Positions 1 through 64,000 of a stretch of 64,000 bases of DNA are shown here, in pieces (the first letter of the stretch is position 1; each line of letters begins with the position of its first letter). Origin of the DNA: Ruficoccus amylovorans. GTDB lineage: Bacteria > Verrucomicrobiota > Verrucomicrobiia > Opitutales > Cerasicoccaceae. Both the position numbers and the translations under genes were made by a program. Location: positions 1 to 64,000 of the forward strand of contig NZ_JACHVB010000014.1 of assembly GCF_014230085.1 (NCBI RefSeq), in the 5' to 3' direction. The notes beneath the pieces are model-generated. The model was not told where the DNA came from, made no database searches, and saw only the letters and a list, made by a program, of their open reading frames with translations.

Positions 1-52
1 TGGTCGGCCCCCACTTTTCGTACCAGAGCGATGAGACGCTGGCTGGGTAGGA

Positions 53-967
53 TTATGTTGGTTGGGTTATGGTTTGCGGGAGTGCTTGGTGCAGTGAGCC
101 CGTAGGGCGAACGGAGCCAAGCACTGCCTTGGTTTGATGCCAGAGTTTGGCAAAGGCGTCGGGGGATATAAAGCCCAAACGGCTGTGCGGATGCTGGCTG
201 TTGTATTTGCGTCGCCAGTTTTCGATGACGACGCGCGCTTCGGTCAGGGAGAGGAACCACTCCTGCTTGAGGCACTCGTCCTGCAGGCGGTTGTGGAAGC
301 TCTCCACGTGAGGGTTTTGCCAGGGCGAGCCCGGCTCGATGTAGAGGGTTTTGATGCGTTTGGATTCCAGGTAGTCCTTGGTCGCCGTAGCGATAAACTC
401 CGGCCCGTTGTCGGAACGGATGTGCTCGGGAGCACCGTGCTTGGCGATGGCTTTGTCCAAGGCCGCGACGATGTCGGCTGACTTCAGCCCGCGAGCCACC
501 GTCAGGCTGATGCACTGGCGGGTAAACTCGTCGATCAGACTGAGCACCCGCAGAGGCGCTCCATTGTCGGTGCGATCCGCCACGAAGTCCCAACTCCACA
601 CGTGCCGCGGATGCGTCGCCGCGGTCGGGATCTTGCCGGTGGACTTGCCCTGACGCCGTTGCCGGGGGCGCGGCGGCTTCACGCCCAGCCCTTCAGCCCG
701 GCGTACCTTTTGTACCAGCTTGCGGCTGACCTGCCAGCCTTCGTTGGCCAGCAGCGCTCGTACGCGACGATAACCGTAGCGCGGGTTGGTCCGGCTCACC
801 GCGATGATCGCACGCACGAGGCGAACCATCTTGTCGGTGGCGGTTTTAGCCCGGTAGCAGAAGCTCGACCAGTGCAGACGAAGATACCGACAGGCGGCCC
901 GTAACGAGCACGTTCCCGACTCGGCCACCTCGCGCACCGCTTCGCGCTTGTGCCCCGGGCTTACCAT
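53..967 (-). CDS. IS3-family transposase OrfB (DDE integrase core)
   Basis: This 304-residue protein is the catalytic part of the transposase. A HTH_21-like segment (PRYGYRRVRALLANEGW) precedes an rve integrase core. The acidic triad can be read: D in WSWDFVADRT, D in RSDNGPEF and E in NPHVESFHNRLQDE, followed by the C-terminal HSRLGFISP block typical of this branch. It overlaps OrfA by 7 bases at an A7 tract, the arrangement used for -1 frameshifting. With all catalytic residues and both ends present, the element may still be mobile. Confidence 0.92.
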   Translation of the reverse strand: MVSPGHKREAVREVAESGTCSLRAACRYLRLHWSSFCYRAKTATDKMVRLVRAIIAVSRTNPRYGYRRVRALLANEGWQVSRKLVQKVRRAEGLGVKPPRPRQRRQGKSTGKIPTAATHPRHVWSWDFVADRTDNGAPLRVLSLIDEFTRQCISLTVARGLKSADIVAALDKAIAKHGAPEHIRSDNGPEFIATATKDYLESKRIKTLYIEPGSPWQNPHVESFHNRLQDECLKQEWFLSLTEARVVIENWRRKYNSQHPHSRLGFISPDAFAKLWHQTKAVLGSVRPTGSLHQALPQTITQPT

Positions 968-1227
968 TTTTTTGCGTTTACCTGCTCCAGTACTTTGATG
1001 TTCAAAAGCTGGTCGGCCACCAGTTTCTTCAGCTCGGCGTTCTCGCGCTCAAGCTCCTTCAGACGCTTCACATCGCGCAGCTCCATCTGTCCGTACTTGC
1101 TCTTCCAACGATGGAAGCTCGCTTTGCTCACATTGTGCTCGCGGCAAACATCGTCCACGCTGCGGCCTTCGTCTGCCTCGCGCAGGAGCGCCACGATTTG
1201 CTCTTCGGTGTATCTCTTTCGTTTCAT
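961..1227 (-). CDS. IS3-family transposase OrfA (helix-turn-helix subunit)
   Basis: This 88-residue protein is the DNA-binding half of an IS3-type transposase. The N-terminus KRKRYTEEQIVALLREA and the segment VCREHNVSKASFHRWKSKYG form the usual transposase helix-turn-helix. A leucine-zipper-like stretch follows (LKELERENAELKKLVADQL). The last codons run into a homopolymer of seven A (967-973 on the opposite strand) just before the TAA stop. OrfB begins in the overlapping frame, so a programmed -1 slip would give the OrfAB transposase, as is known for the family. The gene looks intact. Confidence 0.9.
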   Translation of the reverse strand: MKRKRYTEEQIVALLREADEGRSVDDVCREHNVSKASFHRWKSKYGQMELRDVKRLKELERENAELKKLVADQLLNIKVLEQVNAKKW

Positions 1228-1324
1228 ACTTCTGGTCGGGTTCTACCCGCCAGGGTCTCAAACGCAATGGTACGATTCTAGGAGGTCACGCCAGGTCCAT
1301 CTGGCGGAATTCGCTTCAGAAGGA

Positions 1325-3067
1325 TTGAGCAAAAGTGTGGGCTTTGTCTTTGACTGGTATGTGCTGGTGGTGCGGCTTGATGCCTCCATCCACCTGTCAT
1401 GGATTCTGTTTTCCATCGGACTGCTCGTGTTGGCCGGTTGCGCCATCTATGCCGCCTGGCGGTTGCCGGTACGGGAACGAAGCCTGGGAAGCCTGTTCTT
1501 TCGGGAGCCCCTGGCATACGGCTGGATGAAAGCAGTACGGACGATCGGGCTCCTGGCGATTTTCTGCGTATTTTTCCTCAGCGTGTTTAACCGGCTGATT
1601 GAATGGCTGGCAATCGCGGTGGACTCGGCTCTGTTTGTGATGGCAGCCGTCATCCTGCTGGCTCTGACCTTGTCCATGCTCGCCCATCATCATGGCAACC
1701 ATGCCCGGCGGTACTGGGACGCGTTGGGAGAGGCCTTGGCAGACAGCTACCTATTGTGGCTGGCATTGCCCTTGGGTCTGATGGCGGTATTACGTCCGTT
1801 CCTGCCCGAGGGAATCGTTGCGTGGGGACTGGGGGCAGTCACGACGGTCATTCTCCTTACGCTGGGCTTTGTTGTCCTGCGCCTGCGTAAGCTCCATGAA
1901 CTGGACGAGCTGGAGCGGATCCCGGTTGTCCTGGACCACCTCTACGAGAAATTTATCCGGCTGATGCGTTATCCACGAACCCTGCCTCTCGCCTTGGCCG
2001 GATTGCCTGTTCTGCAACTGGTCGTGGAAATCGTCCTGACGGTGGTTCCAAACATTACCGGACAAGGTTCACATCTGTACGGATCCGGCGTGGACCAGAC
2101 CCTGTTTTCGCTCATGGGGGATACGGGGCTGATTTCACAGCAACTGTTCATTATGAGCGGTTGGGACGCGCTTCTGCATGCGTGCGGATACCTGGCGAGC
2201 TTCATCGGGCTGGTGGCCTTATTGCTGACTCCGGTCTGGCTTTGGTCGCTGGCTTACGCGAACCGGGGCTCAGGGATTGCCAGCGGCTCTTTGTTGTCCG
2301 GCAAAACAGCTCATGCCAGCCGTGCGCTTCGAACGGGACGGTGGTTATTGGCGATCGCTCCGGCCTGGGGAATGTTTTACTGGTTGCATCCGATTTTGCG
2401 GATTGAGCCGTTGCTGGATAGCGGCAGCGCGGGCGTGCAGTTTATCCCGCAATTGATTCAGATGGGCTCGACAGCCTACTGGGATTTGGAGATCGCATTC
2501 TCCGTGATGCTCTTGTTCATCATTTTGCTGAACGTGGAACGGGCCGGGGACTGGGCGATGTACATGGCCTCAGGTGTCAGTGTCACCTTGTTGACCGGGC
2601 TGTACTTCGTTCCCTTCGTGCAATCGCTGGCCGGGGAAGTCATTGCGCTGATGCACTCCGGCGTTGGCCAAGGCTGGATATTTATCACATTGGGAATCCT
2701 GTTGGGCGTCCTTCAGGGGATTGACATTGCTCTGGTGTACCTGATCGGAGGAGCCTGTTTCGTCTTCCTGCTTCTACCGGAGAACCTGAAACAACGGCTC
2801 TCCGCATGGCTGGCAAAGTTGCCGGTCTTTCGGCATGTGTTCGAATTGGCCGACCGACGACATTTGCTGGAGTACTACGATGAGGCTCGTTCGCGTTTCG
2901 CCGGAAACCTGGTCCATCATGTCCGGCACTACATGCGCCGATGTTCTGCCGAAGGTGTGCCTCCATCCGAACAACTGCGTATCCTGTTAGAGCATGGCTA
3001 TCCAGAGCGGGTGGTTGAACTGGCTTCAGCTACTCACTCCGCGTCGAGATCATCCAAGTGCTCCTGA
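1325..3067 (+). CDS. Polytopic membrane protein, 5' end probably cut by the IS
   Basis: About 580 residues with roughly eleven hydrophobic spans (for example LSWILFSIGLLVLAGCAIYA, LLAIFCVFFLSVF and WIFITLGILLGVLQGIDIAL) and a soluble C-terminal tail of about 80 residues. I recognise no family. No in-frame ATG lies between the IS end and the first membrane span. The reading frame stays open straight into the IS terminal repeat, so the native start was probably lost to the insertion. The TTG at 1325 is only the best remaining start, and an AGGAGG at 1280-1285 is too far upstream to serve it. It lies ahead of plasmid- or ICE-like genes, so a transfer or envelope role is possible but unproven. 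Confidence 0.6.
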   Translation: MSKSVGFVFDWYVLVVRLDASIHLSWILFSIGLLVLAGCAIYAAWRLPVRERSLGSLFFREPLAYGWMKAVRTIGLLAIFCVFFLSVFNRLIEWLAIAVDSALFVMAAVILLALTLSMLAHHHGNHARRYWDALGEALADSYLLWLALPLGLMAVLRPFLPEGIVAWGLGAVTTVILLTLGFVVLRLRKLHELDELERIPVVLDHLYEKFIRLMRYPRTLPLALAGLPVLQLVVEIVLTVVPNITGQGSHLYGSGVDQTLFSLMGDTGLISQQLFIMSGWDALLHACGYLASFIGLVALLLTPVWLWSLAYANRGSGIASGSLLSGKTAHASRALRTGRWLLAIAPAWGMFYWLHPILRIEPLLDSGSAGVQFIPQLIQMGSTAYWDLEIAFSVMLLFIILLNVERAGDWAMYMASGVSVTLLTGLYFVPFVQSLAGEVIALMHSGVGQGWIFITLGILLGVLQGIDIALVYLIGGACFVFLLLPENLKQRLSAWLAKLPVFRHVFELADRRHLLEYYDEARSRFAGNLVHHVRHYMRRCSAEGVPPSEQLRILLEHGYPERVVELASATHSASRSSKCS

Positions 3068-3249
3068 ATAGAAAGTACGGCTTGGCGAATTGACCGACCG
3101 GCTTCGCCGAGGGCGTGGCTGGGGATTTCTACAACGGCTGCCGTTTCCTGATCCATGCCTTCAAACATGGCTGCCCATGCCAAAATTTTGAGAACGTCAG
3201 CGTCAATTTTCTCCCGGACGATTTTTAGTTTCTCCTCTCCGTTATCCAT
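3034..3249 (-). CDS. Small acidic protein of unknown function
   Basis: A 71-residue protein starting MDNGEEKLKIVREKIDAD and ending EHLDDLDAE. It is mostly helical in character and has no recognisable domain. A GTG nine bases upstream (3258) is an alternative start. It is convergent with the membrane protein and overlaps its 3' end by 34 bases. The amino-acid composition looks like a real small protein rather than a shadow, but I cannot assign a role. It may travel with the toxin-antitoxin genes upstream on the same strand. Confidence 0.45.
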   Translation of the reverse strand: MDNGEEKLKIVREKIDADVLKILAWAAMFEGMDQETAAVVEIPSHALGEAGRSIRQAVLSIQEHLDDLDAE

Positions 3250-3302
3250 GCCACGCACACAGCGGGCAAGCCTTGGCGGAGTCGAGCCCGAAAGGGGAGC
3301 AA

Positions 3303-3734
3303 TCAGAGGGCGGCGTCAGACCCGTAGGTTTCCAGAAATTGTGCCGCAGTCAGGATGGGGACGCCAAGATAGGGGTGCAAGACGAGCAAATCCTTGTCGC
3401 CCGTGATAATGGCGTGAGCCTGGCCGTTTAGGGCGACCTCCAGAATCATGTCGTCCTTGGGGTCGCGGCAGGCTTGAACCCGGCGGGTGATCACCACCTC
3501 CTGGCCGATACGGTGAAGCAGGAGCAGGAAGTGCCTTCGCTCGGGCAGGGTGAGGTAGCGGTCGAATTTCGGCCTTTGCAGGACTTGACCCAATTCGGTG
3601 AGGCTCTCCTTTGAAAAGAGCAGCGTTCCGCAGGCGAGGGCACAGCGAACAGCCCGGGCAGATGCCGAATCCGGCAGGAGCAGTCGGCTGATGAGGAGAT
3701 TGCTGTCGATGACAAAGCGTTTGCTATCGCTCAT
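3303..3734 (-). CDS. PIN-domain toxin (COG1569-like ribonuclease)
   Basis: This 143-residue protein has the PIN fold signature. FVIDSNLLISRLLLPDS supplies the first acidic residue, CRDPKDDMILEVAL the central acid pair, and IITGDKDLLVL the last. Length and order match the PIN_3 (COG1569) toxins, which cleave RNA. The start overlaps the end of the upstream antitoxin gene by 11 bases, which implies translational coupling and the usual antitoxin-first order. All acidic residues are present, so the toxin is probably functional. Confidence 0.85.
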   Translation of the reverse strand: MSDSKRFVIDSNLLISRLLLPDSASARAVRCALACGTLLFSKESLTELGQVLQRPKFDRYLTLPERRHFLLLLHRIGQEVVITRRVQACRDPKDDMILEVALNGQAHAIITGDKDLLVLHPYLGVPILTAAQFLETYGSDAAL

Positions 3735-3975
3735 CGCTCAGCAGTTCCTGAAGCTTGTCTTCCGTCAGCCCGGCTTCTTTGGCCCGCAAGCCGATGGCAT
3801 CGCAGAACTCGTCAAATTCACGCAAATTCAAGGCCCGCAGGCGGTCGTATTCGTCTGGAGAAATGACAATGGCCGCCGCCCGGTTGTGACGCTGGATCAG
3901 GACCGGCTCGACTTGTGCGGTGTCCAGCACACGTCCAAGAGACTGCTTGGCTTCGTTGGCGCTAATGGTTCTCAT
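3724..3975 (-). CDS. Phd/YefM-family antitoxin
   Basis: This 83-residue protein begins MRTISANEAKQSLGRVLDTA and continues with VLIQRHNRAAAIVISPDEY, the standard Phd/YefM N-terminal DNA-binding fold. The acidic C-terminus (REFDEFCDAIGL...LQELLSDER) would wrap and neutralise the toxin. It precedes and overlaps the PIN toxin gene, giving a two-gene operon that such antitoxins normally repress through their own promoter. Pairing a Phd-type antitoxin with a COG1569-type PIN toxin is a known mixed combination. Confidence 0.85.
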   Translation of the reverse strand: MRTISANEAKQSLGRVLDTAQVEPVLIQRHNRAAAIVISPDEYDRLRALNLREFDEFCDAIGLRAKEAGLTEDKLQELLSDER

Positions 3976-4078
3976 GGCTAACTTTAGTCTAAAATGGATG
4001 AATTAGATGAATTTGTCAAGGGGGCTTGGAATTCTTGCCGTGTTGACCGAAGGCCGTGAAGCGGGCATACAAGCTGGC

Positions 4079-4462
4079 ATGTTTCCCTCTATCAATCGCA
4101 GTGTGGTCATTATTACGCCGAAAAAAGCCTATATCGAGTGGGCGAACTCGTGTGCAACGCTGGAGGATGAGCCGGAGTGGGGGCCGGATGACCTGACGGG
4201 AAATGCCTATCTGATGGAAGAGAATGCCACCGGCAGCGACGACGAATTCCGGTATTATGTAGAAAAGCACTGGCGGGACATCGCCGATGAGGAATTTATG
4301 GCTTGGTGCACCGTTGAAGATACCTGGCCCGAGCTACGTAATGTCGCCGATTTCGAGCGGTATTTTAAATGGGAATGCCGGGAGCTGGTCTTCGACTTGG
4401 CCGATGATGACCTCGTGCTCGAGGATGACGAGGAGGAGTTGCCGGACTTTTCTGCCAACTAG
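4079..4462 (+). CDS. Acidic hypothetical protein (MNRSVVIITPKK-like family)
   Basis: A 127-residue, strongly acidic protein beginning MFPSINRSVVIITPKKAYIE. The start at 4079 is chosen because homologous proteins I recall begin close to the NRSVVIITPKK block; the frame is open upstream to about 4007. The C-terminus is an unbroken acidic tract (LADDDLVLEDDEEELPDF). No catalytic motif is visible. Such proteins occur on both chromosomes and mobile islands, and function is unknown. It faces away from the toxin-antitoxin pair. Confidence 0.55.
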   Translation: MFPSINRSVVIITPKKAYIEWANSCATLEDEPEWGPDDLTGNAYLMEENATGSDDEFRYYVEKHWRDIADEEFMAWCTVEDTWPELRNVADFERYFKWECRELVFDLADDDLVLEDDEEELPDFSAN

Positions 4463-4544
4463 CGAAAGACGATAGCGGAAGGCCCCGATACTCCCCAGCG
4501 ATTCGGAGCAGAGCTTATGAATCATTGCCGGTTACTCCTGTGCA

Positions 4545-4964
4545 ATGAAACAAACACTTGATGCCATCGCCCGCGATATCCTGGGCGTACCGACGCTAAA
4601 AACCCGTAACCGGGACGCTCTGGACTTCCATGACGTTGCGGTCTGGGGACTCCACGATGCCCTGGCGCAAGCCTACCGTAACGGGCTTGATGACCAGGCT
4701 GAGGTGCTGATGCATAACCACCCGGTACGGTTCTGGGGATTTACTCCCGAATCGGTTGTTCGGTTCCTGGCCAAACGTGGCGGGTTCTCCGCCATGGATG
4801 CGGCTGCCGCCTTGCGGTCGTGCGGGATTGAGGTGACCCCCGATTACCTCGACCGTACATTGAGCGATGAGAGCCTGCCGTACGCAGTATTGTCGATGAG
4901 CCAGTTACAGGCACTGCGTGAACGGGCGCAGCTCTATCAGGACCATGTCCGGAAGTATTTCTGA
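4545..4964 (+). CDS. Hypothetical protein with DUF6900-like N-terminus
   Basis: A 139-residue protein. The N-terminal 50 residues (IARDILGVPTLKTRNRDALD, then HDVAVWGLHDALAQAYRNG) resemble the DUF6900 family, small proteins common on plasmids and integrative elements. The remainder is helical and without motif. It heads a same-strand run of genes (small ORF, primase, DUF2924, recombinase) that looks like the replication/integration part of an element. The family link is from memory of its pattern, so it is moderate evidence only. Confidence 0.55.
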   Translation: MKQTLDAIARDILGVPTLKTRNRDALDFHDVAVWGLHDALAQAYRNGLDDQAEVLMHNHPVRFWGFTPESVVRFLAKRGGFSAMDAAAALRSCGIEVTPDYLDRTLSDESLPYAVLSMSQLQALRERAQLYQDHVRKYF

Positions 4965-4996
4965 AATAATACGCATGGTTCCGCCGCTTCATCAGT

Positions 4997-5152
4997 ATGG
5001 AAGCGAGCGAGAGCAGGGAGGAGAAGATCGTTCATCCCACGATTGTTTCAATCCTGGTCTCTGGGCTGTGCCGCCTGGATGAGGCAGCCGATCGTGAGAA
5101 ACTCATCGCTCTGTGGGAAGAGGAGGAGGTGATCTCCGATGAGCTACCATGA
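4997..5152 (+). CDS. Small acidic ORF upstream of the primase
   Basis: A 51-residue reading frame beginning MEASESREEKIVHPTIV and ending LWEEEEVISDELP. Its stop overlaps the primase start by 14 bases. The primase ribosome-binding site (AGGAGGAGGTGAT at 5121) lies inside this frame, so translation of the two could be coupled. The composition is plausible for a real small protein. There is no strong ribosome-binding site of its own. Confidence 0.4.
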   Translation: MEASESREEKIVHPTIVSILVSGLCRLDEAADREKLIALWEEEEVISDELP

Positions 5153-6188
5153 GCGTGAAGAGCTGGATAGGCTCAAAGACCGGGTGAGTCTTTCGGACTA
5201 TCTGGCAAATGTGGGGATTGAACTCAAACCGGCAGGCCATTTGTTGCGTGCCCATTGTCCCTTACATGAGGATGCGACACCGTCGTTTTACGTTTGGGAT
5301 GACAACTCGTTCTATTGCTATGGCTGTCAGACTGGCGGTGATGTATTCACACTGACACAAAAGCTCTACGACCTTTCCTTTTCTGATGCGGTTGATCGCG
5401 TGCGAGAGTACGCCGGAGGCTCGAATCCTTTGCCAGCCCCTGTCAGGACGGTGTTACCAACTGCACGAAAGGCTTTGCGGGAGACTGACCAATCCTTGCT
5501 GGAACGGGTCGTGAACAGCTACCAGTCGAAATTGCAGGGTAGTGATGCTGCGCTGGCGTACTTGCATAAACGAAAAATCAGCGACTCGGTGGTTGAGCGG
5601 TTCTCGCTGGGGTATGCGTCAGGCTATCTGGCTCAGTCCATGCCTGCTGAGATCGATCATCTGTTGAAACTGGGATTGATGCGAAAACAGGGGAGCGATA
5701 CGTACTACGGTCGTGTCACCGTACCGGTCTATGATGTATCAGGCAAGGTCAGTCAGCTTTATGGCCGCAGCCTGGGGGATGCCAACAAGCACCGCTATCT
5801 ACCATTTCCCCATACGACATTGTTTCATCCAGACGCGTTGAATGAATCCCGCATCATCCTCTGTGAGTCGATTCTCGATGCACTGACCCTGCACAGCTAC
5901 AGTTTTGATAATACATTATCAGTTTATGGAGCCAGAGGCTTGAAGGGACGCTTTGTCGAGCAGATTGCAGAGGCCGGTGTGCGCAAGGTGATGCTTGCCT
6001 ATGATGCCGATAAGGCCGGAGATGAAGGCGCAAGCAAGGCGGCGGGTTTGTTGCGTAAGCGGGGAATTCTGTCGTACCGACTGCAATTGCCCGAAGGCAT
6101 GGATGTGAATTCAGTTGCGATGGAGTCCGAGGATCCAGGCAATGAACTGAACCGTCTTGTTCGGGATTCTCGACACAACCGGATATGA
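5139..6188 (+). CDS. DnaG-like primase (CHC2 zinc finger + TOPRIM), compact form
   Basis: A 349-residue primase. The CHC2 zinc-binding domain is clear: C40-PLH43 in RAHCPLHEDATPSFYV and C60-YGC63 in FYCYGCQTGGDVF. A Toprim_N-like middle section follows. The catalytic TOPRIM has its Glu in ILCESILDALTLHSY and its DxD in MLAYDADKAGDEG. Chromosomal DnaG is usually near 600 residues; this one lacks the C-terminal helicase-binding domain, as do many plasmid, phage and ICE primases. A very strong Shine-Dalgarno (AGGAGG) precedes the ATG. Its place next to a serine recombinase suggests it primes replication of the element (inference). Confidence 0.85.
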   Translation: MSYHEREELDRLKDRVSLSDYLANVGIELKPAGHLLRAHCPLHEDATPSFYVWDDNSFYCYGCQTGGDVFTLTQKLYDLSFSDAVDRVREYAGGSNPLPAPVRTVLPTARKALRETDQSLLERVVNSYQSKLQGSDAALAYLHKRKISDSVVERFSLGYASGYLAQSMPAEIDHLLKLGLMRKQGSDTYYGRVTVPVYDVSGKVSQLYGRSLGDANKHRYLPFPHTTLFHPDALNESRIILCESILDALTLHSYSFDNTLSVYGARGLKGRFVEQIAEAGVRKVMLAYDADKAGDEGASKAAGLLRKRGILSYRLQLPEGMDVNSVAMESEDPGNELNRLVRDSRHNRI

Positions 6189-6324
6189 GTTCTGCTCAGT
6201 ATTTTGAAATCCCCGTCTCGTTTCCGCCGCTAAGTGTGTAACGGCAGGGGATTGTGGTTCTTCCTTAGGGAAAGTTTGAAAACGGTTGGGAAAGGACTTG
6301 CGCCCCCTGCGAACCCAAGCGGAT

Positions 6325-6828
6325 ATGCTCAAGATGAAGGAGATAGTATCAAAAATAGATTTAAAGGTTTTAGCTCGTGAGCTTGATCGGCTTTCGGTTG
6401 GGGCTTTGCGGGAGCGCTTTTTAGCGGTGATGGGATATCCGAGCAAATCGCGGAATCGTTCCTTTCTGGTGCGAAAAATCCTCTGGGGAACGCAGGCGAA
6501 GACGACGGGGGATATTTCCGCATCGGCGAGGGAACTGGCAATCAGACTGGCTGATGAGCGGGATGTGATTACCCGTTTGCCTGCGGTGGAATTACCCGCG
6601 CAGGTTTCGAAACGCAAAAAGGCGTACCGCTTTTCTCCCACCCATGACAGCCGTCTTCCGGTCCCGGGAGCGGTATTGATTCGTGAATACAACGACAGGC
6701 AAATTCGTGTCACGGTAGGGGCCGATGATTTCGAATTCGAGGGCAAACGGTACAAGTCGCTTTCGGCTATCGCTCGTGAAGTGACCGGGGGCAGCTACAA
6801 CGGATTTCTATTCTTTAAACTCAAATGA
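6325..6828 (+). CDS. DUF2924 family protein
   Basis: A 167-residue basic protein from the ATG at 6325 (ATG at 6334 is equally possible). The N-terminal half (LARELDRLSVGALRERFLAV, then KSRNRSFLVRKILWG) and the C-terminal beta-rich half (PVPGAVLIREYNDRQIRVTV ... YKSLSAIAREVTGGSYNGF) are the layout of DUF2924. These proteins are characteristically encoded just before a large serine recombinase. Its TGA overlaps the recombinase ATG (ATGA). The family function is unknown; the C-terminal half resembles small DNA-associated domains, and a role in recombination control is inference. Confidence 0.8.
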   Translation: MLKMKEIVSKIDLKVLARELDRLSVGALRERFLAVMGYPSKSRNRSFLVRKILWGTQAKTTGDISASARELAIRLADERDVITRLPAVELPAQVSKRKKAYRFSPTHDSRLPVPGAVLIREYNDRQIRVTVGADDFEFEGKRYKSLSAIAREVTGGSYNGFLFFKLK

Positions 6829-8351
6829 TCGCGCCAGCATCAACCAAACCGCTTCGGTGCGCCATCTATACGCGCAAGTCTGTCGACGAGGGTCTGGATC
6901 AGGACATGAACAGCCTGACCGTCCAGCGTGAGGCCGGCGAAGCCTATATCAAGTCACAGAAGGGGGAAGGGTGGCTTTGCCTCCCCGACCCGTATGACGA
7001 TGGCGGATATTCGGGGGGCAATATGCAGCGTCCGGGCTTGCAGCGTTTGCTGGTGGACATTCGCTTGGGCGGTATTGACTGTGTGTTGGTCTATAAGGTG
7101 GACCGGCTCAGCCGAAGCCTGCTGGACTTTGCCAAATTGATTGAATGCTTCGATCAGCACGACGTCATCTTTGTCAGCGTCACCCAACCGATCAGTACCT
7201 CAACCAGCCTGGGGCGCTTGACCTTGGGGATTTTGATCAGCTTCGCCCAGTTTGAGCGTGAGCAGATTTCAGAGCGCACCAAAGACCGGATGGCCTCTGC
7301 TCGGCGTAAGGGGCGTTGGGTAGGGGGACGTCCGCTATTGGGCTATGATGTCTCGCGGGAAGAACGGGCTCTTGTGGTAAACGAGTTGGAGGCGCAGCAA
7401 GTTCGCCGGATGTTTGAGTTGTATCTGAAGGAGCGCTCGCTTACCCGAACGGTGGCATGTTTGCAGGAGGAGGGCATTTGCTTGAAGCGCTGGGTGACGC
7501 GTTCGGGCAATAGCTCTGGCGGGGGGCCAATCAATAAGAACGGACTCCATCGACTGCTGAGCAATGTCGCCTATGTCGGCAAGGTTTGCTATGAAGGCGA
7601 GACGGTCGAGGGGGCGCATGAGGCGATTGTAACCGAGGAGGTGTTTGAGGCGGTGCAACACCAGCTCAAAGCGAATGATCGCAATGGTGGCGTGCGTGTG
7701 CGCAACAAGCACGATGCCTTGCTGCGGGGGCTGCTCACGTGCCGTCATTGCGGAACAGCCATGACACATACGTTTTCAAGCAAAAAATCAGACAAGGTCT
7801 ATCGCTACTATGTCTGCCAGCGGGCGATGAAAGAGTCCTGGTCGGTCTGTCCGTCCAAGTCAGTGGTAGCCGGTGAGATTGAAGCATTCGTGGTCGAGCG
7901 GATCCGTGGGCTTGGCTCAGATCCTGCGCTTCAGGAGGAGGTTATTGATGCGTTTCTTTCCCGCCAGTCAAAGGCTCGCAAACTTTGCGAGAAGGATTTG
8001 GCAAACATGCAAAAGCAGTACCGTAAGCTCCAGCAGGAGATTCAGCATGCGATCGAGAGACAGATGGGCGCGGCTGAGTTTTCCTTGCTGGAAGATAAGC
8101 GCAAAGTCTGCGAGTTGGCGTTGCAGTCGATCTCGGTTCGTCTTGAACGCCTGCAGGGGAACTGTTTGAACCGAAACGGCATCATCCGTGCGTTAAGCCT
8201 GTTTCATCCGGTCTGGGAAAAGCTGACAACGCCGGAGCGTTGCGATCTGTTGGGCTTGCTGATTGAGCGTATTGCCTATGACGGTGAGGCAGGCGAGGTG
8301 GAAATTATCTGGAAGGAGGAAGGTATCCATGCATTGCTCGAAAACGAATGA
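6825..8351 (+). CDS. Large serine recombinase (resolvase/integrase family)
   Basis: This 508-residue protein has an N-terminal resolvase domain with the catalytic serine at about residue 19 (AIYTRKSVDEG) and the arginine-containing VYKVDRLSRSLLDF. A Recombinase domain follows (about 190-300), then a zinc-ribbon (LLTCRHCGTAMTH ... YVCQRAMKESWSVCPSKSV) and a C-terminal coiled coil (about 375-460). It would integrate and excise the element through short att sites. It is coupled to DUF2924 upstream by ATGA and to the HTH gene downstream by a 23-base overlap, so the three form one module. No catalytic residue is missing. Confidence 0.93.
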   Translation: MIAPASTKPLRCAIYTRKSVDEGLDQDMNSLTVQREAGEAYIKSQKGEGWLCLPDPYDDGGYSGGNMQRPGLQRLLVDIRLGGIDCVLVYKVDRLSRSLLDFAKLIECFDQHDVIFVSVTQPISTSTSLGRLTLGILISFAQFEREQISERTKDRMASARRKGRWVGGRPLLGYDVSREERALVVNELEAQQVRRMFELYLKERSLTRTVACLQEEGICLKRWVTRSGNSSGGGPINKNGLHRLLSNVAYVGKVCYEGETVEGAHEAIVTEEVFEAVQHQLKANDRNGGVRVRNKHDALLRGLLTCRHCGTAMTHTFSSKKSDKVYRYYVCQRAMKESWSVCPSKSVVAGEIEAFVVERIRGLGSDPALQEEVIDAFLSRQSKARKLCEKDLANMQKQYRKLQQEIQHAIERQMGAAEFSLLEDKRKVCELALQSISVRLERLQGNCLNRNGIIRALSLFHPVWEKLTTPERCDLLGLLIERIAYDGEAGEVEIIWKEEGIHALLENE

Positions 8352-8733
8352 CGGCGGGAATGTCCGCAGCGTATTTTTATTTCAGTCGCGCAGACGACGG
8401 CACGCTGAAACCACGCCGATATGCCAAGAACGTTCCCCGGTTCGCCTGAGTCGATTGATGGCGCTGGCGATTCGCTTTGAGGATATGCTTCGCGAGGAGG
8501 ACGTTGTGGGGTACTCGGAACTTTCGGCCCGCTATGGCGTGGACCGGGGACGTATCTCACGCATTATGAACCTGCGTTTGCTGGCTACTGATTTGCAGGA
8601 GAAATTGTTGTCGCTGGAGGACGGGGAGACGGAGTTGAGTCTCAAGCGGTTGTTGCCGGTTTGTAAACTTCCGATGTGGTCTGAGCAGCGGGTGGCTTTT
8701 GCGGTGGTGTACAAAGAGACGAGGATAACGTAG
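8329..8733 (+). CDS. HTH protein of the DUF2924-recombinase module
   Basis: A 134-residue protein starting inside the recombinase gene behind the ribosome-binding sequence GGAAGGAGGAAGG. After a basic N-terminus it carries SRLMALAIRFEDMLREEDVV and then a helix-turn-helix, YSELSARYGVDRGRISRIMN. A small HTH protein of this pattern is the usual third member after DUF2924 and the serine recombinase. It may act as a directionality or regulatory factor, which is inference from position only. Confidence 0.7.
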   Translation: MHCSKTNDGGNVRSVFLFQSRRRRHAETTPICQERSPVRLSRLMALAIRFEDMLREEDVVGYSELSARYGVDRGRISRIMNLRLLATDLQEKLLSLEDGETELSLKRLLPVCKLPMWSEQRVAFAVVYKETRIT

Positions 8734-8803
8734 CCTAGATGGAAATTCAGTCCGGTCTTGGGGCAATCAGTCACTTTGCGCGTATTGGAAATCCATCGTT
8801 TTT

Positions 8804-10525
8804 TCAATCTATATGAAAACTGTATCCGTACTGAGCATTCAAGTCACTTGCCAGAAGACGATAAAGGCCGTGGAGATATGGACAACGTCTAAAAGGCCAG
8901 TCGGCAGAACTCTGGGAAAAATATGATGGAGAGTGCTTCCTGCCATCAAGAGTTAATTCTCTCCATTTAGAAGGATGATGGTCGAGTCTTCCCGAGCCAC
9001 CATCAATTAGTGTGGTAACTTTGGGGTATTCAAATGTTGAGTTTGGAATGTGATATTCTTCGATCATGGGGCAATCATTTACCCCGGAACCCTTTGAGCT
9101 TACTATGTTGAATATGATCGATGTGCAGTTATCCAGATAGGCTGATTGGGATAAGAAAAATTCGTTTCCCCTGACGAACTCACTATAGTTGGCAATTAGT
9201 CGTTGGAACAATTTACGTAGGTTGCTCATCATTTTTGCCTTGTCAGCAAATGACCAAATCCAGTCTCCGTCTCGGGGTCCTAGCGTTTCCCAAGGATTAA
9301 CAACCTTTTCAACGCCAGCAGCCAATAGGTATTTCAAGGAATCTTCATAGGCTTGCACAGGTAGCCCCCCCGAATCTATACTGTAACTTGAAAGAGGGGG
9401 TATGTGTGTCAAACGGAGATATCGAGTCTTTTTAAGTGATTCTTCCATCTGCCAAAGAAATATTTGTCCTACATGATCATTCTCAGAACCCTCGGGAAGG
9501 GGAAGGTAGCGAGCACATGCTTCCGGCAATGTCTGGTAGTAGGCATCCTGGAGTTCCTTGAGGCTATATTCTCCTGTCGGATTGATGCCAAATACGTGAG
9601 GGAAGCATTCCACAAATTGAGCAAGAATATTACAGGCAGCGTCTTGACCATGAACGACGAGTTGATAGTTCTTTAGCGATTTCTCAATTGGAAGTCTTAA
9701 GAATTTAAGTGCTTCTTCCCGCGGATTTTTAAGTGAAGAGCGCTGTGCCCAATTAAAGGCTACAGCTGAAGGATCATCAAAAATCGAATCTGAGGATGCG
9801 CTTTCAATACGGAATACAGTTGGTTGCCTAGCCCCAAACGCAATTCGGTGATGTTGGTATTCTACTTTATTCGCTGTGGTATTGGCTATGCCGATTCCAT
9901 AGCGTGCAGCCGGAGGTAGCACACGAGATCGAATTGATTGAAAATCGCGCTCAAGCAGGGAATTTAGTTCGTTGGCATATTTGTTAAAGTACTGAACATC
10001 CAAGTCATTTATGTTATCAAGATCAATATCCCGAGAAACTCTTGCTGCAAGTTTGGGGTATTTTTGAATTCGATCATTATAATCACGAACTATTAATCGC
10101 CATCTGTTCAAGTAAGCCTCTGACCTGCCTATCTCATCATCTGCGGTAAACTTGACTGTAAAAGATTGCTGACCATCTCTATATTCAGGCATGCCGCCGA
10201 AGATATGACGCCACATTACCTTTTTGTTTGCTGTGTCGACCGCTATAAGAAGCAAGGGAAGTGAAGAAACTTTGCTGTATGCGTACAATGAAATTGGGCA
10301 GTTGTAGCTGCTACAACCAGCTGAAGCTTTGCGTATTTGAACATCAAATTTCCCCTCCGGTTTCCGTTCGCTATCGACAATCTCTAAAGTCCCATCGACG
10401 TTAGGATACTTATCGCGGGTCCGGATATCTGCCTTAACCTTATCTGCATTCAAGCTAGAAAGCAGCATGGTCACTGCATCTTGCTCGGCCCCGTCAGTTT
10501 GTGGATATCCAGCTGGTTTGCACAT
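8804..10525 (-). CDS. DUF4365-domain protein, putative defence nuclease
   Basis: A 573-residue protein from the ATG at 10525; a TTG at 10576 would lengthen it. The first 160 residues match the DUF4365 pattern: an opening helix (QTDGAEQDAVTMLLSSLNAD), then VDGTLEIVD and KFDVQIRKAS, which read like a restriction-endonuclease-fold D...(E/Q)xK core, then LPLLLIAVDTANKKVMWRHI. The long C-terminus has no family I can name. DUF4365 proteins are known from defence-gene neighbourhoods. The gene is clearly more AT-rich than its neighbours and is transcribed against them, both signs of separate acquisition. Nuclease activity is inference. Confidence 0.6.
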   Translation of the reverse strand: MCKPAGYPQTDGAEQDAVTMLLSSLNADKVKADIRTRDKYPNVDGTLEIVDSERKPEGKFDVQIRKASAGCSSYNCPISLYAYSKVSSLPLLLIAVDTANKKVMWRHIFGGMPEYRDGQQSFTVKFTADDEIGRSEAYLNRWRLIVRDYNDRIQKYPKLAARVSRDIDLDNINDLDVQYFNKYANELNSLLERDFQSIRSRVLPPAARYGIGIANTTANKVEYQHHRIAFGARQPTVFRIESASSDSIFDDPSAVAFNWAQRSSLKNPREEALKFLRLPIEKSLKNYQLVVHGQDAACNILAQFVECFPHVFGINPTGEYSLKELQDAYYQTLPEACARYLPLPEGSENDHVGQIFLWQMEESLKKTRYLRLTHIPPLSSYSIDSGGLPVQAYEDSLKYLLAAGVEKVVNPWETLGPRDGDWIWSFADKAKMMSNLRKLFQRLIANYSEFVRGNEFFLSQSAYLDNCTSIIFNIVSSKGSGVNDCPMIEEYHIPNSTFEYPKVTTLIDGGSGRLDHHPSKWRELTLDGRKHSPSYFSQSSADWPFRRCPYLHGLYRLLASDLNAQYGYSFHID

Positions 10526-10735
10526 TTTTTGACTCAACCCTACTACTAATGGTGTCCTCTGATGAGCTTTAGGCAACTATTTTGACAGATGCGTCTGCTA
10601 AGAACATGGTCGGTGGATATACGGTAAGCTTCGCAAGGTATCGTTCGCGTCTGCGCCCTCGGGGCTCATGGAGCATCATCTTGAGCTGGTGCAGATGATG
10701 CCCGCATGAGACGGGCGTCACCGAGGCGAACAAAT

Positions 10736-11179
10736 ATGAGAAAATACCGTATCCACCAAACCATCGAATACATCCGCAGTCAGTTGGAGTTTCCCTTCGA
10801 CGCTGCCGATGTGGAAGAGCGACTCGATACCGTGCTCGCACACTATGGCGTTGAAATCGCACTGACGCCTGAAGAACGGCAGGAATTCATCCGATACCTG
10901 CTACCCCGTGGGCTCGCCTTCGAAGTGGGCGAAATGGCGCGTATCCGCCAAAAACAGGAAGATTACCGGATGGGTGTTCACGTTCCCATCCCGGATGATC
11001 GGACAGTGGAAAGGCGTCGAAGCCGCTTCTTTCAACAACACGCTGAACGGCTCAACCGTGGATTGCTCATCCTGATCGGTTGCCTGAAAAGTTCTCCTGT
11101 CGGCAGGGCAGGGTGCTTGCGTGCTCCCGTGAACGCAAGCTACCCCCTCGAAGGGCGGCGAGCGGAGTGTGCTGAATGA
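10736..11179 (+). CDS. Hypothetical protein at head of methyltransferase cluster
   Basis: A 147-residue protein from MRKYRIHQTIEYIRSQLEFP, preceded by a GAGG ribosome-binding site. It is mostly helical and charged in the first 90 residues and has no recognised domain. Its stop overlaps the methyltransferase start (ATGA), so the two are translationally coupled. The last 40 residues look low in complexity for a conserved protein, so the tail may be poorly conserved. No function can be assigned. Confidence 0.5.
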   Translation: MRKYRIHQTIEYIRSQLEFPFDAADVEERLDTVLAHYGVEIALTPEERQEFIRYLLPRGLAFEVGEMARIRQKQEDYRMGVHVPIPDDRTVERRRSRFFQQHAERLNRGLLILIGCLKSSPVGRAGCLRAPVNASYPLEGRRAECAE

Positions 11180-11904
11180 TTCAGGAAACAACGAGAGAAA
11201 GAACCCATGCCCCGACAGGGGACGCATGGAATTCGCAGGACTTGGAAGCGTGTTGCCCGGCTTTTGCCGCCAACAAAGTCATTTGCGGAGACTGCATCGA
11301 TGTGATGCGGACACTACCGGATGAAAGCATGGATTTCGTCATCACCGATCCCCCGTATCTGGTCAACTATCACAGCCGGGATAAACGCTCCTTTGCTAAC
11401 GATACCAACGCTGACTGGGTGGAGCCTGCCTTCGAGGAAATTTATCGCGTGCTAAAAAACAACAGTTACTGCGTCTGCTTTTACGGGTGGAGCGCGGTGG
11501 AACATTTTATTTCTGCCTGGGAAAAGGCCGGGTTCCGTCGAGTCGGTCATTTTACCGCCTGTAAGCGATACTCCTCAAGCCAGCGGCACACAGCCATGTA
11601 CCATGAGTGCGCATTCCTGTTGGCAAAAGGACGACCGAAGCTTCCCGAACAACCGCTCTGTGACCTCTTGCCTTGGCGATACACGGGCAACCGACTCCAT
11701 CCCACACAAAAACCGGTGGAAACATTCCAGCCCTTGATTCAGACGTACGCCCCTCCGGGTGGAATGGTTTTGGACCCGTTCGCCGGATCGGGGACCGCGG
11801 GAGAGGCTGCCATTCTAAGCGGTCGGGAGTACCTGCTGATTGAGCTGGACCCGCAATACACAAAGGCCGCTCGTGAAAGGCTTGAGCGGAGGTGGGCGCT
11901 ATGA
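11176..11904 (+). CDS. Orphan DNA methyltransferase (N6-adenine/N4-cytosine, beta class)
   Basis: A 242-residue methyltransferase. Motif IV comes first (FVITDPPYLVNYHSRDK), then a target-recognition region, the HPTQKPVE block, and the SAM-binding motif I (VLDPFAGSGTAGEAA). That order defines the beta class, and DPPY favours N6-adenine methylation. There is no restriction endonuclease gene next to it, so it is an orphan enzyme of the kind found on phages and integrative elements. There it may protect the element or alter host regulation. It is coupled by ATGA overlaps to the genes on both sides. Confidence 0.9.
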   Translation: MIQETTRERTHAPTGDAWNSQDLEACCPAFAANKVICGDCIDVMRTLPDESMDFVITDPPYLVNYHSRDKRSFANDTNADWVEPAFEEIYRVLKNNSYCVCFYGWSAVEHFISAWEKAGFRRVGHFTACKRYSSSQRHTAMYHECAFLLAKGRPKLPEQPLCDLLPWRYTGNRLHPTQKPVETFQPLIQTYAPPGGMVLDPFAGSGTAGEAAILSGREYLLIELDPQYTKAARERLERRWAL

Positions 11905-12146
11905 ACAAGAAAGTCGTCATCACCGTCAGCGACGGTCATCATTATCATCCCAGCGTTAAGAAAGAACAGACGTACACGTCCGTCTCTTTTCAAGCGTCCG
12001 GTTATGGTGCAGCCTCGCCCTGCGACAGCGAAGACGAGGTCCAGTCGGCCATTGCCTCGTTTCAAGATGATATCCGTAAAGAGGGGGATATCCCCGTTGT
12101 CGTCGATAACCGGGTGACGTTGGCACGGTTCGGGGGGTGGGAATGA
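11901..12146 (+). CDS. Small hypothetical protein between methyltransferase and radC
   Basis: An 81-residue protein beginning MNKKVVITVSDGHHYHPSVK, preceded by a good ribosome-binding site (GGAGG). It overlaps the methyltransferase stop and the radC start by a few bases each. No domain is recognised; the first strand (KKVVITVSDG) suggests a small alpha/beta protein. Tight coupling implies it is expressed with both neighbours. Confidence 0.55.
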   Translation: MNKKVVITVSDGHHYHPSVKKEQTYTSVSFQASGYGAASPCDSEDEVQSAIASFQDDIRKEGDIPVVVDNRVTLARFGGWE

Positions 12147-12589
12147 TGTACATCCGGGAAGTGGAGATTCATTACCGGGATACCGATATCGCGGTTGATC
12201 ACGCGAAGTTGAATGTACCAGAACACGTTGTCGCGTACATGAAGGGCGCGATAGAGTTCCGTATCGACCAGGAGCAGCTCTGGGTGATCCTTCTGGATGC
12301 CCGCCTACAGGCGATGGGACGCTTTTTGTGCCATCTGGGCACGGCCTCAGCTTGCCTGATCCATCCTCGGGAGGTGTTTCGCCCGGCTATTGTGGGCTCG
12401 GCCTGCAACATTATAGTCGTGCATAATCATCCCAGTGGGGATCCCTCCCCAAGCGATGCCGATAAGGTACTGACCAAACGCCTCAAATCGTGCGGGGAGT
12501 TGCTGAATATCCAGCTGCTTGACCATGTCATTCTGGGACGAGCAGAGGTGGATCCAGAAGGGCAGGGGTATTACTCGTTTATGGAGTAG
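12143..12589 (+). CDS. RadC/JAB-domain protein
   Basis: A 148-residue protein with the JAMM/MPN+ metal signature: NIIVVHNHPSGDPSPSDAD gives HxH(P)...S..D, preceded by the EVFRPAI block and followed by LDHVILGR. This is the RadC catalytic-type domain without the N-terminal helix-hairpin-helix region of the chromosomal protein, a short form common on plasmids and ICEs. The historical DNA-repair role of RadC is doubtful; a metal-dependent hydrolase role is predicted. It starts at ATG 12143 or 12146, overlapping the upstream stop. Confidence 0.88.
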   Translation: MMYIREVEIHYRDTDIAVDHAKLNVPEHVVAYMKGAIEFRIDQEQLWVILLDARLQAMGRFLCHLGTASACLIHPREVFRPAIVGSACNIIVVHNHPSGDPSPSDADKVLTKRLKSCGELLNIQLLDHVILGRAEVDPEGQGYYSFME

Positions 12590-12700
12590 GTGCGTCCTGC
12601 TCATTTTTTGATTTCTCGATGGGAATTGGGTGATGGCACAGCTTGTTCTTCAAATGATGAGAACAAGCTGCTCAGTGGAGCGGTTTGTAGAGGTAAAAAT

Positions 12701-13111
12701 ATGGCGGATTACTATGCAACAACCAGAAGCAACTATTTTGGAGTAAAAGATGAAAAGGCGTTTCTTGCCTGGGCAGAATCAACGGAGCTTGGCGTCCAAC
12801 GGCGAGAAGACCCTGATCACGGGAACCTCTTTATGATTTATTCCGATCAAGAGAAGGGAGCTTGGCCCAACTATGTCTACAATGAGGAAAAGGATGATTT
12901 CGATGAGGTTGAAGTCATCCCTGAATTAGCAAAGCACCTCAAGGACGGGCATGTGGCCATCCTTCTGGAGATCGGGAGCGAAAAGCTGCGTTATCTGGTG
13001 GGGGTCGCCTCTGCGGTTAACTGCCGAGGGGAACAGGTGTATGTCGACTTGGATGCCATCTACAAAAAAGCAGGCAAGCTGGGCGATGTGGTGACACGAG
13101 CGGAGTATTGA
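12701..13111 (+). CDS. Hypothetical protein of mobile-element type
   Basis: A 136-residue acidic protein beginning MADYYATTRSNYFGVKDEKA, preceded by AGAGG. The composition and pattern (NYFGVKD, FMIYSDQEKGAWPNYV, then LKDGHVAILLEIG) resemble hypothetical proteins carried by conjugative and phage elements. There is no catalytic motif. It follows radC by about 110 bases on the same strand. Confidence 0.6.
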   Translation: MADYYATTRSNYFGVKDEKAFLAWAESTELGVQRREDPDHGNLFMIYSDQEKGAWPNYVYNEEKDDFDEVEVIPELAKHLKDGHVAILLEIGSEKLRYLVGVASAVNCRGEQVYVDLDAIYKKAGKLGDVVTRAEY

Positions 13112-13192
13112 TGCGACCGCAACCACTCGTGTGGTTGGAGAAGCAGCTTGCCATTGGCCTGCGTGTCAATTACTCAATGATTATTTATCACC

Positions 13193-13738
13193 ATGGGAGT
13201 CTTTTCTGTAACTGGGTACACCCAGCATCAAGGTTCAGGATTCATGCCCGCTAGGAGAATGGACTATGAGTTCGTCGTGGAACTTAGCAGTTGGAGGGAT
13301 CATCGGGAGATCCTCAATAATTACCTGGAATGGTATTGCGGAGTCGATTTTGAGAAGAACAAAGCCATTCTTTCACAGATATTCACAGATAGAAACTGCG
13401 CCTTGGCGATTGTTACGTTTTACTTAAGAGAGTTGCACCAAGGAATCCACGACCGTTTTGTTCGCAATGCTTTAAGGATTCCTACAAGCCCTCCAGAGGT
13501 TGAGAAAAGCACGTACCGTTTGTGGATTATCGGGCAGGAAGAGTCTGAGGTAATGACTGAGAAAAATTGCGCTTGGGAATTGTATAAACAGTGCGAGTGG
13601 GGAAAACTTTCCGTAGCGGAAGCCAAGGATTTTATTCGTGAGAAATTTCCACAGCAATCCTTTGACTGGAGTAAAGTCCTTTATCAATTTGGGAAATATG
13701 GAGGAAGATATACTAAGCTCTACTTGCGGAGAGACTAA
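13193..13738 (+). CDS. Unknown protein, AT-rich
   Basis: A 181-residue protein without a family I recognise. It contains an ELSSWRDHREILNNYLEWYC segment and a helical C-terminus. Base composition is lower in GC than the flanking radC cluster and similar to the AlbA_2 gene just downstream, so the two may have arrived together. The ATG at 13250 (MDYEFVVEL) is an alternative start. Confidence 0.45.
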   Translation: MGVFSVTGYTQHQGSGFMPARRMDYEFVVELSSWRDHREILNNYLEWYCGVDFEKNKAILSQIFTDRNCALAIVTFYLRELHQGIHDRFVRNALRIPTSPPEVEKSTYRLWIIGQEESEVMTEKNCAWELYKQCEWGKLSVAEAKDFIREKFPQQSFDWSKVLYQFGKYGGRYTKLYLRRD

Positions 13739-13781
13739 ATCTCGACCTTAGTTATTCATAAATGTTTTAATTTTTTCGGTG

Positions 13782-14987
13782 ATGGATGATATTACTTTTC
13801 GGCGATTGTTATACGAAGAAGAAAGCGTTTTCTTAGATTTTAAATGTCAACAGTATCCGTTCAAAGATGTTTCTGATACGCAAAAGTCAGAACTCCTCAA
13901 AGATATATTGGGTTTCTGTAATGCGAGAAGACCAGGTCTTGATGCCTATATTTTGATAGGTGTAAAAGAGATTCGTGGAGGGCAAAGTGAGGTTGTTGGT
14001 ATTGCTGAATGTGAGCATTTAAGTGATAATGATATTCAGCAATTTGTGAATACCAAGACCAACCGTCCTGTTCATTTCAGGTATGAAGCATATTGTTTCA
14101 GCGAAAAGCAAGTTGGGGTCATTGTTATCGCCGAGCAACAGCGACCAATTTATTTGAAGAAGGATTATGGAAAGCTCAAGAGAGACTGTGTTTATGTTCG
14201 TCGTGGAAGCTCGACTGATCCTTCCCATCCTGCGTCGCCGGATGAGATCGCATTAATGGGGTCTGAAAAGTCGACGCCGAATACAAAGATCGATATTTTA
14301 TTTGCGGAGCCCGACTATGATGTCTCGATAGGATTGGCGTTTCCATTAAGAGGCGAATATTGTCAAATGCCTGATGATGATGACATTCCATTGATTGAAC
14401 CTCGGGCTACTACGTCTACGTATGGGGGACTAACCTTTGACCTCGGAAATGCTTTTAGGGAACCTATAAACAGCGAGTTCTATCGGGAACTTGCTTATTA
14501 TGAATATGTGAGGCGTTTGTTTCGCCCAGTGAGGCTTTCTGTGCAGAATACTGGCGAGGTGTCGGCTAAGAATGTCCGTGTTGAGATTGTTTTGGCTGAT
14601 GATGACGGGGTATTTGCTCTTGATGAGTGCGAAGTCCCAGAACGGCCCCGGAGAAAAGGATCATTTATTTCTACTCCTGTGATAGGGGCGGTTGGGGCTG
14701 CAATACGGCGGGAACCAGGGATCGTTGAGATTTCTACCAAGGGTGAGCGTACGTCGATCGAAATTAACTGTTATGATCTTCAGCCTGGAAGGCAGGTTTG
14801 GTCAGAGGTGTTTTACATCGGAACACGAAACAATGGAGTTTCTGAGATTAATGGAAAGGTGTATGCGGACAGCCTATCAAAGCCCGCTGAGTTCCGGCTT
14901 ACAGTTCAAGCAGAGATTCAATTCACCCAAATGACTGTCGACGAGCTTCGTTCTTTGAATGTGCCAGAGAGGGATTATACGGATTAA
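13782..14987 (+). CDS. Schlafen/AlbA_2-domain protein
   Basis: A 401-residue protein. Residues about 1-150 form an AlbA_2 (Schlafen-type, putative DNA-binding) domain: LLYEEESVFLDFKCQQYPF, then ILGFCNARRPGLDAYILIGV and DCVYVRRGSSTDPSHPASPD. The C-terminal 250 residues are beta-rich (for example SVQNTGEVSAKNVRVEIVLA) and look like an immunoglobulin-like fold; I do not recognise a named family. AlbA_2 proteins occur as regulators and in defence islands. The gene is AT-rich and unlinked to an obvious operon. Confidence 0.7.
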   Translation: MDDITFRRLLYEEESVFLDFKCQQYPFKDVSDTQKSELLKDILGFCNARRPGLDAYILIGVKEIRGGQSEVVGIAECEHLSDNDIQQFVNTKTNRPVHFRYEAYCFSEKQVGVIVIAEQQRPIYLKKDYGKLKRDCVYVRRGSSTDPSHPASPDEIALMGSEKSTPNTKIDILFAEPDYDVSIGLAFPLRGEYCQMPDDDDIPLIEPRATTSTYGGLTFDLGNAFREPINSEFYRELAYYEYVRRLFRPVRLSVQNTGEVSAKNVRVEIVLADDDGVFALDECEVPERPRRKGSFISTPVIGAVGAAIRREPGIVEISTKGERTSIEINCYDLQPGRQVWSEVFYIGTRNNGVSEINGKVYADSLSKPAEFRLTVQAEIQFTQMTVDELRSLNVPERDYTD

Positions 14988-15040
14988 GATCCCTTTTGGC
15001 TGAAATCCGAAGAGAGTTTGGAACGGCCTTGGTTTTTTCC

Positions 15041-15460
15041 CAGATTGTGGTTCCGGCAGTGCCAGAGGAGAGAACCTGCCGAGAATTTTGCCTCCAAAAC
15101 GGAGAATTCCGGGGACTTTAAGAAAAAATAGATGTCCCCGGTGGGAGTTGAGAAGTGATAATGCCTTTTCGAACTAGGTGTAAGCCGCTCTCTGTCTGGA
15201 GCTTATGTGCTTTGTCTTCTGTGGCCAGAATTGTGGTTCTGTTGAGACATGCTTACGCACTTGGAAAAAATGGGGTTAAGTCCCCGGCTTGCTCCGAACC
15301 CGGAGAACCACAATTCAGAGGGGAGCGTGCAGTTTGCAATTATCTGTCTATAAATAACTTAAGTGTTTTTAAGGGGGGGGGCGATTTGCCTTATCGCGAG
15401 GATTCCGCTACTCAATTTGGGCTACCGAATATTCAGGATTGTGGTTCTGAGGGGCGTCAT
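15041..15460. repeat. Repeat-bearing intergenic region with GATTGTGGTTCT-type elements
   Basis: No convincing gene is seen in the 518 bases between 14988 and 15505. The stretch holds four copies of a 12-base element: GATTGTGGTTCC at 15043, AATTGTGGTTCT at 15229, an inverted copy AGAACCACAATT at 15304, and GATTGTGGTTCT at 15437. It also holds a perfect 8-base inverted repeat, CCGGGGAC at 15109 with GTCCCCGG at 15134, and a third GTCCCCGG near 15280. Related copies occur at 6250 and 21565. Confidence 0.6.
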
Positions 15461-15505
15461 TGGCGCGTGCTTGCTTTTTGACCGTAAAACCATATAGTGA
15501 CCCAT

Positions 15506-15760
15506 ATGAAGACGACCTTGGATATTTCGGATGACTTGTTGCTGGAGGCGAAGCATGTGGCGACGAGACGTCGGACGACACTGAAGGCTTTGGTCGAGCA
15601 TGCGTTGCGTCGCGAAGTTTTCCCGTCGTCTGAGCTGGAGAAAAAGCAGGATGAACAGATTGAAATCGGTCCGCGCGGCTTGCCACAGTTCAAACGAGTT
15701 GAAAAAGGACGCGTAAGCTCCGAATCGGTGTACCAACTGATGGAAGACGAGGGCATTTGA
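15506..15760 (+). CDS. vapB: VapB-type antitoxin
   Basis: An 84-residue protein beginning MKTTLDISDDLLLEAKHVA, then RRRTTLKALVEHALRREV, the pattern of a VapB ribbon-helix-helix antitoxin (VapB_antitoxin_2-like). The C-terminal part (about 50-84) would bind the toxin. It ends one base before the PIN toxin gene, the normal antitoxin-toxin operon order. Autoregulation through the upstream promoter is expected for the family. Confidence 0.85.
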   Translation: MKTTLDISDDLLLEAKHVATRRRTTLKALVEHALRREVFPSSELEKKQDEQIEIGPRGLPQFKRVEKGRVSSESVYQLMEDEGI

Positions 15761-15761
15761 G

Positions 15762-16187
15762 ATGTATTTGCTGGATGTGAATATGCTCATTGCGGTGCTG
15801 GACCCCCATCATGAGCATCACGACAAGGTGGTGGACTGGTTTCTGGCGAAGCATCGGGATGGGTGGGCGACGTGCCCGTTAACTGAAAATGGTTTTATTC
15901 GCATTTTCGGGCATCGCAACTATCCCAACGGCCCTGCTGATACGCTCGTAGCCCGGCGTTTGTTGATGCGTCTGTGCGCGGAACCGGGGTACGTGTTTTG
16001 GCCGGACAGCGTGTCGCTGATGGATGAGCAGCGGTTCAAGCGGTTGCCAGACTCAAAGCACCTGACTGATTTGTATCTGCTGGCTCTGGCGGTCGAAAAC
16101 AAAGGAAGCCTGGTCACCTTGGATCGTCGTATCGATGCCTCATACGTTGCCGGTGGCGAAAAGGCGTACGCTATTCTGACGGCATAA
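15762..16187 (+). CDS. vapC: VapC-type PIN-domain toxin
   Basis: A 141-residue PIN protein. MYLLDVNMLIAVLDPHHEHH carries the first Asp, the TENGFIRIFGH segment the conserved Glu, HLTDLYLLALAVENKG the third acid, and LVTLDRRID the last. This matches the TA-system VapC family (type with CPLTENGF), which are site-specific ribonucleases. It starts one base after the VapB stop. It is convergent with the operon that follows (4 bases between stops). Confidence 0.88.
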   Translation: MYLLDVNMLIAVLDPHHEHHDKVVDWFLAKHRDGWATCPLTENGFIRIFGHRNYPNGPADTLVARRLLMRLCAEPGYVFWPDSVSLMDEQRFKRLPDSKHLTDLYLLALAVENKGSLVTLDRRIDASYVAGGEKAYAILTA

Positions 16188-16191
16188 ACGC

Positions 16192-18105
16192 TTAATTTGC
16201 CAGGCTGTTGTATTCCTCCCAGAACCTACGCTTGCGTTTGTGCTTTTGCTCGATACCGAGCCAATAGGTCTGGTGAGGGGTGACGTTTTTCCAGTCGGTG
16301 ATGCGTTTGGCTAATGTTTCAAGCTTGCGGGCGTAACGGGCGGCGTGGCGGTAGTACTTTGACGAGCCTTGGTCGAGGATGGGGTTGAGGTTGGCGCGGT
16401 ACAGAATGCTGAGGGCGAGCGGGTATTGCTTGCCCAGCGGCTTGGCGAAGTCGAGAAGCGAGGCGCTGTATTCGCCCTCAATGCGGTCAGCGTTGTTCTC
16501 GATAATGTCGGCGGCGGTGGCCAGATCACGAGTCCGGGCGAAGTACGTGGCCTTGGTCAGCGGGCTGAAATTTCCCTCGAGAACGACCGAACGCATGCGT
16601 TTGCTTGCTTCGTCCCGCTCAGATGGAGGGATGTTGTCGAGGTAGTGTCGTGCAGACTCGAACGATGCAGACTGTTCGAACCGCTTCCAGTACTCGGTAG
16701 CAACGGCTTCTGTGTTGCCGAGCGCCTCATGGATTTCAATTAGCAGGTCACTGCGCGTGGAATGATGGGGACAAGTGTGTTCAGCCGGAATTTTGCTCAG
16801 GGCGATCTCCGGTTTGCCGCAGGTTAGGTAGACCTTCGCAACGTCGAGTGCCACGAAGGGGGCCTCATTGACTGGCTGTCCGCGCAAAGAGGCTTCTTCG
16901 TAAAGCTCAGGGTTGCCGATACTCTTGGCGATTCTCGCCAGGCGATGGCCGATTCCGCCGTAAGCTTTCGGGTCTTCCTTGGCGGTTCGCTCGCGCCATT
17001 CCTGGATGAGTTGCTGGAGCGAGTCTTCGCTGAATATGCTGGGGGCTTCGTCGATGAGTCGGCTGCGGGTGCCGTAGTCGTCTCCCTCGTACAGGTCGAA
17101 GAATATCTCCTCGGCGAGCTTGGGTTTGTCTGCGGCGATTGAGGCCGTGCCCAGCAACTGGCAGGCACGGTGATAGGTCATGCCGATGGAGCCGTTGGAG
17201 TCGTCCGCATTCTCCATGACCGCAGTGTCCGACTGGATGAAATCGTGCAGGGTGTAGAGGGCGACTGTAGGATCGGAAGGGATCAGATCACGTTCGATCA
17301 CGTCAAGGATGTCGTCCAGCTGCCGGGCAACGCCGTCGCTGGCGTAGTAGTCGATGAAGTCGGACGTATTGGCGATTTCATCGATCATCCCACGCAACTC
17401 CGAGGCGAGTTCCTGGGGGTTGTCGCGCTTGAGAAACATCTCCGCGAATTGGGCAATCGTCTCGTTGCCGTCAGCCATGTGATTGATAAACGCGGCCAGT
17501 TCCGCAGCGGGGATTTTTTCTAAATTTCTGAGCCGCTCCTTAGAGAGTTCGCATACGGTGAGGGGGCGTGTGCGGGCCGGTGATTCTTTTTCTGCTTTCG
17601 CCGCGGGTTCGTCGCTGGCGGGAACGGTGATTTCGTGAATCAGAGCACCGTTGCGCTTGGCGGTCGTGAAGGCTTCACGGATTTCCGCCACCATGTTTTT
17701 GCCCAGTGCCACATTATAGCCGCGCACGAGACCATCGCAAAGGATGACGCCCCGGAACGGGTAGAGGCAGGCCTCGATGAGACAGTACTCGGGCATCATT
17801 TCCTCCAGCGGTGTGGTCAGGGAATGCACGGCGTAGAACTTGCCCGAGTCGATGTGCTGCATGGCGCAGTACTTTTTGTAGCGCTTGAGGAAGTAGAACT
17901 TCCCGTGCACGGCGAAGGGGACCACCGGGTAAAGCGGATTGGAAGCGATACTGTCGCGGGATTTGAAGTCCTCCCACTGCTCGATCAGAGTGTCCCGGGC
18001 ATCGGCCCAGTCGTTTGTGCCATTGAGGGGAGCCCCTGCGACGAGCGTCAGCAGTTCCTTGTAATGGCGTAAAAAATCGGCGGAGTCTTCGGGTGGGATG
18101 AGCAT
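16192..18105 (-). CDS. Alpha-helical protein (DUF6880-like) in the RqlHI operon
   Basis: A 637-residue protein, last gene of a three-gene operon, starting 3 bases after the DprA-like gene ends. Residues about 1-165 form an alpha/beta region (NPLYPVVPFAVHGKFYFLKR, then CLYPFRGVILCDGLVRGYNV) of unknown family. From about 210 onward it is a repeat-like helical solenoid with features I associate with DUF6880 (FIDYYASDGVARQLDDILDV, then AVMENADDSNGSIGMTYHRA and LYEGDDYGTRSRLID). No catalytic motif is evident. Tight linkage to the helicase and DprA genes suggests an accessory or sensor part of the same system (inference). The DUF assignment is from remembered pattern only. Confidence 0.6.
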   Translation of the reverse strand: MLIPPEDSADFLRHYKELLTLVAGAPLNGTNDWADARDTLIEQWEDFKSRDSIASNPLYPVVPFAVHGKFYFLKRYKKYCAMQHIDSGKFYAVHSLTTPLEEMMPEYCLIEACLYPFRGVILCDGLVRGYNVALGKNMVAEIREAFTTAKRNGALIHEITVPASDEPAAKAEKESPARTRPLTVCELSKERLRNLEKIPAAELAAFINHMADGNETIAQFAEMFLKRDNPQELASELRGMIDEIANTSDFIDYYASDGVARQLDDILDVIERDLIPSDPTVALYTLHDFIQSDTAVMENADDSNGSIGMTYHRACQLLGTASIAADKPKLAEEIFFDLYEGDDYGTRSRLIDEAPSIFSEDSLQQLIQEWRERTAKEDPKAYGGIGHRLARIAKSIGNPELYEEASLRGQPVNEAPFVALDVAKVYLTCGKPEIALSKIPAEHTCPHHSTRSDLLIEIHEALGNTEAVATEYWKRFEQSASFESARHYLDNIPPSERDEASKRMRSVVLEGNFSPLTKATYFARTRDLATAADIIENNADRIEGEYSASLLDFAKPLGKQYPLALSILYRANLNPILDQGSSKYYRHAARYARKLETLAKRITDWKNVTPHQTYWLGIEQKHKRKRRFWEEYNSLAN

Positions 18106-18108
18106 CTA

Positions 18109-19389
18109 TTACGACTTTAATCTTTTATAACGTACCGGTTTGGTCAGCTTTGTAATTACCTTTTCAGCGACTGCCTTTTTCAGCCAGGCATTTAGCTGGG
18201 TTTTGTTTACATCCAAATCTTGGGTGAGCTCTTCAACTGTCGTCGGGGATTTCAGCTTGCTAAGGATAACAGGCAACACCGCCTCATAAATCGAAGTCGG
18301 TCCTTTCTCTATGCTATGGATTGGTTGCGAAGGAATTGGATTGTCATGCACCGTTTCGTCGGATTGTGGTGATTTATCCGGGGCAGACAGGTCCTCGCTA
18401 GACATGAAGTCAAACAGTGAGGGCTGCTCTGAGGGCCTTTCCGTAGAGGCGTTGGCAATGCTGTTGCTCAAGCTCAATCTCAAATCCTCGCGTTCTATCG
18501 AGTGCGGCCATTCCAATGCGCCAAGGTCGAGTAATTCGTGGTTTCCCCGTGGCACGTCTTTATCCATTCGAACGAAGACCGGTCGTGCGTTTTTCCGCGA
18601 AAGCTCCTCTTCGGCTCCGGCCCAGGTACCACCCTTTTTATGCTCGGCACTGACGACTAAGCCGTAATCCGCCATCGCGTAGATCAGCTTGTTTCGGCCC
18701 ATGGCCGTTCCCACGGTAAAACGCGCATGAGGGTGGTAGGGCGAGAGCAACAGGAGTCGGCCCTCCGCAATGGCCCGGCGGGCACTGCGCTCCACGCTTT
18801 TCTTCAAGAGGTTCTCGGCCAGTATGCCTATCGTGACGCCGCCGGCTTCAAGTGCCGCGTTCATCGAAATCAGGTCAACCCCCCGGGCACCCCCTGATAC
18901 CACTGGCATGCGGTTGTACGCGCACAGTTCGGCAACTTCACGGGTGAAGGTTTCGGCGGCCTGATCGATATTGCGAGAGCCGACGATGCCCAGTCCGCCA
19001 CCACTCAACAAGGAACGCTCTCCGGCTCCGAACAGCAACGCGGGAGCCTTATCTTTAAGATGTTGTTTGTAGCGGGCAGGATAGTCCAGATCGCTCCGAC
19101 TGAGCACCCAGATACCGTTGCGCTGCCATTCCTCTACGGCAAATCCGAGTTGCACGCCCCGACCAAGGAGGGAGTTGAGGCGTTGTTTGTCGATGCCTGT
19201 GCCCAGGGAAACCTCTGCAAGAGCGTCTTGCCTTAGCAAAACAGCCGGGCGTTTTTTCTCCCCGATGAGCCAACGCACGAGCGAGGAATACTCCGTCAAC
19301 GTCAGCGGACTGACGGAACGGTCTTTCCCGAACACCCCGCACAGCAGAATCACCGCTTTTGTATCTTCTGTTAAAAAGTCGTTTTCCAT
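18109..19389 (-). CDS. DprA-like protein, RqlI/PsyrA type antitoxin
   Basis: A 426-residue protein with a DprA/Smf Rossmann core: LGIVGSRNID (about 134-142), VVSGGARGVDLISM (163-176) and AMGRNKLIYAMAD, followed by LSRKNARPVFVRMD. The N-terminal region is longer than in competence DprA, and the C-terminus has a winged-helix segment (about 365-426, TVEELTQDLDVNKTQLNAWL). It follows the RecQ-like gene with no spacing. In the described RqlHI and PsyrTA pairs a DprA-like partner restrains the toxic RecQ-like helicase, and this pair fits that arrangement. It is unlikely to be the housekeeping DprA because of that context. Confidence 0.82.
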   Translation of the reverse strand: MENDFLTEDTKAVILLCGVFGKDRSVSPLTLTEYSSLVRWLIGEKKRPAVLLRQDALAEVSLGTGIDKQRLNSLLGRGVQLGFAVEEWQRNGIWVLSRSDLDYPARYKQHLKDKAPALLFGAGERSLLSGGGLGIVGSRNIDQAAETFTREVAELCAYNRMPVVSGGARGVDLISMNAALEAGGVTIGILAENLLKKSVERSARRAIAEGRLLLLSPYHPHARFTVGTAMGRNKLIYAMADYGLVVSAEHKKGGTWAGAEEELSRKNARPVFVRMDKDVPRGNHELLDLGALEWPHSIEREDLRLSLSNSIANASTERPSEQPSLFDFMSSEDLSAPDKSPQSDETVHDNPIPSQPIHSIEKGPTSIYEAVLPVILSKLKSPTTVEELTQDLDVNKTQLNAWLKKAVAEKVITKLTKPVRYKRLKS

Positions 19390-21498
19390 TTAGTCCATCC
19401 TCGGGCTGTTTAAGGCTAAGGCCATGGGATACACGGCGGAGCATCCCGCCTGTCGCAACAAGGCCGATGCCACGGTGAAAGTCCATCCGGAATCGACCAT
19501 ATCATCGACCAGGAGGCAGGGCGGGTAGTCTTTGGGCTCCAGGTTTATGTTGAATGCACCATCCAGGTTTTTGACCTGCTGGTAGCTGTTAACCATCTCT
19601 TTCTGCGGCCTGTTCGCCTGTATTTTTTCAATGCCTGCGACGAACGGTATGCCTAACACTTTTGCCAGCCTTGCCGCAAAATCGGGCACTAGTTCGGGGT
19701 GGCTCAGCGAGGGGATGCAGGTTACCCATTGGGGCGCCGGATCAGGAGTCCATTCCTGCAGCATCTCCACGCAGGCGCTCACCAGTTGGTCGGCAAATCG
19801 ATGAGTCTGGTATTTGCCATCGGCAACAAGCAGCCCCCATCCGGCATCACGCCAAAGGCTTAATGCGCGGCCTTCTTCGGCAAGTTGATCCTGCGGGATG
19901 CGATATCCTCCCAAAGGAGATTGAGTAAACATATCCTTGGCGGGCCAGTTTTTTCTGGGCGTAAGCGGCTGATGGCTCCTGCGCAGAAACAGCCCGGCCC
20001 GATTGGCCAAGTCGTCATCGTAGGTCTCATCCAGCAGTAGCGCGGGGTTGCAGTTTCTGCACTGGCCGCAAGCCGTGGGAGCAGGGTCATCCAGCGCAGC
20101 CTGCAAGAACGCCATCAGGCAACCGGTGTGCGCCATGTAGGCGCGCATCTGCTGCTGCTCCGCCCGCCTGATCGCGGTGATGGCGTTCACGTTTGCCTGA
20201 TCGATCTGATAATGAACGGCGGCAGCTGTTGCCTGCCATTTGGTGCCGATCTTTGTAATCGGCGAGGGGGACTCCACAGTCAGGTATTTGATGGTTTTTT
20301 CAATCTGGCTTTGCTTCAGGTTCAGCTCACGTTGCATTTCCGGGGCGGAAAGCCCGTTCTCGGATTCCTCCAACGCGCCGAGAATTTCAGAAATATGCTC
20401 TTGGGGCGGGAACGCATTGCCGATGAAGAAATTCGCGATCGGGTCGTCCTCTTCGCCGCAAAGCAAAATGCCATAGGCTTCATCGACGGCACGACCCGCC
20501 CGGCCAACCTGCTGGTAATAGTGAACCACAGATGAGGGGCGCTGAAAGTGGATGACGAACCCCAGATCCGGTTTATCGAAACCCATCCCCAGAGCAACCG
20601 TTGCGACCAGCACCTTGATCGTGTTGTTCAGGAGTTGCTGCTCCAGTGCTTCCCGGTCAGGCTTGTCTGCGTGGTATGCCCTGGCGGAAATTTCATTGAT
20701 CGAAAGCCACTCGGCGAGGCGATCCGCATCGCGTTTTGTCAGCGTGTAAACGATGCCGCTTCCGGGGAGAGTGGGGATGGTCTTCGCCAGCCAGGCCATC
20801 CGGGCCGCCGGGCTGGGCATGTTGATATTCTGGAGCTTCAGGCTCTTGCGAACGAGCGTTCCTCTTTGCAGGACAATCTTTTCGCCAAGCTGCGATTGAA
20901 CGTCGTTTACGACGCGGTCATTGGCGGTGGCTGTCGTTGCCAGGACCGGCACGTTCGATGGAACCGCCTGAAGCACCCGCACGATCCGGCGGTAGTCCGG
21001 CCTGAAATCGTGTCCCCAGTCGGAAATGCAATGCGCCTCATCGACCACGAAAAGCCCGATGTTGCTGGCTATTTTCGCCAGAACATTCTGGCGAAAAGCG
21101 TCGTTGGCCAATCGTTCCGGTGAGATTAACAGAATATCCACCTGATTCGCCACCACCTCACTTAGAATCTGTGGCCACTCCTCATCGTTCGAGCTGTTGA
21201 TCGTGCGGGCTCTCACACCAATGCGCTCTGCCGCCTCGATCTGGTTCCTCATGAGTGAGAGGAGGGGAGAGATCAGCAGTGTCGGGCCCGCCCCCTCTTC
21301 ACGCAAGAGCTTGGTCGCGAGGAAGTAGACCATGCTTTTGCCCCAGCCCGTGCGCTGCACGACGAGAACGCGGTTTCTGAGTAGGAGCTGCTCAATGCTT
21401 TCCCATTGGCCGTCGCGAAATGAGGCATCAGGGCGGGAAAGCGCCGTCTTTAAGTAAGATTCGGCGCGTTGGCGCATCTGTGAGGAGTGGCGTGTCAT
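19390..21498 (-). CDS. RecQ-like helicase fused to phosphoribosyltransferase (RqlH/PsyrT type)
   Basis: A 702-residue protein. Residues 1-350 are a RecQ-type SF2 helicase: Walker A TGWGKS at 50-55, DEAH at 153-156 in VVDEAHCISDWGHDFRPDYR, and later GMGFDKPDLGFVIHF and QQVGRAGRAVDEAYG. A RecQ zinc module follows (HTGC ... CGQCRNC). There is no HRDC domain; instead the C-terminus (about 590-702) is a phosphoribosyltransferase-like domain with the diagnostic LLVDDMVDSGWTF at 662-674. The fusion and the adjacent DprA-like gene are what is described for RqlHI/PsyrTA, a toxin-antitoxin and anti-phage locus. It leads the operon; AGGTGGTGG lies just upstream of the ATG. Confidence 0.88.
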   Translation of the reverse strand: MTRHSSQMRQRAESYLKTALSRPDASFRDGQWESIEQLLLRNRVLVVQRTGWGKSMVYFLATKLLREEGAGPTLLISPLLSLMRNQIEAAERIGVRARTINSSNDEEWPQILSEVVANQVDILLISPERLANDAFRQNVLAKIASNIGLFVVDEAHCISDWGHDFRPDYRRIVRVLQAVPSNVPVLATTATANDRVVNDVQSQLGEKIVLQRGTLVRKSLKLQNINMPSPAARMAWLAKTIPTLPGSGIVYTLTKRDADRLAEWLSINEISARAYHADKPDREALEQQLLNNTIKVLVATVALGMGFDKPDLGFVIHFQRPSSVVHYYQQVGRAGRAVDEAYGILLCGEEDDPIANFFIGNAFPPQEHISEILGALEESENGLSAPEMQRELNLKQSQIEKTIKYLTVESPSPITKIGTKWQATAAAVHYQIDQANVNAITAIRRAEQQQMRAYMAHTGCLMAFLQAALDDPAPTACGQCRNCNPALLLDETYDDDLANRAGLFLRRSHQPLTPRKNWPAKDMFTQSPLGGYRIPQDQLAEEGRALSLWRDAGWGLLVADGKYQTHRFADQLVSACVEMLQEWTPDPAPQWVTCIPSLSHPELVPDFAARLAKVLGIPFVAGIEKIQANRPQKEMVNSYQQVKNLDGAFNINLEPKDYPPCLLVDDMVDSGWTFTVASALLRQAGCSAVYPMALALNSPRMD

Positions 21499-21793
21499 AC
21501 GTCCACCACCTTATATGAATGCGTTAGTTTGAGGAGCGTATCCTTCGCTCGACCAAAATTTTCAAACTGTGGTTCCGGCGGGAAGGAGCGCGAGAATCCG
21601 TAGAGAAATATACGGAAATTTAGGGCAAAAGCGTAATCTTTATTCGAAAAACGCTCGCTTACACAAGCGAGAGAAACAGTCTCAAGTTTCTCGTATGCCT
21701 TGCAAACCACTGATTAATAGCGCGTTGCGGGGTGCCGCGGCTGTTGTCGTCATTGTGGTCCTGACGGGGCTGAAATTACGGATAAAAAAAGAG

Positions 21794-21871
21794 TGGGGTG
21801 GTAGACCGGATTTGAACCGGCGACCCTCGGTACCACAAACCGATGCTCTAACCAACTGAGCTACTACCACC
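21794..21871 (-). tRNA. tRNA-His (anticodon GTG)
   Basis: The minus strand folds as a complete cloverleaf: acceptor GTGGTAG pairing with CTACCAC, D-arm GCTC...GAGC, anticodon stem TCGGT/ACCGA with loop TTGTGGT (anticodon GTG), and T-arm GCCGG-TTCAAAT-CCGGT. An extra G at position -1 (21871) pairs with C73, the identity mark of tRNA-His, and CCA is encoded (21794-21796). It lies at the junction between the low-GC island and core genes, with its 3' end facing the island. Confidence 0.95.
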
Positions 21872-21888
21872 ACAGGTTGAAGCCGAAA

Positions 21889-21917
21889 AGAAAACCGGGA
21901 GCGACGGGGGTTGTCAA
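21889..21917 (-). promoter_or_regulatory. Sigma70-type promoter of tRNA-His
   Basis: On the minus strand a perfect -35 TTGACA (21912-21917) is followed after 17 bases by TTTTCT (21889-21894), a weak -10. Predicted transcription start is about 11 bases before the mature tRNA 5' end. Confidence 0.6.
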
Positions 21918-22069
21918 TCCTTTCGAGGCGGGAATTTGCGTTTTTCTTGATGACGCTGGCCGGTAAAGAAACTGCCGCGAATGAAAGTAAGGGCAGGCGC
22001 ATTGAGGGCGCCGTATGCTGAGGCCTCAGACTCTGGTGGTGAAGGGCCCAAGGGGCGGAGCAGGAAAAA

Positions 22070-22978
22070 TTACTTGGCCGCTGGTGAGGTGGTTTCGGCA
22101 GTGGGAGGTTGGAGGGTCGGATCACCTTGGAGATAACCGAGGGAGGTCAGGAATTTATCAGTTTCGAGCAAGGTCAGATAAAAATGTTCCGGGTGGCTGG
22201 TGTTGAAGAAGCCGTGTGTCTGGTCCTGGTAGAGATGGAGGTCGCAGCGGACACCGTTTTGTTCCATCCGCGTCTTGTAGGTTTCGGCGGTGGAGACGGG
22301 GATCAGGTTATCTTTGGTCCCAAGGAAAATAACAGTCGGCGGGGCGTCGGCATCGATGTTGTTCATCGGGGAAAAGGCTTCCCAGTACTCCTTGACGCGG
22401 TCATGACCGTAGCCGCCGGGGCCATTGTCAATGACGGGGTTGAAAAGCACGAGGGCATCCGGGCGGCAACTGACCGAGGTGTCGCTGTCCTCATCAAAGC
22501 CTTTGGCCAGCGCGGTGGCGGCGGCGACTTGCCCGCCGGCAGAGCCTCCGCCGGCAGCGATACGGTCGGGGTCGATCCCGAGCTCGGCGGCGTGGGCACG
22601 AACCCAGCGCATGGCGGATTTTCCGTCCATGACGGCTTCTTGCGGGGTGGTGCCGTGGCTGTTTTTCGTGCGGTACTGGGCGGCGATGGCCACGATACCC
22701 CGGGAGGCCAGGTACTCGCAGTGCGAGTAAAACTGGCTGGGGCCGCCAGTGACCCAGCCCCCCCCGAAAAAGAAGACGATGGCCGGGGTTTTGTCGGTTG
22801 GCTTGTGGCCCTCAGGGTAAAAGACGGAGAGCGTGAGCTCGCCTTTAGTCGTGTCTTTGTACGGGATCACGGTATCCGGGGTGGGGGACTGCGAGTAAAG
22901 GGAGGTCATGGTCAGCAGGCTGGCCAGACAGGGGATAACCAAGCGGGCGAAGTGAGCTTTAAACATATCTATGGACAT
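22070..22978 (-). CDS. Secreted alpha/beta-hydrolase (esterase/lipase family)
   Basis: A 302-residue protein with an N-terminal signal peptide (hydrophobic LVIPCLASLLTMTSLYSQS). The fold is the carbohydrate-esterase/HSL-like alpha/beta hydrolase: oxyanion segment IVFFFGGGWVTGG, nucleophile elbow GGGSAGGQ, acid in FLGTKDNLIP, and His in QDQTHGFF. All of the triad is present. It would act in the periplasm on ester substrates such as acetylated carbohydrates; the substrate is unknown. It is a single gene on the minus strand, bordering the tRNA. Confidence 0.85.
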   Translation of the reverse strand: MSIDMFKAHFARLVIPCLASLLTMTSLYSQSPTPDTVIPYKDTTKGELTLSVFYPEGHKPTDKTPAIVFFFGGGWVTGGPSQFYSHCEYLASRGIVAIAAQYRTKNSHGTTPQEAVMDGKSAMRWVRAHAAELGIDPDRIAAGGGSAGGQVAAATALAKGFDEDSDTSVSCRPDALVLFNPVIDNGPGGYGHDRVKEYWEAFSPMNNIDADAPPTVIFLGTKDNLIPVSTAETYKTRMEQNGVRCDLHLYQDQTHGFFNTSHPEHFYLTLLETDKFLTSLGYLQGDPTLQPPTAETTSPAAK

Positions 22979-23148
22979 TCAGCCGCGCCTGCCAATCGGA
23001 AGCAAGTGGTTTTTCCACGGGACCGTTTCCTGGTCGGGGAAGTAAACCATTTTTTGCCGGGCAAAGAGTGCGCTTGCCATGCAACTATGTGCTCCTACTG
23101 TGGTTGTAACCCTTTAGCCCGTGCGCAGTTGCCAGCCGGGTATTGCTT

Positions 23149-23529
23149 ATGGCACAGACCAAACATAACCCCGTCGTCATGGTGGCGCTGCTCATCGGTG
23201 CTGTCGGCGTCGTCGCGGCGTTGTTGTTACTGGTGCGTGGTGGTGGCTTTGACGGGCTGGAGAATTTCCCCGCGCAGAGCTACCGCAGTCAGCCTGCGAA
23301 CCTGCTCGGCAACGAGTACAGGCTCAGTGCCCAGATCCACTCGCAACTGGAGTGGCAAGAGGGAGTTGGCCGCTTGCTGGCTGTGGTCCCTGACGGGGAG
23401 AGTCAGCGCCTGCCGGTTTTTGTGCCCGACTCGCTGGGCATGAGTATCCACCCGGGGCAACGCTACCGGATGAAGGTCGCCATCCGGCAGGGTGGGCTTG
23501 TCTATGTGGAGGATCTTGAGAAGTATTAA
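23149..23529 (+). CDS. Small single-pass membrane protein, unknown
   Basis: A 126-residue protein from the ATG at 23149. Residues about 8-28 are one membrane span (VVMVALLIGAVGVVAALLLL). The rest is a small soluble domain rich in beta character (GNEYRLSAQIHSQLEWQEGV ... RYRMKVAIRQGGLVYVEDLE), possibly an OB-like fold. It sits 23 bases upstream of a large secreted protein on the same strand and probably forms an operon with it. I do not recognise the family. Confidence 0.6.
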   Translation: MAQTKHNPVVMVALLIGAVGVVAALLLLVRGGGFDGLENFPAQSYRSQPANLLGNEYRLSAQIHSQLEWQEGVGRLLAVVPDGESQRLPVFVPDSLGMSIHPGQRYRMKVAIRQGGLVYVEDLEKY

Positions 23530-23552
23530 CCGCCCCGGACGAAAGACGCTTT

Positions 23553-25583
23553 ATGTTTTTTTCACCCCTCAACCGTCCGAACATCCGAACCGCCTCGACC
23601 CGGAAGGGGGGGCTGGCCATGCTTCTGGGTGTGTTCGTTTTTACCGCCAGCCTCGCGGGGCAGGCTCCTCCCGGGAGCGCAGTGAGGGATCCGTTTACCG
23701 GCGGCGGGGCACCGGCAAATGCCACCCCGGCCCAGGCTGCTCCCGTGTCGCAGCCGACCAACGCCAACACGATGAATGTCGGCGGCGGTGGCGGGATGTT
23801 TGAGAGTGAGACCCTGCGGCAGTTTTCCAAAGACCTTTTCGACACGGACAGCGACTCGGTGGATTTCGAGGAGGGCACGCTCAACTGGAAGGGCCGGACC
23901 TTCAGCATCGGAAATTCGCGCCTCGTGCGGGCGCGCTTCGAGCGTTACCTGGCCACCCCGGCGCTGCCCGATGACGACGATGTTTACCTCGGGATCATTG
24001 CCCGCATCCACGAACTGCTTTCCCAGGTCGGCGCGGGCGAGGTCAAGGATGCCCAGCAGATGAACGACGAGCTTTTCGAAGCCTGGCAGCTGTTGTTCGT
24101 GGCGGCGCGCTACGAGATGGACGGGGGCACCTCGCTGGTCATCGCCAATCAGGTTTACAACGTGTGGCGCATCCGCGACGAGAACGTCAACCTCGACAAG
24201 GCCCAGAGCATGATCGAGGTCGAGCAGAAGAAGATTCAGGAGGAACTGGTCAATAGCGACTGGTTCCGCAAGAGCGAGTTCGACAAGGTGCAGCAGCTCA
24301 AGGCCGAGGGGCGGCATAGCGGTCAGATGTTTGACGGGGTGACGGAGGCGACTTTCCGGGCCGAGCAACTGGCCGAGACTCAGGTCCGCCTGACCAACCT
24401 GGAAACCCAGCGCGTGACCAATGGCCTCCAGGCCAAGCTCCAGTTCCAGACGCAGATACTCAACATGCTGCTCTCGCGCCGTTTCGAGCACTGCCTGATC
24501 GGGTGCATGTTTTACCGCTACGCCTTCAAGGGCTCGCACATGGAAATGATCGTCGGCAAGGAGCAGCTTCAGGGCTTCGTGCCGGTGTCAAATTTCTCCC
24601 CCACGGTGGAGACGCTGGAGTTCGCGGCCCGCGAAGCGATGTCAGATGTCAAAAGCGGGATGCGGGCCGTGGAGACTCTTTACGACAGCAACGAGCGCTT
24701 CGCCGCGCTGGAGCGCCTGCAGGAGACCTATTATCTGGGCGAGTACATGCCGCAGGTGCTGGAGTTCCCGCCGGAGAAAAAGCGCGAGTTGCTCAAGCTC
24801 TACCGCCTCGTGCGCGAGATGCAAAACCTGGCCGATCTGAAGGACTACGGCGCGATCGACACCACGGTGGCGCAGATCAAGGAACTGGCCTACGATTTCC
24901 CCAGCGCACGGGTGCTCTCGGCCGTGCGCTCGGCCCAGCGCCTGAGTAACCTTTCCCTGCTTTCGGCCCAGCAGGCGTTGGCCATGGGGCAGACCGACAA
25001 GGCCGAGGCCTCCCTGGCCCGCGCGACCGAAGTCTGGCCGCTGAACCCGGCGATCAAGACCTTTACGCTCGATATTGCCAGCCGGGCCGACATCTCGACT
25101 CAGGCGACCCTGATGTTTGACCAGCTCTACACACGGGAGGATTTTAGGCAGATCTACGACCGGCGCACGGAGTTCGCCGCCGCGCTCATGCAGGATCCGC
25201 TGCGTTCCGAGCAGTTGCAGAAAGTCGCCGAGCGCATCGGCACGGTCGATATGTTGATCGCCGCCGCTCAGGAGCAGTCCGAACAGGAAAACGCCTACGA
25301 AGCCTGGGAAATGCTCCTGCGGGCGAGCGAACTCGAGCCCAAGGACCCCGAACTGGCCCGGACCAAGGCGGCGGTCGCCCCACGGGTGTCGGATTTTGTT
25401 GGGGCCATTGATGCCGCCGAGCGAGCCGAGGCTAATGAACAGTACGCGGTCAGCCTCAGCCGTTACCTGGCCGCGCAGGACATTTACCCGGCCTCAAAGA
25501 GCTGCCGTGTCGGTATCGAGCGGGTCAGCAAGAAGCTCATGGCGCAGGTGCGGGCTTCCGGCGAAGGCATCGCCACCCGGTAA
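23553..25583 (+). CDS. Secreted helical-repeat protein, unknown
   Basis: A 676-residue protein. A basic N-terminus leads into a hydrophobic signal segment (LAMLLGVFVFTASLAGQA). The mature part is largely helical and coiled-coil-like (about 220-300, rich in E/Q/K), and the second half has TPR-like periodicity (SLLSAQQALAMGQTDKAEAS ... YEAWEMLLRASELEPKDPEL). No enzymatic motif is visible. It probably works in the periplasm as a scaffold. Two membrane proteins of unknown role lie convergently downstream. Confidence 0.6.
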   Translation: MFFSPLNRPNIRTASTRKGGLAMLLGVFVFTASLAGQAPPGSAVRDPFTGGGAPANATPAQAAPVSQPTNANTMNVGGGGGMFESETLRQFSKDLFDTDSDSVDFEEGTLNWKGRTFSIGNSRLVRARFERYLATPALPDDDDVYLGIIARIHELLSQVGAGEVKDAQQMNDELFEAWQLLFVAARYEMDGGTSLVIANQVYNVWRIRDENVNLDKAQSMIEVEQKKIQEELVNSDWFRKSEFDKVQQLKAEGRHSGQMFDGVTEATFRAEQLAETQVRLTNLETQRVTNGLQAKLQFQTQILNMLLSRRFEHCLIGCMFYRYAFKGSHMEMIVGKEQLQGFVPVSNFSPTVETLEFAAREAMSDVKSGMRAVETLYDSNERFAALERLQETYYLGEYMPQVLEFPPEKKRELLKLYRLVREMQNLADLKDYGAIDTTVAQIKELAYDFPSARVLSAVRSAQRLSNLSLLSAQQALAMGQTDKAEASLARATEVWPLNPAIKTFTLDIASRADISTQATLMFDQLYTREDFRQIYDRRTEFAAALMQDPLRSEQLQKVAERIGTVDMLIAAAQEQSEQENAYEAWEMLLRASELEPKDPELARTKAAVAPRVSDFVGAIDAAERAEANEQYAVSLSRYLAAQDIYPASKSCRVGIERVSKKLMAQVRASGEGIATR

Positions 25584-25610
25584 CGATCTGAGAATTGCGG
25601 GCTGACGGCC

Positions 25611-26231
25611 TTACTTGTCTTTGCTTTCGGGGCCGGTAATCGAGTCGCGAATGGTCGTGAGCAGCCCGTTCCAGAAGCCCTTTTTTTCCCGTTCCTCGGT
25701 GGGCTCTACCTCGATCCCCTGGTAGTGCTCCTTGATCTCCTGCAGGCTGTTGTAAACCTCGTAGCGTTCGATCTCGTTGCGCATGAAGATCGTTCGCAGC
25801 GGATAATCATAGTAGATGTTTTCATCTACCACGACAAGGTAGTTGTCGCGCGTGTCCTCCCCCAGGCATTTGAAGATGTACTTGGGCGGATAGATCACGG
25901 ATTCCTTTCCGCCGAGATGGGTCTGCTTGCTGGGGTGCTTGTACTTGACCGGGTCGATGATGAATTTCTCCATCAGGGCGAAGCGGCCGTTGCGCAGGTA
26001 CGCCGGGTCCGTGAAGTAGCGATAGGCGTAGTAGGCGCCGACGAAAATCGCGATGACAAGCAGGATACGGGCATAACCTATGATCGTCTCCTTGAATCGC
26101 CGACGGTCGCGCTCGATCTCGAATTTGGACCGGTGGCGTCGTGGAGAAGGCGGAGGGACGGGTGGCCTTGCGGGCGGCTGCTTATGGTTTTGCTCGTTGT
26201 TCTTACCAAACAGGGGAATCTTGTCGGGCAT
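25611..26231 (-). CDS. Single-pass membrane protein with proline-rich cytoplasmic N-terminus
   Basis: A 206-residue protein. The first 50 residues are proline- and arginine-rich (PPARPPVPPPSPRRHRSKFE), followed by one membrane span (IIGYARILLVIAIFVGAYYA, about 50-70) and an extracytoplasmic domain of about 130 residues without recognised family. It starts 2 bases after the end of the preceding membrane protein gene, so the two are one operon. The proline-rich tract could be a protein-interaction tail (inference). Confidence 0.6.
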   Translation of the reverse strand: MPDKIPLFGKNNEQNHKQPPARPPVPPPSPRRHRSKFEIERDRRRFKETIIGYARILLVIAIFVGAYYAYRYFTDPAYLRNGRFALMEKFIIDPVKYKHPSKQTHLGGKESVIYPPKYIFKCLGEDTRDNYLVVVDENIYYDYPLRTIFMRNEIERYEVYNSLQEIKEHYQGIEVEPTEEREKKGFWNGLLTTIRDSITGPESKDK

Positions 26232-26233
26232 CG

Positions 26234-27235
26234 TCAGTGCTCCTGGCTAAAGATGATTTCCTCGGGGGAGGTGTCGGGAGTCAGGTAAAGGTAGTAGCCA
26301 CCAAAGAGAATGCGGGCGACGGGGTAGCCCTCGCTCTCATAGGGGAAACTGGCGGTGTAGTAGGGGGTAGACGGGCTGGCCGTGGTGAACCATTCATCCA
26401 TCTGGTCGGCGTTGAGGGCGTTGAAGCTTCTCCATGCCTCCTGGCACTGCTGGTGGTTGGTTGCCAGCTCACTACCGCTATTCTGCGGAAATTGGTCCTG
26501 CGCGCCTTCGAGTGTGGGGAGAAAGTCCCGGTACTGTTGGAGCCAGGTCCGGTTGGCCATGCTCTGGGCACGGACCTGGGCGTCGGTGCTTTTCTGGTAA
26601 GGCTTGTGCAGTTCGATCCAGTTGAGCTCCGCGTTGAGCTTTTCGCGGATGAAGGGCAGCGAAGCCCCGAGGTTGAGCGGGTCGGCCTGCATCGTCAGCG
26701 AGTAGAAAGTGTCGTAGAGGTCCGGGCTCATCGAGTGGGTGTTCTGCTCGCCGTAGCGGGCGACGATGGTTTCGCGCGGGCCGCATTCGGATTGCCCGCC
26801 GATGGGTTTGCTGAAGTAAAGTTTCGGCGGGAATTTCGCGAGGATGTTGTTCCACTGCTGGGCCTGTTCGGCGGTGAGTCCGTTGTTTTGGAGGCGCTCC
26901 GAGGCGGCCATCAGGTCGTGAAAACATTCGCTCTGGCTCAGCATCAACCGATGGATACGGGCAGGCAGGCTGTTGACCGAAATGATCTCAATCGGGCCCT
27001 GACGGTAAATTTCCACCCGTTCGAGGACCATGGTCCCTTGCGAAGGGCCTTGCGCGACCGGGACTTCCGGCTCCAGCGGTTGACCAATCTGTAAGGGTGC
27101 GCTGATCGCCCCCTTGAGGTAGAAATACGCTCCCGCGACGATCGCCAGGACAACAATGCCCAGAAAGACGACGAGAAGGATTCCGGCTGTGCGAGCCCGC
27201 CGGAAACCGGCGGCGGATGGCGGGAGCGAACGCAT
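26234..27235 (-). CDS. Single-pass membrane protein, unknown
   Basis: A 333-residue protein with a basic N-terminus and one span (AGILLVVFLGIVVLAIVAGA, about 17-38), then a periplasmic domain of nearly 300 residues that is helical in the middle. Two cysteines and several Trp/Tyr-rich segments are present, but no catalytic signature. It is the first gene of a two-gene operon with the proline-rich membrane protein. Confidence 0.6.
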   Translation of the reverse strand: MRSLPPSAAGFRRARTAGILLVVFLGIVVLAIVAGAYFYLKGAISAPLQIGQPLEPEVPVAQGPSQGTMVLERVEIYRQGPIEIISVNSLPARIHRLMLSQSECFHDLMAASERLQNNGLTAEQAQQWNNILAKFPPKLYFSKPIGGQSECGPRETIVARYGEQNTHSMSPDLYDTFYSLTMQADPLNLGASLPFIREKLNAELNWIELHKPYQKSTDAQVRAQSMANRTWLQQYRDFLPTLEGAQDQFPQNSGSELATNHQQCQEAWRSFNALNADQMDEWFTTASPSTPYYTASFPYESEGYPVARILFGGYYLYLTPDTSPEEIIFSQEH

Positions 27236-27368
27236 AGTGTATTATTTCGTAAAGCCTACCGTGTTGGTCAATGATTCATTTTGGTTTTATGGATATTGTT
27301 TGTATTAGCGTCGCTAATCGTTACTTTTTGCCTTTTCGCAGACGGCTGGAATGGCGTATGAATAAACG

Positions 27369-28868
27369 ATGAGCACTTCTTCTGAAGGACCCGTGTTTGC
27401 CGATCCGCGTCGCCGGGCAACGGCCCTGCGAGAGCTGCGCAAGGCCATGACGGCGGGGGCTGTCGATACAGCTGATGAGGCCCGGCGAGTGGCTTCGCTG
27501 GATACCTGCCGGCTGGCTCATCTGCCCGAGGCGGTTATCCGTCCGGCCAACGACGAGGAAGTGGCTACCGTGCTGCGCCTGGCCAACCGCTACCGGGTCC
27601 CGGTCACGGCGCGTGGAGCCGGTTCGGCCACGACGGGGGCGGCGACTCCGATCCGCGGGGGCTGGGTGCTCGACTTGTCCGGCTGGGACGAGATTCGCAT
27701 CGATGCGGTCAGCGGCTACGCCCATGTCGGGGCCGGGGCCATCAACGCCAAAATCAACGAGGCGGCGGAAAAAAAGGGCTGGTTTTACCCGCCCGACCCA
27801 TCCTCGAAAGGGTACTCGACCATCGGCGGAAACATCGCCTGCAACGCAGGCGGGCTGCGCGCGGCCAAGTACGGCGTGACCCGCGACTACGTAGTGGCGC
27901 TGGAAGGCTTTCTGCCCACGGGCGAACCGGTGAAGTGGGGGCTGCCGCTGAAAAAATACGTTTCCGGTTTTAACCTGCGGGACCTGTGGATCGGCTCGGA
28001 GGGAATGCTCGGGGTTGTCACCCGGGCTACGCTCAAGCTCATTCCCGCTCCCGAGACGCGGGCGACTTTTCTGGCGGCTTACAAGGACGAGGCGGCGGCT
28101 CTGCGCACGGTGCGCGAGGTGCTCAAGGCCCGGCTGGTGCCTTCGATCCTGGAGTTTATCGACCGGCAGACGCTCGACTGTTTCCTGCGCAAGCATGAGA
28201 AGGCCGGAACGCTTGGCTCGCTGCCGTTCCGGGTGAAGGCTGGTGACCCGGCCCCGGCCATGCTGTTACTGGAAGTCGATGGCGACGCCGGACAGGTGCG
28301 ACGCCAGAAAACCGCCGTGCGCGAATTGCTTGGCGCGAAGGCGCTCTGGCTGCGCCAGGCGCGGGATGAGGAGGAGGCCGAGGCGCTCTGGCGCATCCGC
28401 CGGACCTGCTCGCAGGCCATGTTTCAGATGGGTGACACCAAGCTCAACGAGGATATCGTGGTGCCGCTGGAGTCTCAGCTTCCACTCCTCAAGTACACCC
28501 TCGAAGTGCGCAAAAAGACCGGACTGGCGACACCGACCTTCGGCCACGCCGCGGACGGGAATTTCCACGTGCATGTGATGTTCGACTGGGGCGATGCAGA
28601 CCAGCGCGAGCGAGCCAGGGAGTCCATCGAACTGATTATGCGCAAAGTGGTCGAACTGGGGGGCGCCATCACCGGCGAGCACGGGATCGGGCTGGCCAAG
28701 AGCCCCTTCCTCAGCCTCCAGCACACCGAGGCTGAAATCGGTGCCATGAAACGGATCAAGGACGCCCTCGACCCGAACGGGATTCTCAACCCCGGGAAGA
28801 TGTTCGAACCCTTCGACATGTGGCTCCAGCCCCGCGACCGGGCCTGGCGCTTCCCCTGGGACCATTGA
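27369..28868 (+). CDS. FAD-binding oxidase, GlcD-type (glycolate/D-lactate oxidase family)
   Basis: A 499-residue flavoprotein. The FAD_binding_4 (PP-loop) part is clear: AVIRPANDEEVATVLRLANR, VTARGAGSATTGAATPIRGG, FYPPDPSSKGYSTIGGNIAC and NAGGLRAAKYG. The C-terminal FAD-oxidase domain contains TPTFGHAADGNFHVHVMF and GGAITGEHGIGLAKSPF, which hold the conserved His residues. These enzymes oxidise 2-hydroxy acids such as glycolate or D-lactate. The companion glcE and glcF genes are absent here, so the precise substrate and electron acceptor are open. Confidence 0.9.
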   Translation: MSTSSEGPVFADPRRRATALRELRKAMTAGAVDTADEARRVASLDTCRLAHLPEAVIRPANDEEVATVLRLANRYRVPVTARGAGSATTGAATPIRGGWVLDLSGWDEIRIDAVSGYAHVGAGAINAKINEAAEKKGWFYPPDPSSKGYSTIGGNIACNAGGLRAAKYGVTRDYVVALEGFLPTGEPVKWGLPLKKYVSGFNLRDLWIGSEGMLGVVTRATLKLIPAPETRATFLAAYKDEAAALRTVREVLKARLVPSILEFIDRQTLDCFLRKHEKAGTLGSLPFRVKAGDPAPAMLLLEVDGDAGQVRRQKTAVRELLGAKALWLRQARDEEEAEALWRIRRTCSQAMFQMGDTKLNEDIVVPLESQLPLLKYTLEVRKKTGLATPTFGHAADGNFHVHVMFDWGDADQRERARESIELIMRKVVELGGAITGEHGIGLAKSPFLSLQHTEAEIGAMKRIKDALDPNGILNPGKMFEPFDMWLQPRDRAWRFPWDH

Positions 28869-28886
28869 GCTGGGAAGGCGTTTGGA

Positions 28887-29732
28887 TTACTTTCTGCTGA
28901 GAGTGAAGGTGTTGATCATTTCGTCAACCGCCTCGACCATGGCTTTGTGGTCAGCGGGACGGCTCCAGCCCTGAATGGAGTAGAGCATGTCGCCCGGCCC
29001 GAGCGTGGCCACATAGAGGAATTGCCAGCTCTCGGCGGCGGCAGGTGTTTGCGTCGGGGTGGAATTGTCGGTGGCGGTGTCCGAAGTGTTGGCGGTCGCC
29101 GGGGTAAAAGGATAATCGAAGCGCGCCGTCAGCCAGATCCATTTGCGCCCGAGGACGCTGCGCGTGTCCACCGAGACCTCGTCCGCCCCCTCGGTCATGG
29201 AACCGGCGGCCCAGGTCCCGAAGGCTGACAGGCTTCCCTGCCGCAAGGGCGCAAAGGTCACACCGCCCGGCCCGCGGTAGCAATCCGCCGTGAACACCAT
29301 GAACGGCGAGGGGGCGTGGGGGGCGGCTTCGTTTTTAGGGAACAGCAGGATGTCCTCACCGCCGGTGCTGTAGTAGGCGCGGTAATTGGGGCGGCGGTAG
29401 AGCAGCAGATCGGCCCGGAGCTTTTGTTCAAGCGCCTGTGTCTGGACCAGCCCGGCAAAGGCCGCCGCCTCCTCCGTCCGGAGCCACTCCGGGGTGTAGG
29501 CTACATGCGGGAGGTATTCGGGCAGGTGGATGGCTTTGTAGCCACGTGGAATGTCAACCGAGTAGGGCAGGGAGCCGCCTATCGCGTTGCTGATGGAGCT
29601 GTCGGTGATGGTGGCCGGTTCGGGTGTGAAGCAGCCGCTCCACACAGGCAGGCTGAGCAGGAGCCCGGCGGCGATGATACGCCCGGCGAAAGGACGAAAG
29701 CCGGTGATGCGGTCGGTGAGAGCGGACGGCAT
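28887..29732 (-). CDS. Putative lipoprotein, unknown
   Basis: A 281-residue protein with a signal segment ending in LLLSLPVWSGC, a plausible though imperfect lipobox with the Cys at about residue 34. The mature domain has no family I recognise; it contains a Thr-rich low-complexity stretch (NTSDTATDNSTPTQTPAAAE). It is convergent with the GlcD-type gene (18 bases between ends) and is probably anchored to the periplasmic face of a membrane. Confidence 0.6.
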   Translation of the reverse strand: MPSALTDRITGFRPFAGRIIAAGLLLSLPVWSGCFTPEPATITDSSISNAIGGSLPYSVDIPRGYKAIHLPEYLPHVAYTPEWLRTEEAAAFAGLVQTQALEQKLRADLLLYRRPNYRAYYSTGGEDILLFPKNEAAPHAPSPFMVFTADCYRGPGGVTFAPLRQGSLSAFGTWAAGSMTEGADEVSVDTRSVLGRKWIWLTARFDYPFTPATANTSDTATDNSTPTQTPAAAESWQFLYVATLGPGDMLYSIQGWSRPADHKAMVEAVDEMINTFTLSRK

Positions 29733-29914
29733 AAGCTGCTAAAAGAGCGTCCCCGTGGCAACCTGTCAGCGGTAAACTGCCGTTCTGGGGTTTTTAGGCC
29801 ATTTTAACAATGCAGCCTACCAGGCAGAGAAAGCATGCACGAAGCACACCAAGGCGTTCGTTACCGTTCTTGCGAAGGGACGAAGTTCCGTCTCAAAAGT
29901 TTTTTGGGGAGAGC

Positions 29915-29951
29915 GCGAGAGGGTGTTTTTTTTCAAAAAACACCCTCTCGC
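29915..29951. terminator. Strong bidirectional terminator downstream of leuA
   Basis: A long, near-perfect inverted repeat: GCGAGAGGGTGTTTTTT pairs with AAAAACACCCTCTCGC across a tiny loop. The GC stem base followed by A/T-rich arms gives a U-tract on either strand. It lies 27 bases past the leuA stop. Confidence 0.85.
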
Positions 29952-29978
29952 CTAACCCTCAAAGCTTCGCGGGCGGGT

Positions 29979-31685
29979 TTACGCCGGTTTGTGCTGGAGG
30001 CGGTTGAAGGCCGAGACGAGGGCCTTCAGGCCGGCGATCTCGATGGAGGTGTCGATCCCGCAGCCCCACAGCAGGCGTCCATTGTCCACGTCCTGGAGTT
30101 GGATGTAGGCCGCGCTGTTGGAGGCCGAGCCCTTGCCTACCGAGTGCGAGCGGTAGTCGGTCAGGCGGAAGTTTTTCCAGCCCTGATGCTCGATGGCATC
30201 GACGAAGGCGCTGATCGGGCCGTTGCCAGTGCCCTCGATCTGGAGTTCCTTACCCTCGTAAACGACCTGGGCGATGCAGCGGACCATGCCGGGTGTTTCC
30301 GTCTGGTGGAACAGCTCGTACTCGCCCAGGGACAGCGGCTTGGACAGGTTGACGAAGTGCGCCTCGAAGACCTCGCGGATTTCGTCGGCGTTGAGTTCCT
30401 TCTGCTGGCGGTCGGCTTCGTCGTTGACGATCTTGCCCACTTCCGGGTGCATGCTCTTGGGCAGCTCCAGGCCGTGCTCGGTGTCCATGATGTAGGCCAC
30501 GCCGCCCTTGCCGCTCTGGCTGTTGATACGGATGATGGCCTCGTAGGTGCGGCCCAGGTCCTCGGGGTCGATGGTCAGGTAGGGAACCTCCCAGACCGGG
30601 TCGGACTCGGCGGATTTTTTCCGGCGGTCCAGGCCCTTTTTGATCGCGTCCTGGTGGCTGCCGGAAAAGGCCGTGAAGACCAGCTCGCCGCCATAGGGGT
30701 GGCGCTCATGCACGCTCATGCGGGTGCAGCGTTCGTACACCTCGCAGATGTGCGGCAGGTTGGAAAAGTCCAGCCCGGTGTCGATGCCGTGGCTGTTCAT
30801 GTTCAGGGCGACATTGACGATGTCGAGGTTGCCGGTGCGCTCGCCGTTGCCGAAGAGCGTGCCCTCGACCCGGTCGGCCCCGGCCAGCAGGCCCAGCTCA
30901 GTGGCGGCCACGCCGGTGCCGCGGTCGTTGTGGGTGTGCAGGGAGATCCAGACCTTTTCGCGCCCCTTGACCGTGCGGCAGAAGTACTCGATCTGGTCGG
31001 CGTGGACGTTGGGCGTGGTCCACTCGACGGTCGCGGGCAGGTTCAGGATCATGCGGCGCTCGACGGTGGGCTTCCACACGTCCATGACGGCTTCGCAAAT
31101 CTCAATCGCGTAGTCGATTTCGGTGTCGTTAAAGCTTTCCGGCGAGTACTCCATGGTGATCTCGCTGCCTTCGGCCTCGGCCTCATCGGCCAACTGGCGC
31201 ACCAGTTGGGCTCCCTTGACGGCGATGGCCTTGATGTCGTCCTTGCTGGAGTCCGAAAAGGTGATCTTGCGCTGCAAGGGCGAGGTGGAGTTGTAGAGGT
31301 GCACGATGGCGCGCTTGACCCCTTTCAGCGCTTCGAAGGAGCGCCGGATCAGGTGTTCGCGGGCCTGGACCAGTATCTGCACCTGCACGTCGTCAGGGAT
31401 CTCGCCCTGCTCGACCAGACGGCGCAGGAAGTCGAACTCCGTCTGCGAGGCCGAAGGGAAGCCCACCTCGATCTGTTTGAAGCCGACCTGCACGAGCAGG
31501 CGGAACATCTCCAGTTTTTCCTCGATATTCATCGGGATGGCGAGGGCCTGGTTGCCGTCGCGTAAATCGACGCTGCACCAGATGGGTGCCTGTTCGATGA
31601 CGCGATCCGGCCATTGGCGGTCCTTCAGCGGGATGCTGAAGCGCCGGTGGAAGGGGACGTATTTACGAATACTGGAGGGTTTCAT
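29979..31685 (-). CDS. leuA: 2-isopropylmalate synthase
   Basis: A 568-residue enzyme that condenses acetyl-CoA with 2-oxoisovalerate, the first step of leucine synthesis. The start at 31685 (MKPSSIRKYVPFHRRF) is where homology to the long, LeuA type-2 form begins; an upstream in-frame Met is not needed. The HMGL-like TIM barrel has WCSVDLRDGNQALAIPM and the metal-binding SLHTHNDRGTGVAA, followed by LFGNGERTGNLD. The C-terminal LeuA_dimer domain, which binds leucine for feedback inhibition, spans about 440-560. Upstream there is a good promoter and a leucine-rich short leader frame, suggesting attenuation. Confidence 0.95.
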   Translation of the reverse strand: MKPSSIRKYVPFHRRFSIPLKDRQWPDRVIEQAPIWCSVDLRDGNQALAIPMNIEEKLEMFRLLVQVGFKQIEVGFPSASQTEFDFLRRLVEQGEIPDDVQVQILVQAREHLIRRSFEALKGVKRAIVHLYNSTSPLQRKITFSDSSKDDIKAIAVKGAQLVRQLADEAEAEGSEITMEYSPESFNDTEIDYAIEICEAVMDVWKPTVERRMILNLPATVEWTTPNVHADQIEYFCRTVKGREKVWISLHTHNDRGTGVAATELGLLAGADRVEGTLFGNGERTGNLDIVNVALNMNSHGIDTGLDFSNLPHICEVYERCTRMSVHERHPYGGELVFTAFSGSHQDAIKKGLDRRKKSAESDPVWEVPYLTIDPEDLGRTYEAIIRINSQSGKGGVAYIMDTEHGLELPKSMHPEVGKIVNDEADRQQKELNADEIREVFEAHFVNLSKPLSLGEYELFHQTETPGMVRCIAQVVYEGKELQIEGTGNGPISAFVDAIEHQGWKNFRLTDYRSHSVGKGSASNSAAYIQLQDVDNGRLLWGCGIDTSIEIAGLKALVSAFNRLQHKPA

Positions 31686-31854
31686 GGAAAACGGCGTGAA
31701 AAAGATTAACGCTAGATAAACCGGAAAAAGCACACAAGCGTGCAATGCGATGGGGACACAATGAGCCGTGGCGGCTGTTTGTTATCATGTGTCCGTCTGG
31801 CCGTCCAACGGCCGGGCCCCGCCCAGGGGGCATGTGTCATCCCGCAACTCCCCC

Positions 31855-31905
31855 TCAGGGGAGAAGCGCCAAACCAAGAAGGCGGCGGAATGCGTAAGCG
31901 TCCAT
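31855..31905 (-). promoter_or_regulatory. Candidate leuA leader peptide / attenuator
   Basis: A 16-codon frame, MDAYAFRRLLGLALLP, with 5 leucines of 16, lies between the leuA promoter and leuA. The last Leu-Pro-stop codons sit in the 5' arm of a hairpin (CTCCCC...GGGGAG, 31848-31863). Two more GC-rich stems follow (31816-31831 and 31799-31813). Ribosome stalling at leucine codons could choose between these stems. No clear U-tract follows, so the mechanism may not be simple termination. The predicted transcript start is only about 4 bases before the ATG. Confidence 0.5.
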
Positions 31906-31915
31906 GATGCGGGGA

Positions 31916-31944
31916 ACTATCAGCCTGGCGGGGGCGCTTGTCAA
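31916..31944 (-). promoter_or_regulatory. Sigma70-type promoter of leuA
   Basis: On the minus strand TTGACA (31939-31944) and GATAGT (31916-31921) are separated by exactly 17 bases. This is the best promoter match in the 339-base gap between leuA and coaC. No second strong promoter was seen for coaC. Confidence 0.65.
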
Positions 31945-32024
31945 GGCTTCGCTTTGGGCCTGTTCGGGGCCAAGGTGATATTTTTGCTGCCATCCCCACA
32001 GGAACCAACTAGAAGGACGTTATT

Positions 32025-32576
32025 ATGCCATTGGTAGGCAAAACCATTATTCTCGGAGTCACCGGCTCTATCGCTGCTTACAAGGCGGCGGACCTGGCCT
32101 CCCAGCTCACGCGCATGGGGGCGGAGGTCCACTGCGTGATGACACACTCGGCGGCGAAAATCGTTGGCCCGATCACGCTCCAGACTCTCTCGCGCAACCC
32201 GGTCGGTGTCGACCTGTGGCGCGAGGGCGAAGGCTGGCAGCCCGGCCACATCGAGCTGGCCGACAAGGCGGACCTGCTGCTGGTCGCCCCGGCCACGGCG
32301 AACACGATTGCCTGTTTCGCCCAGGGACTCGCGCCGGATTTACTTTGCTCGATCTACCTGGCGACACTGGCCCCGGTCATGATCGCCCCGGCCATGAACG
32401 GTAAAATGTTCCGTCACCCGGCCACCCAGTCCAACATCAAGCTCCTGCGCGAACGCGGCGCGACCTTCATCGAGCCTCAGGCCGGCGGCATGCTCGCCTG
32501 CGGCTACGAGGGCGAGGGCAAGCTCGCCCCGGTCGAGCAGATTATCGCCCGCGTGGTGGCGTTTTTCAGGGAGTAG
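32025..32576 (+). CDS. coaC: Phosphopantothenoylcysteine decarboxylase (stand-alone CoaC)
   Basis: A 183-residue flavoprotein of the HFCD family that decarboxylates 4'-phosphopantothenoylcysteine in coenzyme A synthesis. ILGVTGSIAAYKAADLASQL binds FMN, HIELADKADLLLVAPATANT carries the active-site His, and VMIAPAMNGKMFRHPATQSN is the PAMNxxM signature. GGMLACGYEGEGKLA is the substrate clamp with the conserved Cys. Most bacteria have a CoaBC fusion; here the protein ends after the CoaC half, so CoaB must be encoded elsewhere. The start follows a GAAGGACG ribosome-binding site. Confidence 0.9.
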   Translation: MPLVGKTIILGVTGSIAAYKAADLASQLTRMGAEVHCVMTHSAAKIVGPITLQTLSRNPVGVDLWREGEGWQPGHIELADKADLLLVAPATANTIACFAQGLAPDLLCSIYLATLAPVMIAPAMNGKMFRHPATQSNIKLLRERGATFIEPQAGGMLACGYEGEGKLAPVEQIIARVVAFFRE

Positions 32577-32618
32577 GCGGCGGGTGTTCTGTGTTTTCGC
32601 GTTATGGGTAATAGATAA

Positions 32619-32835
32619 TTAACCACAGAGGACACAGAGAGCACAGAGTTTTTAAGGGAGGTGCACCGGTCAGTTCTGTGCTTTGGAGGTTTTTTTGCGG
32701 CTACAGTATTTTTCAACTACGCGAAAAGGCATTTTCTTCCTTACTTCCCGATCTTCCTGTTAAAACTCCCAGATTTCAAAACGGGCGAGAAGTGCCATTT
32801 CCTTCTCTGTGCTCTCTGTGTCCTCTGTGGTTAAA
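32619..32835. repeat. Inverted pair of CACAGAGG-type dispersed repeats
   Basis: The 326-base gap between coaC and lpxI holds no gene. TTAACCACAGAGGACACAGA... begins at 32619, and its reverse complement (...TCTGTGTCCTCTGTGGTTAA) ends at 32835, about 155 bases apart. A transcript could fold into a long hairpin. Related copies lie near 36000, 45650, 45743, 47451 and 57883. Confidence 0.85.
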
Positions 32836-32902
32836 ATCAAAAAAAACAGCAGGAGCGCATCTTTCGATAACCCAGTTGTAGAACAGCTGTGGGTGTGCGT
32901 GA

Positions 32903-33760
32903 CTAGGCCCGGTAGCCGGTTAGCTGGATTTTTAACCGGCGGGCTTCTTCGAGGACGGCGGGCTTGTCGAGAATGATGGTGTTGTCGGCCTCGACGGCGG
33001 CGTGACGGATGTTGGCCGAGGCGAGGCTTTCCAGGGTTTTCAGGCCGAAGACCGGCACGTCGAAACGGTAATCCTGCGCGGGCTTGACGGTCTTGACAAA
33101 GAGCGGGTCGCGGGCCTCAAAGGTGCCTGCGCGGGCGAGCATCTGGTCCGTGCCCTCGAAGCCCTCAACCGCCAGCACCGTACCCCGGCTGACCACAACG
33201 CCCTGGCCGATGTCGAGCCGGGCGACCTCTTTGGCTATGCGGATGCCGTGGGCGAGGGTTTGCGGGTCGATCCGGTCCCGGCCACCGGTCATGACGCCCT
33301 CGTCGGCAAGTTGGTCTTCGAGAAAGGCGCGGGCGTCGAGTTGGCAGACGCCGATTTTCCCAATCTCCGCCGCCAGCGCCCCGAAGATCGACTCGGCGTT
33401 GCGCTCCTTGAGCGAGGCGAGGATGGCCACGGCTTTGAGGTCGGGGTGCAGCCCCTTGAAAAGGCGGCGCGGGGTGATCTGCCCGGCCATGACGGCGTAG
33501 CGTGCGCCGTGACGTTTGAGCGCCTTTAGCATGTGGCCGACCTGGCCGACCTTTATCATGGAGCGGTCGGCCTCGGGAAAGCTGTCGTAAAAATCGACCG
33601 AGGTCTCGCCGTGAAAGGCGACCAGACGCAGGGGAACTCCGGCGGCACGGGCTTTCTCAGCCAGGAGCACCGGGTAGCGCCCCTTGCCCGCGATGATGGC
33701 CAGCGGCTGGGCGGGGTCGAAGTCCGCCGGGAGAAAGGGGCTGGAGTTCGTGGTGCTCAA
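32903..33760 (-). CDS. lpxI: UDP-2,3-diacylglucosamine pyrophosphatase LpxI
   Basis: A 285-residue protein of the LpxI (formerly DUF1009) family, which makes lipid X in lipid A biosynthesis where LpxH is absent. Recognisable blocks are LAIIAGKGRYPVLLAEKARA at the N-terminus, then VMAGQITPRRLF, and in the C-terminal domain VVVSRGTVLAVEGFEGTDQM and VPVFGLKTLESL. The start is a TTG at 33760 overlapping the stop of the FecR-like gene (TTGA), so it is translationally coupled as the third gene of the leuS operon. Its presence implies a lipid-A-containing outer membrane. Confidence 0.92.
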   Translation of the reverse strand: MSTTNSSPFLPADFDPAQPLAIIAGKGRYPVLLAEKARAAGVPLRLVAFHGETSVDFYDSFPEADRSMIKVGQVGHMLKALKRHGARYAVMAGQITPRRLFKGLHPDLKAVAILASLKERNAESIFGALAAEIGKIGVCQLDARAFLEDQLADEGVMTGGRDRIDPQTLAHGIRIAKEVARLDIGQGVVVSRGTVLAVEGFEGTDQMLARAGTFEARDPLFVKTVKPAQDYRFDVPVFGLKTLESLASANIRHAAVEADNTIILDKPAVLEEARRLKIQLTGYRA

Positions 33761-34542
33761 TTGTGGATCATGAAATCGTTTTTGGCCGCGCTACGGGCGG
33801 AGGACTTGGGGATGCGGACCTGGGTCTCCCAGCCGTCGTCTTCGTCGGGGGAGAAGACCACCAGCCGGTAGTTGGTCTGCGCGGTCGCGATTTGGTCGCT
33901 GACGGCCTTGCGCTCGGTCGTATCGAGCGTGCGGAGCATGCCGGAGGTGGACAGGTTGCTGGTCTTGCCGAGGTCGAGCCACTGGCCGCTCTGGAGGACG
34001 AGCGGACGCCCGGAGTTGCGGCTCAGGCGCATGGTGCCGTCGAGCATGGCCACCTGCGGCGGGGCGCTGTCGAGTGAGACGATCATCGCGCTGACCCGGC
34101 CGCTGAGCGTGCCGGAGGGAAGCTCGATCGTCAGGCTGGAGGTGGCCCGCGGCTGGACCTGGGCCAGTGCGAAACCGCCGCGCTCCAGCTTGAGTTCGAT
34201 CTGCGAGCGGGCCATTTCCACGTTGTCGGTGGTGGCGGCGGAGCCATCCGGCAGGGCCTGCCTGAACTTGACCACGTTCAGTGTGGTGTCCGGTTCGAGC
34301 ACGAGGGCCATGCGGTTGGAAAAGACCAGGCAGGAGCGACCGCTGGGGCCGCTGACGATGGTCTGGCCCACCGGGTCGAAGGATTCGTGCTTGGACAGGT
34401 CGCGCCCGTCGGCGGTGAGACTGCCGGAGAGGCCCTTGACGAAGGCGATGCCCCCGCGTGTTTCGTCGGCCCGCAGACCCGCGCCGCAGAGCAGGGCGAG
34501 TCCGAGCAGGCAGAAAAAGCGGAGGGCGGGGCGGCGGCTCAT
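33757..34542 (-). CDS. FecR-like secreted protein
   Basis: A 261-residue protein with a signal peptide ([20 protein letters not shown] ... GLRAD). The mature region has the FecR-domain pattern: a lead-in ([20 protein letters not shown]), then a beta-rich series of short repeats ([32 protein letters not shown]). It is not a sigma-factor regulator by context: it sits between leuS and lpxI, overlapping leuS by ATGA and lpxI by TTGA. It is probably an envelope-associated protein of unknown role. Confidence 0.7.
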
Positions 34543-37145
34543 TTCACGACCAGATTGACGATTTTGCCCGGCACGTAAATCTCTTTCACCACGGTCTTGC
34601 CCTCGGTCTGCGCCAGCACGCGCTCCAGGCCCTTGGCTTGCGCGAGGATGTCCTCCTTGGCCAGGTCCTTGGACACTTCCAGTTCGCCGCGCAGCTTGCC
34701 GTTGACCTGGACGATGATTTTGACCGTGTCGTTGACCAGCAACGACTCGTCGCAGACGGGCCACGGGGCGGCGGAGACGCCCCCGGCCGCGCCGCCGAGG
34801 CGTTCCCATAGCTCTTCGCACAGGTGCGGGGCCAGCGGGGCCAGAAGCTGGATAAAGGTCTTGGCGGTCTCGCGGTTCATGCGCCCGGCCTTGGAGATGG
34901 CGTTCAGGCAGATCATTAGCTGCGAGATGGCGGTGTTGAAGCCCAGCGCGGTGTAGTCGGCGGTGACCTTTTTGATCGTCTCGTGCAGGACGCGCAGGGT
35001 CTCCGGCGATTCGGGGGTGTCGTCCACGCGGGCGGCGACAGAGCCGTCCTCGGCGATGACTTCGCGCCAGAGCTTTCTGAGGAAGCGCACCACGCCCTCG
35101 ATGCCCTGCGTGTTCCAGGGCTTCATCGCCTCCAGCGGCCCGAGGAACATCAGGTAAAGCCGCAGGCTGTCCGCGCCGTACTGGGCGATGATGTCGTCGG
35201 GGTTGACGACGTTGCCCCGGCTCTTGGACATCTTTTCGCCGTCTTCACCGAGAATGATCCCCTGGTGGAAAAGCTCGGTGAAGGGCTCAGGCGTCTTGAG
35301 CACGCCCTCGTCGTAGAGGAAGCGGTGCCAGAAACGCGCGTAAAGCAGGTGCAAGACGGCGTGCTCCGCGCCGCCCACGTAGAGGTCGGGCATGCCCCAG
35401 TAGTCTTCCTTCTTCGGGTCGATGAGCGCCTCGGCGTTCTTCGGGTCGATGTAGCGCAGGTAGTACCAGCACGAGCCCGCCCATTGGGGCATGGTGTTGG
35501 TTTCGCGCAGACCCTCGACCAGCCCGCTTGTATCGGAAAGTTCCTTGCGTGCCGTGACGTTGCCTGTCGCCGGGTCGATGGCGACCTCCAGCCACTCGGG
35601 GATGTTGGCCAGCGGGCTTTGCCCGTCGGGCGAGGGCTGATAGCTCTCGGTCTCGGGCAACGTGAGTGGCAGGGCACTCTCGGGCAGCGGCACGGCAAAC
35701 CACTTTTTCCCGTCCATCGTGCAAGTCACCGGCTCCTCGGGCAGCAGGCCCGCGAAGGCCGCCCCGGAGGCAACTGTGGCGTAATCGGCCTCGGAGACCC
35801 AGACGATGGGGAAGGGCTCGCCCCAGTAGCGCTGGCGCGAGAAGAGCCAGTCGCGCAGCTTGAAGTTGACCGTGGCCTTGCCGCGGTTTTCGGACGCGAG
35901 TTTGTCGGTGATCTTCTTTTTCGCGGCGGTGACATCCAGGCCGTCAAGCAGGCCGGAGTTGATTAATTTTCCGTCGCCGGTGTAAGCCTCGGTGAGTTCG
36001 CCTCCGTGCCTCTGTGCCTCTGTGTGAGTCTCATCCGAAATGACCTGAACGATTTTTAACCCAAACTCCTTCGCAAAGGCGAAGTCGCGCTCGTCGTGGG
36101 CGGGGACGGCCATGATCGCGCCGGTGCCGTAGCTCATGAGCACGTAGTCGGCGACCCAGACGGGGATTTTTTCGCCGTTGACCGGGTTGATGGCGTGGCA
36201 GCCGGTGAAGACGCCGGTCTTTTCCTTGGACAGCTCGGCGCGTTCGAGGTCGGACTTGTTGGCGGCTTTGCGGACGTAGCTCTCAACCGCTTCGCGCTTG
36301 TCGTCGGCGGTGATTTTGGAAAGCAGCGGGTGCTCGGGGGCGACGACCATGTAGGTGGCCCCGAAGAGCGTGTCCGGGCGGGTGGTGAAAACGGTCAGCG
36401 TGTCGTCGAAGCCGTCCAGCGAGAAGGTGACCTCGGCCCCTTCGGAGCGGCCGATCCAGTTCGACTGGAGGCGCTTGGTGGAGTCGGGCCAGTTGACGTC
36501 CTTGAGGCCGTCGAGGAGCTTGTCGGCGTAGGCGGTGATACGCAGGACCCACTGGCGCAGCGGACGGCGCTCGACGGGGAAGCTCCCGCGTTCGCTGCGG
36601 GGGCCTTCAGGCGTGTTGAGGACTTCCTCGTTGGCCAGGACGGTGCCCAGCTCGGGGCAGAACCACACGGGCTTCTCGTCCACGTAGGCGAGGCCCTTTT
36701 TGAAGAGCTTTAGGAAAATCCACTGCGTCCAGCGGAAGTAGTGCGGGTCGGTGGTGTTGACCTCGCGGTCCCAGTCGTAGGTCAGACCAATGGCGCGGAG
36801 CTGCTCCTTAAAGCGGGCGATGTTGCGCTTGGTCACGACGGCGGGCTGTTCGCCTGTTTTGATCGCGTACTGCTCGGTGGGCAGGCCAAAGGCGTCCCAG
36901 CCCATCGGGTGCAGGACGTTGTGGCCCTGGGCCTTCTTGAAGCGCTTGAGGGCGTCGGTGGCGGTGTAGCCCTCGGGGTGGCCGATGTGCAGGCCCGCGC
37001 CCGAGGGGTAGGGGAACATGTCCAGCACGTACCAGGTGGGCTTGTCCGCGAAGTCTTCCGCGTAAAAGGTTTTGTTGTCCGCCCAGAAGTCCTGCCAGTG
37101 GCGCTCGATCAGGGAGAAGTCGTAGCTGTCGCAACGTGTTGCCAT
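34539..37145 (-). CDS. leuS: Leucyl-tRNA synthetase
   Basis: An 868-residue class I synthetase. The HIGH-type motif is [20 protein letters not shown], the KMSKS loop is [19 protein letters not shown], and the CP1 editing domain contains the [13 protein letters not shown] block with the catalytic Asp. The C-terminal tRNA-binding part ends [15 protein letters not shown]. An odd segment, [11 protein letters not shown] at about residues 373-383, is the in-frame translation of a dispersed CACAGAGG repeat, lying in a variable loop near the end of the editing domain. It heads an operon with the FecR-like gene and lpxI. Confidence 0.97.
36000..36028. repeat. Dispersed CACAGAGG repeat read in frame inside leuS
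   Basis: The minus strand reads CACACAGAGGCACAGAGGCA, the core of the repeat found between genes elsewhere in the window. It encodes [10 protein letters not shown] within LeuRS. Reading frame and flanking conserved residues are intact. Confidence 0.8.
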
Positions 37146-37165
37146 GTCTTTGTAAAAACGGGAAG

Positions 37166-37194
37166 AAATAGCCGCTCCGCCCCCGGATGGTCAA
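37166..37194 (-). promoter_or_regulatory. Sigma70-type promoter of the leuS operon
   Basis: On the minus strand TTGACC (37189-37194) is followed after 17-18 bases by CTATTT/TATTTC. Predicted start is about 13 bases upstream of the leuS ATG. Confidence 0.55.
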
Positions 37195-37246
37195 GCCCAT
37201 GTCGGTTTGGCCGTGACAGGGGGGCGAAAACGGCTAGGGGTAGGGC

Positions 37247-38638
37247 ATGCGGATTTTTGCCCCGGTTCTCTCTGTTTTGTTCGCATGCTTGTTGGCGGCC
37301 CCGGCCCTGCACGCGATCACGCCCCGCTTCGCCACGCGGGATCGCGAACGCGTCTCGACCGCCGTGGACGACATCGAACCGGGCTTTCAGCGCCTGCTTG
37401 ACGCGGTGGTCCGGCTCGATGTGTGGGAGACGACCTTTGACGAGGGGGCCAAGCGGACCCAGCACGGCGTCGGCTCGGGGGTGATTATGACGCGCGAGGG
37501 CCACATCCTGACCAACGCCCACGTCGTCAACCCCTACGCCGAGCGCATCATGGTCACGCTCAACAACCTCGAACGTGTCGATGCCGAGTTGGTTGGCTGG
37601 GACCACTGGACGGACCTCGCCGTGGTCAAGATCGACCCCGACTCCCTTGAAAAGCGCGGCCTGTCCTTCGATTACGCGCAGTTCGGGGACTCCGCCGAGC
37701 TTGTGCCGGGGCAGACCGTTTACGCCGTGGGCACGCCCAACGGCCTTAGCCGTACCGTCACCCGGGGGATCATTTCCAACACCGACCGCTACTTCGAGGG
37801 CTCGACCGTGGGGCGCGGTTACGAGACCGGGTATTTTAATACCTGGCTCCAGACCGACGCCGCCATCAACCCCGGCAACAGCGGCGGCCCGCTCGTGTTG
37901 CCGGACGGGCGCGTCATCGGGATCAACACCCGGGGCTACCTCGGGGCCGAAAACCTCGGCTTTGCCGTGCCCTCAGACATCGCCCGGGCCGTGATGGACG
38001 ACCTCATCCACGACAGCAGCATCGTGCGCAGCTACATCGGCCTGCGCCCCGGCCCCATGCAGGACCTGGAGAATTTTTACGAACTGGAAAGCAACCGCGG
38101 GATGCTCGTACAGAGCGTTGACCCCGGCTCGCCGGTGGCCGAGGCCGGGCTGCGCCCCGGCGATATCGTGCTGGAGATCGACGGGCAGGCGATGGACGGG
38201 CGCTTTCCGGAGCAGTTGCCCGCGATCCAGAATTTTATCGCCAGCCGCGCCCCCGGCCAGACGGTCAACCTCAAGGTCAAGCGCGGCTTCCAGACCATTG
38301 AGATGCCGGTAGTGACAGAGCCGCTGGAGAGCCGTATCGGTGAGGAAACCGCGCTGGAGGGCTGGGGCCTGGGCGTGCAGAAAATCAGCCGCTCCATCGC
38401 CCGTGAGGAAAACCTCGACTCGACGGACGGCTTTGTCGTGGTGGGCGTGCAACCTGCCTTCCCGGCCTACGAGGCGGGTATCCGCCGGGGCGACGTCATC
38501 ACCAAGGTCAATCGCCAGACCCTCGACTCGCTGAAGGAACTGGAGGCCATTTACCAGTCCTACGAAGCCGACCCGCAAAAGACCCTGATCGAAGTCAACC
38601 GCAACCACCAGGTCCGCTTCATGGTCCTCAAACCCTAG
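37247..38638 (+). CDS. HtrA/DegP-family periplasmic serine protease
   Basis: A 463-residue secreted protease with signal peptide (LSVLFACLLAAPALHA). The trypsin-like domain keeps the full triad: His in GHILTNAHVV, Asp in HWTDLAVVKID, and Ser in AINPGNSGGPLVLP. Two PDZ-like domains follow: one from about 250 (SNRGMLVQSVDPGSPVAEAG) and one from about 375 (FVVVGVQPAFPAYEAGIRRG). This is the DegP/DegQ layout for periplasmic quality control. The next gene on the same strand is an HtrA relative without a triad, so the two may work together. Confidence 0.92.
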   Translation: MRIFAPVLSVLFACLLAAPALHAITPRFATRDRERVSTAVDDIEPGFQRLLDAVVRLDVWETTFDEGAKRTQHGVGSGVIMTREGHILTNAHVVNPYAERIMVTLNNLERVDAELVGWDHWTDLAVVKIDPDSLEKRGLSFDYAQFGDSAELVPGQTVYAVGTPNGLSRTVTRGIISNTDRYFEGSTVGRGYETGYFNTWLQTDAAINPGNSGGPLVLPDGRVIGINTRGYLGAENLGFAVPSDIARAVMDDLIHDSSIVRSYIGLRPGPMQDLENFYELESNRGMLVQSVDPGSPVAEAGLRPGDIVLEIDGQAMDGRFPEQLPAIQNFIASRAPGQTVNLKVKRGFQTIEMPVVTEPLESRIGEETALEGWGLGVQKISRSIAREENLDSTDGFVVVGVQPAFPAYEAGIRRGDVITKVNRQTLDSLKELEAIYQSYEADPQKTLIEVNRNHQVRFMVLKP

Positions 38639-38639
38639 G

Positions 38640-39060
38640 CAGGGCAGCAGGGCATGCCCTGCACCCTGGATGCTGCGCATCCGGATGACTCCGCCAACGC
38701 GGAGTCATGGGCGAAGGCGGTTGACGCCGGCTCAAACGAACTGCGTTGGGCATACAGGGACACGGCGGAGGGATGTGGGAAGGGGGCTGAGGCGTTTGGC
38801 TGGATCGGCAATCAGGCGTAGCGGTCTTTCTGGACGAGTAGGGGAACGTACAGTCGATGGAAATTTGCCTACAGGTTTCTCATCTTGCTCGAGGAACGTG
38901 TACGAAGTTCGTTTGAATCGGCGTCCGTCACCGTTGCCCATGCCGCCGCTCCAAGCGGTGGCATCAGTGATCCGAGAGGATCACAGGTGCAGGACTGCGT
39001 CCTGCGTTCTGTGCGGCCACGCACACGCACCCGGTTTCGGATTGAACCTTGGGCGGGGGG
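38640..39060. repeat. Cluster of short hairpins between the two HtrA-like genes
   Basis: The 440-base gap carries no convincing gene but many perfect stems: GCAGGGCATGCCCTGC (38647), GGATG-ctgcg-CATCC (38668), ATGACTCCGC-caac-GCGGAGTCAT (38685), GTGATCC-gaga-GGATCAC (38967), GCAGGAC-tgc-GTCCTGC (38989) and GTGCG-gcca-CGCAC (39011). The last also occurs exactly at 55349. They could act in termination, mRNA stability or protein binding. Confidence 0.65.
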
Positions 39061-39078
39061 AGGTTTGACTGGAGAACT

Positions 39079-40524
39079 ATGTCTCTGAGCCAACGTTTTT
39101 CGATCATCTCGGTTTTATCATTGCTGCTGCTGGCGGCGGGGCTCCGGGCCCAAGAGGCGGCTCCCGCTGTCGCCCCGGCCAGTGACGGGGTGTCGGCGGC
39201 GATGCCGGAGAATTTCGAGACCCTCTTTAACGAGCGGACCAAGAGCGTGGTGGCGGTGGAGATGTTCGTGCAGAACGAGATCGACCGCGAACCGCTGGGC
39301 GCGGTCGGGGTGGTCTTCGACGCGGAGGGGCGGATCATCCTGCTCGACAACGCCATGCCCTCGTGGCTCCCGCCCGAGCGTTTCAAAGACATCCGCGTGC
39401 GCCCGCTGGGTGAGGATGTGGAGGGCTATCCGGCCCGCTACCTGGGACAGGATTTTCTCACCGGACACCATTTTCTCCAGTTGACGGACGGGCTGGGCGA
39501 GTTCGTCCCCGTGACGCAGTGGGGCAAGTCCGACATCAAGACCGGGCAATTTCTCTGGGGCATCGGCGTGATGAACAAGCCCTGGCATTTCCTGCCGTAT
39601 TTCCTGTGCAGCCGCCTCTCGGCAGTGGAAAAGCTCCCTTGGGAGATCGGCTTCACCGTGCGAGCCTCGACCTCGCCGGGCTCGGTATTGTTTGACGCGC
39701 AGGGGCGCTTTGCCGGGTGGGGCAGTCGCCCCAGCACAGAGGAAAAGCTCCTCATCCTCGACACCGGGCAGCAGCGTCCCGTCGGTTTGCAGGACCTGCG
39801 TGAGACGAATGCCTTTCTGACTGTGGAGCGCTTCTATGACTTTATCCAGCGCGTGCCCGCCACGCCGGAGGGTGACGCTCGCCCGTGGCTCGGGGCCACC
39901 GGGATGCAGCCGCTTTCGCGCGAGGTGGCGCAGTTCCTCGGACTGGAAGGGCAGGGCGCGGTCGTGGTGAGCGACATCATCGAGGACAGCCCAGCCGCCA
40001 AGGGCGACCTGAGCGGCAAGGACATTATTATCAAAATCGACGGCCAACCGCTGCCCAAGCTTCGGCCCGACGTGATCACCCCCCGCTACGTGGAGACCGA
40101 ACTGATGTCCCGCCAGATCGGCGACAAGGTGACGCTCACCGTGATCCGGGGCGACGAGGAGAAAGACCTCGAATTCGAACTGGGCCAGCAGCCGAAAGTG
40201 CTCAAGGAAGCCGAGCGCGAATACTACCCCGGCCTCGGGCTGGGCATCCGCGAGTTCCTGCTCATGGACGGGATTGCCCGGCGGCAGTTGCGTTCGGACG
40301 TGGGCGGCGTGGTGGCCGACTTCATCAAGCCCAACAGCAAGGTCAGCTCGGGCGGGCTCCAGGTTGGCGACTGGATCAAGGAGATCGACGGCACGGAGAT
40401 AAACACCTTCGCGCAGGCCCGGGAGATTCTTGCCGCCATCGAAAGTGATACTGACAAGAGCGAGGCCGTCATGCTCGTCGAGCGCAACAACGAGACCAAG
40501 GTCCTTCGCATCAAGCTCAAGTGA
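39079..40524 (+). CDS. HtrA-like protein lacking the protease triad (pseudo-protease with PDZ domains)
   Basis: A 481-residue secreted protein (signal LSLLLLAAGLRAQ) aligned end to end with HtrA proteases. At the three catalytic positions the residues are gone: LLDNAMPSWL replaces TNAHVV, LTGHHFLQLTDG stands where TDLAVVK should be, and RASTSPGSVLFDAQG replaces GNSGGPL. Two PDZ-like domains remain (about 270-365, AVVVSDIIEDSPAAKGDLSG; and about 395-481). It probably binds unfolded or C-terminal peptides without cutting them, perhaps as a partner of the active protease upstream. Start chosen at 39079, where the signal peptide begins. Confidence 0.8.
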   Translation: MSLSQRFSIISVLSLLLLAAGLRAQEAAPAVAPASDGVSAAMPENFETLFNERTKSVVAVEMFVQNEIDREPLGAVGVVFDAEGRIILLDNAMPSWLPPERFKDIRVRPLGEDVEGYPARYLGQDFLTGHHFLQLTDGLGEFVPVTQWGKSDIKTGQFLWGIGVMNKPWHFLPYFLCSRLSAVEKLPWEIGFTVRASTSPGSVLFDAQGRFAGWGSRPSTEEKLLILDTGQQRPVGLQDLRETNAFLTVERFYDFIQRVPATPEGDARPWLGATGMQPLSREVAQFLGLEGQGAVVVSDIIEDSPAAKGDLSGKDIIIKIDGQPLPKLRPDVITPRYVETELMSRQIGDKVTLTVIRGDEEKDLEFELGQQPKVLKEAEREYYPGLGLGIREFLLMDGIARRQLRSDVGGVVADFIKPNSKVSSGGLQVGDWIKEIDGTEINTFAQAREILAAIESDTDKSEAVMLVERNNETKVLRIKLK

Positions 40525-40652
40525 CAAGGGGCGGAGCACTTATTTATCATTGGTCATTTCTTATTTCTCATTTTTTATTGATTCACTGCTATCGTTTTTA
40601 AGTTTGGCATTTTTTCCAAGAAAACAGCACAACGGATTAAACGGGAGATTTT

Positions 40653-41246
40653 ATGTTTACGGGAATTGTCGAAGAAACCGGGGAGGTCGTTTCCTTCTCG
40701 GAGGAAAAGGAAGCTTACCGCCTGGTTGTTCGCGCGAAGGACGTGCTCGACGGTCTCAAGATCGGCGACAGCGTGGCCTGCAATGGCTGCTGCCTGACCG
40801 TGGTCGAGATCGGCGCGGACACCCTGCGCTTTGACCTGCTGGGCCAGACCGTGCGCCTGACCTCCTTTGCGGACCTCGCGCCCGGTTCACTCATCAACCT
40901 GGAGCGCAGCCTCGCCGCCAATGGCCGCCTGGGCGGCCACTTCGTGCAGGGGCACATCGATGAGACCGGCACCATCACCGTCCTCGAAGAGCGCGGCAAG
41001 GACATCTACATCCGCGTAAAAATCCCCGCCGGCACCGGCAAGTACCTTGCCCCCAAGGGCAGTATCGCGATCGACGGGATTTCCCTGACCGTGGCCGAGC
41101 TGCACGAGGACGGCTTCGCGGTGTGGATCATCCCGCACACCATCGAAGTGACCAACCTGCGCCAGAAAAAAGCCGGGGACCGGGTCAACCTCGAGTTTGA
41201 CATGCTGGCCAAGTACCTGGAGCGCCTGCTTCAGAAAGACGCTTGA
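40653..41246 (+). CDS. ribE: Riboflavin synthase, alpha subunit
   Basis: A 197-residue enzyme converting two 6,7-dimethyl-8-ribityllumazines into riboflavin. It begins with the universal MFTGIVEETGEVV. The two lumazine-binding repeats are visible: SVACNGCCLTVVEIGADTLR in the first and GSIAIDGISLTVAELHEDGF in the second, with GHFVQGHIDETGTI between them. Length is typical. It is isolated from other rib genes. The AT-rich 128-base region upstream shows no FMN-riboswitch signature. Confidence 0.95.
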   Translation: MFTGIVEETGEVVSFSEEKEAYRLVVRAKDVLDGLKIGDSVACNGCCLTVVEIGADTLRFDLLGQTVRLTSFADLAPGSLINLERSLAANGRLGGHFVQGHIDETGTITVLEERGKDIYIRVKIPAGTGKYLAPKGSIAIDGISLTVAELHEDGFAVWIIPHTIEVTNLRQKKAGDRVNLEFDMLAKYLERLLQKDA

Positions 41247-41278
41247 ACGCGGCCCGCGCCGCCCTATGGTGATTGCCC

Positions 41279-42325
41279 ATGCGCAACGAACTGCTGGCCG
41301 TCGTCGATGAACTCAAGCGCCTCCGCGAGGAGGGCGTGAGCAGCGTCGCCGTCAGCGAGGAGGCGCTCACGTCCCTGCGTCAGGCGGTGGCCGCGCGCCG
41401 GGGGCAGGGGAGTGCCAGCGACTCCACACCGGCGGCGAAGGAACGCTTCGCGCCCGTGCCTGAGCCGGGCGAGCAGGCGTTTTCGTCCGGGGTTACGGCT
41501 CCTGAGGCGCGGCGTCCGGACTACCGCGAGCCGGTTGATTCCGGCGAGCGTTCGAGCGGAATTGTCCTGCCGGGGAGCGCGGCGCCCGCCGCCAAAAAGA
41601 AAGCGCCGGAGGTCAAGGTGGCCGCCGCGACGGGGCCGTCTGCGGCCGGGTTGCCGGACTTTGTCAAACCCATCCCCGCGCCCAAGCCCTTTACCCTTCC
41701 CGGTGGCGACAAGCAGAGCCGTTGGGAGTGGCTGCGCGAGCGGGTGATGAACGACCCCGTGTGCCTGGAGCACGTCAAGCCGGACAAAAAACTCGTCCTC
41801 GGCGTGGGCAGTCTGGATGCGGACATTTTCTTCTGCGGGGAAGCCCCCGGCGCGGACGAGGAGACGCAGGGCGAGCCCTTTGTCGGTGCGGCGGGGCAAT
41901 TGTTGACCAAGATCATCGGCGCGATGGGGCTCAAGCGCGAGCAGGTCTATATCGGCAACATCATGAACTGGCGACCCGAGCACGACAAGCCCTTCGGCAA
42001 CCGCAAGCCGGCGGAGGTCGAAATGGCCTACTGCCTGCCGCACCTCAAGGCGCAGATCGAGATCGTCCAGCCAAAGGTGATCGTCGCCCTCGGCGCGACC
42101 GCCGTTGACGGACTGTTCGGCTTCGGACAGGGGCAGGGCATCCGCCGCAAGCGTGGCTCCTGGCGCGAGTTCGAGGGCATCCCGACCATCATTACTTTCC
42201 ATCCCTCGTACCTGCTTCATCAGGACTCCCCACAGGTCAAGCGCCAGGTCTGGGAGGACATGCTCGCCGTGATGGAAAAGCTCGCCATGCCCATCTCCGA
42301 CAAGCAGCGCGGCTATTTTACCTGA
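41279..42325 (+). CDS. Family-4-like uracil-DNA glycosylase lacking the Fe-S cysteines
   Basis: A 348-residue protein. The first 145 residues are a low-complexity Ala/Pro-rich linker. The catalytic domain has FFCGEAPGADEETQGEPFVG, AAGQLLTKIIGAMGL, IGNIMNWRPEHDKPFGNRKP and TIITFHPSYLL, which are the uracil-recognition and catalytic motifs of UDG family 4. Canonical family 4 has CxxC early in the domain plus a Cys in KCRPP. Here only one Cys is found early (NDPVCLEHV) and the KC position is NW, so the 4Fe-4S cluster is probably absent. It removes uracil from DNA if active. Confidence 0.85.
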   Translation: MRNELLAVVDELKRLREEGVSSVAVSEEALTSLRQAVAARRGQGSASDSTPAAKERFAPVPEPGEQAFSSGVTAPEARRPDYREPVDSGERSSGIVLPGSAAPAAKKKAPEVKVAAATGPSAAGLPDFVKPIPAPKPFTLPGGDKQSRWEWLRERVMNDPVCLEHVKPDKKLVLGVGSLDADIFFCGEAPGADEETQGEPFVGAAGQLLTKIIGAMGLKREQVYIGNIMNWRPEHDKPFGNRKPAEVEMAYCLPHLKAQIEIVQPKVIVALGATAVDGLFGFGQGQGIRRKRGSWREFEGIPTIITFHPSYLLHQDSPQVKRQVWEDMLAVMEKLAMPISDKQRGYFT

Positions 42326-42473
42326 GTTGGTGTGACGTCGGCTTGGTCCTTGGTAACAGCCCCTGGCGGGCAACCCTTTTCCTGCCGCTTGTCAAAGAGG
42401 AATTGCTCGTAATTAAAGTGTAAAAGCCAGACAGGGCTTGCGGTTGGGGTATTTGTGCTCTTCTTCGCCAAGG

Positions 42474-43766
42474 ATGTTTTTGTTTTTCCCCGCGAAAGAG
42501 TGTTTACGTGCGCCGCTGGCGTTGTTGGTGCTGACGGCCTTCTGGGGCGGTTCGCAGGCTGCCGCTTCCGAGCAGAGCGACATCGAGGCGATCATTGACG
42601 CGCACTACGACCAGCCGGGGCGGGCCGACATTCCGGGAATGGTGGTCGGCGTCTGGCAGGGGGACACGGCCGTGACTGTATCCGCCCGTGGATACAGCGA
42701 CCTCGATCTGGACGCCTCCGGCGTGCCCGGCTCGAACCCCGTGGCCATGCAGTATTCTGACCAGATGCGCATCGCCAGCCTGACCAAGACCTTTACCGTC
42801 ACGCGCATCTTGCAGCTTGCCGCCGAGGGGGTGATCGGCCTCGACGACCCGATCTCGAACTACGACGGCATGGGCGGGATTTCGCTCGCCGGCCTGAACA
42901 CCGACCCGAGCTTCAATGCCTCGAACCCGGTCACGATCCGCGACCTGGCCCGCATGACCAGCAGCCTGGCCAACTACTCCGCCTCGGAGGGCATGATGAA
43001 CGGCCTCATCAACGACATCAGCACCAGCTACACCGAGTCCCAATTGATCGACTTTGCCAAGGGCATGCCCGCCACCCCGGCCACCTGGACCTATTCCAAT
43101 ACCAACACCGTGCTGCTGGGCATGATTGTCGAGGCGGTGACAGGGAACTCGCTCGGCGATGAACTGCGCACGCACGTCTTCGACCCGGTGGGGCTTTCCG
43201 CCGACACCTATTACCCGACCGACATCAACTTCACCGGCGAGCACGCGCACGGTTACGGCCCGGACGGGGAGGGGATTTATGAAGACTTCACAGCGGCCAA
43301 CCCCACGATGGCGGCGGGTGCCGGGGCCATGATCTCGACCTTCGACGACCTGCGCCAGTGGATCGAAGCCGTTGCCACGGGTATCCTTGCGGACGGTTCC
43401 TCGCTCTACGGCGACAGCCCGGAGGCTGCGGCCATGCAGGCCGAGCGCCTGCTCATGGTGGCCGCCGACGGGGCTGGCCCCTACTACGACGAGTACGGGC
43501 TGGGCATCGGGGAGATCGAGGAATGGCTCGGCCACAGCGGCGAATTTCTCGGCTACCAGCACATCATCATGTACGACCCGGAGACCGACCGCACGGTGGT
43601 TATCATGATCAACATGGCCGGATTCGAGGACGGCGAACACGTCCCGACGGAGATGTTCATCGACATCGCCAAGTACTACGCCTCCGTTCCCGAGCCCTCG
43701 ACCATCGCCTTTCTCGCGCTCGCCGGGGTGGGGGTTCTTCTGCTCCGCCGCCGCTTACGTGCCTGA
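42474..43766 (+). CDS. Secreted serine hydrolase (beta-lactamase/S12 family) with PEP-CTERM tail
   Basis: A 430-residue protein with signal peptide (APLALLVLTAFWGGSQAAAS). The penicillin-binding-fold motifs are SLTK (in RIASLTKTFTVTRIL), YSN (in WTYSNTNTVLLGM) and HSG (in EWLGHSGEFLGYQHI), the S12 triad in which HxG replaces KTG. It ends with VPEPSTIAFLALAGVG, a membrane helix and RRRLRA: a classical PEP-CTERM sorting signal. This predicts processing by an exosortase and surface or exopolysaccharide association. Substrate is unknown; D-Ala carboxypeptidase or esterase activity is possible. An upstream TTG at 42438 is a less likely start. Confidence 0.88.
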   Translation: MFLFFPAKECLRAPLALLVLTAFWGGSQAAASEQSDIEAIIDAHYDQPGRADIPGMVVGVWQGDTAVTVSARGYSDLDLDASGVPGSNPVAMQYSDQMRIASLTKTFTVTRILQLAAEGVIGLDDPISNYDGMGGISLAGLNTDPSFNASNPVTIRDLARMTSSLANYSASEGMMNGLINDISTSYTESQLIDFAKGMPATPATWTYSNTNTVLLGMIVEAVTGNSLGDELRTHVFDPVGLSADTYYPTDINFTGEHAHGYGPDGEGIYEDFTAANPTMAAGAGAMISTFDDLRQWIEAVATGILADGSSLYGDSPEAAAMQAERLLMVAADGAGPYYDEYGLGIGEIEEWLGHSGEFLGYQHIIMYDPETDRTVVIMINMAGFEDGEHVPTEMFIDIAKYYASVPEPSTIAFLALAGVGVLLLRRRLRA

Positions 43767-43846
43767 GTGGGGGCCACTGGTGCCCCCTGGCTGGATTTTT
43801 GTTGCACAGTGCCCGCGAGAGGTGCATATAAGCTCCTTTTTCCGCG

Positions 43847-44329
43847 ATGAATCCAGTCCTCAAACTCCTCCTCGAAGGCGAACCCCTCAGCACTGAGCAG
43901 ATGGGCGAAGTGCTCGGCATGTCCGAGACTCAGGTGGCCGTGGAACTGGAAAACCTCAAGGAAGAAGGCATCCTCATGGGCTGGCGGCCGATCATCAACC
44001 CCGACTTCGGGGGCGACGAAATCGTGCATGCCGTCATCGAGGTAAAGATCAGCCCCGAGCGCGAGGGCGGCTTTGACCGGCTGGCCGAGCGCATCAGCAA
44101 GTTCGACCGCGTTGAGTCCTGCTACCTCATGTCCGGTGCCTACGACCTGCTGTTGATTATTCACGCCGAGAACCTCAAGCGCATCGCCTCCTTTGTCTTT
44201 GAAAAGCTGGCCACGCTCGACGGTGTGGTTTCGACGGCCACGCACTTCATGCTCAAGGCTTACAAGGAGCAGGGCTACTTCATCGCCCGTCCCGCCGCCG
44301 CAGAAGACAAACCCTCGGTCAGCCCATAG
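43847..44329 (+). CDS. Lrp/AsnC-family transcriptional regulator
   Basis: A 160-residue regulator with an N-terminal winged helix (LLEGEPLSTEQMGEVLGMSE, then ENLKEEGILMGWRPIINPDF) and a RAM ligand-binding domain (VHAVIEVKISPEREGGFDRL ... ESCYLMSGAYDLLLIIHAEN). It lies directly upstream of an aminotransferase gene on the same strand. That pairing mirrors the AlaR-AlaT (YugG-YugH) pair of Bacillus, so it may sense alanine or another amino acid and control that gene (inference). Confidence 0.9.
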   Translation: MNPVLKLLLEGEPLSTEQMGEVLGMSETQVAVELENLKEEGILMGWRPIINPDFGGDEIVHAVIEVKISPEREGGFDRLAERISKFDRVESCYLMSGAYDLLLIIHAENLKRIASFVFEKLATLDGVVSTATHFMLKAYKEQGYFIARPAAAEDKPSVSP

Positions 44330-44358
44330 GCCGGTGCCCCGCGCACCGTATCCCTCAT

Positions 44359-44388
44359 GAGGCTGCCGCGAAGGCGGCCTTTTTTGTT
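44359..44388 (+). terminator. Terminator after the Lrp-family gene
   Basis: The stem GGCTGCC-gcga-AGGCGGCC is followed by six T and GTTT. It suggests the regulator and the aminotransferase have separate transcript ends, at least in part. Confidence 0.6.
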
Positions 44389-44465
44389 TCAACCCGACAT
44401 TTCCCGCAAAACTCCTGACTTGAGCCCATCGCCGATCCCATTTTCATAAAAAAACCACCACCGAC

Positions 44466-45641
44466 ATGTACGACCCTCAGCAATTCGTGGCGCGCCACGT
44501 GGCCGGGCTTCCCCGCTCGGGCATCCGTGACTTTTTCGCCATCGTCTCCCAGATGAAGGACGCGATCTCGCTCGGCATTGGCGAGCCTGATTTCGTGACG
44601 CCCTGGCATATCCGCGAGGCCGCCATCTTCGCCCTGGAGCGGGGCAAGACCTCCTACACGGACAACCGTGGCCTGCTGCGCCTGCGTCAGGTGCTGGCCG
44701 ACTACATCGGGAAAAACTTCGGCATGGGCTACAAGCCCGAGTCCGAGATCCTCGTCACGGTCGGGGTCTCCGAGGCGCTCGACATCGCCCTGCGGGCCGT
44801 CATCAACCCCGGCGACAAGGTGCTCTACCACGAGCCCTGTTACGTCTCGTACCACCCGAGCGTGACGCTCGTGCACGGGCAGGCCATCCCGGTGGCGACC
44901 TCGGCGGCGGACGACTTCGCGCTCGACCCGGACAAGGTGATCGAAGCCTGGGAGCCGGGCGTGAAGGTGCTCATCCTCAACTTCCCGACCAACCCGACCG
45001 GCGGCGTGACCGACCGCGCCAAGCTCGAAAAGCTGGCCAAGTTCGTCATCGAAAAGGACATGCTCGTGATCAGCGACGAGGTTTACGCCGAGCTGACCTA
45101 CGAGGGCACGCACACCTCCATCGCCAGCCTGCCCGGCATGCAGGAGCGCACGATTTTCCTGCACGGTTTTTCCAAGGCCTGGGCGATGACGGGCTTCCGA
45201 CTCGGCTTCGCCTGCGGCCCGGCGCCGCTGGTCGAGGCCATGATGAAGGTCCACCAGTACGCCATGATGTGCGCGCCCATTCTCAGCCAGGAGGCCGGGG
45301 TCGAGGCGATCACCAACGGCGCCGAGAGCGTGGCCAAGATGAAGGACCAGTACCAGCGCCGCCGCGACTACATCACCCGCCGCTTTAACGAAATCGGCCT
45401 CAAGTGCCACGTCCCCAAGGGCACCTTCTACGCCTTCCCGGCGCTCCCGAAGGGCTTTTCGGGCACGTCGATGGACTTCTGCCAGGGCTTGCTCAAGGCG
45501 GAAAAAGTCGCCGTCGTCCCCGGCACCGCCTTCGGTCGCAGCGGCGAGGGCTTCTTCCGCGCCAGCTTCTCCAACAGCTACGAACAACTCATCACCGCCA
45601 CCACCGCTATCGAGCGCTATGTGGGGAGTTTGAAGCTTTAG
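44466..45641 (+). CDS. PLP-dependent class I aminotransferase (AlaT/YugH-like)
   Basis: A 391-residue fold-type I aminotransferase. SLGIGEPDFVTPWHIREAAI, TSYTDNRGLLRLRQ, LNFPTNPTGGVT, ISDEVYAELTYEGTH and the PLP-lysine site FLHGFSKAWAMTGFRLGF are all present. The segment VHQYAMMCAPILSQEAGVEA closely follows the AlaT/YugH group rather than the classic AspC group. It is likely an alanine or broad-specificity transaminase. The preceding Lrp-type regulator supports amino-acid-responsive control. Confidence 0.9.
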   Translation: MYDPQQFVARHVAGLPRSGIRDFFAIVSQMKDAISLGIGEPDFVTPWHIREAAIFALERGKTSYTDNRGLLRLRQVLADYIGKNFGMGYKPESEILVTVGVSEALDIALRAVINPGDKVLYHEPCYVSYHPSVTLVHGQAIPVATSAADDFALDPDKVIEAWEPGVKVLILNFPTNPTGGVTDRAKLEKLAKFVIEKDMLVISDEVYAELTYEGTHTSIASLPGMQERTIFLHGFSKAWAMTGFRLGFACGPAPLVEAMMKVHQYAMMCAPILSQEAGVEAITNGAESVAKMKDQYQRRRDYITRRFNEIGLKCHVPKGTFYAFPALPKGFSGTSMDFCQGLLKAEKVAVVPGTAFGRSGEGFFRASFSNSYEQLITATTAIERYVGSLKL

Positions 45642-45649
45642 TCTTTTTA

Positions 45650-45771
45650 TTAACCGCAAAGACGCAGAGACACAAAGAGGGATAAGTGCTTTGTTTATTA
45701 ACGTCACCTGCGTTTGATCTGTATCTATTTCTCGGAAACAATTCCTTTGCGCCTTTGTGTCTTTGCGGTAA
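45650..45771. repeat. Inverted pair of CGCAAAGACGC-type dispersed repeats upstream of der
   Basis: TTAACCGCAAAGACGCAGAG starts at 45650, and the reverse-complement arm, CCTTTGTGTCTTTGCGGTAA, runs to 45771, with about 60 bases between. It fills the gap between the aminotransferase and der and ends 17 bases before the der ATG, so it could affect der mRNA folding. Confidence 0.85.
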
Positions 45772-45788
45772 AAACTCTTCCTCTTTAT

Positions 45789-47246
45789 ATGAATCTCGAA
45801 CGTAGCGTGGCCCTCGTTGGCCGTCCCAATGTCGGCAAGAGCCGGATCTTTAACCGACTCGTCGGGCGGCGCGTGGCCATCGTTCACGACATGCCGGGGG
45901 TGACCCGCGACCTCGCCACGGAGTTTGTGGCCGAGGGCGGCTATCACCTCATGGACACCGGCGGTATCGGGGTTAAGCCCGAGATGACCCCGGAGATGAT
46001 TCACGCCGCGACCGAGGAGCAGGCGGACTTCGCGATCATGGCCGCCTCGCTTGTGCTCTTTGTCGTCGATGCCTCCGAGGGCCTGACCACGGTGGACGAG
46101 GAGCTGGCCATCCAGCTCCGTCGGTACAACAAGCCCACCATCCTCGTCATGAACAAGATGGACTGCAAGGGCTCGAGCACGCATCAGCTTGAGTTTACGC
46201 CGCTCGGGTTCAAGCCCGCCTGCGGGGTTTCCGCCGAGCACGGCAACGGCTTTGACCGCCTGCAGGACGCCATCCTGCGCATCCTCGGGCCCGCGCCCAA
46301 GGTGGACAATCCGGAGCAAAAAGGCCCGCGCCGCACCCGCATTTGCCTGGCCGGGAAGCCCAACGTCGGCAAATCCTCCCTCGGCAATCGCCTGCTCAAC
46401 TCCGAGCGCCTGATCGTGAGCGAAGTGGCCGGGACCACGCGCGACGCCATTGAGGCCGACCTCGACTACACCACCGACAAGGGCACGCAATGGCACTTCC
46501 GGCTGGTCGATACCGCCGGTCTCAAGCCCAAGCGCAAGCTCGGCTCGTCGCTGGACTACTTTTCCACCCTGCGCTCGGAGGAGGCCATCCGGCGCTCCGA
46601 CGTGGTCTTTCTCGTGCTCGACGCCATGACCGGCGTGACCAAGCACGACAAAAAACTGGCAGGGGAAATCCTGGAGGCGGGCGTCGGGCTCGTTATGGTC
46701 GTGAACAAGTGGGACTACGTCCGGGACATGTTCCGCCGCGAGCCGGTCAAGGGCTACGAGACCGAGGCCGAGTTCCGCAAGGGCTTCGTCGAGGCCGTGC
46801 GCAAGGAGCTGTTTTTCCTGCCCGACTCGCCGGTTATTTTCACTTCCGCGCTGGAGAACTTCCGGGTTGAGGACATTTTGAAAAAAGCCGCCGAGGTTCA
46901 GCAGACCCTGACCCGCGAACTGCCCACCGGCCCCATGAACCGCCTGGTCAAGGCGCTGGTGGAAAAGAAGCCGCCCAAGCTCGTCAACGGCAAGCGCTTC
47001 AAGATCTACTACGCGGTGCAGACCGGGCGCTGGCCCTTCCGCATCCGGCTGTTCTGCAACTCCGAGGAGCGCTTCGACGACAACTACCGCCGCTACCTCG
47101 AATCCGGCTTCCAGAAGGAGTTCAAGCTCAGCGGCTGCCCGATCCGCTTCGACCTCGTGGGCAAGCCCACCGAAAACCGCCGCAAGGAACTCACCATCAC
47201 CGAGTACCGCAAAAAAGGCCAACGCAAGAAGCCCGGACGGAAGTAA
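45789..47246 (+). CDS. der: Ribosome-assembly GTPase Der (EngA)
   Basis: A 485-residue protein with two tandem GTPase domains and a C-terminal KH-like domain, the Der layout needed for 50S maturation. G1 sites are VGRPNVGKSRIFN and AGKPNVGKSSLGN; G3 sites are DTGG and DTAGL; G4 sites are NKMD and NKWD. The KH-like part begins near 370 (RLVKALVEKKPPKLVNGKRF). Start chosen at 45789 (MNLERSVALVGRP); the open frame upstream only translates the dispersed repeat. The first G1 has R where S/T is usual after GKS (GKSRIFN); this is a tolerated variant. Confidence 0.96.
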   Translation: MNLERSVALVGRPNVGKSRIFNRLVGRRVAIVHDMPGVTRDLATEFVAEGGYHLMDTGGIGVKPEMTPEMIHAATEEQADFAIMAASLVLFVVDASEGLTTVDEELAIQLRRYNKPTILVMNKMDCKGSSTHQLEFTPLGFKPACGVSAEHGNGFDRLQDAILRILGPAPKVDNPEQKGPRRTRICLAGKPNVGKSSLGNRLLNSERLIVSEVAGTTRDAIEADLDYTTDKGTQWHFRLVDTAGLKPKRKLGSSLDYFSTLRSEEAIRRSDVVFLVLDAMTGVTKHDKKLAGEILEAGVGLVMVVNKWDYVRDMFRREPVKGYETEAEFRKGFVEAVRKELFFLPDSPVIFTSALENFRVEDILKKAAEVQQTLTRELPTGPMNRLVKALVEKKPPKLVNGKRFKIYYAVQTGRWPFRIRLFCNSEERFDDNYRRYLESGFQKEFKLSGCPIRFDLVGKPTENRRKELTITEYRKKGQRKKPGRK

Positions 47247-47450
47247 AAGGACTCCCGGATGAAGCTTCGCCGCCTGTTTGTTGTTATTGAAAAAGAAAAA
47301 GCCTTCGATTGGCAGATGGGGCGAACAGTCGCAGGACGTTGATGTATTCTTGGCCCCGCTACCCGGAGCGTGTATTGGTTCTTTACTCTGATTTTTCTAT
47401 TGAGCAGCTTGAGGAAGATGAGCTGCCCCCACGCTGACGAATAGGTCTTA

Positions 47451-47484
47451 TTCCTTTGTGCTCTCTGTGTTTTCTGTGGTTAAT
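47451..47484. repeat. Dispersed CACAGAGG repeat just upstream of fmt
   Basis: TTCCTTTGTGCTCTCTGTGT continues with TTTCTGTGGTTAA and ends 6 bases before the fmt ATG, so the fmt translation-initiation region borders or overlaps the repeat. It is a single copy without an inverted partner nearby. Confidence 0.75.
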
Positions 47485-47490
47485 AAAACG

Positions 47491-48474
47491 ATGTCCGATC
47501 TTCCCCGAGTCGTTTTTATGGGTTCCGACGCGATAGCCGTGCCGGTACTGCGTTATCTCGCCGTCGAGGCGGCGGACAAGGTCGTGGTGGCTGGCGTTTT
47601 CAGCCAGCCGGATCGTCCGAAGGGCAGGGGGAAGCACCTTCAGCCCAACCCGCTGGCCGCCGCTGCGCGCGAGCTTGGGCTGCCGTTGCTCCAGCCGGAA
47701 AAGCCCGGTGCCGACGAGGCCGAATGGCTGGAGGAGCAAGGGGTGCGGCTGGTCTTCGTCATGGCCTACGGACACTTGCTGCGCAAGCGCCTGCTGGCCG
47801 CCCCGGCGTTGGGCTATGTGAATTTCCACGCCTCGCTCCTGCCGAAGTTCCGGGGAGCCTCGCCGGTCGAGACGGCGGTGGCCTGCGGCGAGGCCGAGAC
47901 AGGCGTGAGCCTGATGCGGATCGTCCCGAAGATGGACGCCGGACCCGTGCTCGACACCGAGGCGGTCGCTGTCGAGCCGCTCGACACCGGCGCCTCCGTG
48001 CGGGAAAAACTCTCCGCCGCCACCGTGCCACTGCTGGCCCGCAACCTGGACGCTCTGCTGTCCGGACGGGCAGTTTTTAACGAGCAGGATGAGTCGGCTG
48101 TAACCTATTGCCGCAAGCTGGAAAAAACGGACGGCCAGCTTGATTTCACTGCCCCGGCTCATGTACTGGCCTCGCGTATCAACGGCCTCGATCCGTGGCC
48201 GGGCTGTTTCTGCGAAGTGGGTGAGACACGCTTGAAAGTCCGGCAGGCGCTCGCCCTTGGCAGCGCCGTGGCTCCGGAGCATCTTGCACCCGGCTCCGTT
48301 ATCGAGGCGGGCCGCGAAGGGGTGGACATCGCCACCGGCAACGGCGTGCTGCGGATCCTCCAGCTCCAGCGCCCCGGCGGGAAAATGCTCCCGGCCCGCG
48401 ACTTCCTCAGTGGCTTTGATTTGCCCGAGGGCACTCGCCTCGAAGGCGGCGAGATGCGGGAATTGCTGGTGTGA
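47491..48474 (+). CDS. fmt: Methionyl-tRNA formyltransferase
   Basis: A 327-residue enzyme that formylates initiator Met-tRNA. The formyltransferase domain starts VVFMGSDAIAVPVLRYL and has the catalytic Asn-His in YVNFHASLLPKFRGASPVE and the Asp in IVPKMDAGPVLDTE. The C-terminal OB-like domain begins near 210 (INGLDPWPGCFCEVG). The ATG at 47491 is right after the dispersed repeat, and a canonical ribosome-binding site is not obvious. Confidence 0.95.
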   Translation: MSDLPRVVFMGSDAIAVPVLRYLAVEAADKVVVAGVFSQPDRPKGRGKHLQPNPLAAAARELGLPLLQPEKPGADEAEWLEEQGVRLVFVMAYGHLLRKRLLAAPALGYVNFHASLLPKFRGASPVETAVACGEAETGVSLMRIVPKMDAGPVLDTEAVAVEPLDTGASVREKLSAATVPLLARNLDALLSGRAVFNEQDESAVTYCRKLEKTDGQLDFTAPAHVLASRINGLDPWPGCFCEVGETRLKVRQALALGSAVAPEHLAPGSVIEAGREGVDIATGNGVLRILQLQRPGGKMLPARDFLSGFDLPEGTRLEGGEMRELLV

Positions 48475-48557
48475 GGTTCCGCCCGTCCCTTTTGTCTGCG
48501 CGGGCTTGCCGTAATCCTGCTTGCCAAAAAAGGGCGACCGCCTAAGCTGGCCTTTTT

Positions 48558-49148
48558 ATGATGAAATGTCTGTTGACAGGATGCCTCGTGTGGCTGGCCG
48601 CATTCCCCGCTTTGATGGGGCAGACTCGTGTGACCCTGGCCGATGTTTACCAGCAGGTGGAGCAGCTTCAGGCCCAGGTCGGGCGCTTGCGCCTGGACAT
48701 GGAGGCGCTCCAGCGCGAGAACGATTCCCTGCGTAAAGCCCTCGAAGCGCAGACTCGGCAGCAGTCGGCGCTCGTCACCCAGTGCAACCAGATCAGCGCG
48801 CAGGTCAACGCGCAGCAAGGAGCCTGGGCCTCCCGCGAGACAGCCCTCAAGAAGGAGATTTACGCGGAAATGACCCGCCAGATGAAAGACTTGGCCAGCC
48901 AGACCCAGCAGGGCTTTGACCAGTTGACGAAGGCCCGCAGCTACAGCCAGCAGAACCAGACCACGAGTTTTGACCAGGACTACCCGCAGACCGGTATCTC
49001 CTACGTCGTCAAGTCCGGTGACAGCCTCTGGAAGATCGCCCGCGACAACAACTCCAGCGTCCGCGACATTCAGAACGCCAACCAGATCACCAACCCGGGC
49101 GATTTGAAAGTCGGGCAAACCATTTTCGTGCCTCAGCGTAACCCCTAA
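48558..49148 (+). CDS. Secreted LysM protein with coiled coil
   Basis: A 196-residue protein with a signal peptide (MMKCLLTGCLVWLAAFPALM), a coiled coil (about 28-125; YQQVEQLQAQVGRLRLDMEA and onward) and a C-terminal LysM domain (YVVKSGDSLWKIARDNNSSV ... GDLKVGQTIFVP). LysM binds peptidoglycan. It could be a cell-wall-attached structural or cell-division-related factor. It is followed after one base by parB, so the two are probably co-transcribed. Confidence 0.85.
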   Translation: MMKCLLTGCLVWLAAFPALMGQTRVTLADVYQQVEQLQAQVGRLRLDMEALQRENDSLRKALEAQTRQQSALVTQCNQISAQVNAQQGAWASRETALKKEIYAEMTRQMKDLASQTQQGFDQLTKARSYSQQNQTTSFDQDYPQTGISYVVKSGDSLWKIARDNNSSVRDIQNANQITNPGDLKVGQTIFVPQRNP

Positions 49149-49149
49149 G

Positions 49150-50187
49150 ATGGCTCAAGCGAAGAAACGACTCGGCCGCGGCCTCGGCAATCTGATTGCC
49201 GGTGGCGTGGCCAAAAAGGAAACGCCCGCGCCCGCCCCGGCCCCAAAGAAGGCCAAGCGCGGCAAGAGCGCCAAAGGCAGCAAAAAGGAGAAGACAAGCG
49301 TCACGCCGATCAAGCGCGCCGCTCCCAAGCCTGCCGCTGCCGCTCCTGCGCCCGCGCCGGTTCCGGCTCCCGCTCCGGCCCCTGCCGCGCCCGAGAGTCC
49401 TTATCGCGAGATCGACGTGTCGTCGATTGACCCCAGCCCTTACCAGCCGCGCCGTCAGATGAACGCCGAGCCGGTCAAGGAACTGGCCGAGAGCATCCGC
49501 TCCGAGGGGCTGCTCCAGCCCATCGTCGTGCGCCAGCGCGGGCAAAAGTACGAGCTTATCGCAGGTGAACGCCGTTGGCGCGCCCACCTGCACCTGGGCC
49601 TGAAAAAAATCGCCGCCCGCATCATGGACGCTTCCGACAGCTCGTCGGCGGTCATTTCCCTGATTGAGAACGTCCAGCGCGAGGGCCTCAACGCCATCGA
49701 AGAGGCTCTGGCCTACGCCAGCCTGATGGGTGATTTTGACCTGACCCAGGAGGCCGTGGCCGAGCGGGTGGGGAAGGGCCGCGCCACCGTCGCCAACGCC
49801 CTGCGCCTGCTCCAGCTCGACCGCGAGATCCAGGGCTATGTGGCCAAGGGCATGCTCTCCGCCGGTCACGCCAAGGTCCTGCTCGGGCTCGAAGACCCGG
49901 CCCAGCGCCTGCTGCTGGCCCGCCGCATTATCGAAACCGGGATGAGCGTGCGCGAAGCCGAGAAGCAGGTCCAGCGCCTCAAGAGCGAGCCGGGGAAAAG
50001 CCCCCTGACGCACCGCAATGCCGCCGGGGCCGAGGACACCATCGTTCGCGACCTGGAGAAGCAGATCGCCACCCGGCTCAACACCAAAGTCCACCTCAAG
50101 CACACGGCGAAGAAGGGGCGCATCATCATCGAGTACTACGGCAACGAGGATCTCCAGCGCATTCTGGAGAAGACCGGCCTCCAGTAA
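49150..50187 (+). CDS. parB: Chromosome-partitioning protein ParB
   Basis: A 345-residue protein. The N-terminal ParA-interaction motif KKRLGRGLGNLIAGG is followed by a basic Ala/Pro-rich linker of about 70 residues. The ParB CTP-binding core has IDPSPYQPRRQMN, GLLQPIVVRQRG, GERRWRAHLHLGL and LIENVQREGLNAIEEALAY. The HTH (LTQEAVAERVGKGRATVANA) and a C-terminal dimer domain follow. No parA lies next to it; the only ParA-like gene in the window (57.1 kb) is paired with a CHAD protein. No parS (TGTTTCACGTGAAACA) was noticed nearby. Confidence 0.93.
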   Translation: MAQAKKRLGRGLGNLIAGGVAKKETPAPAPAPKKAKRGKSAKGSKKEKTSVTPIKRAAPKPAAAAPAPAPVPAPAPAPAAPESPYREIDVSSIDPSPYQPRRQMNAEPVKELAESIRSEGLLQPIVVRQRGQKYELIAGERRWRAHLHLGLKKIAARIMDASDSSSAVISLIENVQREGLNAIEEALAYASLMGDFDLTQEAVAERVGKGRATVANALRLLQLDREIQGYVAKGMLSAGHAKVLLGLEDPAQRLLLARRIIETGMSVREAEKQVQRLKSEPGKSPLTHRNAAGAEDTIVRDLEKQIATRLNTKVHLKHTAKKGRIIIEYYGNEDLQRILEKTGLQ

Positions 50188-50324
50188 GTCCTGCCTGCGG
50201 TAAGTCCTGCGCGGCAGGCGGATACGCGCCCCGGCAGGCCCCTAAATCCGGCCCCGCGCGGTTTCGGCTTGAACCGGGGGGAACTTTTCCTCATTTTCGG
50301 CCTCTTTTTCAGAATAATCATTCC

Positions 50325-50867
50325 ATGAGCGGTTTAATCCTAGGTTTCTTTACAGTCGTCCTGATCCTGATCTGCGGCTTCATTACCCTTATCGTGCTGA
50401 TGCAGCGCGCCAGTGCCAACTCCGGCATGGGCGCGGCCCTCGGTGGCGGCGCGGCTGAGTCCGCCCTCGGTGGTGGCGCGAGCAATGTGCTGGTCAAAGG
50501 CACCATCGCCGGCGCGTGTCTGTTTTTCCTCATTTCCTTCGGCCTGTACCTGGGTTATCTGGGCAGCTACGAGGAGCAACTCCAGAAAGGCGCAGTCCTG
50601 CCGGGCATGAGCGGAGTCGCCCCTGAGGCCGCCAAGGAAAACCTCCCGGACCTGACCGACGTTCCCACCGCCTCCGGTGGCAGCGGCACGACCTCCGTCA
50701 ATGTGACGGGCACCGCTGCTGAAGATAGCGCGGCTGCCGATGCTTCTGCCGCTCCGGTTGTCGATGCTCCGGCTTCGTCAGACGCTGCCGCTCCTGCGAC
50801 GGACGCCGCTTCGGCTCCGGCTGTAGACGAAGCTCCGGCCACCGAAGAGGCCCCGGCTGCGAATTAA
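50325..50867 (+). CDS. secG: Preprotein translocase subunit SecG with Ala-rich tail
   Basis: A 180-residue protein. The first 75 residues are SecG: TM1 (LGFFTVVLILICGFITLIVL), the MQRASANSGMGAALGGG loop, and TM2 (IAGACLFFLISFGLYLGYL). The remaining hundred residues are a low-complexity Ala/Pro/Asp/Val tail, longer than in most SecG proteins. It stimulates SecYEG-mediated export. It is followed after 7 bases by a lipoprotein-sorting-like gene. Confidence 0.9.
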   Translation: MSGLILGFFTVVLILICGFITLIVLMQRASANSGMGAALGGGAAESALGGGASNVLVKGTIAGACLFFLISFGLYLGYLGSYEEQLQKGAVLPGMSGVAPEAAKENLPDLTDVPTASGGSGTTSVNVTGTAAEDSAAADASAAPVVDAPASSDAAAPATDAASAPAVDEAPATEEAPAAN

Positions 50868-50874
50868 TCGGACT

Positions 50875-51765
50875 ATGCTCCATCGCGCACAACGGTTTTC
50901 CCTGCGGTGCTGTTTTGCCGCGCTGAGCCTGTTTTTCGTTTGCGGAGTTGGCTATGCCCAGGCCGCCAAGCCGGGCGAGAAGGGCCGTACGTCGATGGCG
51001 GTCACTCCGCTGACCCCTGATGAGGGGCGCGAGCAGTTGGACGCTTTCCGTCGTCAGCGCATGAGCGGCGACTATGTCTTCCGTTTTGAATTGATCCATT
51101 ATCCGCGGCGCGGGCCGAAGGTCAGTTACGAGGGTTATCTCTGGGGCACCTGGAACGAGCAGGGCCCGCTCAGCCGGATCATTATCTGGGGCGATCACGC
51201 CTCCGGCGATCCGACCGTGGATATGATCGTGCAGAACGGGGCCAACCCGAAGGTGTGGATCGCGGGCAAGAACGGTCGCGCGGTCGAGATGTCCAAGGCC
51301 CAGATGCGTGACCCGGTACTGGAGGGGATCGTCTTCACGCCTTTCGACTTGCTCATGCCTTTCATCTACTGGGAAAACTTCGAGTACGGCGGCAGCGAGC
51401 GCCGTTCGGGCCGCCCGCATGATATTTTCAATATGCTTCCCCCGCCGGGCTGGGAGAAAAACGCCCCCGACCTCAAGAGCGTGGCCATCACGCTCGACCG
51501 TAATTTTCGCGCCTTGAACCGCATCGAGGAACTTGACACTGAGGGCAAGGCGATGCGCACCTTCAAGATTGTCAGCTACAAGGAACTGGACGACCAGTAT
51601 GTCGTGAAGGAGATCGACCTCGTGGATGAGAAGACCCGCGACAAGACGCGCTTCGCCGTGTTGGCCGCCGCCGTTGATGTCGAGCTGCCCGCTTCGACAT
51701 TTGACCCCCGCGCGATCGGGCTGGGATTGCCACCGGTGCGGGGGCTCCCCTTCAAGGGGATCTGA
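50875..51765 (+). CDS. Outer-membrane lipoprotein-sorting-like protein (TP_0789 type)
   Basis: A 296-residue secreted protein (signal FAALSLFFVCGVGYAQAA). The mature domain has the layout of LolA-like TP_0789 proteins: YVFRFELIHYPRRGPKVSYE, then VWIAGKNGRAVEMSKAQMRD and FTPFDLLMPFIYWENFEYGG, ending with a YVVKEIDLVDEKTRDKTRFA strand pattern. These proteins are thought to bind lipid or lipoprotein in the periplasm. It appears co-transcribed with secG. Confidence 0.7.
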   Translation: MLHRAQRFSLRCCFAALSLFFVCGVGYAQAAKPGEKGRTSMAVTPLTPDEGREQLDAFRRQRMSGDYVFRFELIHYPRRGPKVSYEGYLWGTWNEQGPLSRIIIWGDHASGDPTVDMIVQNGANPKVWIAGKNGRAVEMSKAQMRDPVLEGIVFTPFDLLMPFIYWENFEYGGSERRSGRPHDIFNMLPPPGWEKNAPDLKSVAITLDRNFRALNRIEELDTEGKAMRTFKIVSYKELDDQYVVKEIDLVDEKTRDKTRFAVLAAAVDVELPASTFDPRAIGLGLPPVRGLPFKGI

Positions 51766-52022
51766 TCCGGCCCGCACGTGCGGTTGCCGCAGTCGGTGTA
51801 TCCGTCTGGCATGACAGAGCCCGGCATTACCGGTGGGGATTGGGCCGGGTTGCGTAGCGGTCCGACTCATGAGAGGTGGTGATGTCGCTACCGTCTTTCG
51901 CCGACGTTTTTTGCCTGTGACTGGGGTGGACTGTTGTATTGGAAACTCAATACGCGCCAATGAGTGCCGAACGCTTCTGTTGTAAGCTATCTTTTTATCT
52001 TCCGGTCAGGTGAAAATTTTTA

Positions 52023-52084
52023 TTGCCTGACAGGGGTACTCTGATTTAAAGGTGACTTTGTCGTCGTTAGGGCATACCGACGAC
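52023..52084 (+). promoter_or_regulatory. Promoter-like and hairpin elements before the H1-like gene
   Basis: The 333-base gap from 51766 holds no gene. TTGCCT (52023-52028) is followed after 17 bases by TTAAAG (52046-52051), a modest promoter match. A perfect 7-base stem GTCGTCG/CGACGAC (52060-52084) follows, placed 14 bases before the ATG, where it could block ribosome access. Confidence 0.45.
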
Positions 52085-52098
52085 GTCGCTAAAAAATC

Positions 52099-52719
52099 AT
52101 GACGGCAACGCACAAGCAAAAGACGTTCCCCATCACTTTTGACATAAGTCAGGGACAACACCGCCAGCTTCAGAAACTCAAGCGTGAGTACGGAGTGGCT
52201 TCACTGAGCGAGCTGGTGCGTCTGGCAGTTTCGCGCTTTAACTTTGCCCGAGTCCCGAAGTCGGCTCAGGAGCACCAACAGATTTCGGTGCGTCTGGCCG
52301 AGGCGGATAAGGCTGTTTTAAGTACGACCTCAAAGGCTAGGAATATCAGTGTGGGAGAGCTACTTCGTACCGCTTTGGACGAACTGCTCGCCAACCCGCC
52401 TGGTAAGGATTCTATCCAAACCCAAACTAGAACGAACATGCCTACAAAAAAAACAGCCAAGAAAAAAGCGGCCCCTAAAGCCGTGAAAAAAGCGCCGTCG
52501 AAAAAAGTAGCCCGTAAAGCCGTGGCGAAAAAGGTAGCGGCAAAGAAGGTTGCCAAAAAGGCTCCCGCGAAGAAGGTTGCCAAAAAGGCCGTGAAAAAAG
52601 CTGCGGTCAAGAAAGCACCCGCCAAGAAGGTAGCCGTGAAAAAGGCAGCCAAGAAGGCCGTGAAGAAAGTCGCTGCCAAAAAGGCTCCCGCCAAGAAGGC
52701 CGCCAAGAAAAAGAAGTAA
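52099..52719 (+). CDS. Ribbon-helix-helix-like N-terminus fused to histone-H1-like Lys/Ala tail
   Basis: A 206-residue protein. Two successive ribbon-helix-helix-like segments can be read: KTFPITFDISQGQHRQLQKL with SLSELVRLAVSRF (about 8-50), and QQISVRLAEADKAVLSTTSK with ISVGELLRTALDEL (about 58-100). From about 114 (MPTKKTAKKKAAPKAVKKAP) the rest is an almost pure Lys/Ala/Val/Pro tail like eukaryotic H1 and bacterial AlgP/Hc1-type proteins. It presumably condenses DNA non-specifically, with the N-terminus adding sequence specificity or dimerisation (inference). An internal ATG at 52438 could yield the tail alone. Confidence 0.8.
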   Translation: MTATHKQKTFPITFDISQGQHRQLQKLKREYGVASLSELVRLAVSRFNFARVPKSAQEHQQISVRLAEADKAVLSTTSKARNISVGELLRTALDELLANPPGKDSIQTQTRTNMPTKKTAKKKAAPKAVKKAPSKKVARKAVAKKVAAKKVAKKAPAKKVAKKAVKKAAVKKAPAKKVAVKKAAKKAVKKVAAKKAPAKKAAKKKK

Positions 52720-52860
52720 CTTTGGCCGCCTGACGGATACGTAAAAACGGCCTTTCCGGCCGGATCTGTGCGACACTGCCAAAAAAGGGGTTGCTTTGCG
52801 CTGGCAATTGGCAACCATCGCTGGTCATCGTTATTTTTAACCAGCGTCATAGTTAAGGCA

Positions 52861-54042
52861 ATGTCACAAGATCGTTTATCCGTCTGGGCCAAAGGTATAT
52901 CCCCGTCCCCCACGCTTGCCGTCGATGCGAAGGCGAAAGCCCTCAAGGCCGAAGGCAAAGATGTTTGCGGGTTTGGAGCCGGCGAGCCTGATTTCGATAC
53001 GCCAGAATTCATCAAGGAGGCGTGCGTTGAAGCTTTGCGCGCGGGGCAAACCAAGTATTGCCCCGCCGCCGGCCTTCCGGCCCTGAAAAAGGCGCTGGCC
53101 GATAAGTATAAGCTGGATAACAACCTGGAGGTTGATCCGAGCCAGATCGTCGTCAGCCCCGGAGGCAAGTACTCCTGCTACCTGGCGATCCTTGCCACAT
53201 GCAGCCCCGGCGACGAGGTTGTCATTCCCGCGCCGTTCTGGGTCAGCTACCCGGAGATGGTCAAGCTGGCCGGGGCGACCCCGGTTATCATCAGCGCCGG
53301 TGAGGAGGCTGACTTTAAAATTACACCCGAGCAGCTTCGTGCCGCCATCACGCCGAAGACCAAGCTCGTCATCCTCAACAGTCCCTCGAACCCGACGGGC
53401 ACGGTTTACACGCCGGTCGAGATTGAGGCGCTGGTCGAGGTGTGCCTGAGCGCGGGCGTGCTCATCATGTCCGATGAAATCTACGAGTACCTGCTCTATG
53501 ATGGCGTCACGCACCTGAGCCCGGCCTCCCTGAGCAAGGAAGCCGCCGAGTCCACCATCACGGTGGGGGGCTTCTCCAAGACATTTTCCATGACCGGCTG
53601 GCGCCTGGGCACGCTGGTGGCCCCGAAGGCCATCGCCGCCGCCGTGGGCGACCTCCAGAGCCAGACCTCCTCGAACGCCACGACCTTCGCGCAGTTCGGG
53701 GCGCTGGCCGCGCTCAAGCAGCGCGACGAGGCCAAGGCCGCCGTGGCCAAAATGCTGGCCGTCTTCGACAGCCGCCGGCTCAAGCTGCTCAATGGCCTCA
53801 ACGCCATCAAGGGCATCAACTGCCGCCGCGCGCAGGGGGCCTTTTACCTCTTTCCCTCCCTCTCCGGCCTCGGGATCAGCTCGACGGACTTCGCCGCCCG
53901 GCTCCTCGAAGAGGAACTGGTCGCGGTCGTTCCGGGTGTGGCCTTTGGCGCGGACGAGTGCATGCGCCTGAGCTATGCCACCTCCGACGAGGTCATTGAC
54001 AAAGGACTTGAACGGCTGGCGCGCTTCTGCCAGCAACTCTAA
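52861..54042 (+). CDS. aspC: Aspartate aminotransferase (class I, subgroup Ib-like)
   Basis: A 393-residue PLP enzyme. It starts [20 protein letters not shown] (ATG 52861). [67 protein letters not shown] and the PLP-lysine segment [16 protein letters not shown] follow the Ib aspartate transaminases, some of which also use prephenate. It is followed after 6 bases by isocitrate dehydrogenase, probably in one operon, which links 2-oxoglutarate production with transamination. Confidence 0.92.
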
Positions 54043-54048
54043 TCTATC

Positions 54049-55281
54049 ATGAGCGAAAAAATCACCATCGAGAACGGCAATCTCATCGTGCCGGACAAGC
54101 CCGTCATCCCCTTCATCGAAGGCGACGGCACCGGCCCTGACATCTGGAACGCCTCGGTGCGCGTCTTCGACGCCGCCGTTGAAAAAGCCTACGGCAGCTC
54201 GCGTAAAATCGAGTGGATGGAAGTCCTTGCCGGGGAGAAATCCTTCAACCAGACCGGTGACTGGCTCCCGCAGGCCACGCTGGATGCTTTCCAGGAATAT
54301 CTCGTAGGGATCAAGGGCCCGCTGACGACTCCGGTCGGCGGCGGCATCCGCTCGCTCAATGTCGCGCTTCGCCAGATCCTCGACCTGTATGTGTGCCTGC
54401 GTCCGGTGCGTTGGTTCGAGGGCGTTCCCAGCCCGGTCAAGCGCCCCGACCTGACCGACATGGTGATCTTCCGTGAAAACGCCGAAGACATCTACGCCGG
54501 TATCGAGTTCGAGAACGGCACCCCCGAGTGCATCAAGCTCAAGGACCTGCTGAAGGAAAACTTCCCGGCGATGTTCAAGAAGATCCGCTTCCCTGAGACG
54601 GCGGGCCTCGGCATCAAGCCCGTTTCAAAGGAAGGCACGCACCGCCTGGTCAAGGCCGCCATCCAGTACGCGATCGACAACGAGCGCGACTCGGTGACGC
54701 TCGTGCACAAGGGCAACATCATGAAGTTCACCGAAGGCGCCTTCCGCGACTGGGGCTACCAGTGCGCGAAGGAAGAGTTCGGCGCGACCGAGCTCGACGG
54801 CGGCCCCTGGTGCTCCTTCAAGTCCCCGAAGACGGGCAAGGAGATCATCATCAAGGACGTCATCGCCGACGCCATGCTCCAGCAGATCCTGACGCGCCCG
54901 GCCGAGTACGACGTGCTCGCCACGCTCAATCTGAACGGCGACTATATCTCCGACGCGCTTGCGGCCTGCGTGGGCGGCATCGGCATCGCCCCCGGCGGCA
55001 ACATCAACTACGACACCGGCCACGCCATCTTTGAAGCGACGCACGGGACCGCCCCGAAGTACGCCGGCAAGGACCAGGTCAACCCCGGTTCGGTCATCCT
55101 CTCGGGTGAGATGATGTTCCGCTACATGGGCTGGACCGAAGCGGCCGACCTCATCATCAAGGGCGTTAACGGTGCCATCAGCAACAAGACCGTGACCTAC
55201 GACTTCGAGCGCCTGATGGACGGTGCCAAGCTGCTGAAGTGCTCCGAGTTCGGCGACGCCATCGTCGCGAACATGGACTAA
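54049..55281 (+). CDS. icd: Isocitrate dehydrogenase (NADP type)
   Basis: A 410-residue enzyme oxidising isocitrate to 2-oxoglutarate in the TCA cycle. Key blocks are [14 protein letters not shown], the substrate loop [17 protein letters not shown] (with the regulatory/substrate Ser and Arg residues), [35 protein letters not shown] and [20 protein letters not shown]. Length and motifs are those of the prokaryotic homodimeric type. A clear rho-independent terminator follows. Confidence 0.95.
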
Positions 55282-55307
55282 GCGCCCCGCGCACTCCGAC
55301 ACTTTCA

Positions 55308-55341
55308 AGCCAGCCGGTGTTTCATCCGGCTGGCTTTTTTA
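55308..55341 (+). terminator. Rho-independent terminator after icd
   Basis: AGCCAGCCGG-(8 nt)-CCGGCTGGCT forms a 10-base perfect stem followed by a run of T. It closes the aspC-icd operon. Confidence 0.93.
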
Positions 55342-55552
55342 TTGTCGTGTGCGGCCACGCACTGCGGGGCTTGGGGGCGCACAGCCCCCAATATTGGGTG
55401 CATCTATTTTAAAGAAAGAAACACACCTCCAATGTTACAATTACGCCGAGGGAGGCGATTTCTCTTTAAGTGACGGACGTGTTACGGAATACTCACCGGT
55501 ATGCTGCGTAGCGTTCTTGCTCCGTGGCCTGCTGTTTTATTGCGGCGGCATC

Positions 55553-57118
55553 ATGTTGCCCGATTTTTCCCCCATGAAGGCCGATACCTGCATCCTGTTT
55601 GATTCCGAGACAGCCGAAGCCGCCTGCCTAGAGTCGCTGGGGGCGCAATTCGGACTGGAGGCGGCGGGAGCGAGCCAGAGCCGTCATGTTTATTTCGATA
55701 CTTTCGACTGGCGGCTCTTCGCGGAGGGCTACGGGCTGGAGAGTGCTTCCGGCGAACTTCGCCTGTGTTCGCTCGCGGACGACGAGGTGCTCGCCGCGCT
55801 CCCGTGGAAAAACCGGCGGGCTCCGGCCTTCGCGTCAGAGGTGGCAGAGGAAGGGCCGTTGCGCGATGCGCTTGCCAAGGTGTGTGGTATTCGCGCCCTG
55901 CTGCGGCAGGCGGAGCTGACGGCGCATCTGCGGGATTTCCGCGTCCTCGACGCCGAGGGGAAAACTGTCCTGCGCGTGCGTTTTGGCAGCTATGCCTTTC
56001 ACGGCGGGAGCAAGCCTTTCCTGCGCGAATGGCGCGTGCGTCCGCTCAAAGGCTACGAAGCCGAGGCGAGGGAGTTTTGCTTATTGGCCGGACGTTATGG
56101 CAAGCGCCAGAAAGGGCCGGGCGGGCATCCGCTGACGCTCGCGCTACAGGAGCGCGGGGTCGATCCCTTTCGCTACTCGCCCAACCGGGACCTAGGCTTT
56201 TCGCCGGAGTTGCCCGCCTACCTGGCTGCACGGAGCGTGCTGGAGCACGCGCTGGAAGTGGTCGAGGCGAACGAGCCGGGCATCCTTGACGACACGGATA
56301 CGGAGTTCCTGCACCACTACCGGGTGGCGCTGCGGCAGACGAAGTCCGCGCTTGGGCTGTTCGGCGAGGTGCTCCCCAAAAAGGAAACCGACGCGCTCAA
56401 GCAAACCGTCGGGGCGCTCGCCCGCGCCAGCAATACTGTGCGCGACCTGGACGTTTTTCTGCTCAAGCGGGCTTCGATCACGGCGCGTTTACCGGGCGCT
56501 TTCAACCCAGGGGTAGAGACCTTTTTTCGTCGCCTCAAGGCGGAGCGTCGCCGCGAGTTTAAAAAGCTCTGCGCGTTTCTGCGCTCGGAGGAACTGCCCG
56601 CGGGCAAGCTCCAGTGGCGCGAGTTCTCGACCCGGCTGGCGAGCCCGGACTTTTCACCCGCTCCAGGGGTGTCGGTTTACACCGTGGCCTGCGCGAATAT
56701 TTCCCGCCGCTATGCGCGCATCCTCAAGCGCGGGGGCAAGCTTGGTCCCGGTTCGCCCGAGGAGCCGTTCCACGAACTGCGGATCGACTTTAAAAAACTG
56801 CGCTACAACCTGGAGTTCTTCCGCTCGCTCTTTCCGGGGAAGGAGGTGGGCTACTTCATCCGCCACCTGCGCCGGATGCAGGGCCTGCTCGGCGACCTCA
56901 ACGACATCAAGGTGCAACGCGATTTCCTGACCGCGCGGCTGGCGCGGCTCGACCTGAAAACCCGCGACTCGGCCAACATCGCCGCCTCGCTCGGGGCGCT
57001 CATCGCCCGGCTGGAGGAGGGGAGCCTGCGCTTGCGCGAGGGCTTCCCGGCGGCCTTTGCCGAGCTGGCCGACGGTCGCATGAAGTCCATCGCCGGGCGG
57101 CTCTTTCGACCCTCATGA
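55553..57118 (+). CDS. CYTH-like/CHAD-domain protein
   Basis: A 521-residue protein from the ATG at 55553 (55574 also possible). The N-terminal 200 residues resemble CYTH (HVYFDTFDWRLFAEGYGLES), but the ExExK catalytic signature is missing, so it is probably not an active triphosphatase. From about 225 there is a CHAD helical domain with both signature stretches: FLHHYRVALRQTKSALGLF and FHELRIDFKKLRYNLEFF, rich in the His, Arg and Lys that bind polyphosphate. CHAD proteins are known to sit on polyphosphate granules. The stop overlaps the next ATG (ATGA), coupling it to a ParA-like ATPase. Confidence 0.85.
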   Translation: MLPDFSPMKADTCILFDSETAEAACLESLGAQFGLEAAGASQSRHVYFDTFDWRLFAEGYGLESASGELRLCSLADDEVLAALPWKNRRAPAFASEVAEEGPLRDALAKVCGIRALLRQAELTAHLRDFRVLDAEGKTVLRVRFGSYAFHGGSKPFLREWRVRPLKGYEAEAREFCLLAGRYGKRQKGPGGHPLTLALQERGVDPFRYSPNRDLGFSPELPAYLAARSVLEHALEVVEANEPGILDDTDTEFLHHYRVALRQTKSALGLFGEVLPKKETDALKQTVGALARASNTVRDLDVFLLKRASITARLPGAFNPGVETFFRRLKAERRREFKKLCAFLRSEELPAGKLQWREFSTRLASPDFSPAPGVSVYTVACANISRRYARILKRGGKLGPGSPEEPFHELRIDFKKLRYNLEFFRSLFPGKEVGYFIRHLRRMQGLLGDLNDIKVQRDFLTARLARLDLKTRDSANIAASLGALIARLEEGSLRLREGFPAAFAELADGRMKSIAGRLFRPS

Positions 57119-57855
57119 AGATCCTGACGCTTTACCATCTCAAGGGCGGGGTGGGCAAGACCGCCGCCGCCGTCAACCTCAGCTACCTGGCGGCAGCCGA
57201 AGGACGGCGCGTGCTCCTGTGCGACCTCGATCCGCAGGGCTCGGCCTCGTACTACTTTCGCATGCGCCCGGCGCGCAAGGTCAAGGTCGGCAAGCTGCTC
57301 AAGTCGGCCAAGTTCGCCGAAAAGCAGGTGCGCGAGTCCGACTACGAGAACCTCTTTCTCATGCCCTCGGACCTGGTCCTGCGCCAACTCGACGCCAAGC
57401 TTGAAGCCGGGAAAAAGTCCCGTTCACGCCTGAAGCGGCTTTTCGCGGGGATGGAGGACGAGTACGACCTCATTGTGGTCGATGCGCCCCCGGCCATCAC
57501 GCTGCTGGCGGAGAATCTTTTCCGCGCCTCGGACCTGCTCTTGTTGCCGATCATCCCGACCGTGCTCGCGCATCAGGCCATGCTTAAGGTGATGGAGTTC
57601 ATGGAGACCGAAGGGCTGGACACCTCGCGGGTGCGGGCGTTTTTCTCCATGGCCGACCGGCGCAAGAAGCTCCACCGCGAGTTTATGAAGCAGCTTTCGG
57701 CGGATGCCACGCGCTTCCTGCCCGCTGCCATCCCCTATGCCAGCGCGGTGGAAAACATGGGACTCGAACGCCGTCCGCTGCCCGACTACGACCGTCGCAG
57801 CCCTGCCACCAAGGCCTACCGCGAATTGTGGGCGCAGTGCGCCAAGCTGTTGTAG
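57115..57855 (+). CDS. ParA/MinD-type ATPase paired with the CHAD protein
   Basis: A 246-residue Walker ATPase. The deviant Walker A is HLKGGVGKTAAAVNLSYLA (KGGVGKT at 10-16), followed by LLCDLDPQGSASYYF and the Walker B region LIVVDAPPAITLLAENLF. There is no N-terminal HTH, so it belongs with small orphan ParA proteins (McdA/ParC-like) that position cargo on the nucleoid. It lacks a ParB neighbour and is translationally coupled to the CHAD gene, which suggests that polyphosphate granules are its cargo (inference). Confidence 0.88.
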   Translation: MKILTLYHLKGGVGKTAAAVNLSYLAAAEGRRVLLCDLDPQGSASYYFRMRPARKVKVGKLLKSAKFAEKQVRESDYENLFLMPSDLVLRQLDAKLEAGKKSRSRLKRLFAGMEDEYDLIVVDAPPAITLLAENLFRASDLLLLPIIPTVLAHQAMLKVMEFMETEGLDTSRVRAFFSMADRRKKLHREFMKQLSADATRFLPAAIPYASAVENMGLERRPLPDYDRRSPATKAYRELWAQCAKLL

Positions 57856-57882
57856 CGTGTGGGTCGATCGGTCGCGTTTTTT

Positions 57883-57911
57883 TTAACCGCAAAGACGCAA
57901 AGGCGCAGAGG
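57883..57911. repeat. Dispersed CGCAAAGACGC repeat
   Basis: TTAACCGCAAAGACGCAAAG followed by GCGCAGAGG lies between the convergent parA-like and AI-2E-type genes. It matches the left arm upstream of der. Confidence 0.8.
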
Positions 57912-57974
57912 TTTTTTCAAGGGAAGGGCTTCTCGTCAGGGGGGCGATGGCTGCTTTGTGGGCCTTTTGTCCGT

Positions 57975-59213
57975 TTATGCTTTCTCCGCGCGGGAAGCTT
58001 CTTCGGCGGAGAGAGTGGAAGTGGCGTCGTCTTTGTTCATGAGCATGGGCAGGTACTTGACCTTGACCAGCCGCCAGAGCACGACGAAGAAGGCCGTCAG
58101 GGGGATGGCGAGAATCATGCCGAGGATGCCGTCCAGCGCAGTACCCCAGAAGAAGATAGCGATGATGATGACCATCGGGTGCAGGCCGGTCTGCTTGCCC
58201 ATGATGCGCGGCGTGAGAAAGTAGCCCTCCAACGCCTGCACGGCTGCGAAGACCCCCAGCACCCAGATCACGGTGGAGACACCGCCGTCGCTTTGCAGGT
58301 AGCCGATGGGCAGGGCCATTCCGAGGCCGAGGATGGTGCCGAGGTAGGGGATGATGTTGAGGAAGCCCATCGCCATGCCGATGAAGAATCCGAACTTGAG
58401 CCCGACGAGGCTGAAGCCGATGGCGTAGCAGACGCCCATGATGAGCCCGATCACGATCTGGCCGCGGAAAAACGAGACGATGATGCCGACAAACTCGCGC
58501 ACGAGGAACACGATGTCGTCGCGGATCTTGTCGTTGACGAAGACCAGCTCGCGCTTGAGGTCCTGCGAGAAGTCGCGGTCGCTCAGCAGGAGGAAAAACA
58601 GGTACACCGGGATGATGGCGAACTGCGCCGAAAGGCCGAAGAAGGTGAGCACGCCCTTGCCGGATTTTTGCAGAATGCTGACCATGCTCCCGGCGCTGTT
58701 CTTGATGACTTCCAGCAGACGGTTGGCGAGCTCGCCGCTCTGGTCCATCATGGCGGCCCATTTTTGTTCGCCGAAAATGTTCTTCCCCATGTCCATCAAG
58801 TCGGGGAATTTCTGGCGGATGGAGGCGATCAGTTCGGTGATCTGGTCGGGGAGGGTTTTGAAGAAGACGATGATCTGCTTGTCAAACAGCTCGAAGATCG
58901 CGTACACGCCCACCCCTGCGATGAGGATGGCGATGACGTAGAGGATAAGGATCGAAGGGATCAGCCCGAGGTGCAGCTTGCGGCTGATCAGGCTGACGAC
59001 GGGGCGCAGCAGCATGGCCAGGATGCCCGCCGCCGCCAGCGGCCAGAGGACACCGCTGAAAGTGCTGACAAAGACTTTCAACAGGTAAAAGCACAGCAAC
59101 ACAACCGCGCACAAAAAGACGACCCCCAGCGCGGTCAGCGCCGCGACGACAATCCGCTTTTGCAGGTCGCTGAAAACTTTGTTCGGCTGCTTGTCGCCCA
59201 TGAGGGGAAGCAT
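57975..59213 (-). CDS. AI-2E transporter-family permease (UPF0118/PerM)
   Basis: A 412-residue membrane protein with about eight spans. Typical features are LWPLAAAGILAMLLRPVVSL near the N-terminus, a long central extracytoplasmic region (about 150-230), and the conserved NIIPYLGTILGLGMALPIGY and GLHPMVIIIAIFFWGTALDG blocks. Members have been linked to AI-2 export or Na+/H+ antiport, so the substrate is uncertain. It is a single gene convergent with the parA-like gene. Confidence 0.88.
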   Translation of the reverse strand: MLPLMGDKQPNKVFSDLQKRIVVAALTALGVVFLCAVVLLCFYLLKVFVSTFSGVLWPLAAAGILAMLLRPVVSLISRKLHLGLIPSILILYVIAILIAGVGVYAIFELFDKQIIVFFKTLPDQITELIASIRQKFPDLMDMGKNIFGEQKWAAMMDQSGELANRLLEVIKNSAGSMVSILQKSGKGVLTFFGLSAQFAIIPVYLFFLLLSDRDFSQDLKRELVFVNDKIRDDIVFLVREFVGIIVSFFRGQIVIGLIMGVCYAIGFSLVGLKFGFFIGMAMGFLNIIPYLGTILGLGMALPIGYLQSDGGVSTVIWVLGVFAAVQALEGYFLTPRIMGKQTGLHPMVIIIAIFFWGTALDGILGMILAIPLTAFFVVLWRLVKVKYLPMLMNKDDATSTLSAEEASRAEKA

Positions 59214-59413
59214 GCCCGGCGCGCCCCGCCTGTCGAGGTTTTATCGTACGGTGTCCCGCCGTGGGTTGCAGGAGTGCAGGTGCACTGGTTTGTGCAGTAT
59301 AAAGCCGGTTTCCGTTTCGCTTGCGGCAAGCCGGTTTCCTTGACGAACCGGCGGAATCCACCCCAGTTCGGACTGACTGATGCTCCGATGCGGGGTAGGC
59401 ACGCAGTGCCGTA

Positions 59414-59453
59414 GGGGGATTGATCCCCCTCAGTGCCAGCGGGCGCAACCCGC
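59414..59453. terminator. Hairpins downstream of the glutaredoxin gene
   Basis: Two stems adjoin the glutaredoxin stop: AGGGGGAT-TG-ATCCCCCT (59413-59430) and GCGGG-cgcaa-CCCGC (59439-59453). No T-run is present. They resemble the hairpin cluster at 38.6-39.0 kb. The 240-base gap from 59214 holds no gene. Confidence 0.4.
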
Positions 59454-59741
59454 CTAGTCGTCTTCGTAGTTGTCGCCGAGGCCGAGCTCCATGCGGGTTT
59501 CGGGGTCTTCGGCCAGGGCGTCCTTGAGTTCCTCCACGCTGAAGTCGGCCACGATGAAGTCGCCAAATTCGAGGGTGGGGGTCTTGGTCTGGCCGCTGAC
59601 TTCGATCATGCGCTGCATGTTCTGGGCGCTCAGGTTGACATCGCGCAGATCGACTTCGACCGCGTGACGCTGGAAAAAGGCCATGGCTTCACGGCACCAG
59701 GGGCAACCGCGCTTGATATAGAGAATGGGGTGTTTCGACAT
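59454..59741 (-). CDS. Glutaredoxin-family protein
   Basis: A 95-residue thioredoxin-fold protein. The N-terminus MSKHPILYIKRGCPWCREAM holds a CPWC redox site, followed by EVDLRDVNLSAQNMQRMIEV and the cis-proline in QTKTPTLEFGDFIVADF. It would reduce disulfides or glutathionylated proteins in the cytoplasm. Its natural reductant is not evident from the neighbours. Typical length for a small dithiol glutaredoxin. Confidence 0.9.
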   Translation of the reverse strand: MSKHPILYIKRGCPWCREAMAFFQRHAVEVDLRDVNLSAQNMQRMIEVSGQTKTPTLEFGDFIVADFSVEELKDALAEDPETRMELGLGDNYEDD

Positions 59742-59892
59742 CTCGTTTGTGCTTGGTTTTTATTGGCTTAAATCAAGCACGGCAAGACGGGTTCCGCAAC
59801 CCTTTTCGGCGCTTTGCCCAAAGCCAAACAAACGTGACCGGGCTTGCGCTCGGGGCGAAACGGGGGCAGGTTAAAAGGATTTGCACAGCACG

Positions 59893-62751
<2,859 letters not shown>

Positions 62752-62817
62752 GAGGGAGAAAAAGAAGCTCGCTCTGGGGTTGCGCCGGAGGGGGGGAGGT
62801 GTCACTTTGGCCGATTC

Positions 62818-63663
62818 ATGAAACCTCAGAAGCGGAAGCCGGGCCGCAAACCGGTCGCCAGCGAGCTGCGCCACCGGATCAACGCCGGGCGGGTCGCGGT
62901 GAAAAACCAGATTGCCTTTTTCGAGAGCCAGTTCGGGCAGGTTGAGAGCCAGTGGAAGGAAGATGACACGCGGGTGACGTTCGCGGACTTTGCTATTTCT
63001 GAAAAGGTATTTACCGAGTTGCGCCGCTCGTTCCCGCATGACGATTTTTGCAGCGAGGAGTCGAATCCCGAGGACGAGGAGATGCTGCTGGAGGCTGAGT
63101 ACGCCTGGATTCTCGATCCCATCGACGGCACGAACAATTACGCGCTGGGAATTCCGATGTGTTCAATTTCGCTGGCGCTGCTGCGCAACGGTGAGCCCGT
63201 TTACGGCTATATCTACGACTATGCCCGCCGCACGCTGATCGAGGGCGGGGAAGGCGAGGGCGTGCTCGACGGCACGCACCGATGCCGCGTGCTGGCGGAC
63301 GAGCCGACGGTACAGAGCCACTTTGCGACGAATTTCCCCTTTGATCCGGCGGACATGGCGCTGACACGTGAGCTGTTCGAGCAGTACCGGGTGCGGTGCT
63401 TCGGCAGCGCGGCGATGAACCTGGCCTACACGGCGACGGGTAAGCTTGAAGCCTGCCTCGACTTCCGGGTCAAGGTCTGGGATGTGGCCGCCGGGTTCGC
63501 CATGATTAAGGCCGGGGGCGGCGAAGTCGTTTACTTCGGCGAACCGGCTTTTCCGCTCAATCGCTTCCACGTACGGATGCCTGCCGTGCGTTATGTGGCG
63601 GGTAATCCGGCTTTTTGCCGGATCGTGGAGGAGCGTATCCGCGGGGGCGGTGGCAAGGCCTAG
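62818..63663 (+). CDS. Inositol-monophosphatase-family phosphatase
   Basis: A 281-residue Mg-dependent phosphatase. After a basic N-terminus (KPQKRKPGRKPVASEL) it has the metal site FCSEESNPEDEE, WILDPIDGTNNYALGIPMCS, and the second signature RVKVWDVAAGFAMIKAGGGE. All metal-binding acids are present. Possible substrates are inositol phosphate, histidinol phosphate or PAP; the sequence alone does not choose. It follows uvrA by 66 bases on the same strand. Confidence 0.9.
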   Translation: MKPQKRKPGRKPVASELRHRINAGRVAVKNQIAFFESQFGQVESQWKEDDTRVTFADFAISEKVFTELRRSFPHDDFCSEESNPEDEEMLLEAEYAWILDPIDGTNNYALGIPMCSISLALLRNGEPVYGYIYDYARRTLIEGGEGEGVLDGTHRCRVLADEPTVQSHFATNFPFDPADMALTRELFEQYRVRCFGSAAMNLAYTATGKLEACLDFRVKVWDVAAGFAMIKAGGGEVVYFGEPAFPLNRFHVRMPAVRYVAGNPAFCRIVEERIRGGGGKA

Positions 63664-63692
63664 GGCCTGAACGGGCCTCTGGAAAAACTACG

Positions 63693-64000
63693 TTATTGCT
63701 TGAAAACGAAGCTCTTGCGGATCAGGTCAAAGCCGGGCATGGCTTTGTCGAGGTCGTCCGAATAGTACAGCTCGGTGACGAGGATGCCCTTGGGGCCGTC
63801 GGTCGAGACGAAGATGCGGGCTCCGCCGGGAAGGAAGCCGGCGATCTTGCCCTTGAGGTGGCGTCCCTGGCCCTTGAAGTTGCCCCACTGCTCGAAGCTG
63901 TCGCGCGAGTAGGTCTCGATCATGGGGCCGTCCAGCGTGGTCAGGATGCTGAACATGATGTCGTCGGCGTCGGTGTCGGCGTCGGGGACGAAAATCTTGA
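63693..64000 (-). CDS. Hypothetical protein, 5' end beyond the window
   Basis: The C-terminal part of a protein on the minus strand. The frame stays open from the ATG at 63956 to the window edge, reading an Asp/Ala-rich stretch (FVPDADTDADDIMFSILTTL), so the true start probably lies outside. The visible part (FKGQGRHLKGKIAGFLPGGA, then TELYYSDDLDKAMPGFDLI) has no motif I recognise. It is convergent with the phosphatase gene. Confidence 0.55.
   Translation of the reverse strand, partial: KIFVPDADTDADDIMFSILTTLDGPMIETYSRDSFEQWGNFKGQGRHLKGKIAGFLPGGARIFVSTDGPKGILVTELYYSDDLDKAMPGFDLIRKSFVFKQ

Follow-up and report, generated by a model that had tools for sequence, protein, structure and literature searches.

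The window, a stretch of 64,000 nucleotides from Ruficoccus amylovorans, carries on its forward strand two genes that share four bases. The upstream gene (55553..57118, +) encodes a CHAD protein of 521 aa with a degenerate N-terminal CYTH/TTM half, which we propose as an adaptor to polyphosphate (polyP) granules. The Pfam model PF05235 matched residues 229-459 of this open reading frame with an E value of 4.9e-55, and candidate in-frame starts occur at GTG 55349, ATG 55553, and ATG 55574. The downstream gene (57115..57855, +) encodes a small ParA ATPase of 246 aa with an intact KGGVGKT motif, the proposed positioning ATPase. As a preliminary description of this DNA had noted, the TGA stop codon of the CHAD gene and the ATG start codon of the ParA gene overlap as ATGA (57115..57118, +), and, judging from this arrangement, the two genes are likely translationally coupled. 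A four-base overlap is common to 28 of the 70 relatives with a ParA match at E ≤ 1e-40, and the intergenic distance falls between -10 and +60 in 58 of these 70 CHAD-ParA loci; the exact four-base overlap is not retained in the nearest relative (G002). In the genome of the window, CHAD and PPK1 each gave a single match, and three matches were ParA-like. No NCBIfam family scored above its cut-off for either the CHAD protein or ParA.

AlphaFold, given a 20-row alignment, modelled the CHAD protein with a mean pLDDT of 90.4 and a pTM of 0.83. Its C-terminal part is a long-type CHAD domain (approximately residues 209-521; 56177..57115, +). Residues 208-521 of the model aligned with the CHAD domain of Chlorobium tepidum (6qv7) at Z 35.4 over 312 residues, with an rmsd of 1.8 and 31% identity, and the complex of CtCHAD with polyP (6qva) matched at Z 34.4. 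CtCHAD has been solved with a polyP 9-mer by Lorenzo-Orts et al. 2019 (PMC6537752), and changing H253, R256, R260, R296, R418, and Y419 lowered its polyP binding (PMC6537752). In our alignment these positions correspond to H254, R257, R261, R297, R417, and Y418 of the window protein, its predicted polyP-contact residues, and all six were identical in the window and in all 80 of the best CHAD relatives (of 547 candidates). The binding of polyP by the CHAD domain, with which the preliminary description had started, is therefore backed in the window protein by a complete set of contact residues, the actual binding being known only for the homologue CtCHAD.

The N-terminal half (approximately residues 11-208; 55583..56176, +) was predicted to adopt a different fold. 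Residues 6-201 match triphosphate tunnel enzymes in fold (TTM structures overall aligned within residues 2-207 at Z 9-14), among them HpAC1 (6yp4, Z 13.8) and AtTTM3 (5a68, Z 13.6, 176 residues, rmsd 3.3). Active CYTH enzymes carry an ExExK motif at the first strand. A motif scan of the window CHAD protein found no ExExK. A loose version of the pattern occurred within the first 90 residues in 6 of the 80 relatives, none of them at the canonical place as judged by eye, and within the first 120 residues in 6 of 11 further long CHADs sampled from the phylum; in the six CHADs near the paired-CHAD subfamily the pattern was absent. By model and motif, this half adopts a TTM/CYTH fold and lacks the catalytic signature, as the preliminary description had noted.

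The best Pfam match of the window ParA was AAA_31 (E 4.8e-34). The BcsQ model PF06564 scored 38.1 against a cut-off of 21.3, and the MipZ and ArsA models also exceeded theirs; FleN scored 47 bits, compared to 124 for the ParA 8ray. The deviant Walker A motif (KGGxxGKT), in the form KGGVGKT, was present in all 59 clade ParAs examined, two of which are unlinked to CHAD, and was invariant in the 23-row ParA alignment. The ParA model (pLDDT 86.4) was closest to ParA 8ray (Z 31.5, 243 residues, rmsd 2.1) and to Soj (9a6n, Z 31.3; 6iub, Z 31.0), followed by a Borrelia plasmid ParA (Z 28.5), McdA (6non, Z 27.5, 240 residues, rmsd 2.4), MinD/FleN (Z ~24-26.5), and BcsQ structures (Z 25). Motif and predicted fold thus identify the protein as an intact ParA.

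Phylogenetic analysis separated the paired ParAs from chromosomal-type ones. In a careful tree of 60 rows, a 100/100 branch divided them from 11 Soj-like ParAs, including the Soj-like ParA of the window genome itself; many forks within the ParA clade were weakly supported. The label Soj-like denotes placement in the tree with PDB 8ray and 6iub, and in the 1.5-kb flanks of 20 Soj-like ParA loci checked no ParB was found. A quick tree of 88 rows included E. coli MinD; both trees left out FlhG/FleN and McdA sequences, and E. coli bcsQ was left out as a reference because it is a pseudogene in that record. An identity of the paired ParA with chromosomal Soj was rejected on the 100/100 branch. The question raised by the preliminary description, whether this ParA groups with chromosome or flagellar ParAs, is hence answered in favour of its reading as regards the Soj-like proteins, the tree rows covering these and no flagellar ParAs. 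Six CHAD-less ParAs, namely two linked to SNF2 genes, that of G420, and three from plasmids, fell on the paired-ParA side of the 100/100 branch.

A ParB gene is present in the window (49150-50187) with no ParA adjoining it, and the Soj-like ParA of this genome sits on another contig (C20), away from this ParB. Among 13 stretches compared, the window and G002 were the only two with a ParB of this kind (cluster 6) close to the pair. Its counterpart is present in G001, which lacks the pair; in the stretch fetched from G003, also without the pair, no ParB match was obtained. In the neighbourhoods examined, no ParB travels with the CHAD-ParA pair.

We surveyed the conservation of the pair at several levels. 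In the order (54 genomes, the window's own included; clade ParA defined as at least 41% identical), CHAD was found in 11 genomes, clade ParA in 12, and both in 10 (Fisher p 3e-8 for co-presence, ignoring kinship). The two genes were adjacent in 9 of the 10; in the tenth (G032) they lie at the ends of two different contigs. The sole match in G026 was a fragment of CHAD where the contig breaks off. In the phylum (387 genomes; clade ParA at E ≤ 1e-30), CHAD occurred in 100 genomes and clade ParA in 16, and the two were adjacent in 13 of these 16. The other three (G030, G048, and G420) had a clade ParA and no CHAD match. None of the 12 low-scoring CHAD loci fetched from the phylum (87-192 bits to the profile) had an adjoining ParA, nor had the six CHADs near the paired subfamily (383-575 bits).

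In G048 (L055:4473-7790) and G030 (L052:8198-11588), the clade ParA gene lies directly behind a gene for an SNF2-family helicase, identified by Pfam in the former locus and by similarity in the latter. The SNF2-ParA arrangement possibly represents a change of partner.

For a wider view, 547 confirmed candidates were ranked on CHAD, and the best 80 in named genomes were inspected. ParA lay downstream of CHAD in 71 of these 80, which by their record titles span more than 10 phyla and are mostly MAGs; 68 were assigned by a strict rule and three by eye (L095, L102 with a gap of 503, and L148). At four loci (L100, L106, L162, and L172) the contig ends within 400 bases, and five (L119, L121, L142, L157, and L169) have no adjacent ParA. 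Since the search profile was built from 20 CHADs of which 19 were paired, and the best 80 of 547 were taken, the figure describes the subfamily rather than CHADs in general. Five of the 80 (L094, L095, L097, L099, and L125) derive from genomes also in the order survey. All four Methylococcales genomes examined with an unlinked CHAD encode a clade ParA at another site (E 8e-104 to 4e-102). In the Ardenticatenaceae genome (L119), which has no ParA beside CHAD, a clade ParA is missing altogether, the match there being at Soj level only. In the Methylococcales loci L121, L142, L157, L162, and L169, a divergent SixA-like gene and a PstS-like gene lie upstream of CHAD; the CHAD of L162 has no adjacent ParA before the contig edge is reached.

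In the Chlorobi family of Pelodictyon luteolum (61 genomes), both genes were present in 59 genomes and neither in 2; a comparison of coordinates placed the pair adjacent in 53 of the 59 and on different contigs in 6. The family profile found CtCHAD (Q8KE09) at E 1.6e-108 and 3.7e-109, compared to 4.9e-31 for a plant CHAD. In G445, whose CHAD sequence is 100% identical to CtCHAD, the 522-aa CHAD protein is followed 2 nt downstream by a clade ParA gene. By this sequence identity, the crystallised polyP-binding CtCHAD is itself one half of a CHAD-ParA pair. Pairwise distances among CHADs and among ParAs were correlated (r 0.785 for 69 pairs, compared to a maximum of 0.133 in 2000 shuffles), and nearest neighbours agreed in 36 of the 69 pairs; the correlation can also be explained by shared descent. 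The conservation across Verrucomicrobiota on which the earlier interpretation depended was thus observed, with adjacent pairs in 13 of the 16 clade-ParA genomes of the phylum, and it extends to many further phyla with the 71 of the best 80 relatives.

Within the genus of the window, the two genes come and go together while the flanks stay the same. G001 and G003 lack the pair and keep the flanking genes, with the window order secG, 50875, lysine-rich gene, aspC, icd, PerM-like gene, grx, and uvrA retained in both. Between icd and the PerM-like gene, G003 has approximately 250 bases and G001 one small ORF. A third family member without the pair (G006) showed aspC as the sole match in that region. 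The lysine-rich gene (52099-52719) encodes a protein with an H1/AlgP-like tail and a ribbon-helix-helix domain match, and the preliminary description had pointed it out 3 kb upstream of the pair as AlgP-like. As it stays in place in both genomes of the genus without the pair, a link of AlgP to the pair is unsupported, and we rejected the gene as a component.

Genes of polyP metabolism frequently lie near the pair, which bears out the connection to polyP suggested at the outset. A gene for PPK1, PPK2, Ppx, SixA, CYTH or NUDIX occurred within 300 bases of CHAD or ParA at 44 of the 80 loci (PPK1 at 8, PPK2 at 1, Ppx at 3, SixA at 22, CYTH at 19, and NUDIX at 4); the first seed of each neighbour family was checked by Pfam. 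PPK1, PPK2 or Ppx was found within 6 kb at 30 of the 80, and PPK1 within 6 kb at 19, where we estimate that one gene per genome would give well under one by chance. Of the 10 genomes of the order with both genes, 6 have a separate CYTH gene, with an EIERKF motif, ahead of CHAD; the window has none in this position. In Paracoccus marcusii, the order is pstA, pstB, phoU, phoB, three small genes, CHAD, ParA, CYTH, NUDIX, CYTH, and in P. aestuarii CHAD, ParA, CYTH, NUDIX. Co-occurrence with PPK1 was mild and confounded by kinship, both in the order (10/10 versus 27/44, p 0.015) and in the phylum (15/16 versus 270/371, p 0.047), the one clade-ParA genome without a PPK1 match being G214. Taken together, there is a strong case that CHAD and ParA form a genuine unit of two genes that is widely conserved and connected to polyphosphate.

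Several further arrangements were observed. An ArgJ-like gene lies directly upstream of CHAD in L112, L122, L134, L143, L145, L147, L153, L167, L168, and L172, mostly Desulfobulbales (Pfam-checked in L167), and a repeat-rich protein with TSLEG/CPE repeats is encoded just upstream of CHAD in several Chlorobiaceae (L187:3078-3899). A Methanophagales (archaeal) bin (L109) has the order ppk1-CHAD-ParA, by transfer or contamination. A search of 1517 plasmid records for ParA was followed by examination of five neighbourhoods among the matches listed. On the Marinobacter plasmid pMAQU02 (L205:1-4747), a clade-type ParA lies near the polyhydroxybutyrate gene phbB with no CHAD nearby; another granule is perhaps the cargo of this ParA.

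The adjacency of a polyP binder and a ParA in distant bacteria suggests that granules are spaced and handed down in the manner of plasmids or carboxysomes, and we consider it rather probable that a ParA-type system positions polyP granules through the pseudo-TTM-CHAD adaptor. What is observed is the pair, its conservation, the tree, the predicted folds, the residues, and the genomic context; from these we infer the contact between ParA and CHAD, the stimulation of the ATPase, and the movement of granules. The CHAD domain would bind polyP chains at the granule surface, as the complex of the homologue CtCHAD with polyP suggests. The TTM half would no longer cut triphosphates and likely offers a docking face for ParA instead. 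The ParA dimer, as expected from its family, would bind ATP and the nucleoid without sequence preference, and the granule-bound adaptor would trigger ATP hydrolysis and release. With hydrolysis and release triggered in this way, granules would move with the gradient of ParA, become spaced over the length of the nucleoid, and be shared at division. ParA partners are known to use a basic disordered tail, and for McdB the contact with ParA has been placed in the N-terminal 20 residues. A conserved tail for ParA docking was sought in the CHAD proteins and not found. A net-basic C-terminal tail occurred in 5 of 82 and a net-basic N-terminal extension in 14 of 82, and the window protein has neither. 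The rarity of basic tails speaks against the positioning reading, which would need ParA to make contact with a folded surface. Further points against it are the three clade-ParA genomes of the phylum in which no CHAD matched, the three plasmid ParAs on the clade side, the six CHADs near the subfamily and L119 with no such ParA, and the missing PPK1 match in G214.

A rival reading predicts the same genes and residues: CHAD would report the polyP level to a ParA that acts on the chromosome or cell cycle and slows segregation when cells starve, the granule being signal and not cargo. The PhoB/Pst neighbours in P. marcusii fit phosphate sensing, and P. aeruginosa has been described as requiring polyP granule synthesis to exit the cell cycle (Racki et al., via PMC9312465). 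However, the window genome has a separate Soj-like ParA, another ParA match (at background level and outside the tree) was obtained in each of ten genomes searched, and no ParB travels with the pair in the neighbourhoods examined; such a sensing switch appears unlikely. Alternatively, the ATPase may resemble BcsQ or MinD-like helpers and load or control a polyP enzyme complex (PPK1, CYTH, SixA, NUDIX), with no role in placement. The BcsQ, MipZ, and ArsA models above cut-off, the Z of 25 with BcsQ structures, and the polyP enzymes nearby speak for an assembly function, whereas ParA and Soj are nearest in fold (Z 30-31.5), the best Pfam model is AAA_31, and the constant partner is a binder without a catalytic motif, not an enzyme. 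We regard this function as distinctly doubtful.

A chance association, in which a plasmid or chromosome ParA has come to lie beside CHAD as a partition relic or hitchhiker, would account for the three plasmid ParAs on the clade side of the tree for which no CHAD was found nearby, and for ParA and Soj being the nearest solved sequences. It is very improbable in view of the adjacency in 71 of the best 80 relatives, the joint absence of both genes, and the retention of the ParA when unlinked. Returning to granule positioning, we lean slightly towards the broader formulation that a dedicated partition system for polyP granules exists in more than 10 phyla, that granules are a standard ParA cargo, and that an enzyme-derived pseudo-TTM serves as the ParA-activating face.

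If so, the inactive-looking TTM half of a CHAD subfamily and a class of orphan ParAs would each gain a role, and the system would include the protein of the solved CHAD-polyP structure as well as cable bacteria (Ca. Electrothrix, L128). Knockouts of two genes, a coupled polyP binder and a ParA, could then test how polyP granules are placed and passed on in bacteria, with a pair that spans Verrucomicrobiota, Chlorobi, and Paracoccus. In a 2025 review (PMC13052382), the sections seen name AlgP as the sole factor, the row for the polyP granule reading 'AlgP/?' and 'Unknown'. In the open-licence PMC literature, we found no proposal in the passages retrieved that ParA positions polyP granules; PMC10241942 on multiple ParA/MinD systems mentions neither polyphosphate nor CHAD. 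In PMC6537752, 'para' occurs twice at a word start, the passages retrieved concerning no ParA, and the ParA gene of C. tepidum may already be shown in Figure 1B of that paper. A point in favour of the positioning reading is that overexpression of Ralstonia CHAD proteins is reported to shift granules to the poles; depletion of these proteins or of ygiF reportedly gave no apparent phenotype (PMC6537752). The preliminary description knew of no described ParA-CHAD partition pair. This holds for the idea of positioning, which is absent from the parts seen of the relevant papers, but not for the gene neighbourhood, which is in print for Acidithiobacillus (PMC6416229, PMC10892726).

In Acidithiobacillus, parA and ppk are part of a CYTH-CHAD operon (PMC6416229), and the folD-ppk-parA-CHAD cluster resembles the pair in that parA, PPK1, and a CYTH-CHAD gene form one conserved group (PMC6416229, PMC10892726). 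In contrast to the window protein, the active site of the CYTH part is described there as well conserved in its residues, and the passages seen discuss roles related to cAMP or metals. The likeness established here for the Acidithiobacillus ParA is one of gene neighbourhood. AlgP of Pseudomonas aeruginosa helps to space polyP granules (PMC9239181); it is, however, a histone-H1-like protein and neither a ParA nor a CHAD protein. The CHAD phosins (CtCHAD, ygiF, and the Ralstonia CHAD proteins) share the CHAD fold and polyP-contact residues with the window protein, but in ygiF the TTM half has tripolyphosphatase activity (PMC6537752), whereas here the ExExK motif is gone and ParA follows. ParABS and Soj-Spo0J systems have in common with the window ParA the ParA fold and the deviant Walker A motif, 8ray and 6iub being the best solved matches, and differ from it by the 100/100 branch from Soj-like ParAs and by their ParB, none of which is tied to the pair in the neighbourhoods examined. 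The closest parallel in organisation is the positioning of carboxysomes by McdA/McdB, in which a small ParA ATPase likewise works with an adaptor bound to the cargo (McdA 6non, Z 27.5); as in McdAB-like systems, the ParA gene is linked to a candidate cargo-binding partner, here in 71 of the best 80 relatives. In contrast to McdB, the adaptor is a folded pseudo-TTM-CHAD protein in which basic tails are rare, and its proposed cargo is the polyP granule.
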